64,000 nt of DNA from Rhodoferax potami (lineage in GTDB: Bacteria; Pseudomonadota; Gammaproteobacteria; Burkholderiales; Burkholderiaceae_C). Under the pieces are notes generated by a model. The model saw only the letters and a list, made by a program, of their open reading frames with translations. It was not told the origin of the DNA and did not search any database. Below are positions 1 through 64,000 of the stretch, piece after piece. Both the position numbers and the translations under genes were made by a program. Location: positions 1,984,001 through 2,048,000 of the forward strand of contig NZ_JAVBIJ010000001.1 of the NCBI RefSeq assembly GCF_032193765.1, read 5' to 3'. Position 1 is the stretch's first letter. Each line of letters starts with the position of its first letter.

Positions 1-1
1 C

Positions 2-442
2 GGTTTCGGCACCGGCGGCTGGCAGCTCAGCGCGCTCAAGTGGTGTGCCCGTGTGGCGACCAAGCCCATCATTGCGGACGGCGGCATCCGCAGCCATGGT
101 GACATTGCCAAGAGCATCCGCTTCGGCGCGAGCATGGTCATGATCGGCTCCCTGTTTGCTGGTCACGAAGAGTCGCCCGGCAAGACCGTGGAAGTCGATG
201 GCGCCATGTTCAAGGAGTACTACGGCTCGGCCAGCGACTTCAACAAGGGCGAATACAAGCACGTCGAAGGCAAGCGCATCCTCGAGCCAATCAAGGGCAA
301 GCTGGCCGATACGCTGATTGAAATGGAGCAGGACGTGCAAAGCTCCATCAGCTATGCCGGTGGCAAGAAGCTCATGGACATCCGCAAGGTGAACTACGTG
401 ACCCTGGGCGGCGACAACGCGGGCGAGCACCTGCTGATGTAA
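2..442 (+). CDS. guaC: GMP reductase, C-terminal part (5' end outside window)
   Basis: The frame is open from the window edge and ends in TAA. The 146 visible residues are the C-terminal part of the IMP dehydrogenase/GMP reductase TIM barrel: a flavin/phosphate-binding stretch ([19 protein letters not shown]), the [14 protein letters not shown] loop and a YYGSAS motif. Family knowledge: GuaC reductively deaminates GMP to IMP with NADPH, returning guanine nucleotides to the purine pool in the cytoplasm. The loop is GMP-reductase-like and no CBS domain is visible here. A strong inverted repeat follows the stop codon. The amino half and promoter cannot be seen. Confidence 0.9.
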
Positions 443-449
443 GCCCCTG

Positions 450-485
450 CCGTGAAGGCTGTCAGCACCTCGACAGCCTTCACGG
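450..485 (+). terminator. Strong hairpin after guaC
   Basis: A perfect 14-bp inverted repeat (CCGTGAAGGCTGTC, 8-nt loop, complement) begins 8 bp after the guaC stop. No T run follows, so it may be a 3'-end stabilising hairpin or an atypical terminator. Confidence 0.6.
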
Positions 486-547
486 TACAAACCCTCTCCC
501 CCCTCACGGGGCGGCGCTATTCTCAGGTGCAGGAGCACACTGACACC

Positions 548-1417
548 ATGAAAATAGCACTTCTCGGCATCGGTCTCATGGGGTTCCCCATGGGGCGCCG
601 CCTTTGTGAAGCCGGCCACACTGTCCACGTCTGGAACCGTACCCCCGCCAAAGCGGAACGCCTCATCGCCTTCGGCGCCATCGTTCATCCCACCGCCGCC
701 CATGCCGTTGCTGAAGCTGACATGGTCATCACCATGCTGGACCACGGCGGCATCGTCAGCCATGTGCTGTTTGAATTGGGCGCGGCAGACGCTATTCAGC
801 AGGGCACCTTGCTGGTGGACATGTCTTCTATCAAGCCCGTAGAAGCCCGCGATCATGCCGCCCGCCTGAGCGAGCGCGGTGTGGACTACCTGGATGCGCC
901 TGTCTCCGGCGGCACGCTGGGGGCCGAGCAAGGTACGCTGGCCATCATGGCCGGTGGCAAGGCCACCAACTTCGAGCGGGCTATGCCGGTGCTCAAAATC
1001 TTCGGCCGCCCCACCCATGTGGGGCCCATCGGCTCCGGCCAACTTACCAAGCTTGCCAACCAGATGATCGTAGGCGCCACCATCGGCATCGTGGCAGAAG
1101 CCCTGCTGCTCTGTGAACGCGGCGGTGCCAATATGGGCAAGGTGAAAGAAGCAATCACCGGCGGCTTTGCGGACAGCCGCATCCTGCAGGTCCACGGCCA
1201 GCGCATGGTGGACCGCGACTTTGCACCCCGCGCCCGCATGACGGTGCAAATCAAGGACCTGCGTAACGCCTTGGCCACGGCCTCTGAAGTCGGCTTTGAT
1301 GCGCCGATTACTACGTTGTTTGAAAAGTTGTATGCCGAAGGCATCGAGCACGGCCTGTCCGACCTGGACCACGCCGGCTTGTTTGTGGAGTTGGCCAGCC
1401 GCAACGGCATGTCCTGA
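548..1417 (+). CDS. NAD(P)-dependent oxidoreductase, 3-hydroxyisobutyrate dehydrogenase family
   Basis: The protein has 289 residues. The N-terminus has a Rossmann fingerprint (GIGLMGFPM, about residues 7-15), followed by the family substrate motif DAPVSGGTLGAEQG (about 115-128) and the catalytic-lysine helix GSGQLTKLANQM. Family members oxidise beta-hydroxyacids such as 3-hydroxyisobutyrate or tartronate semialdehyde; the actual substrate cannot be told from sequence. The ATG at 548 is chosen because an AGGAG lies about 12 bp upstream and the Rossmann strand starts at residue 2; an earlier in-frame GTG at 452 lies inside the guaC hairpin. No valine-degradation genes adjoin it. It ends before a bidirectional terminator. 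Confidence 0.85.
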   Translation: MKIALLGIGLMGFPMGRRLCEAGHTVHVWNRTPAKAERLIAFGAIVHPTAAHAVAEADMVITMLDHGGIVSHVLFELGAADAIQQGTLLVDMSSIKPVEARDHAARLSERGVDYLDAPVSGGTLGAEQGTLAIMAGGKATNFERAMPVLKIFGRPTHVGPIGSGQLTKLANQMIVGATIGIVAEALLLCERGGANMGKVKEAITGGFADSRILQVHGQRMVDRDFAPRARMTVQIKDLRNALATASEVGFDAPITTLFEKLYAEGIEHGLSDLDHAGLFVELASRNGMS

Positions 1418-1459
1418 AACACCACCATCACCGGTCTACACAACGCCCAGTACCGACGT

Positions 1460-1496
1460 AAAAAAGCCCCGCCGACTCACGCCGCGGGGCTTTTTG
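1460..1496. terminator. Bidirectional intrinsic terminator
   Basis: AAAAAGCCCCG pairs with CGGGGCTTTTT around a GC-rich loop, with A and T tracts on the two sides. It sits between the ends of two convergent genes (dehydrogenase and helicase) and can serve both. Confidence 0.9.
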
Positions 1497-1515
1497 TTAT
1501 CTACCGCTTGGCAGA

Positions 1516-3417
1516 TTAGTCGAAGTTGCGTGCGGGACGCTTCTTGGCATCGCGGGGCACGAAAACCTTGCCGCCGTTACCAGGCTTGGCAAAGCCAGCA
1601 GGCTTGCGGGCTGCGAAGTCGCCACGCGGGGCACCAAAGTCACCGCGAGGTGCGCCGAAGTCGCCACGGGGTTGGAAGTCACCACGCGGAGGACGTGCAT
1701 CACCGCGGGGTGCATCGCCACGGGGCGCGCCTTGACCGGCAAAGCGATCATTGAAACCACCCTTGCGCTCGTAGCTGAAGCCTTCACGAGAAGCGCCACC
1801 GAAATCACGGGAGTTTTCACCGAAACCACGGTTGCCGCCGCCTTCAGGGCGTCCGCCGAAACCGCGCACCGCACCGTAGCCACCTTCACGGGGAGCGCCA
1901 TCACGCTGTCCGCCACCGAAGCCGCCTTCACGTGGGCCACCGAACTTGCGTTCGCGAGGCTGGAAGTCACCACCGCGGCCACGGCCACCGAAGCTGGGGC
2001 GCGACTCAGGAGCGCGCTGCTGGGGTTCCAAGCCGGGAATCGTCTCTGGCTTGATCGGCTGACGGCTGTAAGCCTCGATATCAAAAATCTTGCGACGGTC
2101 GCGGAACTCGGCGAATGTCACGGCCAAACCATCACGACCTGCACGACCGGTACGACCGATACGGTGGGTGTAGTCCTCAGCCTTCATCGGCAAACCGAAG
2201 TTGAACACGTGGGTGATAGTGGGCACGTCGATACCGCGAGCAGCCACATCGGTAGCCACCAGAATCTGCACCTGACCTTGGCGCAAAGCCATCAGGCGGC
2301 GGTTACGCAAGCCTTGGCTCAAAGCGCCGTGCAGGGCCACAGCGGAGAAGCCGTCTTGCTGCAAGTCGTTGGCCAAGCCATCGCACTCGATCTGGGTGCT
2401 GGCAAACACAACCGCTTGGTTAATAGTGGTGTCACGCAGCCAGTGGTCCAGCAGCTTGCGCTTGTGCTGGGCGTTGTCAGCCCAGAACAGCACTTGCTTG
2501 ATGTTGGCGTGCTTTTCCTGCGGGCTGTCGATCGTCACGCGCTGGGGTTCGCGCATCACACGGGCAGCCAGTTGCTGGATGCGGGGTGCGAAAGTGGCGC
2601 TGAACATCATGGTCTGCTTGCGGTCGATGGTGAGCTGGTTGATTTCAGCCAGGTCATCGGAGAAGCCGAGGTCCAACATACGGTCGGCTTCGTCCACCAC
2701 CAGAAACTGGACTTGGTCGAGCTTGATTTGCATGGAGCGTTGCAGGTCCAACAAACGGCCAGGAGTAGCCACCACCAAGTTGGCGTTTTGCAGCTTGGCA
2801 ATTTGCAACTGGTAAGGCATGCCACCCACAATGTTGGCTACGCGAAGGCCACGGCAGTGTTGCACCAAATCAATCGCGTCGTGCGCCACTTGCTGGGCCA
2901 GTTCGCGGGTAGGGCAAACGATCAGGGCGCCAGGAGTAGGAGCCTTGAAGTTGCGGGGGTTGGTAGGGTCTTTGCGCTTGGCACGCTTGGGAGCGGGTTC
3001 GCCCTTGGCGGCTGCATCAGCGCACGCTTGTTCATACTCAGCGCGCTCAGCTTCTTCAGCTTCGGCTTGCTGGGTCAACAAGGTGTGCAACACAGGCAAC
3101 AAGAATGCGGCAGTCTTGCCGGAACCGGTCTGGCTGGACACCATCAGGTCAACAAATTTACCGACCTTGTCGGAGCCCACACCTGCCATGGCCATGGGAA
3201 TGGTCTTTTGCTGCACGGTGGTGGGCTGGGTGTAGCCCAGGTCTTTACACGCCTGCACCAAAGCGGGCGCCAATCCGAGCTCGACGAAACCGTTAGGGAC
3301 CTCAGGTGCCGCAGCTTCTACAGCTTCGGACTCGATGGAAGTTTCCACGGATGTTGCGGAAACGGAAAGGTTTTCGGCAGGCGCGAATTCGCCTGTCACT
3401 TCAAAAGCGTCAGTCAT
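1516..3417 (-). CDS. DEAD-box ATP-dependent RNA helicase with RGG-type tail (RhlE-like)
   Basis: The protein has 633 residues from the chosen start. All core motifs are present: Q motif (GYTQPTTVQQ, about 61-70), Walker A SQTGSGKT (95-102), PTRELA (169-174), DEAD (242-245), SAT (273-275), then ATDVAARGID and HRIGRTGRAG. An acidic/lysine-rich insert (about 115-155) separates Walker A from motif Ia. From about residue 455 the tail is low complexity, rich in Arg, Gly, Phe and Asp, with tandem PRGDFGA units, typical of RNA-binding tails. Such helicases unwind structured RNA in ribosome assembly, RNA decay or cold adaptation. An in-frame ATG at 3465 would add 16 residues, but it lies in the structured 5' leader. 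A shared terminator follows. Confidence 0.9.
   Translation of the reverse strand: MTDAFEVTGEFAPAENLSVSATSVETSIESEAVEAAAPEVPNGFVELGLAPALVQACKDLGYTQPTTVQQKTIPMAMAGVGSDKVGKFVDLMVSSQTGSGKTAAFLLPVLHTLLTQQAEAEEAERAEYEQACADAAAKGEPAPKRAKRKDPTNPRNFKAPTPGALIVCPTRELAQQVAHDAIDLVQHCRGLRVANIVGGMPYQLQIAKLQNANLVVATPGRLLDLQRSMQIKLDQVQFLVVDEADRMLDLGFSDDLAEINQLTIDRKQTMMFSATFAPRIQQLAARVMREPQRVTIDSPQEKHANIKQVLFWADNAQHKRKLLDHWLRDTTINQAVVFASTQIECDGLANDLQQDGFSAVALHGALSQGLRNRRLMALRQGQVQILVATDVAARGIDVPTITHVFNFGLPMKAEDYTHRIGRTGRAGRDGLAVTFAEFRDRRKIFDIEAYSRQPIKPETIPGLEPQQRAPESRPSFGGRGRGGDFQPRERKFGGPREGGFGGGQRDGAPREGGYGAVRGFGGRPEGGGNRGFGENSRDFGGASREGFSYERKGGFNDRFAGQGAPRGDAPRGDARPPRGDFQPRGDFGAPRGDFGAPRGDFAARKPAGFAKPGNGGKVFVPRDAKKRPARNFD
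1610..1740 (-). repeat. Tandem repeat encoding PRGDF units in helicase tail
   Basis: About six degenerate units of 15-24 bp encode PRGDF, PRGDFGA and PRGDA near the C-terminus of the helicase. Near-identical neighbouring units suggest copy-number change by slippage. Confidence 0.7.
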
Positions 3418-3437
3418 ATTTTTTCTCACACGAAAGC

Positions 3438-3486
3438 GCCGCAGGTTGTGCGGCTGCTCCGTCAATGGTTAAAAAACATCAACCAT
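3438..3486 (-). promoter_or_regulatory. Two hairpins in the helicase 5' leader
   Basis: Upstream of the helicase start are two perfect 6-bp stems: GCCGCA/TGCGGC (3438-3454) and ATGGTT/AACCAT (3465-3486) with an A/T-rich loop. The 234-bp gap to orn contains no other gene. Helicases of this kind often have structured, cold-responsive leaders; that role is inference. Confidence 0.35.
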
Positions 3487-3651
3487 CAAACGGAACCTGC
3501 TCTGACCCGCCAAGGGGTTTCTCAGTGCTGGGGGCGTATATCGCTTGAAAAAGCGTGCCCGGTGAATGAAGGGAGATGTACAAATCTCGCAAGCCGCCAT
3601 CATGGCGTTACCTGCGAAGCCCTCGATTATGGCATGAATTCGGGTTTATAC

Positions 3652-4233
3652 CTAATTTAGTTTGAGAAAGTGCTCACGGTAGTGTGCTAGCTCTTCGATG
3701 GACTCAGTGACGTCGGCCAAAGCGGTGTGCTTTTGCTGCTTTTTGAAGGACTCGGCAACCCCGGGCTTCCAGCGTTTGGCCAGCTCCTTAAGCGTGCTGA
3801 CGTCCACATTGCGGTAGTGAAAGAACGCTTCCAGTTTGGGCATGTACTTCACCAGAAAGCGGCGGTCCTGGCCGATCGAGTTGCCGCACATGGGTGATGC
3901 GCCCGCAGGCACATAAGGGCTCAAGAAAGCAATCAATGCCGCTTCTGCCTCTGCCTCGGTGACGGTAGATGCTTTGACTTTGTCGATCAAGCCGCTTTTG
4001 CCGTGGGTACCTTTGTTCCAGGCATCCATGCCATTGAGCAGCGCGTCCGATTGATGAATCACAAACACGGGGCCCTCTACCCGCTGGCCGAGGTGGGGGT
4101 CCGTGACGATCACTGCAATTTCCAAAAGTCGGTCGCGTTCAGGCTCAAGACCCGTCATTTCACAGTCCAACCAGACCAAGTTTTTGTCAGATTTGATGAG
4201 CGTGGCGGGGATGGGGGTGTTTGATTCGTCCAT
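3652..4233 (-). CDS. orn: Oligoribonuclease
   Basis: This is a 193-residue DEDDh 3'-5' exonuclease. The first acidic pair is in [12 protein letters not shown] (residues about 19-30), the second Asp is in [11 protein letters not shown], and the final His/Asp are in [11 protein letters not shown]. Family knowledge: Orn degrades 2-5 nt RNAs and linear dinucleotides such as pGpG, completing mRNA decay and c-di-GMP turnover; it is often essential in proteobacteria. The 12-residue N-terminal extension compared with the usual ~181 residues is harmless. It diverges from the M48 protease gene, with 36 bp between the starts. Confidence 0.95.
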
Positions 4234-4269
4234 GGGGGGATTGTCGCCGATGACCTAAACTCTCCCGCC

Positions 4270-5583
4270 ATGCAAGACACCGCGTTTGAATTCACACCGT
4301 CCCTTTGGATGACGAGCCTGTTCGCCCTCACGCTGGTAGCCAGCGTAGCGCTCAAATTCTGGCTCGCCACCCGGCAAGTGCGCCATGTCGCACAACACCG
4401 GGAAACCGTACCCCTCGCATTCGCGAGCCATATTGCCTTGGCAGATCATCAAAAAGCGGCGGACTACACCATGGCGCAAGCCCGATTGGGCCTGCTCGAA
4501 TTGGTGTGGGGCACCGTGGTGATCTTGGGCTGGACGCTGCTGGGAGGGCTGCACGCCTTGAATCAGGCCCTGCTGGGGTGGTTTGACGCCCCGATGGAAA
4601 GCAGCCTTCTGCAGCAACTGGCATTGCTGGTCTGCTTTTCGGTGATTGGCTCGGTCGTGGACCTGCCCTTCTCGCTCTACCGCACGTTTGTTTTGGAGCA
4701 GCGCTTTGGCTTTAACCGCATGACACCGCGCCTGTGGCTGATCGATGGTCTGAAGGGTCTGGCATTCAGCGCCTTGATTGGCTTGCCGCTGGCAGCTGGC
4801 GCGTTGTGGGTCATGGCGACGACCGGGACGCTCTGGTGGCTATGGACCTGGAGCCTGTGGATGGGGTTCAGCCTGCTGATGATGTGGGTCTACCCCACGT
4901 GGATCGCACCTTTGTTCAACCAGTTCAAGCCTCTTGAGGATGTCGCGCTCAAGGACCGCGTCGCCGCGCTGATGACGCGCTGCGGGTTTACCTCCAAGGG
5001 GTTTTACGTGATGGACGGCAGCAAGCGAAGCGCCCACGCCAATGCCTATTTCACCGGCTTCGGTGCCTCCAAGCGGGTCGTTTTTTATGACACCCTGCTC
5101 GCCCAACTCAGCCCGGACGAAGTAGACGCCGTATTGGCACACGAACTGGGGCATTTCAAGCACGGGCACATCCGCAAGCGCATGGCGTCCTTGTTCGCAT
5201 TGAGCTTGGCCGCGTTCGCGCTGCTGGGCTGGGTGAGCCAGCAGGCGTGGTTCTACACCGGACTCGGGGTAGGCCCGAATATGGCAGGCGGCAACGAGGC
5301 TTTGTCACTGTTGCTGTTCATGATGGTATTGCCCTTGGCAGGCAGCTTTACCGGGCCCCTGTTCGCGCAGCTTTCCCGTAAACACGAGTTTGAAGCCGAC
5401 GCTTTCGCCGTAGCCCACGCCAATGGCGCGGCACTGTCGTCAGCGCTGCTCAAACTCTACAAGGACAATGCGTCGACACTCACCCCGGACCCTGTGTACG
5501 TAAAGTTCTATTATTCGCATCCACCGGCGCCCGAGCGTTTGGCCCGAATGCCACAGGCTCACCCAATAGCCACCACTGTCTAG
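4270..5583 (+). CDS. M48 family membrane metallopeptidase (Ste24-like)
   Basis: The protein has 437 residues and several hydrophobic segments (about 10-30, 75-105, 110-130, 160-180, 185-205, 300-330, 350-370). The zinc site is H291-E-x-x-H295 in AHELGHFKHGH, and the third ligand E375 lies in HEFEADAFA. It resembles Ste24-type proteases rather than the shorter HtpX or periplasmic BepA. Members cut membrane or lipidated proteins; no substrate is evident here. It is followed after 9 bp by phhB and then rsgA, probably one transcript. Confidence 0.9.
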   Translation: MQDTAFEFTPSLWMTSLFALTLVASVALKFWLATRQVRHVAQHRETVPLAFASHIALADHQKAADYTMAQARLGLLELVWGTVVILGWTLLGGLHALNQALLGWFDAPMESSLLQQLALLVCFSVIGSVVDLPFSLYRTFVLEQRFGFNRMTPRLWLIDGLKGLAFSALIGLPLAAGALWVMATTGTLWWLWTWSLWMGFSLLMMWVYPTWIAPLFNQFKPLEDVALKDRVAALMTRCGFTSKGFYVMDGSKRSAHANAYFTGFGASKRVVFYDTLLAQLSPDEVDAVLAHELGHFKHGHIRKRMASLFALSLAAFALLGWVSQQAWFYTGLGVGPNMAGGNEALSLLLFMMVLPLAGSFTGPLFAQLSRKHEFEADAFAVAHANGAALSSALLKLYKDNASTLTPDPVYVKFYYSHPPAPERLARMPQAHPIATTV

Positions 5584-5592
5584 ACCTAAAAA

Positions 5593-5922
5593 ATGCAATC
5601 AGCCACCGTCAGAACTGCGCTAAGCGCTACACAAATCATAGCAAGCCTCGCCAAAACCGAAGGTTGGAAGCTGCACGGTGATGGCGCAGATCTCGCCATT
5701 GAAAAGACCTATAAGTTTGAGAACTTCCTCAAAACCATGGCCTTTGTCAACGCCATCGCCTACCTTGCAGAACAGCAAGACCATCACCCTGAACTCTTGC
5801 TGACCTACAGCACGTGCAGCGTCCGCTTCAACACCCATGATGTGCAGGGCGTCTCGCGCTCCGACTTTGAGTGCGCGGCTCTCGTAGATGCGCTTTACGC
5901 GCCTGCAGGCCCTTCCGCATGA
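5593..5922 (+). CDS. phhB: 4a-hydroxytetrahydrobiopterin dehydratase
   Basis: The protein has 109 residues with the PCD/DCoH signature: FKNF-like YKFENFLKTMAFVN, the paired histidines in DHHPEL, and the C-terminal D/C-containing strand. The enzyme dehydrates 4a-hydroxytetrahydropterin, recycling the cofactor used by phenylalanine hydroxylase. No phhA is in view; in many bacteria phhB stands apart, and roles in pterin or molybdopterin metabolism have been proposed for such stand-alone copies. It lies 9 bp after the M48 gene and 10 bp before the likely rsgA start. Confidence 0.9.
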   Translation: MQSATVRTALSATQIIASLAKTEGWKLHGDGADLAIEKTYKFENFLKTMAFVNAIAYLAEQQDHHPELLLTYSTCSVRFNTHDVQGVSRSDFECAALVDALYAPAGPSA

Positions 5923-5932
5923 AAGTTGCCCC

Positions 5933-6862
5933 TTGAGCCGCCCCGGCTTGGAGCCCGGCCTTGTGGTGGCCGGACATGGTCGTCATGTCTGGGTAGAAAC
6001 ACCGGATGGACGCCGACTGATCTGCCACCCGCGTGGCAAAAAAAGTGTGACGGTGGTGGGAGACCAGGTACTCTGGCAAGCCACCCAAGACGAGGGCACG
6101 ATTGAAAAAGTGCTGCCACGACGCAACCTTTTTTACCGGCAGGACGAGATTCGCACCAAGTCTTTTGCGGCAAATCTGGACCAGGTGCTGATCCTGATCG
6201 CGGCAGAACCCGAGTTTTCCGAGAGCCAGCTCTCACGCGCCCTGATCGCAGCGGAAGCGGAGCGCATCAAGCCCATCATTGCCCTAAACAAGAGTGATCT
6301 GGCTGGGCCTTTCGGGCGGGCGTGGGATCGGCTCACCATTTACCGTGACATGGGCTACACCCTGGTCCCCTTGGCGCTCAAGCCCAAAGCAGAGGGATTG
6401 GACGCCACCGAGCTGAGCGTATTGCTGGAGCTCATGGAAGGAAAAACGACACTGGTGCTCGGCCCCTCTGGCTCCGGCAAAAGCACGCTCATCAATCGCT
6501 TGCTGCCGGACGCGGACGTGCTCACCAACGAGATTTCCACCGCCTTGAACTCGGGCAAGCACACCACCACAAGTACCAGCTTGTATTGGGTGGATGCGGC
6601 AAAAACCACTGCCGTGATTGATTCGCCAGGATTTCAGGAGTTCGGTCTGAACCACATTGACCCGATGCACTTGGCAGGCCTGATGCCCGACATCAAGGTC
6701 CACGCAGGCAATTGCAAGTTCTATAACTGCAGCCATCTCCACGAACCGGGCTGTGGCGTGCTTTTACAAACCAAAGAGGCCTTCAGCCTTGGCGGAATCA
6801 CCGCAAATCGCTACAAAATTTATAGCGATTTGTTTGAAGAGCTGTCGCAAACCCGCTATTGA
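5933..6862 (+). CDS. rsgA: Small ribosomal subunit biogenesis GTPase RsgA
   Basis: This is a circularly permuted GTPase: N-terminal OB-fold (GHGRHVWVE), G4 NKSD, then G1 GPSGSGKST, G3 DSPGFQEFG, and a C-terminal Cys/His zinc knuckle (GNCKFYNCSHLHEPGC). RsgA promotes late 30S maturation by checking the decoding centre and releasing assembly factors. The start is uncertain: TTG at 5933, 10 bp past the phhB stop with GAAAG upstream, gives 309 residues; an ATG at 5888 inside phhB would add 15 residues that look non-native. It is the last gene of the M48-phhB-rsgA group. Confidence 0.9.
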   Translation: MSRPGLEPGLVVAGHGRHVWVETPDGRRLICHPRGKKSVTVVGDQVLWQATQDEGTIEKVLPRRNLFYRQDEIRTKSFAANLDQVLILIAAEPEFSESQLSRALIAAEAERIKPIIALNKSDLAGPFGRAWDRLTIYRDMGYTLVPLALKPKAEGLDATELSVLLELMEGKTTLVLGPSGSGKSTLINRLLPDADVLTNEISTALNSGKHTTTSTSLYWVDAAKTTAVIDSPGFQEFGLNHIDPMHLAGLMPDIKVHAGNCKFYNCSHLHEPGCGVLLQTKEAFSLGGITANRYKIYSDLFEELSQTRY

Positions 6863-6899
6863 ATCTGGCGGCCAGCGTGGCCGGCCAGGCAACAGCGGC

Positions 6900-7817
6900 C
6901 TAGCCGATCAACCGCGCCAGGGACAACAAGGCCAGGAACACCATCCACATCACGACGGTGCGCCATACCAAGCCAACCACCGCGCGCAGGTGGGCAGGCT
7001 CCGGCGTCAGGCCCTCGGTGATGCCCTCCTCTCCCAAGCGGACATTGACAGCTCCGGCCGTTGCGGCAAGAACCACTCCGTCGTTGTCTAACGGATGTGC
7101 TGCGGAATGGCGGCGCCAACTGTCGACCGCATCTTCAAAGCTGCCGACAAAGGCAAAACTCAATGCAGTCACGCGCGCGGGCAGCCAATCCACCAATTCC
7201 CAGCAACGCAAGGCCTGGGCGCGAACGGCGTCACTTACCGGCGGCAGTTCCGGCCGGGGCGCTCTTTTGGCGAACAAAGCCAGATACTCGCTCACCCGGT
7301 AAAACACCGCGCCTGCAGGCCCCAACCCCAAAGCAGCCAACATCGAGTACCAGACGAACACACCGAAGACATGGCGGTGCGCGCTCAACACCGAGTGCTC
7401 AATGACGTGTCGCACGATTTCACTGCGAGGCAACTCACTGGCGTCAATGCGTTTCCATTGCGCTAACGCAGCGCGTGCTGCCTCTTCGTCGCCGGCCAAC
7501 AGGGCATCGCGGATTTGGGTGAAATGGTGGCTGAATTGCCTGAAACCCAGGGTCGCATACAACACCAGCACATTCCAAACGGCAGCGGCCGCCCAACCCC
7601 ACTGCCACACCAAGGCCCAGTGAACCGCCAAGACGATCAGCGTAGGCCCGGCTGCCGCCAAAATCCAGGCCAGCCACGCATGTTTGGAGGCACCGGCATC
7701 GAAGTTCTTGATCACCCAGCGCACCCAATTGCGCACTGCGTTGTGCACCGGGTTTACTTGGGGTAAGGGCTTCGCTTGCTCCAGCAAGAGTGCCAACAAT
7801 ATGGAGATAAAACTCAT
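6900..7817 (-). CDS. CobD/CbiB-family membrane protein
   Basis: The protein has 305 residues with hydrophobic helices near residues 1-15, 45-85, 150-175 and 285-305, and the family pattern LLLEQ then LGFRQFSHHFTQIRDAL. It matches the CobD/CbiB-like (AmpE-related) group found in Burkholderiales. True CobD makes adenosylcobinamide, but no cobalamin gene is nearby, so the biochemical role is unknown. The start (ATG 7817) gives the typical MSFISILLALLLEQ beginning. It lies 29 bp downstream of the Nudix gene on the same strand. Confidence 0.75.
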   Translation of the reverse strand: MSFISILLALLLEQAKPLPQVNPVHNAVRNWVRWVIKNFDAGASKHAWLAWILAAAGPTLIVLAVHWALVWQWGWAAAAVWNVLVLYATLGFRQFSHHFTQIRDALLAGDEEAARAALAQWKRIDASELPRSEIVRHVIEHSVLSAHRHVFGVFVWYSMLAALGLGPAGAVFYRVSEYLALFAKRAPRPELPPVSDAVRAQALRCWELVDWLPARVTALSFAFVGSFEDAVDSWRRHSAAHPLDNDGVVLAATAGAVNVRLGEEGITEGLTPEPAHLRAVVGLVWRTVVMWMVFLALLSLARLIG

Positions 7818-7846
7818 GGAGCAATCATACCCAGCGCGAAGCGGTT

Positions 7847-8533
7847 TCAAGCACGGAGGAAGCGGTAGAGGTTGCGCAACATGCCCGCTGTTGCCCCCCA
7901 AATAAACCACTCGGCTTGTGAGTCTCGGAATGGCATCGAAAACCATTCGCGGGTGGCACCATCCCACTCCACCTGATGACGACGGTGGTTGGCCGGATCC
8001 ATCAGGAATGCCAAGGGCACCTCGAACACATGCGCCACCTCGTCCGGATTCGCGCAAAGTCGAGCCTCCGGTGAAATCAGGGCGATGACAGGGGTCACGA
8101 TAAAGGCACTGCCCGTGGTGTAGTGCGGCAGGGTGCCCAGCACTTCAGCAAACTGGGGTTCCAGCCCGATTTCTTCGTTCGCCTCGCGCAAAGCTGTGGC
8201 GATCGCATCCGCATCAAAGGGATCCGCCTTGCCGCCGGGAAATGCAATTTGCCCGGAATGATTCGACAAATGTGCCGTGCGCTGCGTCAACAACACAGTG
8301 GGCTCTGCCCTCATCATCACCGGAATCAGTACCGATGCATGCGACGGAACCCGCTCTGAAAATTGATGTTCAGAGCGCAGCTCTGGCGACCACTCGGGCT
8401 GACGTAGAAAACGCTGGCGCAGCGCTTGCGGTGTCAGCGCCTCTGCGTCTACCGCTTTCAGGTGACTGTCGACACCCACCACAGGCACCAGCTGCGGATC
8501 AAATGATGGCAATGTTTTGGCTTTTAAACTCAT
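7847..8533 (-). CDS. Nudix hydrolase, probable CoA pyrophosphatase
   Basis: The protein has 228 residues. The Nudix box is visible as GGKADPFDADAIATALREAN followed by EEIG. It is preceded by LLTQRTAHLSNHSGQIAFPG, the UPF0035 signature that marks CoA/acyl-CoA pyrophosphatases of the NudL/NUDT7 group. It would hydrolyse CoA to phosphopantetheine and 3',5'-ADP. It lies downstream of the rplS terminator on the same strand and upstream of the CobD-like gene, so it may be transcribed separately. Confidence 0.88.
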   Translation of the reverse strand: MSLKAKTLPSFDPQLVPVVGVDSHLKAVDAEALTPQALRQRFLRQPEWSPELRSEHQFSERVPSHASVLIPVMMRAEPTVLLTQRTAHLSNHSGQIAFPGGKADPFDADAIATALREANEEIGLEPQFAEVLGTLPHYTTGSAFIVTPVIALISPEARLCANPDEVAHVFEVPLAFLMDPANHRRHQVEWDGATREWFSMPFRDSQAEWFIWGATAGMLRNLYRFLRA

Positions 8534-8546
8534 ACAACGCAGGCAA

Positions 8547-8582
8547 GAAAAAAGCCGCCACAGCTTGTCACCGGGGCGGCTC
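8547..8582 (-). terminator. Intrinsic terminator of the rpsP-rplS operon
   Basis: On the minus strand, AGCCGCC pairs with GGCGGCT across a loop and is followed by a run of T residues. It lies 20 bp after the rplS stop. Confidence 0.85.
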
Positions 8583-8602
8583 TCATGAAGACGGACGGCA
8601 GA

Positions 8603-8977
8603 TTACGCTGCTGTCTTCTTCGCTGGCAGTTTTTCCTTGATACGTGCAGACTTGCCGCTACGGTCACGGAGGTAGTACAGCTTGGCACGGCGCACGTCAC
8701 CGCGGCGCTTGACTTCGATGCTGGCGATCAGAGGGGAGTAGGTTTGGAACGTACGTTCCACGCCTTCGCCGCTGGAGATCTTGCGCACGATAAAGCCGCT
8801 GTTCAGGCCACGGTTACGCTTGGCGATAACCACGCCTTCGTAAGCCTGTACGCGCTTGCGTGTACCTTCAACCACGTTCACGCTCACGATGACGGTGTCA
8901 CCAGGGGCGAATTCGGGGATTGTTTTTCCGAGACGGGCGATTTCTTCCTGCTCGAGCGCTTGAATGATGTTGCTCAT
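8603..8977 (-). CDS. rplS: 50S ribosomal protein L19
   Basis: The protein has 124 residues with the L19 landmarks: [18 protein letters not shown], the basic [32 protein letters not shown] and [15 protein letters not shown]. It binds 23S rRNA at the 30S-50S interface. It is the last gene of rpsP-rimM-trmD-rplS and is separated from trmD by a 113-bp structured leader with its own -10-like element. The Lys/Ala-rich tail is usual in this family. Confidence 0.97.
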
Positions 8978-9084
8978 GGTTTCCTTCGTGATCTTGCTCG
9001 CGCCGGCACCGGAATTGGTGCCAATATCAAAGCCTAAAGGCTAGCTATCTGGCCGGGCAGAGGATCGGTTAGCCAGCTATTATA
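8978..9084 (-). promoter_or_regulatory. trmD-rplS intercistronic leader with possible internal promoter
   Basis: On the minus strand a consensus TATAAT lies at 9084-9079 with a weak TTGCAG at 18-bp spacing. Downstream the leader can form GGCACC/GGTGCC with a 6-nt loop and AGCC/GGCT. A separate promoter or an autoregulatory leader for L19 is plausible but inferred. Confidence 0.4.
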
Positions 9085-9090
9085 GCAAGT

Positions 9091-9837
9091 TCAGTTTTTG
9101 GCCTGCAAAAGCCGCTCATCGGCCTTGGTAATCAAACCCTTGTTGCGGGCTTGTTCCAGTATGTCGGGCCTGTGATTCGCCGTAAGCTCCAGCCGCTGCT
9201 GACGGCGCCACGCTTCAATACGGGCGTGATGCCCTGATAGCAACACGTCCGGCACCGGGGCACCTGACCATACTTCCGGGCGTGTGTAATGCGGACAATC
9301 CAGCAGGCCGTCCAGAGCAGAGTTAAAACTGTCTTGGTGATGACTTTGGGCATCCGTGAGCACACCGGGCTGCAAACGTGCCACTGCATCCAGCAAAGCC
9401 ATGGCAGCAATCTCGCCACCGGACAATATGAAGTCTCCCAAACTGATTTGCTGGTCGACATAGCGGTCAATAAAGCGCTGGTCTATGCCTTCGTAGCGCC
9501 CGCAGAGAAGAATAGCGCCCGAACTCTGCGACCACGCCTCCACACCCTCGTGCTTCAGCGGGGAGCCAATCGGAGAAAACAGCACCACAGGCGCCTGATC
9601 CGAGCGCTGGGCCCGGATATGCAGGAGTGTGGCCTCCAAGGGTTCGGCCATCATGACCATGCCCGGACCGCCACCAAATGGCCTGTCGTCTACGCGGCGG
9701 TAGTTACCTTGCGCGAAATCCCGGGGGTTGTGCAAGCACACCTCGACGAGGCCACTTTCATAAGCCCGGCGGGTGATACCCGCCGTCAACAGCGGGGCGA
9801 ACAGCTCGGAAAAAAGAGTGATGACATCGAAGCGCAC
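9091..9837 (-). CDS. trmD: tRNA (guanine-N1)-methyltransferase
   Basis: The protein has 248 residues. It shows the SPOUT-knot signatures GGGPGMVMMAEPL, LLCGRYEGIDQRF and SLGDFILSGGEIA, plus the C-terminal tRNA-binding domain. TrmD methylates G37 next to the anticodon of several tRNAs and prevents +1 frameshifting. The start is a GTG giving MRFDVITLF. It follows rimM after 10 bp in the conserved ribosomal operon. Confidence 0.97.
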   Translation of the reverse strand: MRFDVITLFSELFAPLLTAGITRRAYESGLVEVCLHNPRDFAQGNYRRVDDRPFGGGPGMVMMAEPLEATLLHIRAQRSDQAPVVLFSPIGSPLKHEGVEAWSQSSGAILLCGRYEGIDQRFIDRYVDQQISLGDFILSGGEIAAMALLDAVARLQPGVLTDAQSHHQDSFNSALDGLLDCPHYTRPEVWSGAPVPDVLLSGHHARIEAWRRQQRLELTANHRPDILEQARNKGLITKADERLLQAKN

Positions 9838-9847
9838 GTCGGGCGCC

Positions 9848-10417
9848 TCAATAGTCCAGTTGCCAGTCCACGCGAATGGTCTTAGTCGGCAGACTCACAT
9901 CATCGACGTAGGCTGACACAAAGGGGATCATACGTTCAACGGGTTTACCGTCTTGAACCGACTCAATGACCAGCACCGTTTGTGGCCCCGTGGATAGCAA
10001 CTCTTTGACCGTGCCCAAGCTCTCTTGCTCGCGGTTGATGACCTCCAGGCCCATCAAATCGACCCAGTAAAACTCATCGATAGCGGCGGCAGGAAATGCG
10101 GCACGGGAAATAAAGATGCGCGAACCTTTCAAGGCTTCGGCATCGGTGCGGTCGCCAATGCCCTGGACGCAAGCGACCACGGAATCAGAGTGCACTTTGG
10201 ATTCTTTGACTGCGATGCTTGCAGCACCGGTAAAAGGCTGTGGGCCTTTTTCAGTCGGCAATAAAAACCATTGGCGTGCGGCGAACAACGCCTCAGGGTT
10301 TGCGCTGTAGGGCAGGACCTTGAACCAGCCTTTGATACCCCACGCATCTGCAATCCGCCCGACTTCAATAGCGTCTGCTGGCAGGCTAGCGGCTTCGAGT
10401 CCGGGGAGCATAGTCAT
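9848..10417 (-). CDS. rimM: Ribosome maturation factor RimM
   Basis: The protein has 189 residues. The N-terminal beta-barrel carries VGRIADAWGIKGWFKV, and the PRC-barrel half starts with EFYWVDLMGLEV and contains MIPFVSAYVDDV. RimM binds S19 and assists maturation of the 30S head. The first ATG at 10417 gives MTMLPG; an internal ATG six bases on is also possible. It lies between rpsP and trmD in the canonical order. Confidence 0.95.
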   Translation of the reverse strand: MTMLPGLEAASLPADAIEVGRIADAWGIKGWFKVLPYSANPEALFAARQWFLLPTEKGPQPFTGAASIAVKESKVHSDSVVACVQGIGDRTDAEALKGSRIFISRAAFPAAAIDEFYWVDLMGLEVINREQESLGTVKELLSTGPQTVLVIESVQDGKPVERMIPFVSAYVDDVSLPTKTIRVDWQLDY

Positions 10418-10467
10418 GAGAGGTATCTACCGGTGCTCCGCTTCACAGCAGCGCACCGGTGTGATCA

Positions 10468-10719
10468 TTAAGCGGCTTTTTTAGCAGCTTGGCTGATCAA
10501 ACGCTCCACGGTAGGAGAAGCTTGTGCGCCAACGCCTTGCCAGTAGGTCAAGCGGTCTTGCGCAATACGAATGCTTTCTTCGTTTGCCTTGGCGATAGGG
10601 TTGTAGAACCCGATGCGCTCGATGAAGCGGCCGTCGCGGCGGCTACGCTTGTCAGCAATCACAATATTGAAAAACGGGCGAGCTTTTGCACCACCACGAG
10701 CGAGTCGAATGACGACCAT
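10468..10719 (-). CDS. rpsP: 30S ribosomal protein S16
   Basis: The protein has 83 residues: [20 protein letters not shown], then [19 protein letters not shown] and [12 protein letters not shown]. These are diagnostic for S16, an early-binding 30S assembly protein. It is the first gene of the minus-strand rpsP-rimM-trmD-rplS operon; a consensus -10 lies about 100 bp upstream. Confidence 0.97.
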
Positions 10720-10816
10720 GATTTATCCTTTGGGTAGCTGAGAGAATTCAGCCTTGAACTCAGAGCTTGAGACACGCAACTGACCACCCGGCCAGTGACA
10801 CTCTGAATAGCCTTCC

Positions 10817-10845
10817 ATTATAACGTTTTCCAACTCATGACCAAA
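10817..10845 (-). promoter_or_regulatory. Likely rpsP operon promoter
   Basis: The minus strand has a perfect TATAAT (10822-10817) in the 117-bp gap before rpsP; the -35 (TTTGGT-like at 17 bp) is poor. It abuts the start of the divergent acetyltransferase gene at 10837. Confidence 0.45.
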
Positions 10846-11370
10846 ATCCGCCCCAGCACTGAAGCCGATATCTCCGCGATTACCTCCATTTATGCGCACC
10901 ATGTGCTGACGGGAACAGGGACTTTCGAAACCACTCCACCCACCGAAGAAGACATGAAGGGGCGTCGCGCGGATGTGCTATCCAAAGCACTCCCTTACCT
11001 GGTTGCAGAAGTCGATGGCAAAGTCATAGGGTTTGCCTATTGCAACTGGTTCAAACCACGGCCCGCCTATCGCTTCTCCGCGGAGGACTCGATTTACCTC
11101 GCGCCTGAGGCCCACGGCAAAGGGCTGGGCAAGTTATTGCTCACCGAACTTATGGCTCAGGCGGAGCGCTGTGGCGTTCGCAAGTTGATCGCCGTTATCG
11201 GCGACTCTGAGAACCGCGGATCGATTGGCGTGCACGCCAGTTGCGGCTACCGGCATGCGGGTGTGATCGAGGCTTGCGGTTGGAAGTTCGAACGTTGGCT
11301 GGACATTGTCCTCATGGAAAAAAGCATCGGCGCTGGGAACTCTACTGCACCGGTAGACGTCCGCGTATGA
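10837..11370 (+). CDS. GNAT family N-acetyltransferase (phosphinothricin acetyltransferase-like)
   Basis: The protein has 177 residues with a GNAT fold: acceptor-side IRPSTEADISAITSIYAHHV, GTGTFETTPP, the acetyl-CoA loop LAPEAHGKGLGKLL and ENRGSIGVHASCGY. The pattern matches the PAT/MnaT branch, which acetylates phosphinothricin, methionine sulfoximine or methionine derivatives; the natural substrate is uncertain. It diverges from the rpsP operon and its TGA overlaps the next gene's ATG by 4 bp. Confidence 0.88.
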   Translation: MTKIRPSTEADISAITSIYAHHVLTGTGTFETTPPTEEDMKGRRADVLSKALPYLVAEVDGKVIGFAYCNWFKPRPAYRFSAEDSIYLAPEAHGKGLGKLLLTELMAQAERCGVRKLIAVIGDSENRGSIGVHASCGYRHAGVIEACGWKFERWLDIVLMEKSIGAGNSTAPVDVRV

Positions 11371-11834
11371 AAAGCAAAACCTGGGCTGTTTGGCTGACCC
11401 TGACCGTCGGCGCGTTAGGCCTGCACCGGCTTTACCTCGGCCGATATGACGTTTGGGCCAAGCTACTGCCCCTGCCCACCTTGCTGGGTAGTTACGGAGT
11501 GTGGCGGGCACGTAGCTTTGGGGTAGACGACCAGGGGAGTTGGTTGTTGATGCCACTGCTAGGCCTCACCCTCGCGGCCTGTGCTCTCAATGCCATTGTG
11601 TACGGGCTGATGAGTGCTGAAAAATGGAATCAACGATTCAATCCACAGGCACCTGACGCACCCCAAGGTGAGACCCATTGGATGACGGTGGTAGGGCTGG
11701 TAGCGGCTCTGGGCCTAGGGACTACGGTGCTAATGGCGACTCTGGCATTCGGCATTCAGCGCTCTTTTGAATACCAGATGCAGCCTAGCCAGAGCACGCC
11801 ACCCACCGCTGCGGTCAAAAAATCTGCAGACTGA
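11367..11834 (+). CDS. TM2-domain-like membrane protein
   Basis: The protein has 155 residues. The N-terminal half resembles the TM2 domain: KTWAVWLTLTVGALGLHRLY with a following GRYDVW. Three or four hydrophobic segments lie near 8-24, 60-82 and 110-135. Function is unknown. The start is fixed by an ATGA overlap with the acetyltransferase gene. Its last 20 bp overlap the end of the convergent pit gene, and no terminator is visible between them. Confidence 0.65.
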   Translation: MKSKTWAVWLTLTVGALGLHRLYLGRYDVWAKLLPLPTLLGSYGVWRARSFGVDDQGSWLLMPLLGLTLAACALNAIVYGLMSAEKWNQRFNPQAPDAPQGETHWMTVVGLVAALGLGTTVLMATLAFGIQRSFEYQMQPSQSTPPTAAVKKSAD

Positions 11835-12825
11835 CCCAGTAGGCAATAGCTGCAACAAATGCAGCGGCAGGAATCGTCAGCACCCACGCCCACACGATGT
11901 TTCCTGCCACACCCCAACGCACCGCACTCGCGCGCTGCGTTGAACCCACACCCACAATCGCCCCTGTAATGGTGTGCGTGGTGGAAACCGGCACGCCTAA
12001 TGCGGTTGCAAGAAACAGTGTCAAAGCGCCGCCGGTCTCCGCGCAAAAGCCCCCTACCGGCTTGAGCTTGGTGATTTTTTGCCCCATGGTTCGCACAATG
12101 CGCCAGCCACCAAACATGGTGCCAGCCCCAATGGCTGCGTAGCAGGACACGATGGTCCATGTAGGCGGCGCACTCTCCGTCGGCAGCACATAGCCTGTGG
12201 CGATCAACATCATCCAAATAATGCCAATCGTTTTTTGGGCGTCGTTACCGCCATGACCCAAGCTATACGCGCCCGCACTCACCAGCTGCAAGCGACGGAA
12301 CCACTTGTCGATCCTTGACGGACGCATGCGCCTGAAGGTCCAAGCGACCACTACCATCATCACGGAGCCCAACGTAAAGCCCAGGAGCGGCGAGACAAAA
12401 ATGAACGCCACGGTTTTCATAATCCCCGCTGATATCAGTGCACTAGCACCGGCCTTGGCAATGACTGCGCCGACGATGCCGCCGATCAAGGCGTGGGATG
12501 AGCTACTGGGAATGCCGTAGTACCAAGTAATGACGTTCCATGTGATCGCACCGACCAGGGCACCAAACACCACATGGGTGTCCACCACACCGGGCTGCAC
12601 GATCCCCTTACCCACGGTCGCAGCAACGCTCAGGTGGAAGATAAAGATCGCAATAAAGTTGAAAAATGCGGCAAAAATGACCGCTTGGCCCGGCTTGAGC
12701 ACGCCGGTGGAGACCACTGTGGCAATCGAGTTCGCCGCATCATGAAAGCCATTCATGAAGTCGAACGCCAAGGCGAGCGCCACCAACAGAGCTACCACCC
12801 ATAAGGCTGTCTGGACTTGTTCCAT
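11815..12825 (-). CDS. pit: Inorganic phosphate transporter, PiT family
   Basis: The protein has 336 residues with about ten hydrophobic helices and both PiT signatures: N-terminal FDFMNGFHDAANSIATVVST and C-terminal GVPVSTTHTITGAIVGVGS, plus SLGHGGNDAQKTIG. PiT carriers import metal-phosphate with protons at low affinity. The gene lies 22 bp after a DUF47 gene, the common accessory pair. Confidence 0.93.
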   Translation of the reverse strand: MEQVQTALWVVALLVALALAFDFMNGFHDAANSIATVVSTGVLKPGQAVIFAAFFNFIAIFIFHLSVAATVGKGIVQPGVVDTHVVFGALVGAITWNVITWYYGIPSSSSHALIGGIVGAVIAKAGASALISAGIMKTVAFIFVSPLLGFTLGSVMMVVVAWTFRRMRPSRIDKWFRRLQLVSAGAYSLGHGGNDAQKTIGIIWMMLIATGYVLPTESAPPTWTIVSCYAAIGAGTMFGGWRIVRTMGQKITKLKPVGGFCAETGGALTLFLATALGVPVSTTHTITGAIVGVGSTQRASAVRWGVAGNIVWAWVLTIPAAAFVAAIAYWVSLQIF

Positions 12826-12847
12826 CGTTATGAACCCGCGCTGTCGA

Positions 12848-13495
12848 TCAGGAGTTCTCGAGGATGATGCCCTCGATCACATTGGCCACGTCTTCACACT
12901 TGTCGGTGATGGTTTCCAGCAGCTCGTAAATGGCCTTGAGCTTGATGAGTTCACGCACATCCTCTTGCTCACGGAACAACTTGCTCATGGCGGTGCGCAT
13001 CACGCGATCGGCATCTGACTCCAAGCGGTCGATTTCTTCGCAGGTCTTCAGCGCAGCTTCTGCGGTGGCATGGTCCGCAATATCCGACAGCAATCGCACC
13101 GCATCCCGCAAGCGCTCACAGCATTTGACGCTCAAATCGGTGAGTCGAACAATTTCTTCGGTCATGACGCGCACGTCATACAGCGCCATCGTCTCCGCAG
13201 AGTCCTGAATCAGGTCTGCCACGTCATCCATAGTGTTGATCAGGGAGTGGATCTGTTCGCGATCGATCGGCGTGATGAACGTGATGTGGATCGCTTTGTT
13301 GACTTCGTGCGTCACACGGTCTGCGGCACGCTCTGCGTCGTCGACTTCCTGGTTGTATTTGGCGCGCAGATCCGCGTCGCTGTAATTGGCGACCAACTTG
13401 GAAAACGCCTGAGCCGCCTCCACGATGCGATCAGCATGCTGATTGAACATCTCAAAAAAATTTCCTTCGCGAGGCAACAGCTTTCCAAAGAACAT
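12848..13495 (-). CDS. DUF47 family PhoU-like protein
   Basis: The protein has 215 residues, almost entirely helical, with PhoU-type E/DxxxD repeats (EVDDAERAADRVTHEVNKAI, TMDDVADLIQD, EEIDRLESDADRV, ITDKCEDVANVIEGI) that can bind metal clusters. DUF47 proteins typically precede pit genes and are thought to modulate phosphate uptake. It is cytoplasmic, with no signal peptide. A possible Pho box lies 25 bp upstream of its start. Confidence 0.88.
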   Translation of the reverse strand: MFFGKLLPREGNFFEMFNQHADRIVEAAQAFSKLVANYSDADLRAKYNQEVDDAERAADRVTHEVNKAIHITFITPIDREQIHSLINTMDDVADLIQDSAETMALYDVRVMTEEIVRLTDLSVKCCERLRDAVRLLSDIADHATAEAALKTCEEIDRLESDADRVMRTAMSKLFREQEDVRELIKLKAIYELLETITDKCEDVANVIEGIILENS

Positions 13496-13519
13496 GCGGG
13501 GGGCTCCTAACGGTTAAAT

Positions 13520-13537
13520 ATGACAGTCTTGTGACTA
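13520..13537 (-). promoter_or_regulatory. Possible Pho box upstream of DUF47-pit
   Basis: The minus strand reads TAGTCAC, 4 bp, CTGTCAT. The second unit is a perfect consensus heptamer, the first matches 4 of 7, and their 11-bp period is that of PhoB half-sites. It lies 25 bp before the start codon, a position that could repress as well as activate. Confidence 0.4.
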
Positions 13538-13625
13538 ATTGAAGAATGCCCACGAGTTTAACCGCCTACAGCCCTACGGTTTGCAGGGCGTTAGACCCAC
13601 CCTCAAGACCACCAAAACACCTCAT

Positions 13626-13660
13626 AAAAAAAGCCCCGCAACCGGAGTTGCGAGGCTTTT
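13626..13660 (-). terminator. Intrinsic terminator after acnB
   Basis: AAAAGCCTCGCAAC pairs imperfectly with GTTGCGGGGCTTTTTTT on the minus strand, ending in a T run. It lies 35 bp after the acnB stop and closes the mdh-acnB run. Confidence 0.9.
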
Positions 13661-13694
13661 GTGTTCCATGGCGCCGGAGCGCCTAGGGGTCTGA

Positions 13695-16283
13695 TTACTT
13701 CACAGTTGCAGCGGACTCGGTGTAGTCGCTGATCTTGTCAAAGTTCAGGTACTGGTACACCTTGTCGCTAGCGGCAGTCAGCACGCCCATGTCCGCCAAG
13801 TACTCTTCCTTGGTAGGAATGCGGCCCAGCTTGGACGCAATAGCCGCCAACTCCGCAGAGCCGAGGTACACATTGCTGTTCTTGCCCAGACGGTTGGGGA
13901 AGTTGCGGGTGGACGTAGAGAACACGGTAGCGCCCTCTTTCACCTGCGCCTGGTTACCCATACACAAGCTGCAGCCCGGCATTTCCATGCGGGCACCTGC
14001 GCCACCCAGCACACCGTAGTGGCCTTCGTCGCTGAGTTGCTTGGCGTCCATCTTGGTGGGCGGTGCAATCCACAGCTTGACCGGGATATCGCGCTTGCCC
14101 TCCATCAGCTTGGACGCTGCACGGAAGTGGCCGATGTTGGTCATGCAGGAGCCGATGAACACTTCATCGATCTTGGCACCAGCAACTTCAGCCAATGTCT
14201 TCACATCGTCCGGATCGTTGGGGCATGCCACGATAGGTTCGTGGATGTCGGCCAGGTCGATCTCGATAACAGCTGCGTACTCCGCATCCGCGTCGCCCTT
14301 GAGCAACTCGGGGTTCTTGAGCCAGGCTTCCTGGGCTGCGATACGGCGGGCCAAGGTGCGGGCATCAGAGTAACCATTGGCAATCATCCACTTCATCATG
14401 GTGATGTTGCTGTTGACGTACTCTTGGATCGGCTCTTTGTTCAGGTGCACGGTGCAACCTGCGGCAGAGCGCTCAGCAGACGCGTCGGACAACTCAAACG
14501 CCTGCTCAACCTTCAGGTCTGGCAAACCTTCGATTTCGAGGATGCGGCCGGAGAAGATGTTCTTCTTGCCCTTCTTCTCGACAGTCAGCAGGCCGGCCTT
14601 GATGGCGTACAAGGGAATCGCGTTCACCAAATCGCGCAAGGTCACGCCGGGCTGCATCTTGCCCTTGAAGCGCACCAATACCGACTCAGGCATGTCCAAA
14701 GGCATCACGCCGGTCGCAGCAGCAAACGCCACCAAACCGGAACCTGCGGGGAAGCTGATACCGATAGGGAAACGGGTGTGGCTATCGCCACCGGTGCCTA
14801 CGGTGTCAGGCAGCAACAGGCGGTTGAGCCAAGAGTGGATCACACCGTCACCGGGGCGCAAGCTGATGCCGCCGCGGGTGCTGATGAAGTCAGGCAGCTC
14901 GTGGTGCATCTTCACATCCACGGGCTTGGGGTAAGCCGCGGTGTGGCAGAAAGACTGCATCACCAAGTCGGCAGAGAAGCCCAGGCAAGCCAAGTCTTTC
15001 AGCTCGTCGCGGGTCATCGGGCCGGTAGTATCTTGGGAGCCGACGGAGGTCATCTTGGGCTCGCAGTAGGTACCAGGGCGCACACCTTGACCTTCAGGCA
15101 AACCGCAAGCACGGCCAACCATCTTCTGGGCCAAGCTAAAACCCTTCTTGGTATCCACTGGGTTCTGGGGCAGGCGGAACAATGTGGAAGGCTTCAGACC
15201 CAAAGCTTCACGGGCTTTGGCAGTCAAGCCACGGCCGATGATCAAGGGGATACGGCCACCAGCGCGCACTTCATCAAACAGCACTTCGCTCTTGACTTCG
15301 AAAGATGCGATTTCTTTGCCGTCCTTAAAAGCTTTACCGTCATAGGGACGCAGTTCCACCACATCGCCCATGGCCATTTGGCTCACATCTAACTCAATCG
15401 GCAGCGCGCCGGAGTCTTCCATGGTGTTGTAGAAAATCGGGGCGATTTTGCCGCCCAAGCAGACTCCACCGAAACGCTTGTTGGGGACAAACGGAATGTC
15501 CTCGCCGGTGAACCACAGCACGGAGTTGGTCGCAGACTTGCGCGACGAACCAGTGCCCACCACATCGCCCACGTAGGCTACGAGATTGCCCTTTGCGCGC
15601 AGGTCTTCGAGGAACTTGACCGGGCCACGCTTGCCATCTTCTTCGGGGGTAATGCCGGGGCGGGCATTCTTGTGCATTGCCAAAGCATGCAAAGGAATGT
15701 CAGGGCGGCTCCAGGCGTCGGGCGCAGGAGACAGGTCGTCGGTGTTGATCTCACCAGCAACCTTGAAAATGCTGACGGTGATGGACTTGGGCACTTCAGG
15801 GCGGCTGGTAAACCACTCGGCATCGGCCCAGCTTTGCAGCACAGCCTTGGCAAAGGTATTGCCCTTGTCAGCCTTTTCCTTCACGTCATGGAACTGATCG
15901 AACATCAGCAAAGTTTTCTTCAGGCCTTCAGCGGCTTCCGCAGCCACTGCCGCGTCGTCCAACAAATCGACCATGGGGCTGATGTTGTAGCCGCCCAGCA
16001 TGGTGCCCAACAGTTCGGTGGCGCGGGCGCGGGAGATCAGGGCGCATTTTTCAGTACCGTGGGCCACAGCAGCCAGGTAGCTGGCTTTGACCTTGGCGGC
16101 ATCGTCCACACCAGCAGGCACGCGGTGGGTAATCAATTCGACGAGCGTTGCTTCTTCGCCAGCGGGGGGCGCCTTGAGCAACTCGATCAATTCGCCTGTC
16201 TGCTTGGCAGACAAAGGCAGGGGGGGAATGCCCAACGCAGCGCGTTCAGCCACATGGTCACGGTAAGCTTGCAACATCTTCAC
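13695..16283 (-). CDS. acnB: Aconitate hydratase B (also 2-methylisocitrate dehydratase)
   Basis: The protein has 862 residues, the usual AcnB length. It has the N-terminal HEAT-like domain, the swivel domain placed before the catalytic domains ([26 protein letters not shown]), [18 protein letters not shown], and the [4Fe-4S] cysteines in [10 protein letters not shown] and [11 protein letters not shown]. AcnB interconverts citrate and isocitrate in the TCA cycle, and the apo form can bind RNA. A GGAGAG sequence precedes the ATG. It is the last gene leftward of the mdh arm of the TCA cluster. A repeat copy lies just upstream. Confidence 0.97.
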
Positions 16284-16311
16284 TCTCCTTCACAAAAACA
16301 ATAAACCGACT

Positions 16312-16356
16312 CTAGCCCTCGCCAAATATGCGCAGGCTGCTATTTATTTAGTAGCA
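16312..16356. repeat. Dispersed palindromic repeat, copy 1
   Basis: The minus strand reads GCTACTAAAT, AGCAGCCTGCGCATATT, then GAGGGCTA, matching the family core. It overlaps the last codons and stop of the 177-residue secreted protein gene (stop within the TAAATAAATAG part). Confidence 0.65.
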
Positions 16357-16877
16357 CTCAACTCCGGACCGCCAGGCGCGAGCGCAGGGTCCAACAAGTG
16401 GGGGGCTGGGTTCTGCTGCATCGCCAGTGCAACGGCTTCTTGCGCCGGACTCATGCAGGCATCGGCGAGTCTGCGGCCCTTGCGCTGATCCATCAACATG
16501 GACTTGTTGGCCAGTTGCAGCCACACCGCACCGCGGGCTGCATCTTCTAAACGAATGGCACCAGTGGTGGTAGCCACGGGCACCATGACAAATTTGTGGG
16601 CGCCGGCTTGCACATCAAAATGCCCCGGCCATGCCGAATGGGGACGGACCGAAACCCGTTGGGCCAACTCGCAAGGCAACTGCCCGGTGGTAACACCGCC
16701 AACCAGCGCCATTTGCTCGTCTGTGAGGGGCACTGCTTTAGATTGCATTTTTCCGGGCGACATTCCCGCCGGGGGCTTGGCGGCAACATCCCGGACCACA
16801 GGGTTGGCCCAAGCCATGCCCGTTGCGGCAACCAACCCTAGACCCCAAAAAGCGAGCAACGCACGACGCAGGAACAT
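16344..16877 (-). CDS. Secreted protein of unknown function
   Basis: The protein has 177 residues. It starts with a clear signal peptide (MFLRRALLAFWGLGLVAATG, then MAWANP with AWA cleavage). The mature part has no motif I recognise; it contains QMALVGGVTTGQLPCELAQ, two cysteines far apart, and a Pro-rich end. It is probably periplasmic. Its ATG overlaps the CitE-like stop by one base (TGATG), so it is translated from the mdh-citE transcript. The stop codon falls within a dispersed repeat, so the native C-terminus may have been altered. Function cannot be assigned. Confidence 0.65.
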   Translation of the reverse strand: MFLRRALLAFWGLGLVAATGMAWANPVVRDVAAKPPAGMSPGKMQSKAVPLTDEQMALVGGVTTGQLPCELAQRVSVRPHSAWPGHFDVQAGAHKFVMVPVATTTGAIRLEDAARGAVWLQLANKSMLMDQRKGRRLADACMSPAQEAVALAMQQNPAPHLLDPALAPGGPELSATK

Positions 16878-17959
16878 CACATCACCTCCAGAACGGAAGA
16901 AGACACAAAGTAGGCGGCAACCGTGTCCGGCAGCGCGACGCCTGTGGCGTGCGCCCGCTCCAACAACTGCCAAAAAAACCGGTAACTCGCCCGGTCATGT
17001 AGCACCCCCCCCACCGACACGGGGCCCCACTGCGCAGCGGCTGCCGCTTCCAGAATACGGGCCGCCTCGTCCACTGCCCGACGGTCAGGCGAAAAAGCCT
17101 GCACGATGGGGCGGATTTGATCGGGGTGAATGCTCCACATCCGGGTGTAGCCCAGGGCTTGAGACGCAAAGCGCGCAGAGCGGGCCAGAGCGGAAACGTC
17201 TTTGAATTCCGTCACCACACAGTGCGACGGCACTTTGCCGAAGGCATGGCAGGCACTGGCGATCTCTGTTTTGGCGCGCACCACCAAGGGGTGGTGAAAT
17301 TGGTCCAAGGTGGCCGCATCGGATGCGCCGCGCACACCCATCGCAGAGGCGGGAATGGCGCCACCGTGGCTGGACACAAAATCCATCAAACCGAAACTGA
17401 TAGATTGGACGCGCGGGTGAGCGGCAATCTCAAAAGCGCGATGCACGGCTGCCGGCGACTCAATCAATACATGCAAGGGAATTGCAGCGGCATTAGCGCC
17501 AAGGGCATCCATGGCTCGCACCGCGACATCAACATCCGCTGCGGACTCCACCTTGGGCAGCATGATGTAACTTAAAGCGTGGGCAGCACCACCGACCACA
17601 CACTCAACATCCTGCAAAAACGCAGAATGGTCGACAGCATGCAAGCGCGCGCCTACACGACGGTGCAAGCCATTTGCTATCAAATCAGGAGTGTCTTGCG
17701 CAGACTTGGCGAGGGCTACAACCATATTGGCATGGTCCAGCTCGCCGCCGACGGGCGCACCGTCTTCGCAGTCCAGCGTAACGTCAAAGACGCAAGCGCC
17801 GAACTCTTGGGTCATGTCCGCCTGCAGCTGCAGGCTCTTGACCATGCGGGCTTCTACACCGCTGTAATGGTCACACACCGGCAACATGCCGGCAGCGCCC
17901 TGCGCACCTAAAAGGATGTCGCGAGGGTGCTTCACGGTGGGCGCCGGTGCGTGGGCCAA
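16877..17959 (-). CDS. HpcH/HpaI aldolase / CitE-like CoA ester lyase
   Basis: The protein has 360 residues in a TIM-barrel lyase fold: metal/substrate motifs TLDCEDGAPVGGE, RVGARLHAVDH, LPKVESAADVD, HVLIESPAAV and MWSIHPDQI. The family cleaves malyl-CoA, citramalyl-CoA or citryl-CoA esters. There are no citD/citF genes here, so it is not citrate lyase; placement 3 bp after mdh and ahead of acnB favours a malyl- or citramalyl-CoA lyase or thioesterase (inference). The TTG start at 17959 has no clear ribosome site; a GTG at 17935 is the alternative. A copy of the dispersed repeat lies inside the coding region around ALAKSAQDTPDLIANG. Confidence 0.82.
   Translation of the reverse strand: MAHAPAPTVKHPRDILLGAQGAAGMLPVCDHYSGVEARMVKSLQLQADMTQEFGACVFDVTLDCEDGAPVGGELDHANMVVALAKSAQDTPDLIANGLHRRVGARLHAVDHSAFLQDVECVVGGAAHALSYIMLPKVESAADVDVAVRAMDALGANAAAIPLHVLIESPAAVHRAFEIAAHPRVQSISFGLMDFVSSHGGAIPASAMGVRGASDAATLDQFHHPLVVRAKTEIASACHAFGKVPSHCVVTEFKDVSALARSARFASQALGYTRMWSIHPDQIRPIVQAFSPDRRAVDEAARILEAAAAAQWGPVSVGGVLHDRASYRFFWQLLERAHATGVALPDTVAAYFVSSSVLEVM
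17674..17723. repeat. Dispersed palindromic repeat, copy 2 (inside the CitE-like gene)
   Basis: The plus strand TTGCTATCAAATCAGGAG, then CTTGCGCA and GGCGAGGGCTA, matches the copy at 48602 in 24 of the first 29 positions by eye. It is in frame within the CitE-like gene and encodes ALAKSAQDTPDLIANG. Confidence 0.6.
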
Positions 17960-17962
17960 GGA

Positions 17963-18949
17963 TTACAGCAAGTGTTTCACGCCGTCTTGTTCGCCTTGGA
18001 GTTCAGCCAAGGTCTTGTTAATGCACTCTTGCGAGAACGCGTCAATTTCCAGGCCTTCGACGATCTTGTATTCGCCATTCGCGCAGGTCACGGGGTAACC
18101 GAACATGACTTCCTTGGGAATGCCGTATTCGCCGTTGGAAGGAATGCCCATGGTGACCCACTTGCCGTTGGTGCCCAAAGCCCAGTCACGCATGTGGTCG
18201 ATAGCCGCGTTGGCAGCAGATGCTGCGGAGGACAAACCACGTGCAGCAATGATGGCTGCACCACGCTTGCCCACGGTGGGCAGGAATGTTTCGCGGTTCC
18301 AGGTTTCGTCGTTGATCATGTCTTTCACAGACTGGCCAGCGATGGTGGCGAAACGGTAGTCGGCGTACATGGTGGGAGAGTGGTTGCCCCAAACGGCCAA
18401 TTTCTCGATGTCCGCCACGGCCTTGCCGGTCTTGGAAGCCAACTGGCTGGCAGCGCGGTTGTGGTCCAGACGCAGCATGGCGGTGAAGTTCTTGGCTGGC
18501 AGATCCGGCGCAGCCTTCATGGCGATGTAGGCGTTGGTGTTGGCAGGGTTGCCCACCACCAGCACCTTGACGTTGCGGGAAGCCACCGCGTTCAGTGCCT
18601 TGCCTTGGGTGGTGAAGATGGCGCCATTGATGGCCAGCAGTTCAGCACGCTCCATGCCGGGGCCGCGTGGGCGGGAACCGACCAACAATGCGTAGTCGGT
18701 GTCCTTGAATGCGGACATGGGGTCGGAATGGGCTTCGATACCAGCCAACAGCGGGAATGCGCAGTCTTCCAACTCCATGATCACGCCCTTAAGCGCGTTC
18801 TGGGCCTTCTCGTCGGGGATTTCCAGCAATTGCAAGATCACGGGCTGGTCTTTGCCCAACATTTCGCCAGAGGCGATGCGAAACAGAAGTGCGTAACCGA
18901 TTTGACCTGCTGCACCTGTAACGGCAACGCGGACGGGTTTCTTGCTCAT
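17963..18949 (-). CDS. mdh: Malate dehydrogenase
   Basis: The protein has 328 residues. It has the NAD motif [18 protein letters not shown], substrate arginines in [26 protein letters not shown] and the catalytic histidine in [10 protein letters not shown]. This is the cytosolic-type malate dehydrogenase (malate to oxaloacetate). The ATG at 18949 is preceded by GGAG at 8 bp; an upstream in-frame start would add 18 atypical residues. It leads the minus-strand arm mdh-CitE-like-secreted protein-acnB and diverges from the GntR regulator. Confidence 0.97.
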
Positions 18950-19071
18950 GGTAAAACTCCAGGAAGTGTTGAGAAAACGGCGACTAAGCAGCGCCCGCAA
19001 CAAGCCATGCTGCGCTGCAGATTGCCTCCGAGTTTACCCTCGAATTTGACGCCCAGTCAATTTGTCTTATG

Positions 19072-19083
19072 TCTTATATAAGA
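19072..19083. promoter_or_regulatory. Perfect palindrome between mdh and gntR, likely operator
   Basis: TCTTATATAAGA is a perfect 12-bp palindrome in the 188-bp divergent gap, preceded by another GTCTTAT unit at 19065. Its position suggests the binding site of the adjacent GntR protein controlling both arms. Confidence 0.5.
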
Positions 19084-19137
19084 TATGATTAGGGACTATT
19101 TTGAGTCTGACTCGCAGCTGACATTCACGCCCTCTAC

Positions 19138-19944
19138 ATGCCCGCAAACACCCCTCCATCGAACGACAGCGCCATTGGCGCGACTGCCGATCAGGGCATG
19201 GTGCCGGGCCCGGCTGTCACACCGGCTTTCAGCCCGCTGTACCAGCAGATCAAAGCGCTCATTCTCCAAAGCCTGCAGAGCGGCGAATGGAAGCCCAGTA
19301 CCGCCATCCCCAGCGAGCAAGAACTGGCCGGTCGCTACCGGGTGAGCCAAGGCACAGTGCGCAAAGCCATCGACGAACTGGCCGCAGAGAACCTGGTAGT
19401 GCGCCGCCAGGGAAAAGGCACATTTGTGGCCACCCATGCCGAACGCCACACCCAGTACCGGTTTCTGCGACTGGTACCCGAAGGCGGCGAGCAAGCCAAT
19501 GAAGGCCCGGCCGAGCGCCGCATCATTGACTGCAAACGCACCCGTGCAACGGCGGATGTCGCGCGCGCACTGTCGCTCCGGGCGGGAGACGCGGTACTTC
19601 AAGTGCGGCGGGTCTTGTCATTTGCCGGCACACCCACCATTCTGGAAGATTTGTGGCTCCCCGGCGGTCCTTTCAAAGGGCTGACGGCAGAGCGACTGAA
19701 CAGCTACAACGGCGCGATGTATGCGCTTTTTGAAACAGAATTCGGCGTCCGCATGGTGCGGGCGGAAGAAAAAATCAAAGCAGTCCTCCCCGATCCGGAA
19801 CAGCGCGGGCTGCTCCAAACCGGTGCTCAAACGCCATTATTGAGCGTGGAGCGAACTGCGTTCACATACAACGATTTACCCATGGAGCTCCGTCGGGGCT
19901 TGTACCTGACCGACACACACTACTATCGAAATGCGCTAAATTGA
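19138..19944 (+). CDS. GntR family transcriptional regulator (HutC/UTRA type)
   Basis: The protein has 268 residues. The winged helix-turn-helix (about 45-105) contains LQSGEWKPSTAIPSEQELAG, RYRVSQGTVRKAIDELAAEN and RRQGKGTFV; the C-terminal UTRA effector domain contains ILEDLWLPGG and ERTAFTYNDLPMELRRGLYL. UTRA regulators bind small metabolites and usually repress neighbours. It heads the plus arm followed by sdhC and is divergent from mdh, so TCA-cycle control is the natural inference. The ligand is unknown. Confidence 0.88.
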   Translation: MPANTPPSNDSAIGATADQGMVPGPAVTPAFSPLYQQIKALILQSLQSGEWKPSTAIPSEQELAGRYRVSQGTVRKAIDELAAENLVVRRQGKGTFVATHAERHTQYRFLRLVPEGGEQANEGPAERRIIDCKRTRATADVARALSLRAGDAVLQVRRVLSFAGTPTILEDLWLPGGPFKGLTAERLNSYNGAMYALFETEFGVRMVRAEEKIKAVLPDPEQRGLLQTGAQTPLLSVERTAFTYNDLPMELRRGLYLTDTHYYRNALN

Positions 19945-19948
19945 TGCG

Positions 19949-19988
19949 TTGCACCATGAAAGACCAATGTCAGATTGGTGCGGTGCAA
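19949..19988 (+). promoter_or_regulatory. Nested inverted repeat between gntR and sdhC
   Basis: An outer TTGCACC/GGTGCAA pair encloses an inner ACCAAT/ATTGGT stem with loop GTCAG. No T run follows. It starts 5 bp after the gntR stop and ends 60 bp before sdhC, so it could be a protein site, an RNA processing site or a leader hairpin. Confidence 0.4.
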
Positions 19989-20048
19989 TAGAATTTTGGC
20001 CTGCGATTTCCAGAATTACAAACACGTTACATCCAAGAAAGCCCATCC

Positions 20049-20492
20049 ATGACTGAGCTCAACTCCTCCTCCAAACGCGCGCGGCCTGAATTCCGCAACA
20101 TCAATGCGCTCAGCGACCTCCCAACGTATCGCCTCCCTCCGGCGGGTTGGGTATCGATCCTCCACCGGATCAGCGGCGCCATCATGTTTATCCTGATGCC
20201 ACTCATTATCTGGATGTTCGACACCTCCGTATCCTCGGAAATCTCATTTGCAAAGTTCACCAGTGTGTTTAGCCTCGGCGTGGGCTTTATCCCCGGCTGG
20301 TTCATGAAACTCGTAGCTCTGGCCCTCATCTGGGCTTATTTGCACCACTTCATCGCTGGCGTGCGCCACCTGTGGATGGATATCAACCACGCAGTGAGCA
20401 AAGAGTTCGGTCGCAGCTCCGCCATCGTGACCCTGAGCCTGGGCAGCTTGCTGACGCTGGCCTTGGGACTCAAGCTGTTCGGCGTTTACTAA
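20049..20492 (+). CDS. sdhC: Succinate dehydrogenase cytochrome b556 subunit
   Basis: The protein has 147 residues with three membrane helices (about 40-60, 82-105, 122-145). RPEFRNINALSDLPTYRLPP leads into the SILHRISGAIMF quinone/heme helix, and HHFIAGVRHLWMD carries the heme-ligand histidine region. SdhC and SdhD anchor the flavin and iron-sulfur subunits and form the ubiquinone site. It is the first structural gene of sdhCDAB. Confidence 0.95.
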   Translation: MTELNSSSKRARPEFRNINALSDLPTYRLPPAGWVSILHRISGAIMFILMPLIIWMFDTSVSSEISFAKFTSVFSLGVGFIPGWFMKLVALALIWAYLHHFIAGVRHLWMDINHAVSKEFGRSSAIVTLSLGSLLTLALGLKLFGVY

Positions 20493-20517
20493 GCAACAAC
20501 TAAAAAGGAACCACTTC

Positions 20518-20883
20518 ATGGCAGTTAATTACGGATCCAAACGCGTCGTTGTTGGCGCTCACTACGGCCTGCGCGACTGGTTGGCTCAGCGCGTCACCGC
20601 GGTGCTGATGGCACTTTTTACCGTGGTCTTGCTGGCGCAAGTGCTCTTGTCCAAAGGCCCTATCGGTTACGACAAATGGGCTGGCATCTTTTCCACGCAG
20701 TGGATGAAGTTTTTGACCTTTGCGGTCATCATCGCCATGCTCTACCACGTGTGGGTAGGCGTGCGTGACATCTGGATGGATTACGTCAAACCGGTCTCTA
20801 TCCGCTTGTCCTTGCAGGTGTTCTCTATCGTTTGGCTAGTTGGCTGCGCCGGCTGGGCTATCCAAGTTCTGTGGCGTCTCTGA
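20518..20883 (+). CDS. sdhD: Succinate dehydrogenase membrane anchor subunit
   Basis: The protein has 121 residues with three hydrophobic helices and the family stretch HYGLRDWLAQRVTAVLMALF, then MLYHVWVGVRDIWMDYVKP with the heme-ligand histidine. It pairs with SdhC in the inner membrane. It lies 25 bp after sdhC with AAAGGAA as the ribosome site, and 23 bp before sdhA. Confidence 0.94.
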   Translation: MAVNYGSKRVVVGAHYGLRDWLAQRVTAVLMALFTVVLLAQVLLSKGPIGYDKWAGIFSTQWMKFLTFAVIIAMLYHVWVGVRDIWMDYVKPVSIRLSLQVFSIVWLVGCAGWAIQVLWRL

Positions 20884-20906
20884 TCCCTTCCAACAGGCAC
20901 TAATTC

Positions 20907-22697
20907 ATGTCTTACTCCGTTTCTAAACGCAAATTCGACGTCGTCATCGTGGGAGCCGGCGGCTCCGGCATGCGCGCATCCCTGCAACTGGCTCGCGCCG
21001 GTTTGAACGTGGCAGTGCTGTCCAAAGTGTTCCCCACCCGCTCCCACACCGTGGCAGCGCAAGGCGGCATCGGTGCCTCCCTGGGCAACATGAACGACGA
21101 CAACTGGCACTACCACTTCTACGATACCGTGAAGGGTTCCGACTGGCTCGGCGACCAGGACGCTATCGAATTCATGTGCCGTGAAGCCCCCAAGGTCGTG
21201 TACGACCTGGAGCACATGGGCATGCCCTTCGACCGTAACCCTGACGGCACGATTTACCAGCGCCCCTTCGGCGGCCACACCGCTAACTACGGCGAAAAGG
21301 CCGTGGAACGCGCTTGCGCAGCGGCTGACCGTACCGGCCACGCCATGTTGCACACGCTGTACCAGCAAAACGTGGCAGCCAAAACCAGCTTCTTCGTGGA
21401 GTGGATGGCCCTTGACCTGATCCGCGACGCGGAAGGCGACGTGGTCGGTGTTACGGCGCTGGAGATGGAAACTGGCGATATCCACATTCTGGAAGCCAAA
21501 ACCACTTTGCTGGCCACCGGTGGCGCAGGCCGCATCTTTGCCGCCTCCACCAACGCATTCATCAACACCGGCGACGGCTTGGGTATGGCAGCACGCGCTG
21601 GCATCCCGTTGGAAGACATGGAGTTCTGGCAATTCCACCCCACCGGCGTGGCCGGTGCGGGCGTGTTGCTGACCGAAGGTTGCCGTGGAGAAGGCGCTAT
21701 TTTGCTGAACAGCAACGGCGAACGCTTCATGGAGCGCTATGCGCCTACCCTGAAAGATTTGGCCCCGCGCGACTTCGTGTCCCGCTCCATGGACCAGGAA
21801 ATCAAGGAAGGCCGCGGCTGCGGCCCGAACAAGGACTACGTGCTCTTGAAGCTGGACCACCTGGGTGCTGAAACCATCCACAAGCGCCTGCCATCGGTGT
21901 ACGAAATCGGCGTGAACTTCGCCAACGTCGACATCACCAAAGAGCCGATCCCTGTGGTGCCCACCATCCACTACCAAATGGGTGGTATCCCCACCAACGT
22001 CAATGGTCAGGTCGTGGTGCAAAACGGCGACGTGCACAACCAGGTCGTCAACGGCTTGTACGCAGTGGGCGAATGCTCCTGCGTCTCGGTGCACGGTGCC
22101 AACCGCCTGGGTACCAACTCTCTGTTGGACTTGTTGGTCTTCGGCCGTGCAGCCGGCAACCACATCGTCAACTACATCAAGGGCAGCAAAGAGCACAAGC
22201 CTCTGCCCAAAGACGCTGCAGACCGCACCCTCGAGCGTGTGTCCCGCTTGGACAACGCCAAGAGCGGCGAATACGCGCAAGACGTGGCCAACGACCTGCG
22301 CGCCTCGATGCAGCAACACGCTGGCGTGTTCCGCACCCAGAAGAGCATGGACGAAGGCGTGGTCAAAATCGCTGAACTGCGCGAACGGGTCAAGGCGCTC
22401 AACCTCAAGGACAAATCCAAGGTTTTCAATACCGCACGTATTGAAGCCCTCGAGGTGGAAAACCTGATCGAGGCAGCAGAAGCAACTATCGTGTCCGCCG
22501 CTGCGCGTCACGAGAGCCGCGGCGCCCACACGGTGGACGACTACGGCGATACAGCCGAGCACCCCAACGGCCGTAACGACAAAGAGTGGCACAAGCACAC
22601 GCTGTGGTACAGCGAAGGCAATCGCCTTTCTTACAAGCCGGTTCAAATGAAGCCTTTGACCGTGGACTCGGTGCCACTCAAGGTTCGTACGTTCTAA
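20907..22697 (+). CDS. sdhA: Succinate dehydrogenase flavoprotein subunit
   Basis: The protein has 596 residues. The dinucleotide fold is VVIVGAGGSGMRASLQLA; the covalent-FAD histidine lies in FPTRSHTVAAQGGIGAS; HPTGVAGAGVLLTEGCRGEG and HYQMGGIPTN form the dicarboxylate site. It oxidises succinate to fumarate. It is full length and sits in a tight operon. The antisense strand is open over most of its length because of codon bias, but shows no homology I recognise. Confidence 0.97.
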   Translation: MSYSVSKRKFDVVIVGAGGSGMRASLQLARAGLNVAVLSKVFPTRSHTVAAQGGIGASLGNMNDDNWHYHFYDTVKGSDWLGDQDAIEFMCREAPKVVYDLEHMGMPFDRNPDGTIYQRPFGGHTANYGEKAVERACAAADRTGHAMLHTLYQQNVAAKTSFFVEWMALDLIRDAEGDVVGVTALEMETGDIHILEAKTTLLATGGAGRIFAASTNAFINTGDGLGMAARAGIPLEDMEFWQFHPTGVAGAGVLLTEGCRGEGAILLNSNGERFMERYAPTLKDLAPRDFVSRSMDQEIKEGRGCGPNKDYVLLKLDHLGAETIHKRLPSVYEIGVNFANVDITKEPIPVVPTIHYQMGGIPTNVNGQVVVQNGDVHNQVVNGLYAVGECSCVSVHGANRLGTNSLLDLLVFGRAAGNHIVNYIKGSKEHKPLPKDAADRTLERVSRLDNAKSGEYAQDVANDLRASMQQHAGVFRTQKSMDEGVVKIAELRERVKALNLKDKSKVFNTARIEALEVENLIEAAEATIVSAAARHESRGAHTVDDYGDTAEHPNGRNDKEWHKHTLWYSEGNRLSYKPVQMKPLTVDSVPLKVRTF

Positions 22698-22712
22698 AGC
22701 GAGATCAAGATC

Positions 22713-23417
22713 ATGACCAAACGCACTTTCTCCATCTATCGCTACGATCCGGACAAGGACGCCAAGCCCTATATGCAGGACATCGAGGTCGAACTCGATG
22801 GCTCCGAACGCATGCTGCTGGACGCCCTGATGAAGCTCAAGGCCATTGACCCGACCATTTCCTTCCGCCGCTCCTGCCGCGAAGGCGTGTGCGGATCGGA
22901 CGCGATGAACATCAACGGCAAAAACGGTCTGGCCTGCCTGACCAACATGCTGACCTTGCCTGGCAAGATTGTGTTGAAACCCCTGCCCGGCCTGCCCGTG
23001 ATCCGCGACTTGATCGTGGACATGACCCAGTTCTTCAAGCAGTACAACTCGATCAAGCCCTACTTGATCAACGACACCGTGCCGCCCGAAAAAGAGCGCC
23101 TGCAGTCGCCTGAAGAGCGCGAAGAGCTCAACGGCCTGTACGAGTGCATCTTGTGCGCCAGCTGCTCAACCAGCTGCCCCAGCTTCTGGTGGAACCCCGA
23201 CAAGTTCGTTGGCCCAGCAGGCTTGCTGCAGGCCTACCGCTTTATTGCGGACAGCCGCGATCAAGCGACCGGTGAGCGCCTGGACAACCTGGAAGACCCT
23301 TACCGATTGTTCCGTTGCCACACCATCATGAACTGCGTCGACGTCTGCCCCAAGGGATTGAACCCCACCAAGGCCATCGGCAAGATCAAGGAAATGATGG
23401 TTCTGCGTGCGGTTTAA
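22713..23417 (+). CDS. sdhB: Succinate dehydrogenase iron-sulfur subunit
   Basis: The protein has 234 residues. The [2Fe-2S] cysteines are in SCREGVCGSDAMNINGKNGL followed by AC; the [4Fe-4S]/[3Fe-4S] cysteines are in CILCASCSTSCPSFWWNPDK and CHTIMNCVDVCPKGLNP. It passes electrons from SdhA to ubiquinone. The gap to sdhA is 15 bp. Confidence 0.97.
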   Translation: MTKRTFSIYRYDPDKDAKPYMQDIEVELDGSERMLLDALMKLKAIDPTISFRRSCREGVCGSDAMNINGKNGLACLTNMLTLPGKIVLKPLPGLPVIRDLIVDMTQFFKQYNSIKPYLINDTVPPEKERLQSPEEREELNGLYECILCASCSTSCPSFWWNPDKFVGPAGLLQAYRFIADSRDQATGERLDNLEDPYRLFRCHTIMNCVDVCPKGLNPTKAIGKIKEMMVLRAV

Positions 23418-23438
23418 CGCAAGCTACGGTAAACGCGC

Positions 23439-23717
23439 ATGACAGACGAAAAAATCGATGAACGAGGTTTGAGCAAACTGCAATGGCGCTGCCGTCGCGG
23501 TCTGCTGGAAAACGACTTGTTCATCGAGCGCTTTTTCCGCCGGTACAGCGACACCTTGACGGTTCGCCATGCCGACGCCCTGTCTGCGCTCATGGACCTG
23601 AGCGACAACGACTTGCTCGACGTGCACTTGGCACGAAAAACGCTGTTGCAGGTGGACGCTGCCCTCGATCGCGCAGACGTCCATGAAGTTTTGAAAATGT
23701 TGAGAGAACCTCTCTGA
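23439..23717 (+). CDS. sdhE: FAD assembly factor SdhE
   Basis: The protein has 92 residues. The SdhE core is [20 protein letters not shown], where the family RGxxE-type motif (RRGLLEND) contacts SdhA. SdhE promotes covalent flavinylation of SdhA. It lies between sdhB and gltA, as in many proteobacteria, supporting the call despite its small size. Confidence 0.93.
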
Positions 23718-23727
23718 AAGGCGAAAG

Positions 23728-25038
23728 ATGAAACTAGCTGATAACAAAGCCACCCTGTCGTTCAGTAACGGCAGCCCCAGCGTGGAAATGCCCGTTTACC
23801 AGGGCAACATCGGACCGGATGTGATCGACATCCGCAAGCTTTACGCCCAGACCGGCATGTTCACTTATGACCCCGGTTTTCTCTCAACCGCTTCTTGCCA
23901 GTCCGGCATCACCTATATCGACGGCGACAAGGGTGAATTGCTGTACCGCGGCTACCCCATCGAGCAGTTGGCCACCAATGTCGACTATCTGGACACCTGC
24001 CACCTTTTGCTGAAGGGTGAACTGCCCAACGCCACAGAGCGCGTGGACTTCCACAAACTTGTGACCAACCACACCATGGTCAACGAGCAGATGCAGTTCT
24101 TCTTGCGTGGCTTCCGCCGTGACGCACACCCTATGGCTGTGTTGACCGGCTTGGTGGGCGCCCTGTCTGCGTTCTACCACGACAGCACTGACATCAATAA
24201 CCCTGAGCACCGCGAAATTGCAGCGATCCGCCTGATCGCCAAGATGCCTACGCTCGTGGCTATGGCCTACAAGTACGGCGTAGGCCAGCCTTTCATGTAC
24301 CCGCAGAACGACCTGAGCTACTCCGGCAACTTCCTGCGCATGATGTTCGGCACTCCTTGCGAAGAGTACAAGGTCAACCCCGTAATCGAACGTGCGATGG
24401 ACCGCATCTTCATCTTGCACGCAGACCACGAACAAAACGCGTCCACCTCCACCGTTCGCCTGTGCGGTTCCTCCGGCACCAACCCCTTTGCTGCTATCGC
24501 AGCCGGTGTGGCTTGCTTGTGGGGCCCTGCCCACGGCGGTGCGAACGAAGCCTGCCTGAATATGCTGGAAGACATCCAGCGTCAAGGCGGTGTGTCCAAG
24601 GTCGGCCAGTTCATGGAACAGGTCAAGGACAAGAACTCCGGCGTCAAGCTCATGGGCTTTGGTCACCGCGTGTACAAGAACTACGACCCCCGTGCCAAGC
24701 TCATGCAAGAGACTTGCAATGAAGTGCTGGAAGCCTTGGGACTGGAAAACGACCCGCTGTTCAAGCTGGCCAAGCAGTTGGAAAAGATCGCCCTCGAAGA
24801 CGACTACTTCGTCCAGCGCAAGCTCTACCCCAACGTGGACTTCTACTCCGGCATCGTGCAGCGCGCCATCGGCATCCCTGTGAACCTGTTCACCGGTATC
24901 TTCGCATTGGCTCGTACCGTTGGCTGGATTGCCCAGTTGAACGAAATGATCGGCGACCCTGAGTACAAGATCGGCCGCCCACGCCAGCTGTTCACCGGTT
25001 CCGTCAAGCGCGACGTCAAGCCGCTCGACCAGCGCTAA
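23728..25038 (+). CDS. gltA: Citrate synthase
   Basis: The protein has 436 residues, the usual type II (hexameric) length. Catalytic motifs: first His in [20 protein letters not shown], second in [15 protein letters not shown], and [14 protein letters not shown]; the active-site Asp lies in [13 protein letters not shown]. It condenses oxaloacetate and acetyl-CoA. It is the final gene of the sdh arm and is followed by a strong terminator. Confidence 0.97.
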
Positions 25039-25054
25039 GCCCTAGCCTGCGCAT

Positions 25055-25090
25055 CAACCCCGCCACCCGAAAGGGTCGCGGGGTTTTTTT
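25055..25090 (+). terminator. Intrinsic terminator after gltA
   Basis: AACCCCGC pairs with GCGGGGTT across CACCCGAAAGGGTC-type sequence, followed by seven T. It closes the gntR-sdhCDABE-gltA arm. Confidence 0.92.
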
Positions 25091-25092
25091 AT

Positions 25093-25153
25093 GGCTTTTG
25101 GGGTGCTAGCCCAAACAGAGACTGCGTATGACGATATAAAAATAATAGCACCC
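25093..25153. repeat. Dispersed palindromic repeat, copy 3
   Basis: The minus strand reads GGTGCTATTATTTTTATAT, then ACGCAGTCTCTG and GGGCTAGCACC. It is a diverged member lying between the gltA terminator and the lysR gene. Confidence 0.55.
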
Positions 25154-25265
25154 ATCCATCCCCACCAACTGGGTAATGCTCAGCAGCCTGTCCACGTGCC
25201 CTTCCAAGACCCTTGGCATCGCCAATTGCGATGACAAACACTCAAAGCAGTGGGAAAATATGAAT

Positions 25266-25288
25266 AGACATCGAGTAACGCGATGTCT
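25266..25288. promoter_or_regulatory. Inverted repeat with LysR-type T-N11-A box
   Basis: AGACATCG, 7 bp, CGATGTCT is a perfect 8-bp inverted repeat holding a T-N11-A box (TCG...CGA). It lies 8 bp upstream of the preferred lysR start, suggesting autoregulation. Confidence 0.45.
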
Positions 25289-25295
25289 CAACACC

Positions 25296-26210
25296 ATGCT
25301 CCTTCAGGACCGTCACTTTTCCCGCCGCATAGACCTCGCATCGCTACAGATGTTCGTGGCCGTGTGCGAGTGCGGAAGTATTGGCAAGGCTGCTGAGCGG
25401 GAGTTCATAGCAGCCTCGGCCCTGAGCAAGCGCTTGAGCGATCTGGAAGCAACCCTGGGCAGTCCGCTCCTGCAACGCCACTCCCGCGGCGTGCACCCGA
25501 CTCCCGCCGGACAAAGCTTGCTGCACCATGCGCGCAGCGTGCTGTTCACCTTAGATCGGATGCACACCGAGCTGCATGAATACGCCGACGGAGCGCGCGG
25601 CCAAGTGCGGGTGCATGCCAGCATCTCGGCTACCGTGCAGTTTCTTCCGGAAGACCTGGGCGCATTTATCCGCGCACACCAAGGCATCCGGATTGACCTT
25701 GAAGAACACCTGAGCAGCGAAGTCATCCGCGCCGTGCAGGAGGGCGCCGCCGATTTCGGCGTGTGCAACACCGCAGATGGCGCGGGTGAGTTGCAGACGC
25801 TGCCCTACCGCCAGGACCAATTAGTCCTGATCGTGCCCAGCACCCACGCGCTGGCGCGCGAATCGTCAGTGGCGTTCGCCGACACTTTGGCTCTAGACCA
25901 CGTGGGCCTGCACTCCAACAGCTCCATTTACACGGCGATGCGGCAGGCAGCGGCGGCGCTGGGACAAAACATCAAGCTACGCATTCAGGTCACCGGCCTG
26001 GACGCCATGTGCCGCATGATCCACAACGGCTTGGGCGTGGGGGTCATGCCCCAACGGGCTTTTGCGCTGATGCACAGCACCGGTACGCTGACCGCAGTCC
26101 CCCTTACCGACCCATGGGCGCACCGGCACATTGAGCTGGTGGCCCGCGACTTCTCGACCCTGCCACGCAGCGCGCGCTTGCTGGTCGACCACCTAAAATC
26201 AAATCTCTAA
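25296..26210 (+). CDS. LysR family transcriptional regulator
   Basis: The protein has 304 residues from this ATG. The N-terminal helix-turn-helix ([20 protein letters not shown], then [16 protein letters not shown]) is followed by [15 protein letters not shown] and a periplasmic-binding-protein-like effector domain. The regulon is not evident. It is preceded by a terminator and followed 13 bp later by leuC, so control of the leu genes is possible but unproven. An ATG at 25260 with GGGAAA upstream would add 12 residues and place the inverted repeat inside the gene; homology starts after 25296. Confidence 0.85.
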
Positions 26211-26223
26211 AGGAAGCAACCTC

Positions 26224-27672
26224 ATGGCACGCACGCTCTACGACAAACTCTGGGACGACCACGTCGTCCACACCGAAGACGATGGCACCTCCATCCTCTA
26301 CATCGACCGCCATCTGGTCCATGAAGTGACTAGCCCTCAGGCGTTTGAAGGGCTGCGTGAAGCAGGTCGCAAAGTCTGGCGTATCAGCTCCATCGTAGCC
26401 ACCGCCGACCACAACACCCCGACCACCGGTTGGGAGCTGGGCTACGACGGAATCACCGACCCGACCAGCAAAGAACAGGTCACCACGCTGGACAGCAACA
26501 TCAAGGAATTCGGTGCTGCCGCGTTCTTCCCTTTCCTGTCCAAGCGCCAAGGGATCGTGCACGTCATGGGACCTGAAAACGGCGCCACCCTGCCGGGTAT
26601 GACGGTGGTCTGTGGTGACAGCCACACCTCCACCCACGGCGCATTTGGTGCACTGGCGCACGGCATCGGTACCAGCGAGGTCGAGCACGTCATGGCCACG
26701 CAAACCCTGCTGGCCAAAAAGGCCAAGAACATGCTGGTCAAGGTCGAAGGCCATGTGGCCCCTGGCATCACCGGCAAAGACATTGTGCTGGCCATCATCG
26801 GCAAAATCGGGACCGCGGGCGGCACCGGCTACACCATCGAATTCGGCGGCTCCGCCATCCGCGCGTTGAGCATGGAAGGCCGCATGACCGTGTGCAACAT
26901 GGCCATTGAAGCCGGCGCCCGCGCCGGTCTGGTGGCCGTGGATGAAAAAACTATCGAGTACGTCAAGGGCCGCCCCTTGTCACCCGGCGCCAACGCAGCT
27001 TCCCCTGAAGCCGCAGCGGTGGAATGGGACCAAGCGGTTGCCTTCTGGAAGACCCTGCACTCCGACGCTGGCGCGCATTTCGACACCGTGGTCGAGCTGG
27101 ACGCCACCCAAATCGTGCCGCAAGTCACCTGGGGTACCTCACCCGAAATGGTGCTGGGCGTGGACGCCATCGTGCCGGACCCGGACAAGGAAAAGGACGC
27201 CAACAAGCGTGGCGCCATTGAGCGGGCACTCACCTACATGGGCTTGGAGCCCGGCAAGGCATTGAACGATCTGTTCGTGGACAAGGTGTTCATCGGCTCC
27301 TGCACCAACAGCCGCATCGAAGACATGCGCGAGGCCGCCGCCGTGGTGAAGAAGCTGGGCCAGAAAGTAGCCAAGAACATCAAGCTGGCCATGGTCGTGC
27401 CCGGCTCCGGCTTGGTGAAAGAACAGGCCGAGCGCGAAGGCCTGCACGAGATCTTCAAGGCCGCCGGCTTTGAGTGGCGCGAGCCCGGCTGCTCCATGTG
27501 CCTGGCCATGAACGCCGACCGCCTCGAGCCCGGTGAGCGTTGCGCCTCCACCAGCAACCGCAACTTTGAAGGTCGTCAAGGTGCCGGTGGCCGCACCCAC
27601 TTGGTGAGCCCCGCCATGGCTGCTGCTGCTGCCATCCACGGCCACTTTGTCGACATCCGCAAATTCGCCTGA
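26224..27672 (+). CDS. leuC: 3-isopropylmalate dehydratase large subunit
   Basis: The protein has 482 residues, aconitase-like. It has [20 protein letters not shown], iron-sulfur cysteines in [11 protein letters not shown] and [10 protein letters not shown], and [20 protein letters not shown]. With LeuD it isomerises 2- to 3-isopropylmalate in leucine synthesis. AAAGGAAG precedes the ATG. The subunit genes are separated only by a small lipoprotein gene. Confidence 0.97.
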
Positions 27673-27691
27673 CCCATTGAAAGGACTGAAT

Positions 27692-27820
27692 ATGAAAACC
27701 GCACTTATCGCCGCATGCGCCGCGACCCTGCTGTTGCTGTCTGCCTGCAACACGGTCAAAGGCATGGGTCAGGACCTGCAAAAAGCAGGCGAAAAAATTG
27801 AAGGCGCTGCCAAGAAATGA
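27692..27820 (+). CDS. Entericidin EcnA/B-like small lipoprotein
   Basis: The protein has 42 residues. The signal peptide is [16 protein letters not shown] with lipobox LSAC, and the mature part [20 protein letters not shown] followed by AKK is the amphipathic helix typical of entericidins. Entericidin A/B in E. coli form a small antidote/bacteriolytic lipoprotein pair; here there is one gene. GAAAGGA lies upstream of the ATG. Its TGA overlaps the leuD ATG by 4 bp, so it is co-translated inside the leu operon. Confidence 0.85.
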
Positions 27821-28467
27821 AAAACTTTACCGTTCACCAAGGGCTGGTTGCGCCCATGGACCGCGAAAACGTCGACACCGACGCGATCATCCCCAAGCAA
27901 TTCCTCAAATCCATCCGCAAAACCGGCTTCGGCCAGAATCTGTTTGATGAGTGGCGCTACCTGGACGCGGGCTACCCCGGCCAGGACCCAGCCAGCCGCA
28001 AACCCAACCCGGACTTTGTGCTGAACCAGCCCCGCTATGCCGGCGCCTCGGTCCTGCTGGCCCGCAAAAACTTCGGCTGCGGCTCCAGCCGCGAGCACGC
28101 GCCCTGGGCGATTGACCAATATGGCTTTCGCGCCATCATCGCGCCCAGTTACGCAGACATCTTCTTCAACAACTGCTTCAAAAACGGTCTGCTGCCGATC
28201 CAGCTGAGCGAAGCGCAGGTGGACCAGCTGTTCAACGAAGCATTGGCTTTCCCCGGCTATCAGCTCACCATTGATCTAGAGCGCCAGGTCATCGTGAAGC
28301 CGCAGGGTGAAGAGATCCCGTTTGAGGTGCAAGCCTTCCGCAAGTACTGCTTGCTCAACGGCTTTGACGACATTGGCTTGACCCTGCGCCATGCCGACAA
28401 AATAAAGGCCTTCGAAGCCCAGCGTTTGGCAACAAAACCGTGGCTAGCCCACACGATGTCTGCGTGA
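27817..28467 (+). CDS. leuD: 3-isopropylmalate dehydratase small subunit
   Basis: The protein has 216 residues. It has the swivel domain motifs [33 protein letters not shown] and [12 protein letters not shown]. It is the partner of LeuC. The start overlaps the entericidin stop (ATGA). The last residues (WLAHTMSA and stop) lie within a copy of the dispersed repeat, so the C-terminal end may be repeat-derived. Confidence 0.96.
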
Positions 28468-28489
28468 GCAGCTATCAAATTCATAGTAT
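28440..28489. repeat. Dispersed palindromic repeat, copy 4 (leuD 3' end)
   Basis: The minus strand reads GAATTTGATAGCTGCTCACG, then CAGAC and GTGGGCTAGCCAC, a good match to the family core. It includes the leuD stop codon and ends 12 bp before leuB. Confidence 0.6.
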
Positions 28490-28501
28490 TCAAAGGACAT
28501 C

Positions 28502-29572
28502 ATGAAAATTGCAGTGTTGCCGGGTGACGGCATTGGCACCGAAATCGTGGCAGAAGCAGTCAAGGTATTGAACGCGCTGGCCCTCCCTCTGGAAATGGAA
28601 ACGGCCTTGGTGGGCGGCGTCGCCTACGATGCCCACGGCCACCCCCTGCCCGAAGCCACTCTCAAGCTGGCCAAGGAAGCCGACGCCGTGTTGTTCGGCG
28701 CCGTAGGCGACTGGAAGTACGACAAGCTCGAGCGCCAGTTCCGCCCCGAGCAGGCCATTCTGGGCTTACGCAAAAACCTCGGCCTGTTTGCCAACTTCCG
28801 CCCTGCCATCTGCTACGAGCAGCTCGTGGGCGCCTCCAGCCTCAAGCCCGAGCTGATTGCGGGCCTGGATATCCTCATCATCCGTGAACTGACTGGCGAC
28901 ATTTACTTCGGCCAGCCCCGCGGCCGCCGCATCGCCACCGATGGACACTTCCCCGGTGCGGAAGAAGCGTTCGACACCATGCGCTACAGCCGCCCTGAGA
29001 TCGAGCGCATTGCACACGTCGCGTTCCAGGCAGCCCAGAAGCGCAACAAGCGCGTCACCAGTGTCGACAAAAACAACGTGCTGGAAACCTCACAGCTGTG
29101 GAAAGACGTGATGGTCGAAGTCGGCCAGCAGTACCCCGACGTGGAACTCGACCACATGCTGGTGGACAACGCCGCCATGCAACTGGTCAAAGCGCCTAAG
29201 AAGTTTGACGTGCTGGTCACCGGCAACATGTTCGGTGACATCTTGTCAGACGAAGCCTCCATGCTGACCGGCTCCATCGGCATGCTGCCTTCTGCCAGCT
29301 TGAACAGTAGCAACCAGGGTCTGTACGAGCCCAGCCATGGCAGCGCACCGGACATCGCCGGCAAAGGCATCGCCAACCCGCTGGCCACCATCCTGAGTGC
29401 CGCCATGATGCTGCGCTTCAGCCTGAACCAGGAAGCTGCCGCACAGCGCATTGAAGCGGCTGTGCAAAAGGTACTGGCGCAAGGCTATCGCACGGCCGAC
29501 ATCTACAGTGAAGGCACCCAACGCGTCAGCACCAAAGAAATGGGCGATGCCGTGCTGAAGGCTCTGGCATAA
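28502..29572 (+). CDS. leuB: 3-isopropylmalate dehydrogenase
   Basis: The protein has 356 residues in the isocitrate/isopropylmalate dehydrogenase fold: [48 protein letters not shown] and the C-terminal NAD site [15 protein letters not shown]. It oxidatively decarboxylates 3-isopropylmalate. AAAGGA lies 6 bp upstream of the ATG. A 13-bp hairpin follows. Confidence 0.97.
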
Positions 29573-29580
29573 GACCGGAA

Positions 29581-29612
29581 TGCGAGGCGATATCACGCAA
29601 TATCGCCTCGCA
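29581..29612 (+). terminator. Perfect hairpin after leuB
   Basis: TGCGAGGCGATAT, 6-nt loop, then the exact complement, beginning 8 bp after the leuB stop. No T run follows. It is a probable 3'-end hairpin separating leu from asd. Confidence 0.6.
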
Positions 29613-29661
29613 CTTCAAAATCATTTCAGTCCGCGCGGAGCAAAAAATTCTTGTTTTGCGC

Positions 29662-29667
29662 TACAAT
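29662..29667 (+). promoter_or_regulatory. Possible -10 element of the asd leader
   Basis: TACAAT lies 7 bp before the ATG of the short leader frame. A matching -35 is not obvious. If used, transcription would begin at or next to that ATG. Confidence 0.35.
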
Positions 29668-29673
29668 AAATCC

Positions 29674-29775
29674 ATGTTTGCCGCCCGCCCCTTCTCTTTG
29701 AACTTGTTGACTGCCTCCATGGCAGTCATGGCCGCGCGCGCAATCATTTCCAAAACCACGACCATTAAGGGCTGA
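29674..29775 (+). CDS. Candidate asd leader peptide, 33 residues
   Basis: A short frame upstream of asd ends with AIISKTTTIKG, rich in Ile, Thr and Lys, all products made downstream of aspartate semialdehyde. Its stop codon opens a strong hairpin (29770-29830). This layout resembles amino-acid attenuators such as thrL of E. coli. Against it: no ribosome-binding site is visible, though a leaderless start is possible with the nearby -10. It is too short for homology judgement, so coding status is tentative. Confidence 0.35.
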   Translation: MFAARPFSLNLLTASMAVMAARAIISKTTTIKG

Positions 29776-29840
29776 TCCAGCTCCGGTATCGTCGTGCGCC
29801 CCCCGGCCAGACGAGCCGGAGCAAACAGCCCAGGTCGGGC
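29770..29840 (+). promoter_or_regulatory. Structured leader RNA upstream of asd
   Basis: Nested pairings: GGCTG/CAGCC outside, GCTCCGG/CCGGAGC inside, and TCGTC/GACGA at the top. Overlapping alternatives are CGGC/GCCG and GCCC/GGGC, the latter followed by ATCGTTTGTTT. Mutually exclusive stems plus a T-rich end resemble an attenuator. It ends 30 bp before asd. Confidence 0.45.
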
Positions 29841-29870
29841 ATCGTTTGTTTACATTGAAAGGGCGTTGAT

Positions 29871-31001
29871 ATGAGCAAGTTGGTAGGTTTGGTCGGCTGG
29901 CGCGGCATGGTCGGCTCAGTGTTGATGGATCGCATGGAACAGGAAAAGGATTTCGACTTGATCGAACCTCTTTTCTTCTCCACTTCAAACTCGGGTGGCA
30001 AAGCACCGGCTTGGGCCAAAAACGAAACCACGCTGCAAGACGCTTTCAACATCGACGCCCTGAAGCGTTGCGAAATCATCATTTCCGCACAAGGCGGCGA
30101 CTACACCACTGAGGTGTTCCCCAAGCTGCGCGCAGCCGGCTGGAACGGCCACTGGATCGACGCAGCCTCCACACTGCGCATGGAAAAAGATGCGGTCATC
30201 ATTCTCGACCCGGTCAACATGCCCGTCATCAAGGACGCTCTCGCCAAAGGCGGCAAGAACTGGGTGGGCGGCAATTGCACCGTAAGTTGCATGCTGATGG
30301 GTGTGGGCGCACTGTACAAGGCTGGCTTGGTCGAATGGATGAGCACCCAGACTTACCAAGCTGCGTCTGGCGGCGGCGCACAACACATGCGCGAACTGCT
30401 GACCCAATACGGCACCCTGAACGCGGAAGTGAAAGCTTTGCTCGACGACCCCAAGAGCGCCATTCTGGAAATCGACCGCAAGGTCATCGCCAAGCAACGC
30501 GCACTGACCGGCGCTGAAACCGCCAACTTCGGCGTGCCACTGGGCGGCTCCCTGATTCCTTGGATCGACAAAGATCTGGGTAACGGCATGTCTAAAGAAG
30601 AGTGGAAAGGCATGGCCGAAACCAACAAGATTTTGGGCATGGGCGAAGGCTTCGGCAGCTCCGCGATCCCCGTGGATGGTTTCTGCGTACGCGTGGGCGC
30701 TATGCGCTGCCACAGCCAAGCCCTCACCTTCAAGCTGAAAAAAGACGTGCCCGTGGCAGACATCGAAGCCATGATCGCGGCCGACAACCAGTGGGTCAAA
30801 GTGGTGCCCAACACCCGTGAAGCCACCATTCAGGATCTGACACCCGTGGCAGTGACCGGTACCATGACGATTCCCGTGGGCCGTATCCGCAAGCTGGCGA
30901 TGGGGCCTGAATACGTGGGTGCCTTCACCATCGGCGATCAGCTGCTGTGGGGAGCGGCTGAACCCCTGCGTCGGATGCTGCGCATCTTGCTGGACGCGTA
31001 A
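29871..31001 (+). CDS. asd: Aspartate-semialdehyde dehydrogenase
   Basis: The protein has 376 residues, the gammaproteobacterial-type length. NADP site: [19 protein letters not shown]; catalytic Cys in [16 protein letters not shown]; also [11 protein letters not shown]. It reduces aspartyl phosphate to the semialdehyde, the branch point to lysine, diaminopimelate, methionine, threonine and isoleucine. GAAAGGG lies 8 bp upstream of the ATG. The structured leader described at 29674-29840 may control it. Confidence 0.97.
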
Positions 31002-31011
31002 CAGAGAGTTA

Positions 31012-31038
31012 CGCTTCGTTGTCGCAAGGCAACAAGCG
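31012..31038 (+). terminator. Hairpin after asd
   Basis: CGCTT-c-GTTG pairs with CAACAAGCG around an 8-nt loop with one bulged C, starting 11 bp after the asd stop. It lacks a T run. The rest of the 204-bp gap holds only short weak inverted repeats. Confidence 0.45.
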
Positions 31039-31205
31039 TCACAGCGACAATAGGGCCTCTAGACGGGCTTTGGAAGTTAAGCGCTTCCTTAGCTTGTCTG
31101 CCTAAGATATTGATGTTAAGGTACTTTTTTGTTTTCTAGCTCAGGCGTTGGCCTGGGAAATGAGAAGTACATCGCAGCTCCCCCTGAGCACCGGAGGCCT
31201 TTAAA

Positions 31206-33785
31206 TTGATCGTTAAGTCACATCGTTGGCAGAGGACGGCTGTCGCAGCTGCATCTTTCGCGCTGCTCAGCTTGTCGGGATCCGGTGCGTATGCGCTTTC
31301 ACTCGGGCGCTTGACTGTGCAGTCCGCACTCGGTGAGCCCCTGCGAGCCGAAGTGGAAATCCCTGAAATTACCGCCGAAGAGGCCTCCTCTTTGAGAGCG
31401 GCAGTGGCCCAGCCAGAGGCGTTCACCGCTGCCGGGCTGGAGTACAGCCCAGCCCTCACCAGCTTACAAGCCAGATTGGCGCGCCGGGCAGACGGTAAAG
31501 CCTACTTGCGACTTACCAGCGACCGTGCAGTCAATGACCCCTTTGTCGACCTGATTCTGGAGGCCACTTGGTCCTCCGGTCGCATTGTGCGCGACTACAC
31601 CTTGCTCTTGGATCCACCAAGCCTCAAGAAGACGGCACCTGCACCAACACTTGCGCAAATAGCACCAGCCCCCTCGGTGCCTGCAACGACCCCACAGCCA
31701 ACCCCCAGACCAAGTAATGAGGCGCCAGTTCGCCCAGCGCCTGCTCCCCGGGCACTGCCGCCAGTGGCTGCAACGCCTCCAGCAGCCAAAGCCCCTGATG
31801 CTGAGAATGGTCGCATTACCGTGAAGTCTGGCGACACCGCCAGCAAGATTGCCATCGCCAACAAGCCTGCAGGCGTCTCGCTGGACCAGATGCTGGTAGC
31901 CCTGCTGCGCTCGAACCCTGATGCCTTTGTGAACGGGAACCTGAATCGTGTGCGTGCCGGTGCGGTTATGGCACTGCCCGGAGCGCAAGAGGCCACCAGC
32001 ATATCCACAGCAGAGGCCAGCAAAACGGTCTTGGCTCAGAGCAAAGATTTCAACGATTTCCGACGCAATTTGGCAGGTAGCGTTCCGCAAGCCAATGTCA
32101 GCGCGGCTGACCGCAAAGCCAGCGGCAGCATCGACACCACGGTGGATGAAAAGAAGCCGGCAGCACCCGCGCCAGACAAACTGACGCTGTCCAAAGGCGC
32201 CATCAACACCAAACCGGATGAAGCCAAGATTGCCTTGGAGCGCGAGGCAAAAGATGCCGCAGCACGCGCAGCCGAACTGAATAAAACCATCAGCCAGCTC
32301 AACCAGCTGAAAGACAAAGCAACACCGCCTCCCGCTGCAGCGCCAGCTGTTGCGGCCAGCACCCCGACTCCTGCCATAGCACCAGCCGTGCCGGTGGCCG
32401 CGGTCACCCCGCCAGAACCAGCGGCAAGTGCAGCTCCGACTACAGCAGCTTCTGCTCCAGTGGCGGCCGCCTCTGTCCCGGCACCTGTCGCGTCTGACGC
32501 AACTGTTGCCGCACCGCCAAAAATGGCGGCCCCTGCGCCAATACCAACCGTCGACGAGCCAACGCTACTGGACACCCTGATGGAGGACCCTGCCATTCCC
32601 GTCGGAGCAGCAGGCCTGCTTGCGTTGCTGGGTGGCTTTGGCTTGTACCGCTTGCGTCAGCGCAAAAAGAATGCAGCTCAAATTGATAGCTCGTTCCTGG
32701 AAAGCCGCCTGCAACCGGATTCATTTTTTGGTGCAAGCGGCGGTCAGCGTGTGGATACCAACCAAAACGGCTCGGCCAGCGCGTCCTCGATGGTGTACTC
32801 CGCCAGTCAACTGGATGCAGCCGACGACGTGGATCCTGTGGCCGAGGCAGACGTTTATCTGGCCTATGGTCGCGATCTGCAAGCTGAAGAGATCTTGAAG
32901 GAAGCAGTACGCTCCAACCCGGGTCGACTGGCCATCCACACCAAGCTCTTGGAAATTTTTGCGAAACGCCGCGACACACGCAGCTTTGAAAGCACTGCGA
33001 CTCAAGCCTTCAAACTCACCGGCTCGGAAAGCAACGACTGGGCGCGCATTTGCGAAATGGGCCTCAGCATTGACCCTAGCAATCCGCTGTACCAGCCGGG
33101 TGGAATCCCCGCCATGCCGGTTGCCGGTGCGGTTGCGGCCGCTGCCGTGGCTTCGACGTTTGGCGACAACACAGTGCCACAGTCTGCACACGCAGAACTC
33201 GACGCGACAGCGGGCGGCGTGGACCTCGACCTAGACCTCGACTTTTCGTTGGACGACGAGCCGGCAGCAAGCGCGATTAGCGACGTGACCGGCACGGCCA
33301 TTGCGAGCCAGCCCGAACCCAAGTCGACTGCCAGTAACTCACTGGACATGGATTTTGATCTTTCGGACGACATGCCGGCCACGGTGCCACCGAGTTTTGA
33401 GCCTGTCAGCCAAATGCCGGAAATTTCGCTTTCGCTCGACGACCTGGAAGTTCCGTTGGACACGGGCAACTCCACGCCGATGCGCTTTGAGGCGACGAGC
33501 CCCGCACCTGTGGAGGAGCCTGCTGCTGAAACTACCGCACATGGTGGCTTGATGGAGTTTGACCTCGAGTCTCTGTCCATGGATTTGGGCACCCCTACAG
33601 AAGCCCCCACCTCGGCTCCTGACAACCTGAGCGACGATCCTCTGGGCACCAAGCTTGCGCTGGCGGAAGAGTTCATCTCTATCGGAGATGAAGACGGTGC
33701 ACGCGCCTTGATCGAAGAAGTGGTGGCGGAAGCGACCGGAGATATGCGGGCCAAAGCACAGAAAGCACTGGCGCAGCTGAGCTAA
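31206..33785 (+). CDS. fimV: FimV/TspA-family peptidoglycan-binding inner-membrane protein
   Basis: The protein has 859 residues. In order: signal peptide (to about residue 31), the FimV N-terminal domain LSLGRLTVQSALGEPLRAEV, a Pro/Ala linker, a LysM domain (ITVKSGDTASKIA, about 200-255), a long Ala/Pro/Glu region, one membrane helix (about 462-482) followed by RLRQRKK, an acidic cytoplasmic region with LDLDLDF repeats, and the C-terminal FimV motif GTKLALAEEFISIGDEDGAR. FimV organises the cell pole, type IV pili and secretion. The TTG start is decided by GGAGG 8 bp upstream. No pilus genes adjoin it. Confidence 0.9.
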   Translation: MIVKSHRWQRTAVAAASFALLSLSGSGAYALSLGRLTVQSALGEPLRAEVEIPEITAEEASSLRAAVAQPEAFTAAGLEYSPALTSLQARLARRADGKAYLRLTSDRAVNDPFVDLILEATWSSGRIVRDYTLLLDPPSLKKTAPAPTLAQIAPAPSVPATTPQPTPRPSNEAPVRPAPAPRALPPVAATPPAAKAPDAENGRITVKSGDTASKIAIANKPAGVSLDQMLVALLRSNPDAFVNGNLNRVRAGAVMALPGAQEATSISTAEASKTVLAQSKDFNDFRRNLAGSVPQANVSAADRKASGSIDTTVDEKKPAAPAPDKLTLSKGAINTKPDEAKIALEREAKDAAARAAELNKTISQLNQLKDKATPPPAAAPAVAASTPTPAIAPAVPVAAVTPPEPAASAAPTTAASAPVAAASVPAPVASDATVAAPPKMAAPAPIPTVDEPTLLDTLMEDPAIPVGAAGLLALLGGFGLYRLRQRKKNAAQIDSSFLESRLQPDSFFGASGGQRVDTNQNGSASASSMVYSASQLDAADDVDPVAEADVYLAYGRDLQAEEILKEAVRSNPGRLAIHTKLLEIFAKRRDTRSFESTATQAFKLTGSESNDWARICEMGLSIDPSNPLYQPGGIPAMPVAGAVAAAAVASTFGDNTVPQSAHAELDATAGGVDLDLDLDFSLDDEPAASAISDVTGTAIASQPEPKSTASNSLDMDFDLSDDMPATVPPSFEPVSQMPEISLSLDDLEVPLDTGNSTPMRFEATSPAPVEEPAAETTAHGGLMEFDLESLSMDLGTPTEAPTSAPDNLSDDPLGTKLALAEEFISIGDEDGARALIEEVVAEATGDMRAKAQKALAQLS

Positions 33786-33828
33786 GCGGCTGCGCTTTGT
33801 GCAATGAGACATCGAGGTTCTGGATATC

Positions 33829-34611
33829 GTGCGGATAGTTTTAGGCCTTAGTTACAACGGGCAGGGATACCAAGGCTGGCAAAGCCAGTCTTCCGGCCTG
33901 ACGATCCAGGACAAGTTGGAACACGCCTTGGGCACGTTTACGGCCCAACGCGTATCCACCCTCTGCGCAGGGCGCACCGACGCTGGGGTACACGGCTTGA
34001 TGCAGGTCGTGCACTTTGACACCCTCCTAGAACGCGACACCTACTCCTGGATTCGCGGCACGAACGCCAATCTCCCCAAAGACATCGCCGTGCAATGGGC
34101 GGTGCAAACCACGACAGATTTTCATTGCCGGGCGTCTGCCTTGTCCCGTCGTTATGCCTATGTGCTGCTGGAGTCTCAAATACGGCCCAGCGTGGAATCG
34201 GGGCGCGTGGGCTGGACATTCAACACACTCAACGAAGCCGCCATGCGGCAGGCCGCCGACTTTCTAGTGGGCGAGCATGATTTCAGCTCCTTCCGGGCGG
34301 CCCAGTGCCAGGCACTGAGCCCGGTCAAAAACTTGATGCGCATCGAGCTGCACAAACGCGGGGCCTACTGGCGCATTGAATTTGAAGCCAACGCGTTTTT
34401 GCATCACATGATCCGCAACATCATGGGTTGTCTCGTGCAGATCGGGCAAGGCAAAAAACCGCCGGAGTGGATGGCCGAGGTACTGGCGGCCCGCAACCGC
34501 AAGGTGGCGGCACCCACCTTCTCTCCAGACGGCTTGTATTTTCTGGGCCCCCGCTATGACCCCCAGTGGGGCATACCGGACCGCACGCCTGCGTATGATG
34601 CGTTGCCATGA
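33829..34611 (+). CDS. truA: tRNA pseudouridine(38-40) synthase
   Basis: The protein has 260 residues. The catalytic aspartate is in CAGRTDAGVHGLMQVVHFD; it also has RYAYVLL, VGEHDFSSFRAAQCQA and FLHHMIRNIMGCLVQIG. TruA modifies uridines 38-40 in the anticodon arm. The GTG start gives MRIVLGLSYNG, with GAGG about 11 bp upstream. Its TGA overlaps the trpF ATG by 4 bp, a conserved fimV-truA-trpF order in this group. Confidence 0.95.
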   Translation: MRIVLGLSYNGQGYQGWQSQSSGLTIQDKLEHALGTFTAQRVSTLCAGRTDAGVHGLMQVVHFDTLLERDTYSWIRGTNANLPKDIAVQWAVQTTTDFHCRASALSRRYAYVLLESQIRPSVESGRVGWTFNTLNEAAMRQAADFLVGEHDFSSFRAAQCQALSPVKNLMRIELHKRGAYWRIEFEANAFLHHMIRNIMGCLVQIGQGKKPPEWMAEVLAARNRKVAAPTFSPDGLYFLGPRYDPQWGIPDRTPAYDALP

Positions 34612-35336
34612 ACGCACGCACCACGCACACCGACACCTACCCCCGTACCCGAATCAAAATTTGCGGCCTGACCCGCGAGCAGGACATTGACGCCGCCGTC
34701 TCCGCTGGCGCAGACGCGATTGGATTTGTGCTGTACGCCAAAAGCCCCCGCGCAGTCACGCCTGAGCGGGCAGCAGAACTGGCCAAAAGACTCCCCCCTT
34801 TCGTGACCCCTGTTTTGTTGTTTGTGAATGCAGACGCTACAGAAATAGGAGCTGCTTGCGCAATGGTGGCCGGCGCTACCGTGCAATTTCATGGAGATGA
34901 AACGGCACACGAATGCCAGACGGCCACCGCAGACGCTGCCCGCCCCTACCTGCGCGCCGCACGGATTCCGCTGGGCGACGACGCACAAGCGTTTGACCTC
35001 GTACAATTTGCCCACGATTATTCGAACGCCCAAGCCATTCTGTTAGACGCCCATGTGGACGGCTACGGTGGCGGTGGCAAAACATTCAATTGGTCACTTC
35101 TTCCTCCAAGCGTCAACGCTCACCTCGTCTTGAGTGGTGGACTCACCAGTGCAAACGTGGGCGATGGCATCACGTCGGTACGGCCGCGCTGTAAGTCGCT
35201 GGCTGTGGACGTGAGCTCCGGCGTCGAAGCCGAAGACGCTCACGGCAAGCCCCTCAGGGGCATCAAAGACCCCGAAAAAATCCGCCAGTTCGTTGCCGCC
35301 GTGCGCGCGGCGGACCGGCATCTTGCAGGAATGTAA
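34608..35336 (+). CDS. trpF: Phosphoribosylanthranilate isomerase
   Basis: The protein has 242 residues. TIM-barrel landmarks: [20 protein letters not shown], the catalytic Cys early in that strand, VQFHGDE, and the phosphate site [14 protein letters not shown] plus AVDVSSGVE. It converts phosphoribosylanthranilate to CdRP in tryptophan synthesis. The start overlaps truA. A segment encoding [15 protein letters not shown] resembles the dispersed repeat, but protein length there is normal. Confidence 0.95.
34834..34884. repeat. Repeat-like segment inside trpF, copy 5 (tentative)
   Basis: The plus strand GCTACAGAAATAGGAGCTGC, then TTGCGCA and GGCGCTACC, matches the family core. The TrpF protein shows no insertion at this helix, so chance similarity is possible. 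Confidence 0.35.
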
Positions 35337-35341
35337 ACACC

Positions 35342-36640
35342 ATGTTCGACTACCAACAACCCGATGCCAAAGGCCACTTTGGCCAGTACGGCGGCAGTTT
35401 TGTCTCCGAGACGCTGACCCACGCCATCAACGAGCTCAAAGACGCCTACGCCAAGTACCAGCACGACCCCGAGTTCCTCGCGGAGTTCCAATCAGAACTG
35501 GCCCACTTTGTAGGCCGCCCTTCCCCCGTGTACCACGCGGCCCGCATGAGCCGCGAAATGGGTGGTGCACAAATCTTCTTGAAGCGCGAAGACCTGAACC
35601 ACACCGGCGCCCACAAGGTCAACAACACCATCGGCCAGGCCATGCTCGCCAAGCGCATGGGCAAGCCCCGCGTGATTGCCGAAACCGGCGCCGGCCAGCA
35701 CGGTGTGGCCACCGCCACCATCTGCGCCCGCTATGGCCTGGAATGCGTGGTGTACATGGGCAGCGAAGACGTGAAACGCCAAAGCCCTAACGTCTACCGC
35801 ATGAAGCTGCTGGGTGCCACCGTGGTGCCGGTAGAGAGCGGCAGCAAGACACTGAAAGATGCCTTGAACGAAGCGATGCGCGACTGGGTCGCCAATGTGG
35901 ACAACACCTTCTACATCATCGGTACCGTGGCAGGCCCACACCCCTACCCCATGATGGTCCGCGACTTTCAGAGCGTGATCGGCAACGAGTGTCTGGTGCA
36001 AATGCCCGAAATGCTGGCCACTGCCGGCTGCAATACAGAACAGCCTGACGCTGTGATTGCCTGCGTGGGCGGCGGGTCCAACGCGATGGGTATTTTCCAC
36101 CCCTACATCCAGCACGACCAAACCCGCCTGATCGGGGTGGAAGCCGCTGGCGAAGGCCTGGAAAGCGGCAAACACTCCGCGTCGATCCAGAAGGGCAGCC
36201 CCGGCGTGCTGCATGGCAACCGCACCTACGTGCTGCAAGACGACAACGGCCAGGTCACCGAGACCCACAGTGTGAGCGCCGGGCTGGATTACCCTGGCGT
36301 GGGGCCTGAGCACGCGTTCCTGTCTGACATCGGCCGCGCAGAATATGTGGGCATTACCGACAAGGAGGCGCTGGACGCTTTCCACTACCTGTGCCGCACC
36401 GAAGGCATCATCCCCGCGCTGGAATCGAGCCATGCCGTGGCCTACGCGATGAAGATGGCCAAAACCATGCGCCCCGACCAGAGCATTCTGGTCAACCTGT
36501 CCGGCCGTGGTGACAAAGACATCGGCACCGTGGCCGACCTGAGCAATGCCGACTTTTACTGCCGACCCAGCTGCCGCGGCCAATCGGTCAAAGGGGGCGA
36601 ACAGCCCGTGCAGTTAGTCAAAGCAGGAGGTGCAGCATGA
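35342..36640 (+). CDS. trpB: Tryptophan synthase beta chain
   Basis: The protein has 432 residues. The PLP lysine lies in [19 protein letters not shown]; also [13 protein letters not shown], the phosphate loop [12 protein letters not shown] and SGRGDKDI. It joins indole and serine. It lies 5 bp after trpF and overlaps trpA by 4 bp (ATGA). The C-terminal tail is about 30 residues longer than usual and Cys/Arg-rich ([14 protein letters not shown]). Confidence 0.97.
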
Positions 36641-37461
36641 GCCGTATTGACGCCACCTTTGCCGCGCTGAAGGCCCAAGGCCGCAAAGCGCTCATTCCGT
36701 TTGTGACCGCAGGCTACCCTTATGCCGACGTTACGCCCGAGCTGATGCACGCGATGGTCGCAGGCGGTGCGGATGTGATCGAGCTGGGCGTGCCCTTCTC
36801 AGACCCCAGCGCGGACGGCCCCGTGATCCAAAAGGCTGGCGACAAAGCCTTGGCCTTCGGTATCGGCTTGGTGCAGGTGATTGCCATGGTGCGCGAGTTC
36901 CGCAAAACCAACGCCACCACGCCGGTGGTTTTAATGGGCTACGCGAACCCGGTAGAGCGCTACGACCAAAAACAAGCCCGCCCCGGCGTCGCCAGCGCGT
37001 TTGTGAAAGACGCCTCGGAAGCCGGCGTCGACGGCGTGCTGATCGTGGACTACCCACCCGAAGAATGCGAGGCCTTTGCCGCCGACCTGCGGGCTCACAA
37101 CATGGACTTGATTTTCCTGTTGGCACCCACCAGCACCGATGAGCGCATGCAGCAAGTGGCCCGCGTAGCCAGCGGCTATGTGTATTACGTGTCGCTCAAG
37201 GGCGTAACGGGCTCCGGCGCTTTGGACACCAATGCCGTAGAAGCCATGTTGCCCCGCATCCGCCAGCACATCAGCACCCCTGTAGGCGTGGGCTTCGGCA
37301 TTCGCGACGCCGCGACCGCCAAGACCATCTCCAAGGTGGCAGATGCGGTGGTGATAGGCAGCAAGATCATCCAATTGCTGGAAGACGCTCCACGCGCCCA
37401 AGTGGGGCCGGTGGCGCAAGCCTTCCTGCAGGAAATCCGCACCGCGTTAGACCAAGGCTGA
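36637..37461 (+). CDS. trpA: Tryptophan synthase alpha chain
   Basis: The protein has 274 residues. The catalytic Glu and Asp are in [18 protein letters not shown]; also [24 protein letters not shown] and the phosphate site GVGFGIRD. It releases indole from indoleglycerol phosphate to TrpB. The start overlaps trpB (ATGA). Confidence 0.97.
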
Positions 37462-37546
37462 TCCTGAAAAACGGCGGGGGCGGTTTGACGGATAATCACC
37501 CCCTGTCTGTTGGACGCCCATTCGGGCACTGCACTGGAGAAATCCC

Positions 37547-38419
37547 ATGAGTTGGTTGGAAAAACTGCTACCCCCCAAGATTCAACACACCGACCCTACG
37601 GAGCGCCGCAGCGTACCCGAAGGCCTGTGGATCAAGTGCCCCAGCTGCGAATCGGTGCTCTACAAAACCGACCTGGAGCAAAACCAGAATGTGTGCCCCA
37701 GCTGTGGCCACCATCACCGTATCGGTGCCCGTGCACGCCTGAATGCCTTTTTGGACAACGAAGGCCGCTTCGAGATTGGTCAGGAAGTGCTGCCAGTGGA
37801 TGCCTTGAAATTCAAAGACAGCCGCAAATACCCTGAGCGCCTGAAAGAAGCCCTCGAAAACACGGGCGAGACAGACGCATTGATCGTCATGGGTGGCGCA
37901 GTGCACGGCGTCAGCTTGGTGGCAGCCTGCTTTGAATTTGAATTCATGGGCGGCTCCATGGGCTCTGTGGTGGGCGAGCGCTTTGTGCGTGGCGTGGAAA
38001 CGGCCATCGAACAAAAAGTGCCGTTTGTCTGCTTTACCGCGACCGGTGGAGCCCGTATGCAAGAAGGCTTGCTGAGCCTGATGCAAATGGCAAAAACCAA
38101 TGCAGCGCTCACCCGTCTGGCCAAAAAAGGCTTGCCCTATATCAGCGTGCTGACCGACCCCACCATGGGTGGGGTGAGCGCGGGCTTTGCTTTCCTGGGC
38201 GATGTGGTGATTGCAGAGCCCAAAGCCTTGATCGGCTTCGCGGGCCCCCGGGTGATTGAATCTACCGTGCGAGTGACTCTGCCGGAAGGCTTTCAGCGCT
38301 CGGAATTCTTGCAGACCAAGGGCGCGATTGATTTCATCTCTGACCGCCGCGAACTGCGCAAAACCATTGCGGAGACCTTGGCGATGCTGCAGCGCCAGCC
38401 TGCAGATGCCGTGATCTGA
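37547..38419 (+). CDS. accD: Acetyl-CoA carboxylase carboxyltransferase subunit beta
   Basis: The protein has 290 residues. The N-terminal zinc finger has Cys pairs CPSC and CPSCGHH (about 28-50); the crotonase-like domain has [23 protein letters not shown] and [16 protein letters not shown]. With AccA it carboxylates acetyl-CoA for fatty acid synthesis. It follows trpA after an 85-bp gap, a common betaproteobacterial order. A strong terminator follows; folC is absent. Confidence 0.97.
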
Positions 38420-38436
38420 GAATCCGGCTCCGCCCC

Positions 38437-38467
38437 AAAAAAAGAGGCCCATCGGGCCTCTTTTTTT
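38437..38467. terminator. Bidirectional intrinsic terminator
   Basis: AAAAAAAGAGGCCC, 3-nt loop, GGGCCTCTTTTTTT. It separates convergent accD and yggT and overlaps the yggT stop region. Confidence 0.95.
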
Positions 38468-39038
38468 ATCCGGCTACTGCTGAGAGCATGGTGTATTGCA
38501 GGTCACCCAGCACAATCGTCAAAATCTGTAGCAAGACCAATAGCACCAGGGGCGACAAATCCACCCCGCCCACCAGAGGCACAACTTTGCGGATGGGTGC
38601 CAGCACCGGCGTTACCAGCCGACCGATGAGCTCTGAAAAAAACGACTGCGCCTGCACCCAACTCAACACGGCGTAGACCAATACCAACGCGGTCAAACCC
38701 GACAAGCTCAGGCGCACCAGGCCCAGCAAGGCCAGCACCACGATCGACAGCGGCGTCACACCAAACCCGTTCAGGGCCCAGAGCACCCCGAAATGCGCCA
38801 GCTGGATCAAGAATGCGGCAACCAGGCTGGCCATGTCCCAAGGGCCCAATGCCGGCACGACGCGGCGCAGGGGCAGCACGATCCAGTCCGTCAAAGCAAA
38901 CACAAAACGCCCCAGCGGGTTCCCCGAGCGGGCAGATAAAGGTATGCGCTGTTGCTGCATGTACAGGCGCAACAAACAGGTGGTGGTCAACAAGCCGGTC
39001 ACCACTTCCAACAAGAGAACAACGATTTTGTAGAGCAT
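38466..39038 (-). CDS. YggT family membrane protein
   Basis: The protein has 190 residues with two YGGT repeats, each of hydrophobic helix plus loop: LPLRRVVPALGPWDMASLVA in the first and LAPIRKVVPLVGGVDLSPLV in the second. Family members are inner-membrane proteins of unclear role, associated with osmotic adaptation or cell-division loci. It stands alone, divergent from lysS. Confidence 0.9.
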   Translation of the reverse strand: MLYKIVVLLLEVVTGLLTTTCLLRLYMQQQRIPLSARSGNPLGRFVFALTDWIVLPLRRVVPALGPWDMASLVAAFLIQLAHFGVLWALNGFGVTPLSIVVLALLGLVRLSLSGLTALVLVYAVLSWVQAQSFFSELIGRLVTPVLAPIRKVVPLVGGVDLSPLVLLVLLQILTIVLGDLQYTMLSAVAG

Positions 39039-39158
39039 GGGCGATCCAAGTAAAGTGCGAGCGCATCATAGCGGCAGCCTGCCCTCTTACAATGGAGGGT
39101 TGCGGCCAAAACCCCTTGAGGTTTGCCGATTTCTCCTACCGAACCCACAAGTCACTCC

Positions 39159-40706
39159 ATGTCTGACCAAAACCAAGCAGCTCCCGCACCGCAAGACGAA
39201 AACCAGTTGATCCAAGAGCGCCGTGAAAAGCTCAAGGCACTGCGCGAGCAGCAGGCCGCTGGTCAAGGCGTTGCCTTCCCCAACGACTTCCAACCCGAAG
39301 ACAAAGCAGAAGCCTTGTTCGCGGCCCACAACGACAAGACCGCAGAAGAGTTGGTAGCCTTGGGCGCCACCGCCAAGGTTGCCGGCCGCATGATGCTCAA
39401 GCGCGTCATGGGCAAGGCCAGCTTCTGCACCCTGCAGGACTCGTCCTTCGGCCCCAGTGGTGGCCGCATCCAGCTCTATGTGCGCGGTGAAGACGTGGGT
39501 GTGGACCTGTACGCCGCCTTCAAGCACTGGGATTTGGGCGACATCGTAGCGGCCGAAGGCACGCTATTCAAAACCAAGACCGGTGAGCTGTCCATCCACG
39601 CGACCAGCATTCGCCTGCTGACCAAGAGCCTGCGTCCCATGCCGGACAAGTTCCATGGCATGGCGGACCAGGAAACCAAGTACCGCCAGCGCTATGTGGA
39701 CCTGATGACCGATGTGGAGTCGCGCAAGCGTTTCGTGGCACGCAGCAAAGCCGTGAGTGCCCTGCGGGAGTTCATGGTGGGCCACGACTTTCTGGAAGTG
39801 GAAACGCCCATGTTGCACCCGATCCCCGGTGGTGCCAACGCCAAGCCGTTCAAAACCCACCACAATGCGCTGGACCAGGAGATGTTCTTGCGCATTGCGC
39901 CTGAGCTGTACCTCAAACGCCTGATCGTGGGTGGCTTTGACCGTGTGTTCGAAATCAACCGCAGCTACCGCAACGAAGGCATCTCGGTGCGCCACAACCC
40001 CGAGTTCACCATGATGGAGTTCTACGCGGCCTACTGGAACTACCAGGACCTGATGGACTACACCGAAAAGCTGATCCGCGACGCCGCCCAGAAGGCCACC
40101 GGAGGCTTGCAACTCACATACGCTGGCAAGCCTGTCGATCTGGAGCAGCCGTTTGAGCGCCTGACTATCGTTGAAGCCATCCAGAAGTACACCGACGCTG
40201 GCGACAACGTGTTTGATGCCACCTGGCTGACCAACGCGGTGAAGAAGCTGGGCTTGACCGAAGCCAAAAACCGCTTGGAAGGCCGCAGCTTGGCCAGCCT
40301 GCAGGTGCTGTACTTTGAAGAGACGGTGGAAGAGAAGTTGTGGAACCCCACCTTCATCATGGAGCACCCCACCGAAATCTCGCCGCTGGCCCGCGCCAAT
40401 GACGACCGCCCTGAAGTGACCGAGCGTTTTGAGCTCTACATCACGGGCCGCGAGTTCGGCAACGGCTTCAGCGAGCTGAACGACGCCGAAGACCAGGCCG
40501 CCCGCTTCCACGCCCAAGTGGCCGCCAAAGACAGCGGCGACGACGAGGCCATGCACTTCGACCACGACTTTGTGCGCGCCCTGGAATACGGCATGCCCCC
40601 CACCGGCGGCTGCGGTATCGGCATCGACCGCCTGATGATGTTGCTGACCGACAGCGCCAGCATCCGCGACGTGATTTTGTTCCCCGCGCTCCGCCGCGAA
40701 ATCTGA
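39159..40706 (+). CDS. lysS: Lysine--tRNA ligase, class II
   Basis: The protein has 515 residues. The anticodon-binding OB domain (about 60-160) is followed by class II motifs: [64 protein letters not shown] and the final [16 protein letters not shown]. The ATG at 39159 (MSDQNQ) is preferred over an upstream in-frame start that adds 12 residues. A TACAAT at 39088 may be its -10. Confidence 0.97.
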
Positions 40707-40727
40707 TTCAGATTTGAAGCCAAACAG

Positions 40728-40779
40728 GCCCCTAGCGCAGGCGGAATCTGCGCAAGTAGCTATGAAAATGGTAGCAACG
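40728..40779. repeat. Dispersed palindromic repeat, copy 6 (start of YgjP-like gene)
   Basis: The minus strand reads GTTGCTACCATTTTCATAGC, TACTTGCGCAGATTC and GCGCTAGGGGC. It aligns well with copies 7 and 8. The start codon of the peptidase gene lies within it. Confidence 0.7.
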
Positions 40780-41295
40780 CCTGCGCTGCGCTACCTGAAT
40801 GGCTACCCCGCAGACACGCTGGCCCAAGTGCAGCGCATGTTGGACGAGGGCCGGGTGGGCAGCTGGCTGACCCAGCGCCACCCGCAGGCGCACGGCGTGC
40901 GGACCGACAAGGTGCTGTACGACTATGTGCAAGACCTCAAGGCCGACTACCTGCGCAGCACCGAGCCGCTCTCCAAAGTGGCCTTCGACAGCAAACTGCA
41001 TGTCGTCAAGAACGCGCTAGGCACCCACACCACTATCTCGCGGGTGCAGGGCAGCAAACTCAAAAGCAAACGCGAGATCCGGGTGGCCAGCCTGTTCAAG
41101 GACACGCCGGAGCCCTTTCTCAAGATGATCGTGGTGCACGAGCTGGCCCACCTGCGCGAGCGCGAGCATGACAAGGCCTTCTACAAGCTCTGTACCCACA
41201 TGGAGCCCGCCTACCACCAGCTGGAGTTTGAGGTGCGCATTTACCTCACCCACTTGGAGGCGACTGGCCAACGGCTCTGGACTGAGGCGGAGTAA
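40762..41295 (+). CDS. YgjP-like metallopeptidase domain protein (DUF45)
   Basis: The protein has 177 residues from the ATG at 40762. The zinc motif is HELAH in IVVHELAHLREREHDKAFYK, with a third His nearby, as in the YgjP/SprT-like WLM group. The substrate is unknown. The start region lies in a dispersed repeat, so the true N-terminus is uncertain; a TTG at 40714 would add 16 residues. It is followed 3 bp later by rluE, likely co-transcribed. Confidence 0.85.
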   Translation: MKMVATPALRYLNGYPADTLAQVQRMLDEGRVGSWLTQRHPQAHGVRTDKVLYDYVQDLKADYLRSTEPLSKVAFDSKLHVVKNALGTHTTISRVQGSKLKSKREIRVASLFKDTPEPFLKMIVVHELAHLREREHDKAFYKLCTHMEPAYHQLEFEVRIYLTHLEATGQRLWTEAE

Positions 41296-41298
41296 GCC

Positions 41299-41859
41299 AT
41301 GCTGCGCCCCTCCAGCCTGATTTGCTTTAACAAACCCTACGGCGTGCTCAGCCAGTTCACGCCCGAAGGGCGCTGGCGCGGGCTCAAAGACTTCATTGAT
41401 TTGCCCGGGGTCTACGTCGCAGGACGGTTGGACGCCGACAGCGAAGGCCTGCTGCTGCTCACCAACGACGGCAAGCTGCAGGCCCGCATCAGCGACCCGC
41501 GCTTCAAGATGGAAAAGACCTATTGGGTGCAAGTGGAGGGTGAACCTGACGAGGCCGCCTTGGCAGCGCTACGCCAAGGCGTGAAGCTCAACGACGGCAT
41601 CACCCTGCCGGCGCGCGCGCAGCGCATTCAGGCGCCCGAAGGCTTGTGGGAGCGCAACCCACCGGTGCGCTTTCGCCAATCCATCCCGACCAGTTGGGTG
41701 GAGCTGGTGATCCGCGAGGGGCGCAATCGCCAGGTGCGACGTATGACTGCCGCGGTGGGCTACCCCACCCTGCGGCTGATACGTGCAGCCATTGGCCCGC
41801 ACCATTTGGACAACCTGCAACCCGGAGTTTGGCGAGAAGCTTCGGCATCAGCCGGATAG
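41299..41859 (+). CDS. rluE: 23S rRNA pseudouridine synthase, RluE-like
   Basis: The protein has 186 residues. The catalytic Asp is in [19 protein letters not shown]; the C-terminal motif is [19 protein letters not shown], then LRLIRAAIG. There is no S4 domain, which together with the short length points to the RluE type (E. coli U2457 of 23S rRNA). It lies 3 bp downstream of the YgjP-like gene. Confidence 0.88.
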
Positions 41860-41878
41860 CCCGTTAGCGCAAAAAATA

Positions 41879-41905
41879 CCACTCAGTCTTTTTTTATCCG
41901 AGTGG
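41879..41905 (+). terminator. Weak hairpin after rluE
   Basis: CCACTC/GAGTGG encloses a T-rich loop, starting 20 bp after the rluE stop. The T run is in the loop, not after the stem, so it may not terminate. Confidence 0.3.
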
Positions 41906-41940
41906 GTTGCTTTATTGCGCGCTTCAGCCAAAATCATGCC

Positions 41941-42543
41941 ATGTCCGACGCACTGAACCCTATGGCCCCCACCACCTTCAACACTACTGCAGTGCGACGA
42001 CGACCGCTGGTAATGGCTGCTTTGCTAGGGGCGCTCAGCGTGCCCGGCTGGGCGCAAGAGCAGCCCCCTGCCAGCCGCGCCCCAGCCGCGCTAAGCGCCT
42101 ATGGTGCGAACTGGCTGCCCAAGGGCAGCGGCCCCTTGAAGTTCTTCGGGTTCAAGGCGTATGACGCTACGCTGTGGTTGCCCGCGGCAAGCGGAGGAGA
42201 CTTCAGCTTCAGCCGGACTTTTGCCCTGGAGATTGTGTACAACACCTCGGTCAAAGCCAGCGACATCAACAACACTTCGCTGATTGAGATATCCCGCATC
42301 AGCGCTGCAACGCCAGAGCAGGTGCAAACCTGGTCCAACTTCATGACGGGCTTGTTTGTCGATGTGAAATCCGGCGACCGTTTGCTGGGCGTGCATGTGC
42401 CCGGTGCGGGCGCCCGCTTTTTCCTGAACGGCAAGCTCCTGGGTGAAACCGCGGACGCCACCTTCAGCGAAGCATTTTTCAAAATCTGGCTGGACCCCAA
42501 AGCTCGAAAACCGGAGCTGCGCTCGGCATTGCTGGGGCTCTAG
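41941..42543 (+). CDS. Chalcone isomerase-like secreted protein
   Basis: The protein has 200 residues. A signal peptide with RRRPLVMAALLGALSVPGWA precedes the domain. The core (WLPKGSGPLKFFGFKAYDAT, LWLPAASGG, FALEIVYNTSVKASDI, FLNGKLLGETADATFSEAFF) matches the bacterial chalcone-isomerase-like family of periplasmic proteins, which are not known to be enzymes. The start could also be 41902 or 41962. Its end converges with the DUF3820 gene, 3 bp apart. Confidence 0.82.
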   Translation: MSDALNPMAPTTFNTTAVRRRPLVMAALLGALSVPGWAQEQPPASRAPAALSAYGANWLPKGSGPLKFFGFKAYDATLWLPAASGGDFSFSRTFALEIVYNTSVKASDINNTSLIEISRISAATPEQVQTWSNFMTGLFVDVKSGDRLLGVHVPGAGARFFLNGKLLGETADATFSEAFFKIWLDPKARKPELRSALLGL

Positions 42544-42546
42544 CCG

Positions 42547-42759
42547 TTAGCGCTGGCGCAGTGGCGTGAGCAGATCGCTCAAGCCGTTGTGGTCAATCTC
42601 ATGCATCAGCTGCAACAAGCGACCCATCTCCCCTTTAGGAAAACCCGTGCGCGCAAACCAGTTCAGGTAGTCGCCGGGTAAATCCGCAATCAAGCGCCCT
42701 TGGTATTTACCGAAAGGCATGGGGCGCTCAACCAGCTTTTGCAGGTCTTCTGCCTGCAT
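42547..42759 (-). CDS. DUF3820 family small protein
   Basis: The protein has 70 residues: MPFGKYQGRLIADLPGDYLN, then WFARTGFPKGEMGRLL. This is the compact DUF3820 fold, of unclear function. Its ATG overlaps the SUI1-like stop by one base (TGATG), so the two are translationally coupled. Confidence 0.85.
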   Translation of the reverse strand: MQAEDLQKLVERPMPFGKYQGRLIADLPGDYLNWFARTGFPKGEMGRLLQLMHEIDHNGLSDLLTPLRQR

Positions 42760-43124
42760 CAGCCACCCGCGCGCTTGACGGTGAAACCTTGCGCGACCAG
42801 AGCCGACATGACTTTCTCGACATGGTCGCCCTGCACTTCAATCACGCCGTCTTTGACGGTACCGCCGGAGCCACAGGCCGCCTTGAGTTTTTTGCCCAAA
42901 GCCATCAACTCCTCATCGTCCAGCGGGACACCCTTCACCAGCGTTACACCTTTGCCTGCCCGACCTTTGGTTTCGCGGGACACGCGGACAATGCCATCGC
43001 CAGCAGGTCGCTTGGGCGTGTGGCACATGCATTCAGCAATGGCTTGACGGCACACCGGACAGGTGCGCCCCACCTCGGTCGAATACACCAAACCACCAAG
43101 ATCAGAGAGCGTTTTTTTCACCAT
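42759..43124 (-). CDS. yciH: SUI1/YciH-family translation factor
   Basis: The protein has 121 residues. N-terminal Cys residues (CPVCRQAIAECMCH) precede the SUI1/eIF1 domain: VTLVKGVPLDDEELMALGKK, AACGSGGTVKDGVIEVQGDH. YciH can influence start-codon fidelity in bacteria. The ATG at 43124 is chosen; a TTG at 43127 adds one residue. It lies in a minus-strand run FecR, OmpA-like, SUI1, DUF3820. Confidence 0.9.
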   Translation of the reverse strand: MVKKTLSDLGGLVYSTEVGRTCPVCRQAIAECMCHTPKRPAGDGIVRVSRETKGRAGKGVTLVKGVPLDDEELMALGKKLKAACGSGGTVKDGVIEVQGDHVEKVMSALVAQGFTVKRAGG

Positions 43125-43141
43125 CAAAGACCCAAACGCGC

Positions 43142-43729
43142 TCAGCGAATGATGATTTCTGCGCGGCGGTTGCGGGGTTCATTCACGTTGGCTTCGGTCG
43201 GGACCACCGGCTCACGCTCGCCACGGCCAATCGCCTCAATCCGCTCAGGCGCAAAGCCGCGCTGTACCAGCAGCTCACGCACCGCTTGCGCTCGCTGCAA
43301 TGACAAAGTGTCGTTGGCCTGCGGGCTCCCTGTGCGGTCGGTATGACCTACCACCAGAATTTCACCGCCGGCCCGCTTTGAAGCCAACGCAATGATCTCG
43401 GGGAGCTGGCCCTGAGACTCCGCCGTCAAATTGGATGTGCCGGGCTCAAACCGCAATGTCAATTGAGACGCTGTGGGCATCGGCAACGCCAGCAGCCCCT
43501 TGTATTTATCTTGAACTTCCTCAGCACTGAGTACGCCTGCTTCCAAGCGGCCGTCCTGCTGCAACGCTGCGGTTTGATAGGGCTGGGTCAGATCCACTAC
43601 TCCGCCGGCATTGCTCACCTGGACTGCGGTAGACCGGCCCGCACTGTCCGGCAACAAAATAACACGGCTTACAGGGGCACACGCTTGCAGGCCGAGCAAT
43701 GCGACAACAACTAGGTAACGCACGCTCAT
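43142..43729 (-). CDS. OmpA-domain lipoprotein
   Basis: The protein has 195 residues. The signal peptide MSVRYLVVVALLGLQAC ends with lipobox-like LQAC. The C-terminal OmpA domain (about 85-195) has LTLRFEPGTSNLT, GHTDRTGSPQANDTLSLQRA and NEPRNRRAEIIIR for peptidoglycan binding. It probably tethers the outer membrane to the wall. Its ATG overlaps the FecR-domain stop by 4 bp. Confidence 0.88.
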   Translation of the reverse strand: MSVRYLVVVALLGLQACAPVSRVILLPDSAGRSTAVQVSNAGGVVDLTQPYQTAALQQDGRLEAGVLSAEEVQDKYKGLLALPMPTASQLTLRFEPGTSNLTAESQGQLPEIIALASKRAGGEILVVGHTDRTGSPQANDTLSLQRAQAVRELLVQRGFAPERIEAIGRGEREPVVPTEANVNEPRNRRAEIIIR

Positions 43730-44199
43730 AGCACCTCCACAATGAAATCCGTGCCGCGCACACTGACGGTTGTGGCGGGCGTTGTCACTTTGACGTTGTC
43801 TGGTTGCACCTTGCCTAACAGGCCGGTCACCATCCGGATCGTGCCCTGCAGCACCCGGACTGCGAGGCTGCCTTGCTGGGTGGTGCCGTCAAACTGAAAG
43901 CGGCTGATATCGACGGTGGTGTTCGGGCCAATGGCAATCGAGGTACCGTCGCGCAGCATCAGCACCGCAGAACCGCTTGCATCGGTTTGGACTCTTTCTG
44001 CCTCTTGCACACCGGCACCGGGAATGACTGCGCGCTGGGCATCGCCTTGGACCACCTTGACACCGCCCTGCACAGTTTTAAACGTCCCACTGCGGGCCTC
44101 TTGCGCCATCACAGATGGACTCCAAAGGGCCAGCCCAAGGGTGCAGGCCAACATGGTGCTGCGCGTCAACGCTCTAAAACCGGTATGTGCTTGAGTCAT
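43726..44199 (-). CDS. FecR-domain periplasmic protein
   Basis: The protein has 157 residues. A signal peptide (LACTLGLALWSPSVMAQ) precedes a FecR domain: ERVQTDASGSAVLMLRDGTS, then IAIGPNTTVDI and TPATTVSVRGTDF. Unlike regulatory FecR it has no cytoplasmic anti-sigma part. Such proteins accompany OmpA-like lipoproteins, and often CHASE2 cyclases, in betaproteobacteria; no cyclase is present here. The role is unknown, perhaps cell-surface assembly. Confidence 0.85.
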   Translation of the reverse strand: MTQAHTGFRALTRSTMLACTLGLALWSPSVMAQEARSGTFKTVQGGVKVVQGDAQRAVIPGAGVQEAERVQTDASGSAVLMLRDGTSIAIGPNTTVDISRFQFDGTTQQGSLAVRVLQGTIRMVTGLLGKVQPDNVKVTTPATTVSVRGTDFIVEVL

Positions 44200-44364
44200 A
44201 GCCGGCGATGGTACCGGATCGGCGTGGTCTATTCCAGCAGGAGGAATGTAGGGATCGCGGTCAACGGTCGCATTGGCGCTATTGTTTTCGTAGCAATCCA
44301 TGAAGCGTTTCTGGCGGTGCTGTGCGAAAATAACCCTCTTTATCAAAGTTGGCCACTTAATCAC

Positions 44365-44592
44365 ATGTCTCGTCCCAGCGTTTGGGCCACCAAAGTGGCA
44401 GCACTCATCAAAGGCAACAACAGCCAGGCTGCGCTTGCACAGATCAAGGTCGCCCCGACCGTCAAAGACCTGCAACAACTGCGGGCGCTCATGACCGCAG
44501 ACGGCAGCCTGCTCAAGCACCGCCTGATCGACGAAGCGACCCGGGACCAGATCGTCGCCCTCTCGGCGCCCCGGCTGCACCGCTCACCCTGA
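44365..44592 (+). CDS. Small conserved-looking hypothetical protein
   Basis: The protein has 75 residues (MSRPSVWATKVAALIKGNNS...), predicted helical, Ala/Leu-rich, without a signal peptide. I recognise no domain. It is divergent from the FecR-domain gene, with 165 bp between starts, and 118 bp before the next lipoprotein gene. Protein-like composition and an isolated frame support coding, but only moderately. Confidence 0.55.
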   Translation: MSRPSVWATKVAALIKGNNSQAALAQIKVAPTVKDLQQLRALMTADGSLLKHRLIDEATRDQIVALSAPRLHRSP

Positions 44593-44725
44593 TACTCGGC
44601 GGACAACCGGGCCGCTTTCCTTAGTCTTTCGCCGCCCTTTCAGGCCGTGCCTACAATGTGAAAAAGTGATGTCTGCCCGCAGACTCACGCATTCCACTCT
44701 GTTTCGGCACATGCGAGGGAGCATT

Positions 44726-45100
44726 GTGAAGCTGTTCACTTTTGGCATTTTTTTGGCGCTTTTAACGGCCCTCTCAGGCTGCGGATTGGGCCCGTCCATG
44801 AGTCCAAGCGTCGCCTCAGCAACGACACCTGTCGCCACCCAAGCGGTACGCTTGATGGTGGGCACTCACGAAGCCATCCCTGAGGATCCCACAGCACTGG
44901 TGCGTAGCCTCTCTGCATCCACCGGTGCCGCATCCATCGTATTTGTGTCAAAGATATCAGCGACCAGCTGTTTGCTCGCCATCACTCCACAACCCGGGCA
45001 GACGACCCAAGACCTTGTGGCAAAACTCGCAAAGGCCCCCGGAGTGCGGTATGCCGAGTTGGATGCCAAAGCCATGCGAAATGAGGGACACTTGCGATGA
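44726..45100 (+). CDS. Lipoprotein resembling a subtilisin propeptide (I9-like)
   Basis: The protein has 124 residues from the GTG at 44726, preceded by GAGGGAG; an ATG at 44711 would add 5 residues. A lipoprotein signal (LFTFGIFLALLTALSGC) ends in lipobox LSGC. The C-terminal part TQDLVAKLAKAPGVRYAELD closely parallels the propeptide of the next gene (MQSVIAKLAKDPAVEYVEID), the closing part of the I9 inhibitor/chaperone fold. Its TGA overlaps the protease ATG by 4 bp. It may be a membrane-tethered inhibitor or folding helper (inference). Confidence 0.7.
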   Translation: MKLFTFGIFLALLTALSGCGLGPSMSPSVASATTPVATQAVRLMVGTHEAIPEDPTALVRSLSASTGAASIVFVSKISATSCLLAITPQPGQTTQDLVAKLAKAPGVRYAELDAKAMRNEGHLR

Positions 45101-47040
45101 GACCTTATTTGCGTTTACTCAAAAACGCCACCCTTAGCGCCCTTGCCCTCGGAGCGATACCCGCGCTTGCTGCGCTGCCCCTCTCTGAGGGCCCACCGGC
45201 CAAAGTCGCCCGCTCCGCCGCCTCCCTGGAGGGGGCGACGTACAGCCGGTTGATCATCAAATTCAAGACCCCCAAAGAGTCCAAAGCCGCTCACCTCTTC
45301 GCAGAGACCAGCGACAGGGAACGTGTTCAAGGTTTGAAAGAGCGCGCGGCCAGCACTGTGGCTGGGCACGAATTGAACCTGCGCCACCTGAAAACCATCT
45401 ACAACGGCATCCAGGTGGCGAGTACCGGCGCCCCCTTGACCCGGCCGGAAATGCAGTCGGTCATCGCCAAGCTGGCCAAAGACCCTGCGGTGGAGTATGT
45501 CGAGATTGATGAGCGCGTGCAAGCGCACCTGACGCCGAACGATACGTTTTTCAGCAGCTTATGGAACCTCAAATCACCTGCTGGGGCGGTCGGCGGGGCC
45601 AATTTCCAGCTCGCATGGGATCGGATGATCGGATCCAGCACCCCGGTGACGGGTGCGGGGGTGATCGTGGCGGTGTTGGACTCGGGGTATCGCCCCCATC
45701 CGGACTTGGCAGCCAACGTGTTGCAGGGCTACGATTTCATTTCAGCCGATAACCCGCCCATCAACACCACGTTTACAACGGCGAATGACGGAGATGGGCG
45801 TGACGATAACCCCACAGACCCCGGAGACTGGAATTCCAACGTGAGCGATTGCGCAGTGGAGGACTCCAGCTGGCACGGTACCCATGTCGCAGGAACCATT
45901 GCCGCAGTTGCCAATAACAGCAGCGGCGTTATCGGGGGTGCTTTCGGCGCCAAGATACTGCCGGTTCGGGTGTTGGGGGTATGCGGTGGTTACTCATCGG
46001 ATATCCAGGAAGGAATGTATTGGGCTGCAGGCCTTCGCCAAGTGAATGGCGTCACCAACCCGAATATCGCCAAAGTCATCAACATGAGCCTGGGTAGCAC
46101 GGGAAGCTGCTCCGACTCGTATAGGGATGCCGTCAACGCAGTTGTGACGGCAGGCACCACCGTGGTGGTGTCGGCCGGGAATGACGACGGGGGCCCCGTC
46201 TCCTCGCCGGCGAATTGCAGCGGCGTGATTGCGGTTACCGCCCACACCATCACGGGGGAGAAATCAAGCTTCGCCAACGTCGGTGCGCAAGTCGCCCTCA
46301 GTGCACCCGGGTCCAGCATTTTTTCCACCGACAACACGGGCCGGACCACGCCTCAGAGCGATGCGATCTTGCTCAAAAGCGGCACCAGCATGGCTGCGCC
46401 GCATGTTGCCGCGGCCGCCGCACTCCTGCTGCAAATCAAGCCAACCCTGACACCAGCACAAATTGCAGCGCTGTTGAAGAACAACACGCGCCCCTTCCGG
46501 TCGGGGACTGTTTGCGCATCATTGACCACCTGCGGCACCGGCATGTTGGATGCCTTTGCAGCGGTGAAGGCCTTGCAGGTGAGTGAGGGCTCTGCGTCAA
46601 ACACTCCACCTTCCATGACGTCGGCGCCCACGCAAACTGGTACCGAAGGCATCGACCTCCAATTTGACTTTACCGCCGTTGATGCAGACTCGGATACGGT
46701 CACGTTCTCCAGCTCCGGGTTACCCGCAGGGGCGACACTCAGCAGCACAGGCCGCTTCCGTTGGAGTATCCCCGTGCTCGGAACCTATAGCTTCACCGTC
46801 ACCCCCAGCGATACCAGCCGCTCAGGCATGCCGCAAACGGTCACGCTCACCATCAACTCCGCGACCCTTGCCACCGCAAGTAGCAGCGGAGGGGGTGGCG
46901 GGGGCGGCACGATGTCGGGATGGGAGCTAGCGCTCGTCGCTTTGCTGGCGATGCGTGGTCTGCGCAGGCGTCGTCTTCCTGCGCATGAAGAAACTCGCCA
47001 TTGCAAGTCCGCCAACAAGCCCTGCCCAATGGGCGGGTAG
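45097..47040 (+). CDS. Secreted subtilisin-like (S8) protease with GlyGly-CTERM-like tail
   Basis: The protein has 647 residues. Signal peptide (1-25); I9-like propeptide (about 48-145); S8 catalytic domain with Asp195 (VAVLDSGYRPHPD), His260 (SWHGTHVAGTIAA) and Ser431 (LLKSGTSMAAPHVAAAAALL); an Ig-like domain (about 505-590). The C-terminus has a Gly run 598-604, a hydrophobic helix (GWELALVALLAMRGL) and RRRR, the layout of GlyGly-CTERM signals cut by rhombosortase. A 21-residue tail continues past the arginines, which is unusual. It overlaps the upstream lipoprotein by 4 bp and the convergent rhomboid gene by 114 bp. Confidence 0.92.
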   Translation: MRPYLRLLKNATLSALALGAIPALAALPLSEGPPAKVARSAASLEGATYSRLIIKFKTPKESKAAHLFAETSDRERVQGLKERAASTVAGHELNLRHLKTIYNGIQVASTGAPLTRPEMQSVIAKLAKDPAVEYVEIDERVQAHLTPNDTFFSSLWNLKSPAGAVGGANFQLAWDRMIGSSTPVTGAGVIVAVLDSGYRPHPDLAANVLQGYDFISADNPPINTTFTTANDGDGRDDNPTDPGDWNSNVSDCAVEDSSWHGTHVAGTIAAVANNSSGVIGGAFGAKILPVRVLGVCGGYSSDIQEGMYWAAGLRQVNGVTNPNIAKVINMSLGSTGSCSDSYRDAVNAVVTAGTTVVVSAGNDDGGPVSSPANCSGVIAVTAHTITGEKSSFANVGAQVALSAPGSSIFSTDNTGRTTPQSDAILLKSGTSMAAPHVAAAAALLLQIKPTLTPAQIAALLKNNTRPFRSGTVCASLTTCGTGMLDAFAAVKALQVSEGSASNTPPSMTSAPTQTGTEGIDLQFDFTAVDADSDTVTFSSSGLPAGATLSSTGRFRWSIPVLGTYSFTVTPSDTSRSGMPQTVTLTINSATLATASSSGGGGGGGTMSGWELALVALLAMRGLRRRRLPAHEETRHCKSANKPCPMGG

Positions 47041-47469
47041 ATAGACTGGAAAGCCCCACGCTGTAGCGCCAACCCCGGCCCACTGCATCGCCACCAAGCG
47101 CACCAGCAACAGGCACAACACAAAAAGTGCGATCCGCCGGTGGGGTTGGGAAGTGACGCTCTCGGAAAAAATCGTCATCATGCACCCGCCCGCGGCCCAC
47201 CCGTACAGCGCGCCAGAGGCACCCGCGTAGTAGGCACAGTTCGCATCAGACACCACGACCATAGCAACGGCGAATGCGCTTCCCAAAATCAAGGCGCACT
47301 GCTGTGCCCAAACCAGCATCGGCCGGAATAGCGCGGCCAACAACAGCGCGACCATCGCATTGGACATGCCGTGCGCAAGATTGAAGTGCACCAGCTGTGC
47401 CGTGAACGGCAGCCACCACTGGCCATCCAGAAATGCCTGGCGGTGATAGATCAGCGCGGCGAAGTCCAT
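46927..47469 (-). CDS. Rhomboid-family protease, rhombosortase type
   Basis: The protein has 180 residues with about five membrane helices. It has the H/N pattern HFNLAHGMSNAMV, catalytic Ser in GASGALYGWAAGG and catalytic His in LPAHWAGLVGGLAM. Rhombosortases process GlyGly-CTERM proteins, and the adjacent S8 protease carries such a tail, so it is the likely partner. An in-frame TGA five codons before the ATG fixes the start, so the N-terminal helix of six-helix rhomboids appears absent. It lies 20 bp after nagZ on the same strand and overlaps the protease gene. Confidence 0.82.
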   Translation of the reverse strand: MDFAALIYHRQAFLDGQWWLPFTAQLVHFNLAHGMSNAMVALLLAALFRPMLVWAQQCALILGSAFAVAMVVVSDANCAYYAGASGALYGWAAGGCMMTIFSESVTSQPHRRIALFVLCLLLVRLVAMQWAGVGATAWGFPVYLPAHWAGLVGGLAMASFFMRRKTTPAQTTHRQQSDER

Positions 47470-47489
47470 GGCCGGCGCGGATCAGGCTT

Positions 47490-48593
47490 TCAGGCGATCC
47501 AGTCCAGTGCCTGCATGTAGTCGGGGTGCACCATGAGGTCGTCCCACGCCATGGCAGGGCTGGTAGGCAGCAATGCGCGGCGGCGGGCTTCGCTCGCCTC
47601 CAGTGCCTGCCACTGACCTTTAAGCTGGGCTTCGGTCAGGCCGTCGATCAATTCGTCCACCGCTTTGCCACCGCCCTCGGCATTGGCCATGGACTGGTTG
47701 CACAAGAGCACCAAGTCGCAGCCTGCGTTTAACGCCACCACAGCCGCTTCGGTGTAGCTCACGGTTTTACCGTCGATCAAGCGGGCGCCGGCCATGGACA
47801 GGTCGTCACTGAAAATGGCGCCGGTAAAGCCCAACTGGCCACGCAGGATGTCGTTCAACCACACGCTCGAGAAGCCCGCAGGGCGGCTGTCGACCTTGGG
47901 GTAAATCACGTGGGCAGGCATCACGCTGCTGGTCACGGTGTTGAGCCAACGGTACGGTGCGGCGTCGTCCGCCAAAATGGCTTTTAGGCTGCGCTTGTCT
48001 ACGGGGATGTCGATGTGCGAGTCGGCTTTCACAAAGCCATGGCCGGGGAAGTGCTTGCCGCAATTGGCCATGCCGCTTTTTTGCAAACCGTGCATCAGGC
48101 TCTTGGCCAGCATGCTCACCACACGCGGGTCGCGCGCAAACGCGCGGTCGCCGATAACACTGCTCTCGCCGTAGTCGAGGTCCAGCACCGGCGTGAAGCT
48201 CATATCCACGCCACAGGCGCGCAACTCGGCGCCCATCACATAACCGGTAGCGGTGGCCGCGTTGGTAGCGTCCAAGGCGCCCGCCTTCTTGGCGGAGGTG
48301 GTGGGCACGATGTCACGCATCCACATCTCACCCAAGGCGCGCATGGGCGGCAAGTGGGTGAAGCCGTCGGTCTTGAAACGCTGCACACGGCCGCCTTCAT
48401 GGTCCACGCAGATCAGCAAATCCGCGCGCACTTTCTTGATGTCGCGGCACAGCGCGGTGAGTTGCTCGCGGTTTTGCCAGTTGCGGGCAAACAAAATCAT
48501 GCCCCCCACCAGCGGGTGCTTCAAGCGCTTGCGGTCTACGGCGGTGAGGCTGGTGCCGGCGATATCGATGATCAGAGGGGCGTGGAATGTCAT
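47490..48593 (-). CDS. nagZ: Beta-N-acetylhexosaminidase
   Basis: The protein has 367 residues, glycoside hydrolase family 3: CVDHEGGRVQRFK, the His/Asp loop CGKHFPGHGFVKADSH and the nucleophile Asp in IFSDDLSMAGA. NagZ removes GlcNAc from muropeptides in the cytoplasm during wall recycling. The ATG at 48593 (MTFHAP) is preferred over one 18 bp upstream. It lies in the run after acpS, separated by a dispersed repeat. Confidence 0.95.
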   Translation of the reverse strand: MTFHAPLIIDIAGTSLTAVDRKRLKHPLVGGMILFARNWQNREQLTALCRDIKKVRADLLICVDHEGGRVQRFKTDGFTHLPPMRALGEMWMRDIVPTTSAKKAGALDATNAATATGYVMGAELRACGVDMSFTPVLDLDYGESSVIGDRAFARDPRVVSMLAKSLMHGLQKSGMANCGKHFPGHGFVKADSHIDIPVDKRSLKAILADDAAPYRWLNTVTSSVMPAHVIYPKVDSRPAGFSSVWLNDILRGQLGFTGAIFSDDLSMAGARLIDGKTVSYTEAAVVALNAGCDLVLLCNQSMANAEGGGKAVDELIDGLTEAQLKGQWQALEASEARRRALLPTSPAMAWDDLMVHPDYMQALDWIA

Positions 48594-48600
48594 AGTGTTT

Positions 48601-48651
48601 ATTGCTATCAATTCAGGAGCTACTCGCGCATATTCTATGAGCGCCAGCGGC
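48601..48651. repeat. Dispersed palindromic repeat, copy 7
   Basis: The plus strand ATTGCTATCAATTCAGGAGC, TACTCGCGCATATTC and GAGCGCCAGCGGC is a full copy in the acpS-nagZ gap, 7 bp upstream of nagZ. Confidence 0.75.
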
Positions 48652-48668
48652 TATTTTTATTCATATTT

Positions 48669-49061
48669 TCAGCGGGTTTCCACTACACAGAAGCTGGCGG
48701 CATAGTCGGTTTCGTCCGTCACAGTGATGTGGGCCTGCAGCCCTTGGGCTTCAAACCAGGTCTTCAGCTCACCATGCAACACGATGACCGGCTTGCCACT
48801 GCGCTCGTTGGCAATCTCGCACAGCTTCCAGCTCATGGGCATGCGCATGCCCAGCCCGATGGCCTTGCTGAAGGCCTCTTTGGCACTGAAGCGGGTGGCG
48901 AGGTAACGCAAGCCGCGCTCGGGCCAGCGGGCGCTGCGGGCCTTCCAGGTAGCCAGTTCCGCGTCGGACAGCACCTTGGCCGCAAATCGCTCGCCATGGC
49001 GCTCTACGCTGGCGCGTATGCGGCGCACATCGCAGATGTCAGTGCCAATGCCGTATATCAA
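48669..49061 (-). CDS. acpS: Holo-[acyl-carrier-protein] synthase
   Basis: The protein has 130 residues. It has the phosphopantetheinyl transferase motifs [13 protein letters not shown] and [16 protein letters not shown], plus [12 protein letters not shown] near the end. It loads phosphopantetheine onto AcpP, encoded at 61701 in this window. The TTG start at 49061 has AAAGGCG just upstream. It lies between pdxJ and nagZ. Confidence 0.95.
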
Positions 49062-49070
49062 GGCGCGCCT

Positions 49071-49820
49071 TTATTGCCCGAGGCAAGCCAGATAGGCCTT
49101 GATAGTGGCGGTGTAGCCCAGCTCCAGCGCATCAGCTATTAAAGCGTGGCCAATGGACACTTCTTGCAATCCCGGCACCTGCTGCGCAAACGCAGCGAGG
49201 TTGTCACGGTTCAAATCATGGCCCGCATTCACGCCGAGGCCCGCGTCCAGTGCCGCTTGGGCAGCAGCGGCAAAGCGATCCAATTGCGCTTGCTGATCCG
49301 CGGTGCCCCAAGCAGCGGCAAACGGCTCGGTGTAGAGCTCAACGCGGTCAGCACCCACCGCTTTGGCAGCCGCCATGGCCGCCGGGTCTGCGTCCATGAA
49401 CAAACTCACGCGCAGGTTCAGGGCGTGGGCTTCGGCAATCAAGGGTTGCAAGCGTGCAGCATCCGTGGGGAAGCTCCAGCCGTGGTCACTGGTGAATTGA
49501 CCTTCCGAGTCGGGTACGAACGTCACTTGGTGCACCGGCAAGCCGCGCTGGCGCAGGTCGCGCACGCAGTCCATCAGGTTGTGAAATGGGTTGCCTTCGA
49601 CGTTGAACTCACGATCGGGCCAGGCTTTGAGCAGCTCCGCCAAGTCCAATACATCCTGCGCGCGGATGTGGCGGGCATCAGGGCGCGGGTGCACCGTGAT
49701 TCCGGCTGCGCCCGCCTCCAGGCACAAAGTCGCTGCGCGGGTGACGTTGGGAATGCCGAGGTGGCGGGTGTTGCGCACCAGCGCTACTTTGTTCAGGTTG
49801 ACGGAGAGATGGGTTTTCAT
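49071..49820 (-). CDS. pdxJ: Pyridoxine 5'-phosphate synthase
   Basis: The protein has 249 residues in a TIM barrel: [38 protein letters not shown] and [13 protein letters not shown], and the phosphate site [11 protein letters not shown]. It forms pyridoxine phosphate from DXP and aminoacetone phosphate. Its ATG overlaps the recO stop (ATGA), the conserved recO-pdxJ-acpS order. Confidence 0.97.
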
Positions 49821-50566
49821 AGGTTTTGAATATCAATCATCATCTGCCGCGTGCGCAGCGTCTTGACGCCGCAATGGTAGTGCAGCAGCGCCCGTAGCTG
49901 AGGTTTGAGTTCCGACATCACCTCGGCGCAAGCCCGTAGGGTGGTGGTGAAGGGGGCGTCGTCCGCGATCGCATCTTGCAGTGCCACCCACTGGGTTCCG
50001 AGCAGGCCGACACGGTCGTCAGGCCCTGCCTGCCGAAGTCCGCCCTCAGGCACCAGCACATAACGCACATCGGCATGCAAAGGCGCCAGCGTCATGGTTT
50101 GTGCATCGAGCTGGGGCAGAAAACCCACCTCACGCAGCAACAGCAACTCGAAGGTCCGCAGGGCCGCCTGCAGCACTTCGTCGTGCTCGCTGGCAATGAC
50201 GCGGACCACTTGGGCATAGATGTCAAACAGCGCGGCATGCGGGTCGTCCCGCGCCAACAAGGTGATGAGTAACTCGTTGAGGTAGTAGCCAGACAGAAGG
50301 GCATCCCCGGTCGGCATCACATGCCCTCCCTGCCACTCCGCACTGCGCAAAGTGCGGATCTCGGCATCGCCTCCAAAGGCCACGTGCAGTGGCTGCAGCG
50401 GCAGCAGGATGGGGCGGAAACTCGAAGTGGGCTTTTTCGCCCCTTTGGCGACCAGTGCTACCCGACCGTAATGGCGGGTGAACACTTCCAGAATCAAGCT
50501 GCTCTCGCTCCAGTCGTAGCGATGCAATACAAACGCCGGCTCGTCCGCAATCCGTTTGGTCGCCAT
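49817..50566 (-). CDS. recO: DNA repair protein RecO
   Basis: The protein has 249 residues. The N-terminal OB fold has [38 protein letters not shown], followed by the helical domain [19 protein letters not shown]. RecO anneals SSB-coated DNA and loads RecA with RecR. It lies downstream of era, separated by a repeat-rich gap, and overlaps pdxJ by 4 bp. Confidence 0.93.
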
Positions 50567-50589
50567 GAATCGTAGGTGTGCGAGGGCCT

Positions 50590-50690
50590 AAACCCAGCGA
50601 ACGCCGCGGGACTGGCTCCGCCAGACCGCAGGCGTTGCCCCCTGCAAGGGGGGTGGCGAAGCGACACGCAGTGCGCGAAGCCTAGGGGTG
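50590..50690. repeat. Second repeat-type intergenic element (era-recO gap)
   Basis: A GC-rich segment with CTGGCTCCGCCAG and CCCCCTGCAAGGGGGG palindromes and a GAAGCCTAGGGG end fills the gap. I recall similar units between genes in Comamonadaceae, but only this copy is in the window. Confidence 0.45.
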
Positions 50691-50693
50691 AAT

Positions 50694-51764
50694 TTACTCA
50701 TACCCGAAGCTGCGCACGCGCGCTTCGTCATCGGCCCAGCCGGAGCGCACTTTGACCCACAGCTCCAAAAACACCTTGGCGTCTGCCAGCTTTTCAAGTT
50801 CCACACGGGTTTCCATGCCGATGCGCTTGATGCGCTCGCCCTTGTCACCGATCACCATGGCCTTGTGGCCATCGCGCTCCACCACGATGGTGGCGGCAAT
50901 GCGCAACAAGCGCTTCTGGCCCTTTTTCTGGGGTGGCTCTTCTTCGAACTTGTCGATCACCACCGTGGAGGTGTAGGGCAGCTCGTCACCGGTCAGGCGG
51001 AACAGCTTTTCGCGGACCAACTCGCTGGCCAGGAATTTCTCGCTGCGGTCGGTCAACTCGTCTTCCGAGTACCACCAGGCTTGCTCGGGCAAGAACTTCT
51101 CGCAGATACCCAGCAAGCGCTCAATATCCTTGGCGTTCTTGGCCGACAGCGGAATCATTTCGGTGAATTTGGCGCGGGCCTGCATGGCTTGCAACCAGGG
51201 GGCCAGGCTAGCGCGCTCCTTCACGTTGTCCAGCTTGTTGGCGACCAACACGACCGGAATGCCTGTTCCCAGCAGCTTCAATACCTTTTCGTCTGCCGAC
51301 GTAAAGCTGCCGGCCTCCACCACAAACAGCACCAGGTCCACATCGGACACTGCGCCCTGCACCGCTTTGTTCAAAGACTTGTTCAGCGCGTTGCCGTGAA
51401 TGGTCTGGAAGCCGGGGGTGTCCACAAACACAAACTGGGTCTGCCCTTCGGTGCGCATGCCGGTGATGCGGTGGCGTGTGGTTTGCGCCTTGCGCGAGGT
51501 AATGCTGATCTTTTGCCCCACCAGGGCGTTGAGCAAGGTGGACTTGCCCACGTTGGGCTTGCCCACGATCGCGACCAAGCCGCATCGCTGACCCGCACCA
51601 TCGGTACCAGGGGTGGCCAATTTGGGCGTGCTCTTGAGCAAGCCTTCGAGCATCGCGTCCAAGTCTGATTGCACCTCGACGGCCTCTACTGGAGTTTGAG
51701 AGTCTTTTTGCCCCTTAGCGCCCGTGGATTCTGCGCGAGCAGCTACTTTTTTAGGAGCATTCAT
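50694..51764 (-). CDS. era: GTPase Era
   Basis: The protein has 356 residues, about 55 longer than E. coli Era owing to an N-terminal extension. G1 [10 protein letters not shown]3 DTPGFQ, G4 NKLD, and the C-terminal KH domain with [18 protein letters not shown]. Era helps mature 16S rRNA and links ribosome assembly to growth. Its first ~17 residues ([17 protein letters not shown]) are encoded by a dispersed-repeat copy. The start overlaps rnc by 4 bp. Confidence 0.96.
51710..51761. repeat. Dispersed palindromic repeat, copy 8 (start of era)
   Basis: The minus strand reads AATGCTCCTAAAAAAGTAGC, TGCTCGCGCAGAATC and GGGCGCTAAGGGGC. It aligns with copy 6 at about 34 of 52 positions by eye. It encodes the era N-terminus in frame. 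Confidence 0.65.
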
Positions 51765-52447
51765 GATTTGACCTTTGCTTTAATGGTTTGCAGCATGGCC
51801 GCAGCCGCTGCTTGTTCTCCGGCGCGGCGGGATCCGCCGATACCGCGTTCCGACAGGCGCAGCTCAGGGACTTCGCACTCCACGTCAAAACTTTGTTTGT
51901 GTGCGGCACCGGTGGTGCCCACCACGGTGTAGACCGGCACCTTCATTTTGCGACCCTGGAGCCACTCCTGCAACTCGGTCTTGGCATCCTTGCCGATAGC
52001 CTGCATATGCGGATTGATTTCCACTGCCTCAAACAAGCGGTGGACCAGTGCCTGCGCGGTGTTAAACCCGGCATCCAGATACACCGCGCCAATGATGGCT
52101 TCGAGTGCATCCGCCAAGATAGACGCCCGCTTGGGGCCGCCGGAGCGCATCTCCCCCTCACCCAGCTTGAGCACGTCAGGGAGCCCGAGTTTCAGGGCCA
52201 GCTCATGCAGGGTTTCCTGGCGGACGAGATTGGCACGTACCCGCGACAGATCGCCCTCAGGCAAACTGCCCAAGCGGGTGTAGAGCAAATCGGAGATCGC
52301 CAACCCCAGTACCGAGTCGCCCAGAAACTCCAAGCGCTCGTAGTGGTCAGCAGAGAAGCTGCGATGGGTCAGGGCCCTCGACAGCAATGAAATATTCGAG
52401 AACTGGTGCTGCAGTCGCTGCTGCAGCGCGGTCAAACCATCTGTCAC
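51761..52447 (-). CDS. rnc: Ribonuclease III
   Basis: The protein has 228 residues. The RNase III signature is [20 protein letters not shown], the second acidic cluster [14 protein letters not shown], and a C-terminal double-stranded RNA-binding domain from about residue 155. It processes rRNA precursors and structured mRNAs. A GTG start at 52447 directly abuts the stop of the DUF4845 gene; the end overlaps era (ATGA). Confidence 0.96.
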
Positions 52448-52795
52448 TTACTTGGATCGTCCTGCGTATTTAAGGGTGAGGTAGGCCGGGCCGGCCAAAT
52501 GGATTTCGCGCTCGTACGCGAAACCGACTACCACTTTGTCGCCCACCTTGGTGACTTCGAGGTCCTTGCCGGTAATGGACTTGATGGTGTCCACTTCGGC
52601 CTGCTTGTCGAACAGCGCACGCACTTCCACGACCGACTGCCCTGTGGAGGCGCGCTGCACCGCCTTTTCAACCGCGAAATACTCAATCACGGTTGGGAAG
52701 GCTTGCGCGGCGACTACGCCCGTCATCGCGAGCACGGCGCCCACAAACAAGAGGCCAATAAAAGAAATTCCGCGCTGTTGAGCTTTGCTGGGCAT
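52448..52795 (-). CDS. DUF4845 family membrane protein
   Basis: The protein has 115 residues. One N-terminal helix (RGISFIGLLFVGAVLAMTGV, about 10-29) with a pilin-like look precedes a small extracytoplasmic domain (EVTKVGDKVVVGFAYERE). DUF4845 genes usually lie between lepB and rnc, as here; the role is unknown. The ATG at 52795 is preferred over an upstream start adding 11 residues. Confidence 0.85.
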   Translation of the reverse strand: MPSKAQQRGISFIGLLFVGAVLAMTGVVAAQAFPTVIEYFAVEKAVQRASTGQSVVEVRALFDKQAEVDTIKSITGKDLEVTKVGDKVVVGFAYEREIHLAGPAYLTLKYAGRSK

Positions 52796-52828
52796 AGTGA
52801 ATTTTCCGGACGCTGGTTGGTGAAACAC

Positions 52829-53794
52829 TCAGTGGAATGCGCCAATCCGCTTCAGATTGGTAAAGTTCATCCACACAAAAAACGCTTTGCCGACGATATT
52901 TTTATCCGGCACGAAACCCCAGTAACGGGAGTCCAGCGAGTTATCGCGATTGTCACCCATCATGAAGTACTGACCTTCGGGGACTGTGCAGGTGACGCCT
53001 TCGACGGTGTAGCTGCAATTCTCCATGCCATCAAACTTCTCGATGCCGGCAATAAAGGCCGGACGGCGAGCGTCGTTCAACAACCGATGCGGCTTCTCGC
53101 CCAAGGTCTCTTCAAATTGCTTGAAGTATTGGCTTGCGTCTTCATCCAGGAAATCCGGCAAGGCGTTGGTCTCCACCGGCTTGCCATTGATCGTGAGTCG
53201 CTTGTTCAAGTAGGCCACGGTATCCCCGGGCACACCCACGACACGCTTGATGTAATCGAGGCTCGGCTTGGGCGGGTAGCGAAACACCATCACGTCACCG
53301 CGCTGGGGTTTGTTGCCTTCCGTGATCTTGAGGTTGATGACCGGCAAGCGGACGCCGTAGGTGAATTTATTCACCAGGATCAAGTCACCGACCAACAGCG
53401 TCGGAATCATGGAACCCGAAGGTATTTTGAAAGGCTCAAACAAAAATGAGCGCAACAAAAACACAACGATGATGACGGGAAACAAACCCGCGGTCCAATC
53501 CAGCCACCAAGGTTGCATCAGCAACTTGACTTTGGCCTCCTGGATATCGCCGTCGACCTGGGTGATCCCCATTTGGGCCAAGCCCTCGCGGCGCTTGGCG
53601 TCTTGTGCTTCCAGTTCCGCCACTGCACGCTGGCGCTGGGGCAGAAAGTAAAAGCGCTCAGCCAACCAATACACACCGGTTACTACGCTGGCCAGGAACA
53701 GCAGCAGCGCAAAGTTGCCATCGACCAAACCGAAATACCAAGAGGCTCCATAGGCAACAAAGGCGCCCAATACCGCTGCTGTGAATGCTTGCAT
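52829..53794 (-). CDS. lepB: Signal peptidase I
   Basis: The protein has 321 residues. Membrane helices lie near 1-20, 25-45 and 85-105. The catalytic Ser lies in FKIPSGSMIPTLLVGDLILV, the Lys in PSLDYIKRVVGVPGD, and the family box GDNRDNSLDSRYWG near the end. It cleaves Sec and Tat signal peptides. Its ATG overlaps the lepA stop by one base (TAATG). Confidence 0.96.
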   Translation of the reverse strand: MQAFTAAVLGAFVAYGASWYFGLVDGNFALLLFLASVVTGVYWLAERFYFLPQRQRAVAELEAQDAKRREGLAQMGITQVDGDIQEAKVKLLMQPWWLDWTAGLFPVIIVVFLLRSFLFEPFKIPSGSMIPTLLVGDLILVNKFTYGVRLPVINLKITEGNKPQRGDVMVFRYPPKPSLDYIKRVVGVPGDTVAYLNKRLTINGKPVETNALPDFLDEDASQYFKQFEETLGEKPHRLLNDARRPAFIAGIEKFDGMENCSYTVEGVTCTVPEGQYFMMGDNRDNSLDSRYWGFVPDKNIVGKAFFVWMNFTNLKRIGAFH

Positions 53795-55605
53795 TAATCT
53801 TCCACTTGGAGAATGGCGAGGAAGGCTTCTTGCGGCACCTCCACAGAGCCGATTTGTTTCATACGCTTTTTACCGGCTTTTTGCTTTTCCAGCAGCTTGC
53901 GCTTACGGGAAATGTCGCCGCCATAGCACTTGGCCAACACGTTTTTGCGCAGCGCTTTGATTGTCTCACGCGCAATAATGTTGGCGCCGATGGCCGCTTG
54001 GATCGCCACGTCGTACATTTGGCGGGAAATAATTTCGCGCATTTTGGCGACCACAGCGCGGCCCCTGTACTGGCTTTGGGCACGGTGCAGCATGATGGAT
54101 AACGCATCCACCTTCTCAGAGTTCAACAAAATGTCTACCTTGACGACATCAGCCGCACGGTATTCTTTGAACTCGTAGTCCATGGACGCATAACCCCGGC
54201 TCACGCTCTTGAGCTTGTCAAAGAAGTCGAGCACGATTTCGGCCAGTGGCATCTCATAGGTCAGCACAACTTGGCGACCCTTGTAAGCCATATTCATTTG
54301 CACGCCGCGCTTTTGGTTGGCAAGCGTCATCACCACACCCACATATTCCTGCGGCATGTAGAGATGCATGGTGACGATGGGCTCGCGAATTTCGGCGGTC
54401 TTGCCAATCTCAGGCATCTTTGACGGGTTCTCCACCATCACCACTTCGCCGTCGTTCTTGACCACTTGGTAGATCACACTGGGGGCTGTCGTAATCAAGT
54501 CCTGATCGAACTCGCGCTCCAAGCGCTCCTGAACAATTTCCATGTGCAACAGACCCAAAAATCCGCAGCGGAAACCGAAGCCAAGGGCCTGGGAAACTTC
54601 CGGCTCATAGTGCAAGGATGCGTCGTTGAGCTTCAGTTTCTCGAGAGCGTCGCGCAGGGAGTCGTACTCACTGGCCTCGGTGGGGTACAAGCCCGCAAAG
54701 ACTTGGGGCTGAATTTCCTTGAAGCCAGGCAGCGCCTCAGTCGCCGTGGCGGAAGCGCCACCTGTACCGGGCTTGATCAGCGTCACCGTGTCGCCCACTT
54801 TGGCGGCCTGCAATTCTTTGATACCAGCAATGATGTAACCCACCTCACCCGCCTCAAGCGACTGCCGCGGCTGATTCGCTGGAGTAAACACACCCAGGTT
54901 ATCCGCGTTGTAGGTGGCACCCGATGCCATCATCTTGATACGCTCGCCCTTGGCCAGACGACCATCCACCACGCGCACCAGCATGACGACACCCACGTAA
55001 GGGTCAAACCAGCTGTCGATGATCATGGCGCGCAATGGGCCATCGGGATTGCCGCGTGGCGAGGGGATCTTGGCGACGATGGACTCCAGAATGTCGTCGA
55101 TGCCCAATCCCGTCTTGGCCGAGCAGACAATCGCGTCGGTCGCGTCGATACCAATCACGTCTTCGATTTCGCTGCGCGCGTTGTCAGGGTCGGCATTGGG
55201 CAGGTCAATCTTGTTGAGTACCGGCAACACTTCCACATTGAGGTCCAGCGCGGTGTAGCAATTGGCCACCGTCTGAGCCTCAACGCCTTGGGAGGCATCG
55301 ACCACCAGCAACGCACCTTCGCACGCCGACAGCGATCGCGACACTTCATAAGAGAAGTCCACGTGACCAGGTGTGTCAATCAAATTGAGGTTGTAAACCT
55401 GGCCATCCTTCGCCTTGTATTGCAGCGCGGCGGTCTGCGCCTTGATGGTTATCCCACGCTCTTTCTCGATGTCCATCGAGTCCAGAACCTGTGCCTCCAT
55501 CTCGCGCGCTTCCAGTCCGCCGCAACGCTGAATCAAGCGATCGGCCAGCGTGGATTTGCCGTGGTCAATGTGGGCAATGATGGAAAAATTTCGGATGTGA
55601 TTCAT
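53794..55605 (-). CDS. lepA: Elongation factor 4
   Basis: The protein has 603 residues. G1 [15 protein letters not shown]3 DTPGHVDF, G4 NKID; the EF4-specific C-terminal domain includes [20 protein letters not shown]. It is a back-translocase-like GTPase involved in ribosome biogenesis or stress. The ATG at 55605 is preferred over an adjacent TTG at 55608. It heads the run lepA-lepB-DUF4845-rnc-era-recO-pdxJ-acpS-nagZ-rhomboid. Confidence 0.97.
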
Positions 55606-55648
55606 CAACGACGCGCTTCAAGTAATTGAATTAAAAGGATCAGCCATG

Positions 55649-55680
55649 AAAAAAGGGCGCGTCATGGTGAGACGCGCCCC
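55649..55680 (-). terminator. Intrinsic terminator 45 bp upstream of lepA
   Basis: On the minus strand GGGCGCGTC/GACGCGCCC with a short loop is followed by TTTTTT. mucD has its own terminator farther upstream, so this one likely ends a separate short transcript or attenuates lepA. Confidence 0.8.
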
Positions 55681-55714
55681 GAACCAACAATCTTTTGGCA
55701 ACTGCGATAGTTGG
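55649..55714 (-). ncRNA. Candidate small RNA or lepA leader RNA
   Basis: A TACAAT (55726-55721) would start an RNA near 55714 that ends at the terminator at 55649, about 66 nt. The 5' half can pair CCAAC with GTTGG; the 3' half is the terminator hairpin. The -35 region is poor. No known RNA family is recognised. Confidence 0.35.
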
Positions 55715-55795
55715 ACGTTCATTGTAGGCAAAAAGTCCAAAAAGCACAGCCGAAAAATCCGGACCGGGGGTCGTTGCTACACGGCAACAGCACAA

Positions 55796-55905
55796 ATATT
55801 CACAAGTTATCCACAGATTGTGTTTGACGCCGCTGAACAACTTGTGGGAGAGCTGTGGAAGGCCTGTGGGGCAATCTATCGATTCCCACATGATGGATTA
55901 TCGCA
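55796..55905. other. Cluster of DnaA-box-like sequences
   Basis: TTATCCACA (55807-55815) is a perfect DnaA box; ATATTCACA next to it matches 8 of 9 of the TTWTNCACA consensus. Several 7-of-9 matches follow (in TTGTGGGAG, CTGTGGAAG, TTCCCACA). The surrounding 470-bp gap contains no gene. Confidence 0.45.
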
Positions 55906-55959
55906 AGTTCCATATACCTGCTTTGATCCATCGACCGCCCGTATTCTAACCACCGCTTT

Positions 55960-56031
55960 AAAAAAGCCCATGGATTTAGGCCCCCACCCCCATCAAAGCT
56001 AGGCGGCAAAATCCATGAGTCAGGCTTTTTT
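55960..56031. terminator. Bidirectional terminator downstream of mucD
   Basis: AAAAAAGCC-CATGGATTT on one side pairs with AAATCCATG and GGCTTTTTT on the other around a long loop; both strands end in T runs. It lies 48 bp beyond the mucD stop and closes the sigma-E operon. Confidence 0.75.
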
Positions 56032-56078
56032 ATGCTGCAAACAACCCCATAGCCTGCTGTGCTTTAGGGTTGCTTGGC

Positions 56079-57539
56079 CTATCGGCCAGCCCGGATCACG
56101 GCGAACTGCGTCCAATCACCGCGCCGGAACAACACATTCAAAGCCTTGGTTTTGTCGTGTTTGCCCAGCACTGCCTCGAATTCCTTCACGGTTAACACTT
56201 CGACGTTGGCTACTTGCAAAATCACATCCCCCTCACGCAAGCCGGCGCGAGCCGCCGCTTCCGTAGCAGCTTCTATGCGCACGCCTCCACGGACACCCGC
56301 TTCTTTTTTCTGGGCGTCTGTGAGTGCGGTCACTGCCAAGCCATACACCTGGGTGGCAATCGATGCCGCCGGACGTTCCTCTTTCGCGGGGGCTTTTGCA
56401 ACGGGTTTGTCCGCTTCAATTTCAGCGATCACCACTTGCAGTTCTTTGCTGCCACCGCGGCGGAATACGGTCAGAGTGCTTTTGGTTCCGGGCTTGGTGC
56501 CACCCACAATGCGCGGTAAGTCGCTGGATTTTTCGATGGCCTTTCCGTCAAAGCGGGTGATGATGTCGCCCGCCTCCACGCCAGCTTTTTCAGCCGGGGA
56601 TCCAGACTCTACGCCGCGAACCAAGGCACCGGTGGGTTTGCCCAAGCCAATAGATTCCGCAACCTCTTTACTCACCTGATCGATCTGCACACCGATGCGC
56701 CCGCGAGACACGCGACCCGACGCGCGCAATTGGTCACTCACCCGGACCGCTTCGTCCATCGGGATGGAAAAAGAAATTCCCATAAAACCGCCGGAGCGTG
56801 AATAGATCTGGCTGTTGATCCCGACCACCTCGCCTCGCATATTGATCAAAGGACCACCAGAGTTTCCTGGGTTGATGGCCACGTCGGTCTGTATGAAAGG
56901 CAAGAAATCACCGGTGTCACGCTGTTTGGCGCTCACGATACCGGCGGTGACGGTGTTTTCCAGCCCGAACGGAGAACCGATCGCCATGACCCATTCGCCC
57001 ACCCGAAGGCGGTTCACATCACCCACCTTCACTGCTGGTAAACCGGTCGCGTCAATTTTGACCACCGCCACATCGGAGCGTTTGTCCGCCCCCAGAATCT
57101 TGGCTTTGAATTCCCGCTTGTCGGTGAGCGTCACAATGACTTCGTCTGCCCCGTCCACCACGTGCGCATTGGTCATGATCACGCCATCGCTAGTCAAGAT
57201 GAAACCTGAACCGACACCACGTGGCTGCTCTTCTTCTTGCTGCTGTGGGCGGTTTTGGCGAGGGTTCTGTTTCGGCATGTTGGGAATCGGCAAGCCGAAA
57301 CGACGGAAGAACTCCAACATTTCCTCTTCATTCGGTCCGCCCTGTTGTGCGCGAGCGCTGACCTTTTCCAAGGTACGGATATTCACGACCGAAGGGCCCA
57401 CCTGATCCACGAGGTCGGTGAAATCCGGCAATCCGCGGACTTGCGCGTGGGCCGCCGACAAAGGCAAAAACGATGCGGCACATGCACCCAACATGACCGC
57501 TAGGCCCCAACGCCGGATTGAAAAGATGTGATGTGTCAT
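56079..57539 (-). CDS. mucD: DegP/MucD-type periplasmic serine protease
   Basis: The protein has 486 residues. Signal peptide (to about 33), a trypsin-like domain with His in MTNAHVVDGADE, Asp in RSDVAVVKIDA and Ser in NPGNSGGPLIN, a Gln/Pro-rich LA loop, then two PDZ domains (about 270-370 and 390-486). It degrades misfolded envelope proteins. The ATG at 57539 (MTHHIF) gives a sensible signal peptide. It is the last gene of rpoE-rseA-rseB-mucD. Confidence 0.95.
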   Translation of the reverse strand: MTHHIFSIRRWGLAVMLGACAASFLPLSAAHAQVRGLPDFTDLVDQVGPSVVNIRTLEKVSARAQQGGPNEEEMLEFFRRFGLPIPNMPKQNPRQNRPQQQEEEQPRGVGSGFILTSDGVIMTNAHVVDGADEVIVTLTDKREFKAKILGADKRSDVAVVKIDATGLPAVKVGDVNRLRVGEWVMAIGSPFGLENTVTAGIVSAKQRDTGDFLPFIQTDVAINPGNSGGPLINMRGEVVGINSQIYSRSGGFMGISFSIPMDEAVRVSDQLRASGRVSRGRIGVQIDQVSKEVAESIGLGKPTGALVRGVESGSPAEKAGVEAGDIITRFDGKAIEKSSDLPRIVGGTKPGTKSTLTVFRRGGSKELQVVIAEIEADKPVAKAPAKEERPAASIATQVYGLAVTALTDAQKKEAGVRGGVRIEAATEAAARAGLREGDVILQVANVEVLTVKEFEAVLGKHDKTKALNVLFRRGDWTQFAVIRAGR

Positions 57540-57582
57540 GTGGAACGTTTCCTGAAAAAACTGATGAGACAAAGATAGGGTC

Positions 57583-58593
57583 TTATTTTTTGCGCTCAAG
57601 CGCCTGGGTGAACACGGCCAAGGTCCCAGCGGGCACCTCGCCTACCGCAGTGATCCACCAATTGCCGAGCTTGCGTGTTTGCGTCCGGGTAGCGCCGCCC
57701 AAATCTGCCGCGCCAACTTGTACGTGGCGGCTAGGATCAAATCGCTCAACAAACAGAGACACGGTCGCCAAACCGTCGGAGAACATCCATTGCATGGAGG
57801 TATCTGTTTTGCCGGAAGCACCTGCCAACAAGGCCACCGGGCGTATGTAACAACCGCCGGGCTTGAATCCGGGCACCCCCCCATTCATAGCCCATCCTTG
57901 GGCAGCGGCGCTCGTTTTCTCCGTGGTGCGCCGCTCAATGCGATAACCCTCGGTTTGCCCCATCATTTGGTTGAGCTTGGCAGAGCTCACTTGGGCATCC
58001 ATGTTGAGCTCTGAGAATGCGGACTGCTCCAGCGTTTTTCCGTCGACATCCAGTGTTTGCAGCTGGATCACCAGACCAGTTTTCTTCTCACTCCACACCC
58101 GGTATCCGTAACGGAGGCCATCTTTGGCCTGAATGTGAACCACATCTGCATCCACTCCAGCCAAGCGCTCCGATGCCATCGTCTTGAGCGAATAGAACTC
58201 ATCAAGATCTGCCCCTTTGGACTTCAACAGCCCCGGGAACAAGCTAGTCGCCTCACGCGTCTCGGCAATACCGACCTTGGCCGTCGGGAAGAGCGTCAAC
58301 ACCTCGGAGTTACGCCGGAAGGTGGTGCGGGGCGTACCACTCAATGGCTCAATACGCTCTAACTGCTGCTCGCCTTCACACACATGCCAGATTTTGGCAC
58401 TTGCCATTTGCGTACCGGCAGACACCACAAAAGTGCCGGTGTAGGTGCGATGTTTGGAGGCCTCATGAAGACGCGTCAGCCAGGCACTCACAGAGTTCTC
58501 TTGGGCTATCGCAGGCACCCAAGCCTGCAGGCCCAAAACACAGGCCAGCACGAGCCCACGTGACAACAGCCGGCAGCTACGCACCCAGTTCAC
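57583..58593 (-). CDS. rseB: Sigma-E regulatory protein RseB/MucB
   Basis: The protein has 336 residues. A GTG start overlapping the rseA stop (GTGA) gives a signal peptide ending AIAQ. The LolA-like N-domain has RTYTGTFVVSAG and ERIEPLSGTPR; the C-domain has VVGEVP-like AVGEVPAGTLAVF. RseB shields the anti-sigma factor from DegS and senses lipopolysaccharide intermediates. It lies between rseA and mucD. Confidence 0.93.
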   Translation of the reverse strand: MNWVRSCRLLSRGLVLACVLGLQAWVPAIAQENSVSAWLTRLHEASKHRTYTGTFVVSAGTQMASAKIWHVCEGEQQLERIEPLSGTPRTTFRRNSEVLTLFPTAKVGIAETREATSLFPGLLKSKGADLDEFYSLKTMASERLAGVDADVVHIQAKDGLRYGYRVWSEKKTGLVIQLQTLDVDGKTLEQSAFSELNMDAQVSSAKLNQMMGQTEGYRIERRTTEKTSAAAQGWAMNGGVPGFKPGGCYIRPVALLAGASGKTDTSMQWMFSDGLATVSLFVERFDPSRHVQVGAADLGGATRTQTRKLGNWWITAVGEVPAGTLAVFTQALERKK

Positions 58594-59189
58594 CGGGAAG
58601 GCCTTTCGTAGGTCGCATTGCGCAGAAAGCCCGAAGGCCCTTGCCAAGCAGAATGTCCGCCCATCTGCTGGTGGGCTTCCATCAAGGCGTCAAGCTGGGG
58701 ATCGCGCAACATGACACCCGCGTCGGTAGTCGCTGCGGCCAGTGCCGGCCCTGCGGGCGCCGCACTCATGTCGGAAGGGCCTGTACCGGCAATAGGCCAA
58801 AGCAAAGAGGCGACACCGCCCACCGCCAACACCAAGGCGATCGACGCAAAGCGACGTGCCTTCCAAAAAGAGGCGTTAGCAGGTGGCGCGCTGCGCAACG
58901 CTGCGCCCTGCACGCCAACAGTCGGCATCGACTGGGCTTGCAAGATTGATTCGGAGGCGATTTTTCCCTGGATGGATTGCCAGAACGCCAGATCGCCGGA
59001 GGCGCCGGATAGCGGTTCACCGCGCGTAGCTGCCGCGCCAGCGTGCAGGCCTGTCCATGCGGCATAGTGCGCCGGATCCCGCTCCAAGGCATCCAGCAAA
59101 GCCCCCAACTCCGTGGAGTCGAGTTCACCGTCTGCCAGCGCAGACAGTTGCTCCTGAACAGACATTTGATTTTGGGAAAGGCGATCCAT
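58590..59189 (-). CDS. rseA: Anti-sigma-E factor RseA/MucA
   Basis: The protein has 199 residues. The cytoplasmic sigma-binding domain has VQEQLSALADGELDSTELGA, one membrane helix FASIALVLAVGGVASLLWP (about 115-133), and a periplasmic Ala/Pro-rich part. It holds RpoE inactive until proteolysis. The ATG at 59189 lies 5 bp after the rpoE stop; a TTG at 59201 inside rpoE is the alternative. Confidence 0.92.
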   Translation of the reverse strand: MDRLSQNQMSVQEQLSALADGELDSTELGALLDALERDPAHYAAWTGLHAGAAATRGEPLSGASGDLAFWQSIQGKIASESILQAQSMPTVGVQGAALRSAPPANASFWKARRFASIALVLAVGGVASLLWPIAGTGPSDMSAAPAGPALAAATTDAGVMLRDPQLDALMEAHQQMGGHSAWQGPSGFLRNATYERPSR

Positions 59190-59194
59190 ATGAC

Positions 59195-59815
59195 TTACCA
59201 ACGCTTGCCGGTTTGTTTATCCAAAAGAGGTTTCAACTTTGCAGAAATCGCTTCACGAGCACGGAAGATCCGTGATCGGACAGTTCCGATCGGGCATGCC
59301 ATAGAGAGTGAAATTTCTTCATAACTCAAACCTTCGATTTCCCGGAGTACGACAGCCTGCCGGAGCTCATCCGGCAAAGCCTCCATCGCAGCATTCACCA
59401 CACCGGCAATTTCCTTGGCGGCCAGCACGGTTTCGGGTGTTTCTTCGTTACTTGGTTCGTTTTGGCGGAAAGAAGTTTCATCTTCTTCATCACGGGCAAA
59501 GAAAGACTCCGAAATAGTGCGATCTCTCTTCAGCTCCAACAACGACTTTTTGGCCGTGTTGACGGCAATTCTGTACAGCCAAGTGTAGAACTGCGCATCG
59601 CCGCGGAATTGATGAAGCGCCCGGTAGGCACGGATAAAGGTTTCTTGGGTGATGTCTTCCACCAAATCCACATCCCGGACCATGCGCCCAACCAGCCGCT
59701 GGATACGCCGCTGGTATTTCAGGACCAGCAGGCCATACGCACGTTGATCACCTGCGATCGTGCGTTCGACCAAGGGCCAATCAGCGTCGGGAGCGGGTTC
59801 CACGATGTCTGTCAT
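59195..59815 (-). CDS. rpoE: RNA polymerase sigma factor RpoE
   Basis: The protein has 206 residues, ECF group. Region 2: YQRRIQRLVGRMVRDVDLVE, DITQETFIRAYRAL and FYTWLYRIAVNTAK; region 4: LPDELRQAVVLREIEGLSYE, ISLSMACPIGTVRSRIFRAR. It directs the envelope-stress regulon. The ATG at 59815 (MTDIV) is chosen and overlaps the stop of the 155-residue membrane protein (ATGA). Confidence 0.97.
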   Translation of the reverse strand: MTDIVEPAPDADWPLVERTIAGDQRAYGLLVLKYQRRIQRLVGRMVRDVDLVEDITQETFIRAYRALHQFRGDAQFYTWLYRIAVNTAKKSLLELKRDRTISESFFARDEEDETSFRQNEPSNEETPETVLAAKEIAGVVNAAMEALPDELRQAVVLREIEGLSYEEISLSMACPIGTVRSRIFRAREAISAKLKPLLDKQTGKRW

Positions 59816-60279
59816 GGGTGCATCCCCACCGCGGGCGCAACTGACACCTCCGCGCCCCAAGCTGTTTCCTCACACCAGACCAAGGCACGCCGGACGGAGC
59901 GCCAACGCTCGGGATTCAGAGCATCGGCCTCCAACCACACACCAAATTGCTGACCATGCTCCGGTTGCAACAGCACCCACAAGGTGCGCTGAAAGTCGTA
60001 CTGAATGCGCACAGCCTTGATGGGTTGGGACAGGCTCCCCCAATACCAAGTCTCACCATCCCAACGCAACCGCCCTTCAGGCATACGACGCCACGAGAGC
60101 ACTAAATTTGCACTCAGGACGCCCCAAGCGGCCCACACAGCCAGCGTTCGGTCCCATGCTTGGCCACTCCAAACGCTGTAGAGCGGCGCGCACAAGAACA
60201 AAAAAATCAGGCCGGCAAAAAGCCAGCCCAACCTTTTTGACCGCGAAACCTGCAGACTTGTCGCCGGTGGACGTTGCAT
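59812..60279 (-). CDS. Membrane protein of unknown function upstream of rpoE
   Basis: The protein has 155 residues. Two hydrophobic segments (LGWLFAGLIFLFLCAPLYSV and the stretch around WAAWGVLSANLVLSW) precede a soluble beta-rich part (WDGETWYWGSL, RTLWVLLQPEHGQQFGVWLE). I recognise no named family. It lies 28 bp after fabF and overlaps rpoE by 4 bp, so it is probably co-expressed with the sigma factor. Confidence 0.75.
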   Translation of the reverse strand: MQRPPATSLQVSRSKRLGWLFAGLIFLFLCAPLYSVWSGQAWDRTLAVWAAWGVLSANLVLSWRRMPEGRLRWDGETWYWGSLSQPIKAVRIQYDFQRTLWVLLQPEHGQQFGVWLEADALNPERWRSVRRALVWCEETAWGAEVSVAPAVGMHP

Positions 60280-60307
60280 GGAGGGTCAGTGTGACTGGCC
60301 GTGTGTA

Positions 60308-61552
60308 TTAAATGCGTTTGAACACCAGCGTGCCGTTGGTACCGCCAAACCCGAAGTTGTTTTTGACAGCGACATCGATCTTCATATCGCGGGCCGTGTT
60401 GGCGCAGTAATCAAGATCGCATTCCGGATCTTGATTAAAGATATTGATGGTTGGCGGGCTCTTTTGGTGGTGCAAAGCCAATACCGTGAACACCGACTCC
60501 AAGCCACCTGCGCCACCCAAAAGGTGCCCGGTCATGGACTTGGTGGAGTTCACCACCACGCGTTTGGCGTGATCACCCAAAGCGGCCTTGATGGCATTGG
60601 ATTCATTCACATCGCCCAGCGGCGTGGAGGTGCCGTGGGCATTGAGGTAATCCACTTGGTCGGCATTGACACCTGCATTGCGCATGGCGCTCAACATGGC
60701 ACGACGGGGGCCATCCATATTGGGGGCTGTCATGTGCCCAGCATCTGCACTCATACCAAAACCGGCCAATTCAGCGTAGATCTTGGCCCCGCGTGCCTTG
60801 GCGTGTTCGTACTCTTCGAGCACCATTACGCCGCCGCCTTCGCCCAAAACAAAGCCATCACGATCTTTGTCCCAAGGGCGGGAGGCGGTTGTCGGGTCGT
60901 CATTGCGGGTACTCAGGGCGCGCATGGCAGCGAAACCACCAATACCCAAGGGGGATACGGTCGCTTCAGAACCACCAGCAACCATCACGTCCGCATCACC
61001 GTACTCAATCATGCGGCCCGCTTCACCAATGCAATGCAAACCGGTCGTGCACGCTGTGACGATGGCAATGTTCGGGCCTTTGAAGCCGTAGCGCATGGAC
61101 ACATGGCCAGCAGTCATGTTGATGATAGAAGCCGGCACAAAAAATGGAGAAATCCGGCGCGGACCGCGGTTGGTGTACTCCGCGTGTGTGTTTTCGATCA
61201 TTGGCAGGCCGCCAATGCCAGAGCCGATCACGCAACCAATGCGCGTGGACTCTTCGTCACTCAGGGCATCGCCGGTCTTAAGACCGGAGTCGACCACTGC
61301 CTGCATGGCAGCCGCGATACCGTAGTGGATAAAGGTATCCATGGTGCGGGCTTCTTTGGAGTTGATGTACGCCTCCAACTCGAAGTTACGCACTTCCCCG
61401 GCGATCTTGCAGGCAAAAGCAGATGCGTCGAACTTGGAAATGACATCAATACCGGACTTACCTGCCAGCAAATTGGACCAAGCCTCTGTCACCGTATTAC
61501 CTACGGGACTGACACAACCTAAACCAGTGACAACAACGCGACGACGGGACAT
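60308..61552 (-). CDS. fabF: Beta-ketoacyl-ACP synthase II
   Basis: The protein has 414 residues. The catalytic Cys is in [13 protein letters not shown]; the histidines are in [11 protein letters not shown] and [14 protein letters not shown]. FabF elongates acyl-ACP and is favoured for C16-C18 and temperature control. It follows acpP after a 148-bp gap holding a long hairpin. Confidence 0.97.
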
Positions 61553-61619
61553 AGAAACCTGGATTCAATAGTTCGTCAAAGAAGTACCGCCATAGCGGCG
61601 ATACAGAGAATAGGGGAGG

Positions 61620-61668
61620 AACCGGCCGGACACCTGCAGGCGATGATCCTGCGGTTGCCGGCCGGGTT
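61620..61668 (-). promoter_or_regulatory. Long intercistronic hairpin between acpP and fabF
   Basis: AACCGGCCGG pairs with CCGGCCGGGTT (one bulge), enclosing ACCTGCAGG/CCTGCGGT. No T run follows. It may protect the acpP mRNA end or partially terminate, letting acpP be expressed above fabF. Confidence 0.5.
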
Positions 61669-61700
61669 GGCAAAGCGCACTAGCGCATTGCCCAAGGCTA

Positions 61701-61949
<249 letters not shown>

Positions 61950-62039
61950 CTAAGGGTTGTAAAAGAATCCGAGATTTTACCCGCCCTAGAGACAAGTCTC
62001 TAACCGGGTCGCCGTTCGGACACATCGGCGGTTTTTTTC

Positions 62040-62786
62040 TTACATGTACATGCCGCCATTCACGTGCATTTCCTGCCCCGTGACATAGCCCGCCTGAGGG
62101 GACGCAAGGTAGCACACCGCGTGCGCAATATCCGAGGGTTTGCCCAAATGCCCGAGGGGAATCTGGCCCAGCAAGGCTTTTTGTTGCTCTTCCGGCAGGC
62201 CGGCCGTCATGTCGGTTTCAATAAATCCGGGCGCCACACAATTGACGGTGATGTTGCGCGAGCCAAGCTCCCGGGCCAGCGCACGGGTCATGCCCGCCAC
62301 GCCCGCTTTGGCGGCTGCGTAGTTGGCCTGACCGGGGTTGCCGGACGCTCCGACCACCGAGGTGATGCTGATGATGCGGCCATACCGTTGCTTCATCATG
62401 GTGCGCAACACAGAGCGGCTCATGCGAAACACTCCCTTGAGATTGGTGTCAACCACCGCATCCCAGTCGTCATCTTTCATGCGCATGGCCAGTGTGTCGC
62501 GGGTAATGCCGGCGTTGTTCACCAGAACATGCAAGCCACCGAACTCTTTGGCGATCGCATCTACCAACGCCTCAGCCGCAGCGCCATCATTCACATCCAA
62601 AGTGCGACCATCACAGCCTGCAAAGCCTGACAAGGCCTCACGGATTTTTGCCGCACCAGCGTCCGAGGTGGCAGTACCGATCACCTTGACGCCTTTGCGC
62701 GCCAATTCCAATGCGATGGATGCGCCGATGCCTCGCGAGGCACCGGTCACCAGCGCCACTTGGCCCTCAAACTTGATTTCGCTCAT
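62040..62786 (-). CDS. fabG: 3-oxoacyl-ACP reductase
   Basis: The protein has 248 residues, short-chain dehydrogenase fold: TGASRGIGASIALELA, NNAGITRDTLAMRM, catalytic Tyr/Lys in NYAAAKAGVAG with the Ser upstream in SITSVVG. It reduces 3-oxoacyl-ACP with NADPH. Its ATG overlaps the fabD stop by 4 bp. Confidence 0.97.
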   Translation of the reverse strand: MSEIKFEGQVALVTGASRGIGASIALELARKGVKVIGTATSDAGAAKIREALSGFAGCDGRTLDVNDGAAAEALVDAIAKEFGGLHVLVNNAGITRDTLAMRMKDDDWDAVVDTNLKGVFRMSRSVLRTMMKQRYGRIISITSVVGASGNPGQANYAAAKAGVAGMTRALARELGSRNITVNCVAPGFIETDMTAGLPEEQQKALLGQIPLGHLGKPSDIAHAVCYLASPQAGYVTGQEMHVNGGMYM

Positions 62787-63733
62787 GCCAACAATCCTTT
62801 CACTTCTTCCAGTGTCGCAGGATCAAACAGGGCAGCCCCTGTCATTTCTGCGTCAATCCGCTTGACCATACCGGCCAGCACCTTGCCGGGGCCACACTCG
62901 ACCACCGTGGTCAAGCCACGCGCCTTGATGGCCTGGACACATTCCACCCAGCGCACCGGCCCGAAAGCCTGACGGTACAGCGCATCGCGAATGCGGTCTG
63001 CATCCATTTCAACAGCGACGTCAATGTTGTTCACCAGCGCAATCTGCGGGGCGGCAATCTCTATCTCTTCCAGGCTCGCCTTGAGCTTTTCTGCCGCTGG
63101 CTTCATCAGGCTGGAGTGGAACGGGGCCGACACCGGCAAGAGCAAAGCGCGCTTGGCACCTGCTGCTTTCAAAATTTCACACGCCTTGTCCACCGCCGCC
63201 TTGCTACCCGCGATAACGGTTTGACCTGCGTCGTTGAAGTTCACAGCTTCGACGACTTCAGAGCCAGAACCAGCCATAGCCGCCGTAGCTTCTGCGCAAC
63301 CCGCTATCACTTTCGTAGCATCCATACCCAAAATGGCTGCCATCGCGCCTACACCTACCGGTACCGCCTCTTGCATCGCCTGGGCACGCAAGCGCACCAA
63401 CGGCGCTGCCTGCGCCAAGGTCAAGGCACCTGCAGCAACCAATGCCGAGTACTCACCCAGTGAATGGCCCGCTACCACTTGGGGCGCTACGCCGGTTTCT
63501 GACATCCAAACCCGATACGCCGCCACTGCAGCCACCAACATCACCGGCTGGGTGTTGGTCGTGAGAGCCAATGCCTCTTTGGGTCCTTCGTGAATCAGCT
63601 TGGCAACATCTTCGCCCAAGGCGTCAGACGCTTCCTTTAAGGTTTCCAACACGATGGGGTGTGCGCCCCATGCATCCAGCATGCCCACCGATTGGGAGCC
63701 TTGACCGGGAAATACAAAAGCAAATGGTTTCAT
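62783..63733 (-). CDS. fabD: Malonyl-CoA:ACP transacylase
   Basis: The protein has 316 residues. The N-terminal FPGQGSQSVGML oxyanion loop, nucleophile Ser in AGHSLGEYSALVAAGAL and catalytic His in SAPFHSSLM are all present. It transfers malonyl from CoA to ACP. It overlaps fabG (ATGA) and follows fabH. Confidence 0.97.
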   Translation of the reverse strand: MKPFAFVFPGQGSQSVGMLDAWGAHPIVLETLKEASDALGEDVAKLIHEGPKEALALTTNTQPVMLVAAVAAYRVWMSETGVAPQVVAGHSLGEYSALVAAGALTLAQAAPLVRLRAQAMQEAVPVGVGAMAAILGMDATKVIAGCAEATAAMAGSGSEVVEAVNFNDAGQTVIAGSKAAVDKACEILKAAGAKRALLLPVSAPFHSSLMKPAAEKLKASLEEIEIAAPQIALVNNIDVAVEMDADRIRDALYRQAFGPVRWVECVQAIKARGLTTVVECGPGKVLAGMVKRIDAEMTGAALFDPATLEEVKGLLA

Positions 63734-63786
63734 AGAAAATTCTTCGTCAAATTGAGCTCTAGCCTTGATTCTGCTTGCACGACGCG

Positions 63787-64000
63787 CTACAAAGTCAGGA
63801 GCACCGCACCCCAGGTGAAGCCACCACCTACGCCTTCCAGCATCAGGTTCTGGCCCGGCTTGACCCGACCGGCACGTACCGCAGAGTCCAATGCCAGCGG
63901 AATAGAGGCCGCCGAGGTATTGCCATGTTGATCCACCGTCACCACCACTTTGTCCATGGGCAGCTTCAGCTTCTTGGCGGTGCTTTGCATGATGCGGATA
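63787..64000 (-). CDS. fabH: Beta-ketoacyl-ACP synthase III, C-terminal part (5' end outside window)
   Basis: About 70 C-terminal residues are visible. [11 protein letters not shown] follows the catalytic-His region of KASIII, then [20 protein letters not shown] with the active-site Asn, and the ending [13 protein letters not shown]. FabH starts fatty acid synthesis by condensing acetyl-CoA with malonyl-ACP. The rest lies beyond the window edge. Confidence 0.95.

Follow-up and report, generated by a model that had tools for sequence, protein, structure and literature searches.

The locus analyzed here raises the question whether three tightly packed genes, coding for a lipoprotein, a subtilisin-like (S8) protease and a rhomboid, make up a sorting system dedicated to one single protease, and which part each protein might play in it. 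The window, i.e., the whole stretch of 64,000 nucleotides that was analyzed, stems from the genome of Rhodoferax potami, which is 4.0 Mb in size and 99.95% complete.

Overlapping genes for a tailed protease and a rhomboid

The lipoprotein gene (44726..45100, plus strand; GTG start at 44726, stop at 45100, 124 amino acids) is followed by the protease gene (45097..47040, plus strand; 647 amino acids; Pfam S8 at 2.3e-58 and He_PIG at 2.7e-9), which converges with the rhomboid gene (46927..47469, minus strand; 180 amino acids; TIGR03902 at 6.2e-23). The three ORFs lie within 2.7 kb where the original prediction had placed them, and the overlaps it had described, 4 bp between lipoprotein and protease genes and 114 bp between protease and rhomboid genes (46927..47040, in register), are borne out by the coordinates. 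The 4-bp overlap is not general: in L076, L079, and L084, the three nearest relatives among the loci fetched, the lipoprotein is five residues shorter, and the longer end encountered in the window is common to protein P0130. On the same strand as the rhomboid gene lies a gene (47490..48611, minus strand) which we take to be nagZ, a host neighbour outside the sorting system. Its stop is separated by 20 bp from the rhomboid ATG and lies in a different frame, and its adjacency to the rhomboid site is conserved in relatives.

Within the convergent overlap, the rhomboid stop codon TAG faces a Leu codon of the protease tail helix and the codon for the rhomboid catalytic His147 (47031-47029) is the complement of the protease Met645 codon. 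Such an overlap is found again in 34 tabulated loci, which include Polaromonas, Curvibacter, Malikia, and MAGs, and its length is divisible by 3 in 33 of them; this recurrence exceeds chance, the 34 loci being mutually related and hence not independent. Where DNA is rich in G+C, an antisense frame in register is likelier than any other to remain open. As the loci are also related, stop-codon drift suffices to explain overlaps divisible by 3, and we do not claim a functional antisense device.

The protease consists of a signal peptide, its own propeptide (45235..45522, about residues 47-142), an S8 catalytic domain (45652..46488) with Asp in VLDSG, His in HGTHVAG, and Ser in GTSMAAPH, an Ig-like domain, and a GlyGly-CTERM-like tail (46888..46974), all on the plus strand; signal peptide and catalytic triad were assigned by eye. 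The tail comprises seven Gly residues (46888-46908), a hydrophobic helix and RRRR (46963-46974), as had been described beforehand with omission of the 21 residues that separate RRRR from the stop, and the protein ends in SSSGGGGGGGTMSGWELALVALLAMRGLRRRR. All parts typical of GlyGly-CTERM proteins are present, i.e., a Gly-rich motif without Cys, a transmembrane helix, a basic cluster, and a signal peptide, except for the extreme C-terminal place, where 0-5 extra residues are expected. In 39 of 39 rows of the tail alignment, a hydrophobic helix comes after a Gly stretch (GGG in 38, GG in L073). When the GlyGly-CTERM model proposed as a check, TIGR03501, was run, it did not match the window tail at E <= 10 and matched 11 of the 39 rows, at best with 0.018. 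According to the available text of Haft and Varghese (PMC3237569), the tail model cannot detect all true cases.

The rhomboid contains the motifs YAGASGALYG and PAHWAGLVGG with the catalytic residues Ser85 and His147, in agreement with the GASG and AHWAGLVGG marks noted earlier. TIGR03902, the rhombosortase model likewise proposed as a check, covers it over positions 3-153 of 154 and narrowly misses its curated cut-off (81.4 versus 84 bits). Other convergent loci of the genus pass this cut-off with up to 96 bits (G206). Taken at their cut-offs, the two models alone would reject the protease/rhomboid pair; judged from the relatives, these misses suggest limits of sensitivity. The rhombosortase hallmark, a catalytic Ser of TM4 and a His of TM6 within AHxxGxxxG, is present, and neither residue varies across 34 of 34 rows. 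An alignment of 25 rows shows complete conservation of this dyad, of the two His and the Asn in HxxxHxxxN, and of the Gly of GxxxG, and the same holds for the wider 34-row set except for the Asn, which is kept in at least 90%. The SGxLH mark is absent, since the window rhomboid reads SGALY with a Tyr four residues after the active Ser. At this position, alignment A1 has His in 19 of 25 rows, Tyr in 5 (the window and four others), and Gln in 1, and His is found in 37 of 40 rhombosortases sampled elsewhere in the class. In the available text of PMC3237569, SIMBAL analysis made this His the best predictor of GlyGly-CTERM genomes. Also the WRxxS/T mark of loop L1 is replaced by WLPFT; its Arg occurs in none of the 25 rows of A1 and, by eye, in 39 of the 40 rows of the class sample. 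For the rhomboid model, a Foldseek search at E <= 0.001 came back empty, and a PDB sequence search with the rhomboid profile gave none at E <= 0.1; a second structure aligner ranked GlpG first. The window enzyme would be rhombosortase-like by linkage but fails several features of strict membership, and is therefore classed as a divergent rhombosortase-like enzyme.

A rhomboid without its first membrane helix

The available text of PMC3237569 ascribes a minimum of six membrane helices to rhomboids. In the window rhomboid, no hydrophobic helix precedes loop L1 and the predicted model has five long helices, so that the six helices expected of a rhombosortase are not reached. An in-frame TGA (47484-47482) four codons upstream of the ATG leaves no room for a TM1 at that place in this frame. 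Loop L1, the catalytic Ser and His, and the HxxxN helix are retained in both sequence and model. TM1 has been lost from this rhomboid, with loop L1 and the catalytic dyad kept.

TM1 is missing in 15 of the 70 ORFs scored, counts from which L118 was excluded for its broken frame; in the order sample, 16 of 18 other matches were scored, two being under the 50-bit limit. Two ORFs counted as bearing TM1, L126 and L175, have no start codon detected before the helix. All 40 rhombosortases sampled elsewhere in the class possess TM1 (the 30 best matches and 10 picked for short open frames, of 128 genomes matched), using as criterion a 19-residue mean hydropathy >1.2, with two borderline cases at 1.21 and 1.22. 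On a phylogenetic tree, presence and absence of TM1 require three changes, or two if L022 is left out, for which an assembly error is possible (contig coverage 2.1). To this tree, 9 of a set of 38 further proteins were added (left out: L055, L056, L058, L062, L064, L074, L166, L173, L118, all ORFs below 100 bits). A frameshift or assembly error behind the absence of TM1 in the window is unlikely, because three near relatives and 15 of the 70 ORFs also lack it. The TM1-less start MDFAALIYHRQ, or one nearly identical, is retained in many genomes.

All three genes are under purifying selection. Pairs of four genomes of the window clade give dN/dS values of 0.11-0.16 for the rhomboid outside the overlap, 0.07-0.10 for the protease, and 0.18-0.43 for the lipoprotein. 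In a second TM1-less clade, the rhomboid value is 0.12-0.29.

One enzyme with one probable target, and a propeptide-like lipoprotein beside them

In its own genome, the window rhomboid is the single rhombosortase-like enzyme, the other rhomboid (C1:917072) scoring 45 bits with TIGR03902. The original prediction had named two findings that would speak against the pair: failure of the models, which did occur in that TIGR03902 was just missed and TIGR03501 unmatched, and another rhombosortase in the genome together with a tail left uncut by this rhomboid, of which the former did not occur. The genome-wide listing of GlyGly-CTERM-type proteins it had called for leaves the window protease as the sole confident tail by our own tail profile, at 1.5e-16 against 0.07 for the next best; as the profile contains the window's own tail, the former value is partly a self-match. 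Of two S8 proteases in the genome, only that of the window is tailed, and a type II secretin is present. Additional targets were sought among tail matches at E >= 0.07 and the sole TIGR03501 match (E 1.07), with ORF ends in both orientations; in none of the ends displayed is a C-terminal helix preceded by a Gly run. The best other match, C1:4055, ends in PLWLIALAVLAVLWRQRDSHPPS, and the rejection of these matches depends on the script's placement of tail matches. The single target thus identified adjoins the rhombosortase-like gene, as judged by our own tail profile and not by TIGR03501.

A survey of 100 genomes of the genus, including Rhodoferax bucti (G233), points in the same direction. TIGR03902 matches at E <= 0.001 in 46 genomes, 37 of which were taken as rhombosortase-bearing (>= 68 bits, the next genome having 54.6), and a relative of the S8 protease at E <= 1e-40 is present in 40. 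Both occur together in 36 genomes, the rhombosortase alone in 1, the protease alone in 4, and neither in 59; rhomboids of genomes without rhombosortase score 36-55 bits. Among the four genomes with the protease only, G242 has a contig end inside the gene, 76 bases lie between the end of the G223 gene and that of its contig, G208 lacks a Gly tail, and in G214 the protease is Gly-tailed and no match reaches the rhombosortase level. In the sole genome with only a rhombosortase (G291), a rhombotarget lipoprotein (L058, TIGR04179, 290.5 bits) adjoins it. The 37 rhombosortase-bearing genomes comprise 22 convergent overlapping pairs, with nagZ adjoining 20 of them, 11 loci on one strand, 3 without a rhomboid between nagZ and protease, and 1 without S8 protease.

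In the three genomes without a rhomboid at the site (G230, G260, and G292), nagZ and the end of the gene for the Gly-tailed protease overlap, the protease tail runs into the nagZ end and lacks an Arg cluster after the helix, and the lipoprotein is retained. As 25 rhombosortase queries gave no match at the site in these genomes, we read the local absence as a loss. All three carry a further, distinct rhombosortase on a separate contig (92.6, 92.6, and 99.0 bits), and a second rhombosortase exists in 2 of 33 genomes with a local pair (G211 and G234). These apparent replacements match what a need for a rhombosortase would predict; since the loci are related, they form a pattern and not a test. 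The pairing of protease and rhomboid, which the original prediction had proposed as dedicated, is well supported by these comparisons (single tail, single rhombosortase-like gene, co-occurrence in the genus).

The lipoprotein has a lipoprotein signal with the lipobox LSGC (Cys19, Gly at +2), a low-confidence linker, and a domain of 80 residues homologous to subtilase propeptides. Cys19 is kept in at least 90% of 49 rows. As a rule, Gly after the lipid-bearing Cys directs lipoproteins to the outer membrane, which suggests such a location here. In 21 of the 34 convergent loci, the gene directly precedes that of the protease, with both on one strand (L105 and L108 among them fall outside the scripted lipobox pattern); it is absent in 12, and in L022 the contig ends before reaching the site.

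The suspected likeness to propeptides is confirmed as homology. Comparison by hhalign of the lipoproteins with their neighbours' propeptides gives 96.8% with an E of 3e-10, in a set that excludes L072, whose LWAC does not fit the lipobox pattern, and in which L084 was cut at the wrong Cys. A rebuilt lipoprotein-only profile, distinct from the one used with hhalign, matches the adjoining protease propeptide with E <= 2.6e-4 at 32 of the 39 loci, each search using one locus as database. Within these 39, L022, L025, L027, L078, L088, and L118 were missed and L091 stood at 1.6e-3. For the propeptide of the window protease the value is 2.8e-5, with the best stretch at about residues 119-142, and for propeptides of relatives it is as good as 1.4e-10. 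The ten best PDB sequence matches of the lipoprotein profile are subtilisin propeptides, and the Fervidolysin prodomain model matches 25 of 49 members at E <= 1. Pfam PF22148 reaches 17.1 bits with the window lipoprotein, below its cut-off of 21, and with the lipoprotein model Foldseek likewise had no match at E <= 0.001. In the propeptides, a D-x-K-A motif sits just N-terminal of the enzyme; most displayed lipoprotein rows end within 5 residues of it, and the window lipoprotein ends 8 beyond. Ending near the propeptide/enzyme junction is the expected look of an inhibitor whose C terminus would lie in the active site. These data support the view that the lipoprotein, homologous to subtilase propeptides, represents a free, lipid-anchored second propeptide. 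To this extent, as homology, they also favour the role of inhibitor or chaperone which the original prediction had proposed for it. Among 100 family proteins listed, none has a precomputed Pfam domain, and named members are mostly "hypothetical protein," with one, P0126, named otherwise. The family thereby gains a testable role as a membrane-tethered propeptide.

A proposed sorting route and its relation to known systems

We consider it likely that the locus is dedicated to displaying a single subtilisin-like protease on the cell surface, with a five-helix rhomboid and a lipid-anchored propeptide. The protease would be exported with its own propeptide, and its Gly-run/helix/Arg tail would keep it in the inner membrane. 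As homology and gene linkage suggest, the rhombosortase-type rhomboid, acting with five helices, would cut at the Gly run, and the new C terminus would probably be handed to a lipid, as is done by RssP of Vibrio. Type II secretion would then place the lipid-bearing protease on the cell surface. Meanwhile the lipoprotein would most likely assist folding of the protease, and its C-terminal end would plug the active site in the periplasm until the protease leaves. The RssP route (PMC6219818) is the most likely mechanism by analogy.

Absence of TM1, SGxLH, and WRxxS/T, the score below the TIGR03902 cut-off, and the missing gene in three relatives would also be compatible with a decaying or inactive remnant that does not cut, leaving the protease simply anchored in the membrane by its tail. 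This we regard as improbable, given that purifying selection acts in two TM1-less clades, that the catalytic dyad and the HxxxHxxxN and GxxxG residues are conserved, that the TM1-less start persists in many genomes, and that the three genomes without the local gene all carry another rhombosortase. Still less probable, indeed hardly to be expected, is that tail processing falls to C1:917072 or to some other protease, the adjacent rhomboid being there by chance: there is a second rhomboid in the genome, and two rhomboids act on VesB in Vibrio cholerae (available text of PMC11389362), but C1:917072 scores like rhomboids of genomes without rhombosortase, and protease and rhombosortase co-occur side by side across two layouts and several genera.

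As to the lipoprotein, the protease possesses its own propeptide, so a second one would be unnecessary for folding, and 12 of 34 convergent loci do without it. It might instead act as an adaptor, for instance by docking the protease to the rhomboid or to the secretion apparatus, or it might shield the periplasm from other subtilases. We find this unlikely, because its domain is a propeptide domain with the C terminus near the propeptide/enzyme junction and because it is the same-strand upstream neighbour of the protease in 21 of the 21 convergent loci having it. The locus is real and probably functional, and the dedicated display system is the preferred reading. A TM1-less clade under purifying selection with its likely substrate next door offers a direct route to the purpose of TM1, and its natural absences and replacements make the one-to-one pair well suited to studying how rhombosortases choose their targets. 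More tentatively, and with somewhat more hesitation than conviction, we suggest that rhomboids can work with five helices, that TM1 was shed three times at nagZ-adjacent loci with a neighbour-encoded substrate, and that its place may be filled by the tail helix of the substrate or left to lipid. With the lipid-tethered propeptide, this could form a closed sorting machine for one substrate, and 2.7 kb would then encode everything from the folding and inhibition of one protease to its release from the membrane and its anchoring at the surface.

GlyGly-CTERM/rhombosortase-like systems with one enzyme and one target, such as this locus, have been published before (PMC3237569). The available text of that study places the pair no more than one gene apart in 16 of 21 genomes with a single target and counts S8 proteases among the targets, and the window shares with it the tripartite protease tail, the rhomboid subfamily, and the adjacency of the pair. 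Unlike GlyGly-CTERM tails, that of the window is unmatched by TIGR03501 and extends 21 residues beyond RRRR. Unlike published rhombosortases, the enzyme lies under the TIGR03902 cut-off, lacks TM1, and has Tyr after SGAL and WL for WR, and the locus adds a propeptide lipoprotein. Our route is borrowed from VesB/RssP of Vibrio cholerae, where a serine protease with a Gly-rich tail is processed by a rhombosortase. According to the available text, RssP cuts in the Gly motif, a glycerophosphoethanolamine-containing moiety is attached, and type II secretion leads to the surface (PMC6219818). VesB resembles trypsin and belongs to a set of six GlyGly-CTERM proteins in its host, whereas the window protease is of the S8 type and single, and no lipoprotein propeptide like that of the window is described in the same text (PMC6219818).

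Rhombotarget lipoproteins (TIGR04179) are also encoded near rhombosortases, and true members occur beside another rhombosortase in relatives (L064 288, L058 290.5, and L074 252.3 bits; cut-off 150). In contrast to these, which carry a Gly tail and are targets, the window lipoprotein is tailless and propeptide-like. Similarly, ORF2 of Aeromonas sobria is a separate protein made beside a subtilisin-type serine protease; its C-terminal end lies at the active site, and it aids maturation and inhibits (available text of PMC5638518). That protease, ASP, is called propeptide-deficient in a title cited there, whereas the window protease keeps its own propeptide. Compared by description, ORF2 is encoded downstream and has no lipid anchor mentioned in that text (PMC5638518), whereas the window lipoprotein is encoded upstream. 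SUB1-ProM of Plasmodium is a free-standing propeptide beside subtilase genes which inhibits in trans; it is eukaryotic, and the available text describes neither a lipid anchor nor a sorting rhomboid for it (PMC6993865). In the open-access literature, most subscription journals lying outside it, we found neither a TM1-less rhombosortase nor a propeptide-like lipoprotein beside a subtilase. The rhomboid itself resembles GlpG in its catalytic dyad, HxxxN helix, AHxxGxxxG motif, and the fold of GlpG residues 114-270. GlpG has six helices, whereas the window rhomboid starts at about what we take to be the end of GlpG TM1. Beyond the published system, the locus has the putatively lipid-anchored free propeptide and the TM1-less rhombosortase-like enzyme.

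Genes upstream of the cassette

Upstream of the cassette, on the reverse strand at 43142-44580, lie genes for what we take to be an OmpA-like lipoprotein and a FecR-like secreted protein, and such genes adjoin the cassette in several relatives as well (loci L063, L076, L079, L088, and L089). Between the FecR-like gene and the cassette lipoprotein, a small conserved ORF on the forward strand (44365-44592) encodes 75 amino acids beginning with MSRPSVWATKVAALIKGNNSQAALAQIKVAPTVKDLQQLRALMTADG, and counterparts of it are present in L088 and L070.

Same-strand pairs and an orphan tail

In a second layout (relatives' loci L061, L065, L071, L073, L075, L081, L082, L083, L086, L087, and L090), S8 protease and rhombosortase share one strand and their open frames overlap. 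The protease tail consists of a Gly motif, a helix, and a basic end, and the rhomboids form a clade of their own. An S8-family protease with a Gly tail is also encoded in genome G214 of the genus sample (L182:2302-4080), where no rhombosortase-level match was found; this is an orphan tail.

Rhombotarget lipoprotein pairs

A further sorting pair within the genus, at L058:1776-2780, L064:5822-6685, and L074:5960-6619, consists of a rhombotarget lipoprotein (252-290 bits with TIGR04179), ending C-terminally in a Gly motif, a helix, and KRR, and, immediately downstream, a rhombosortase of a different clade.
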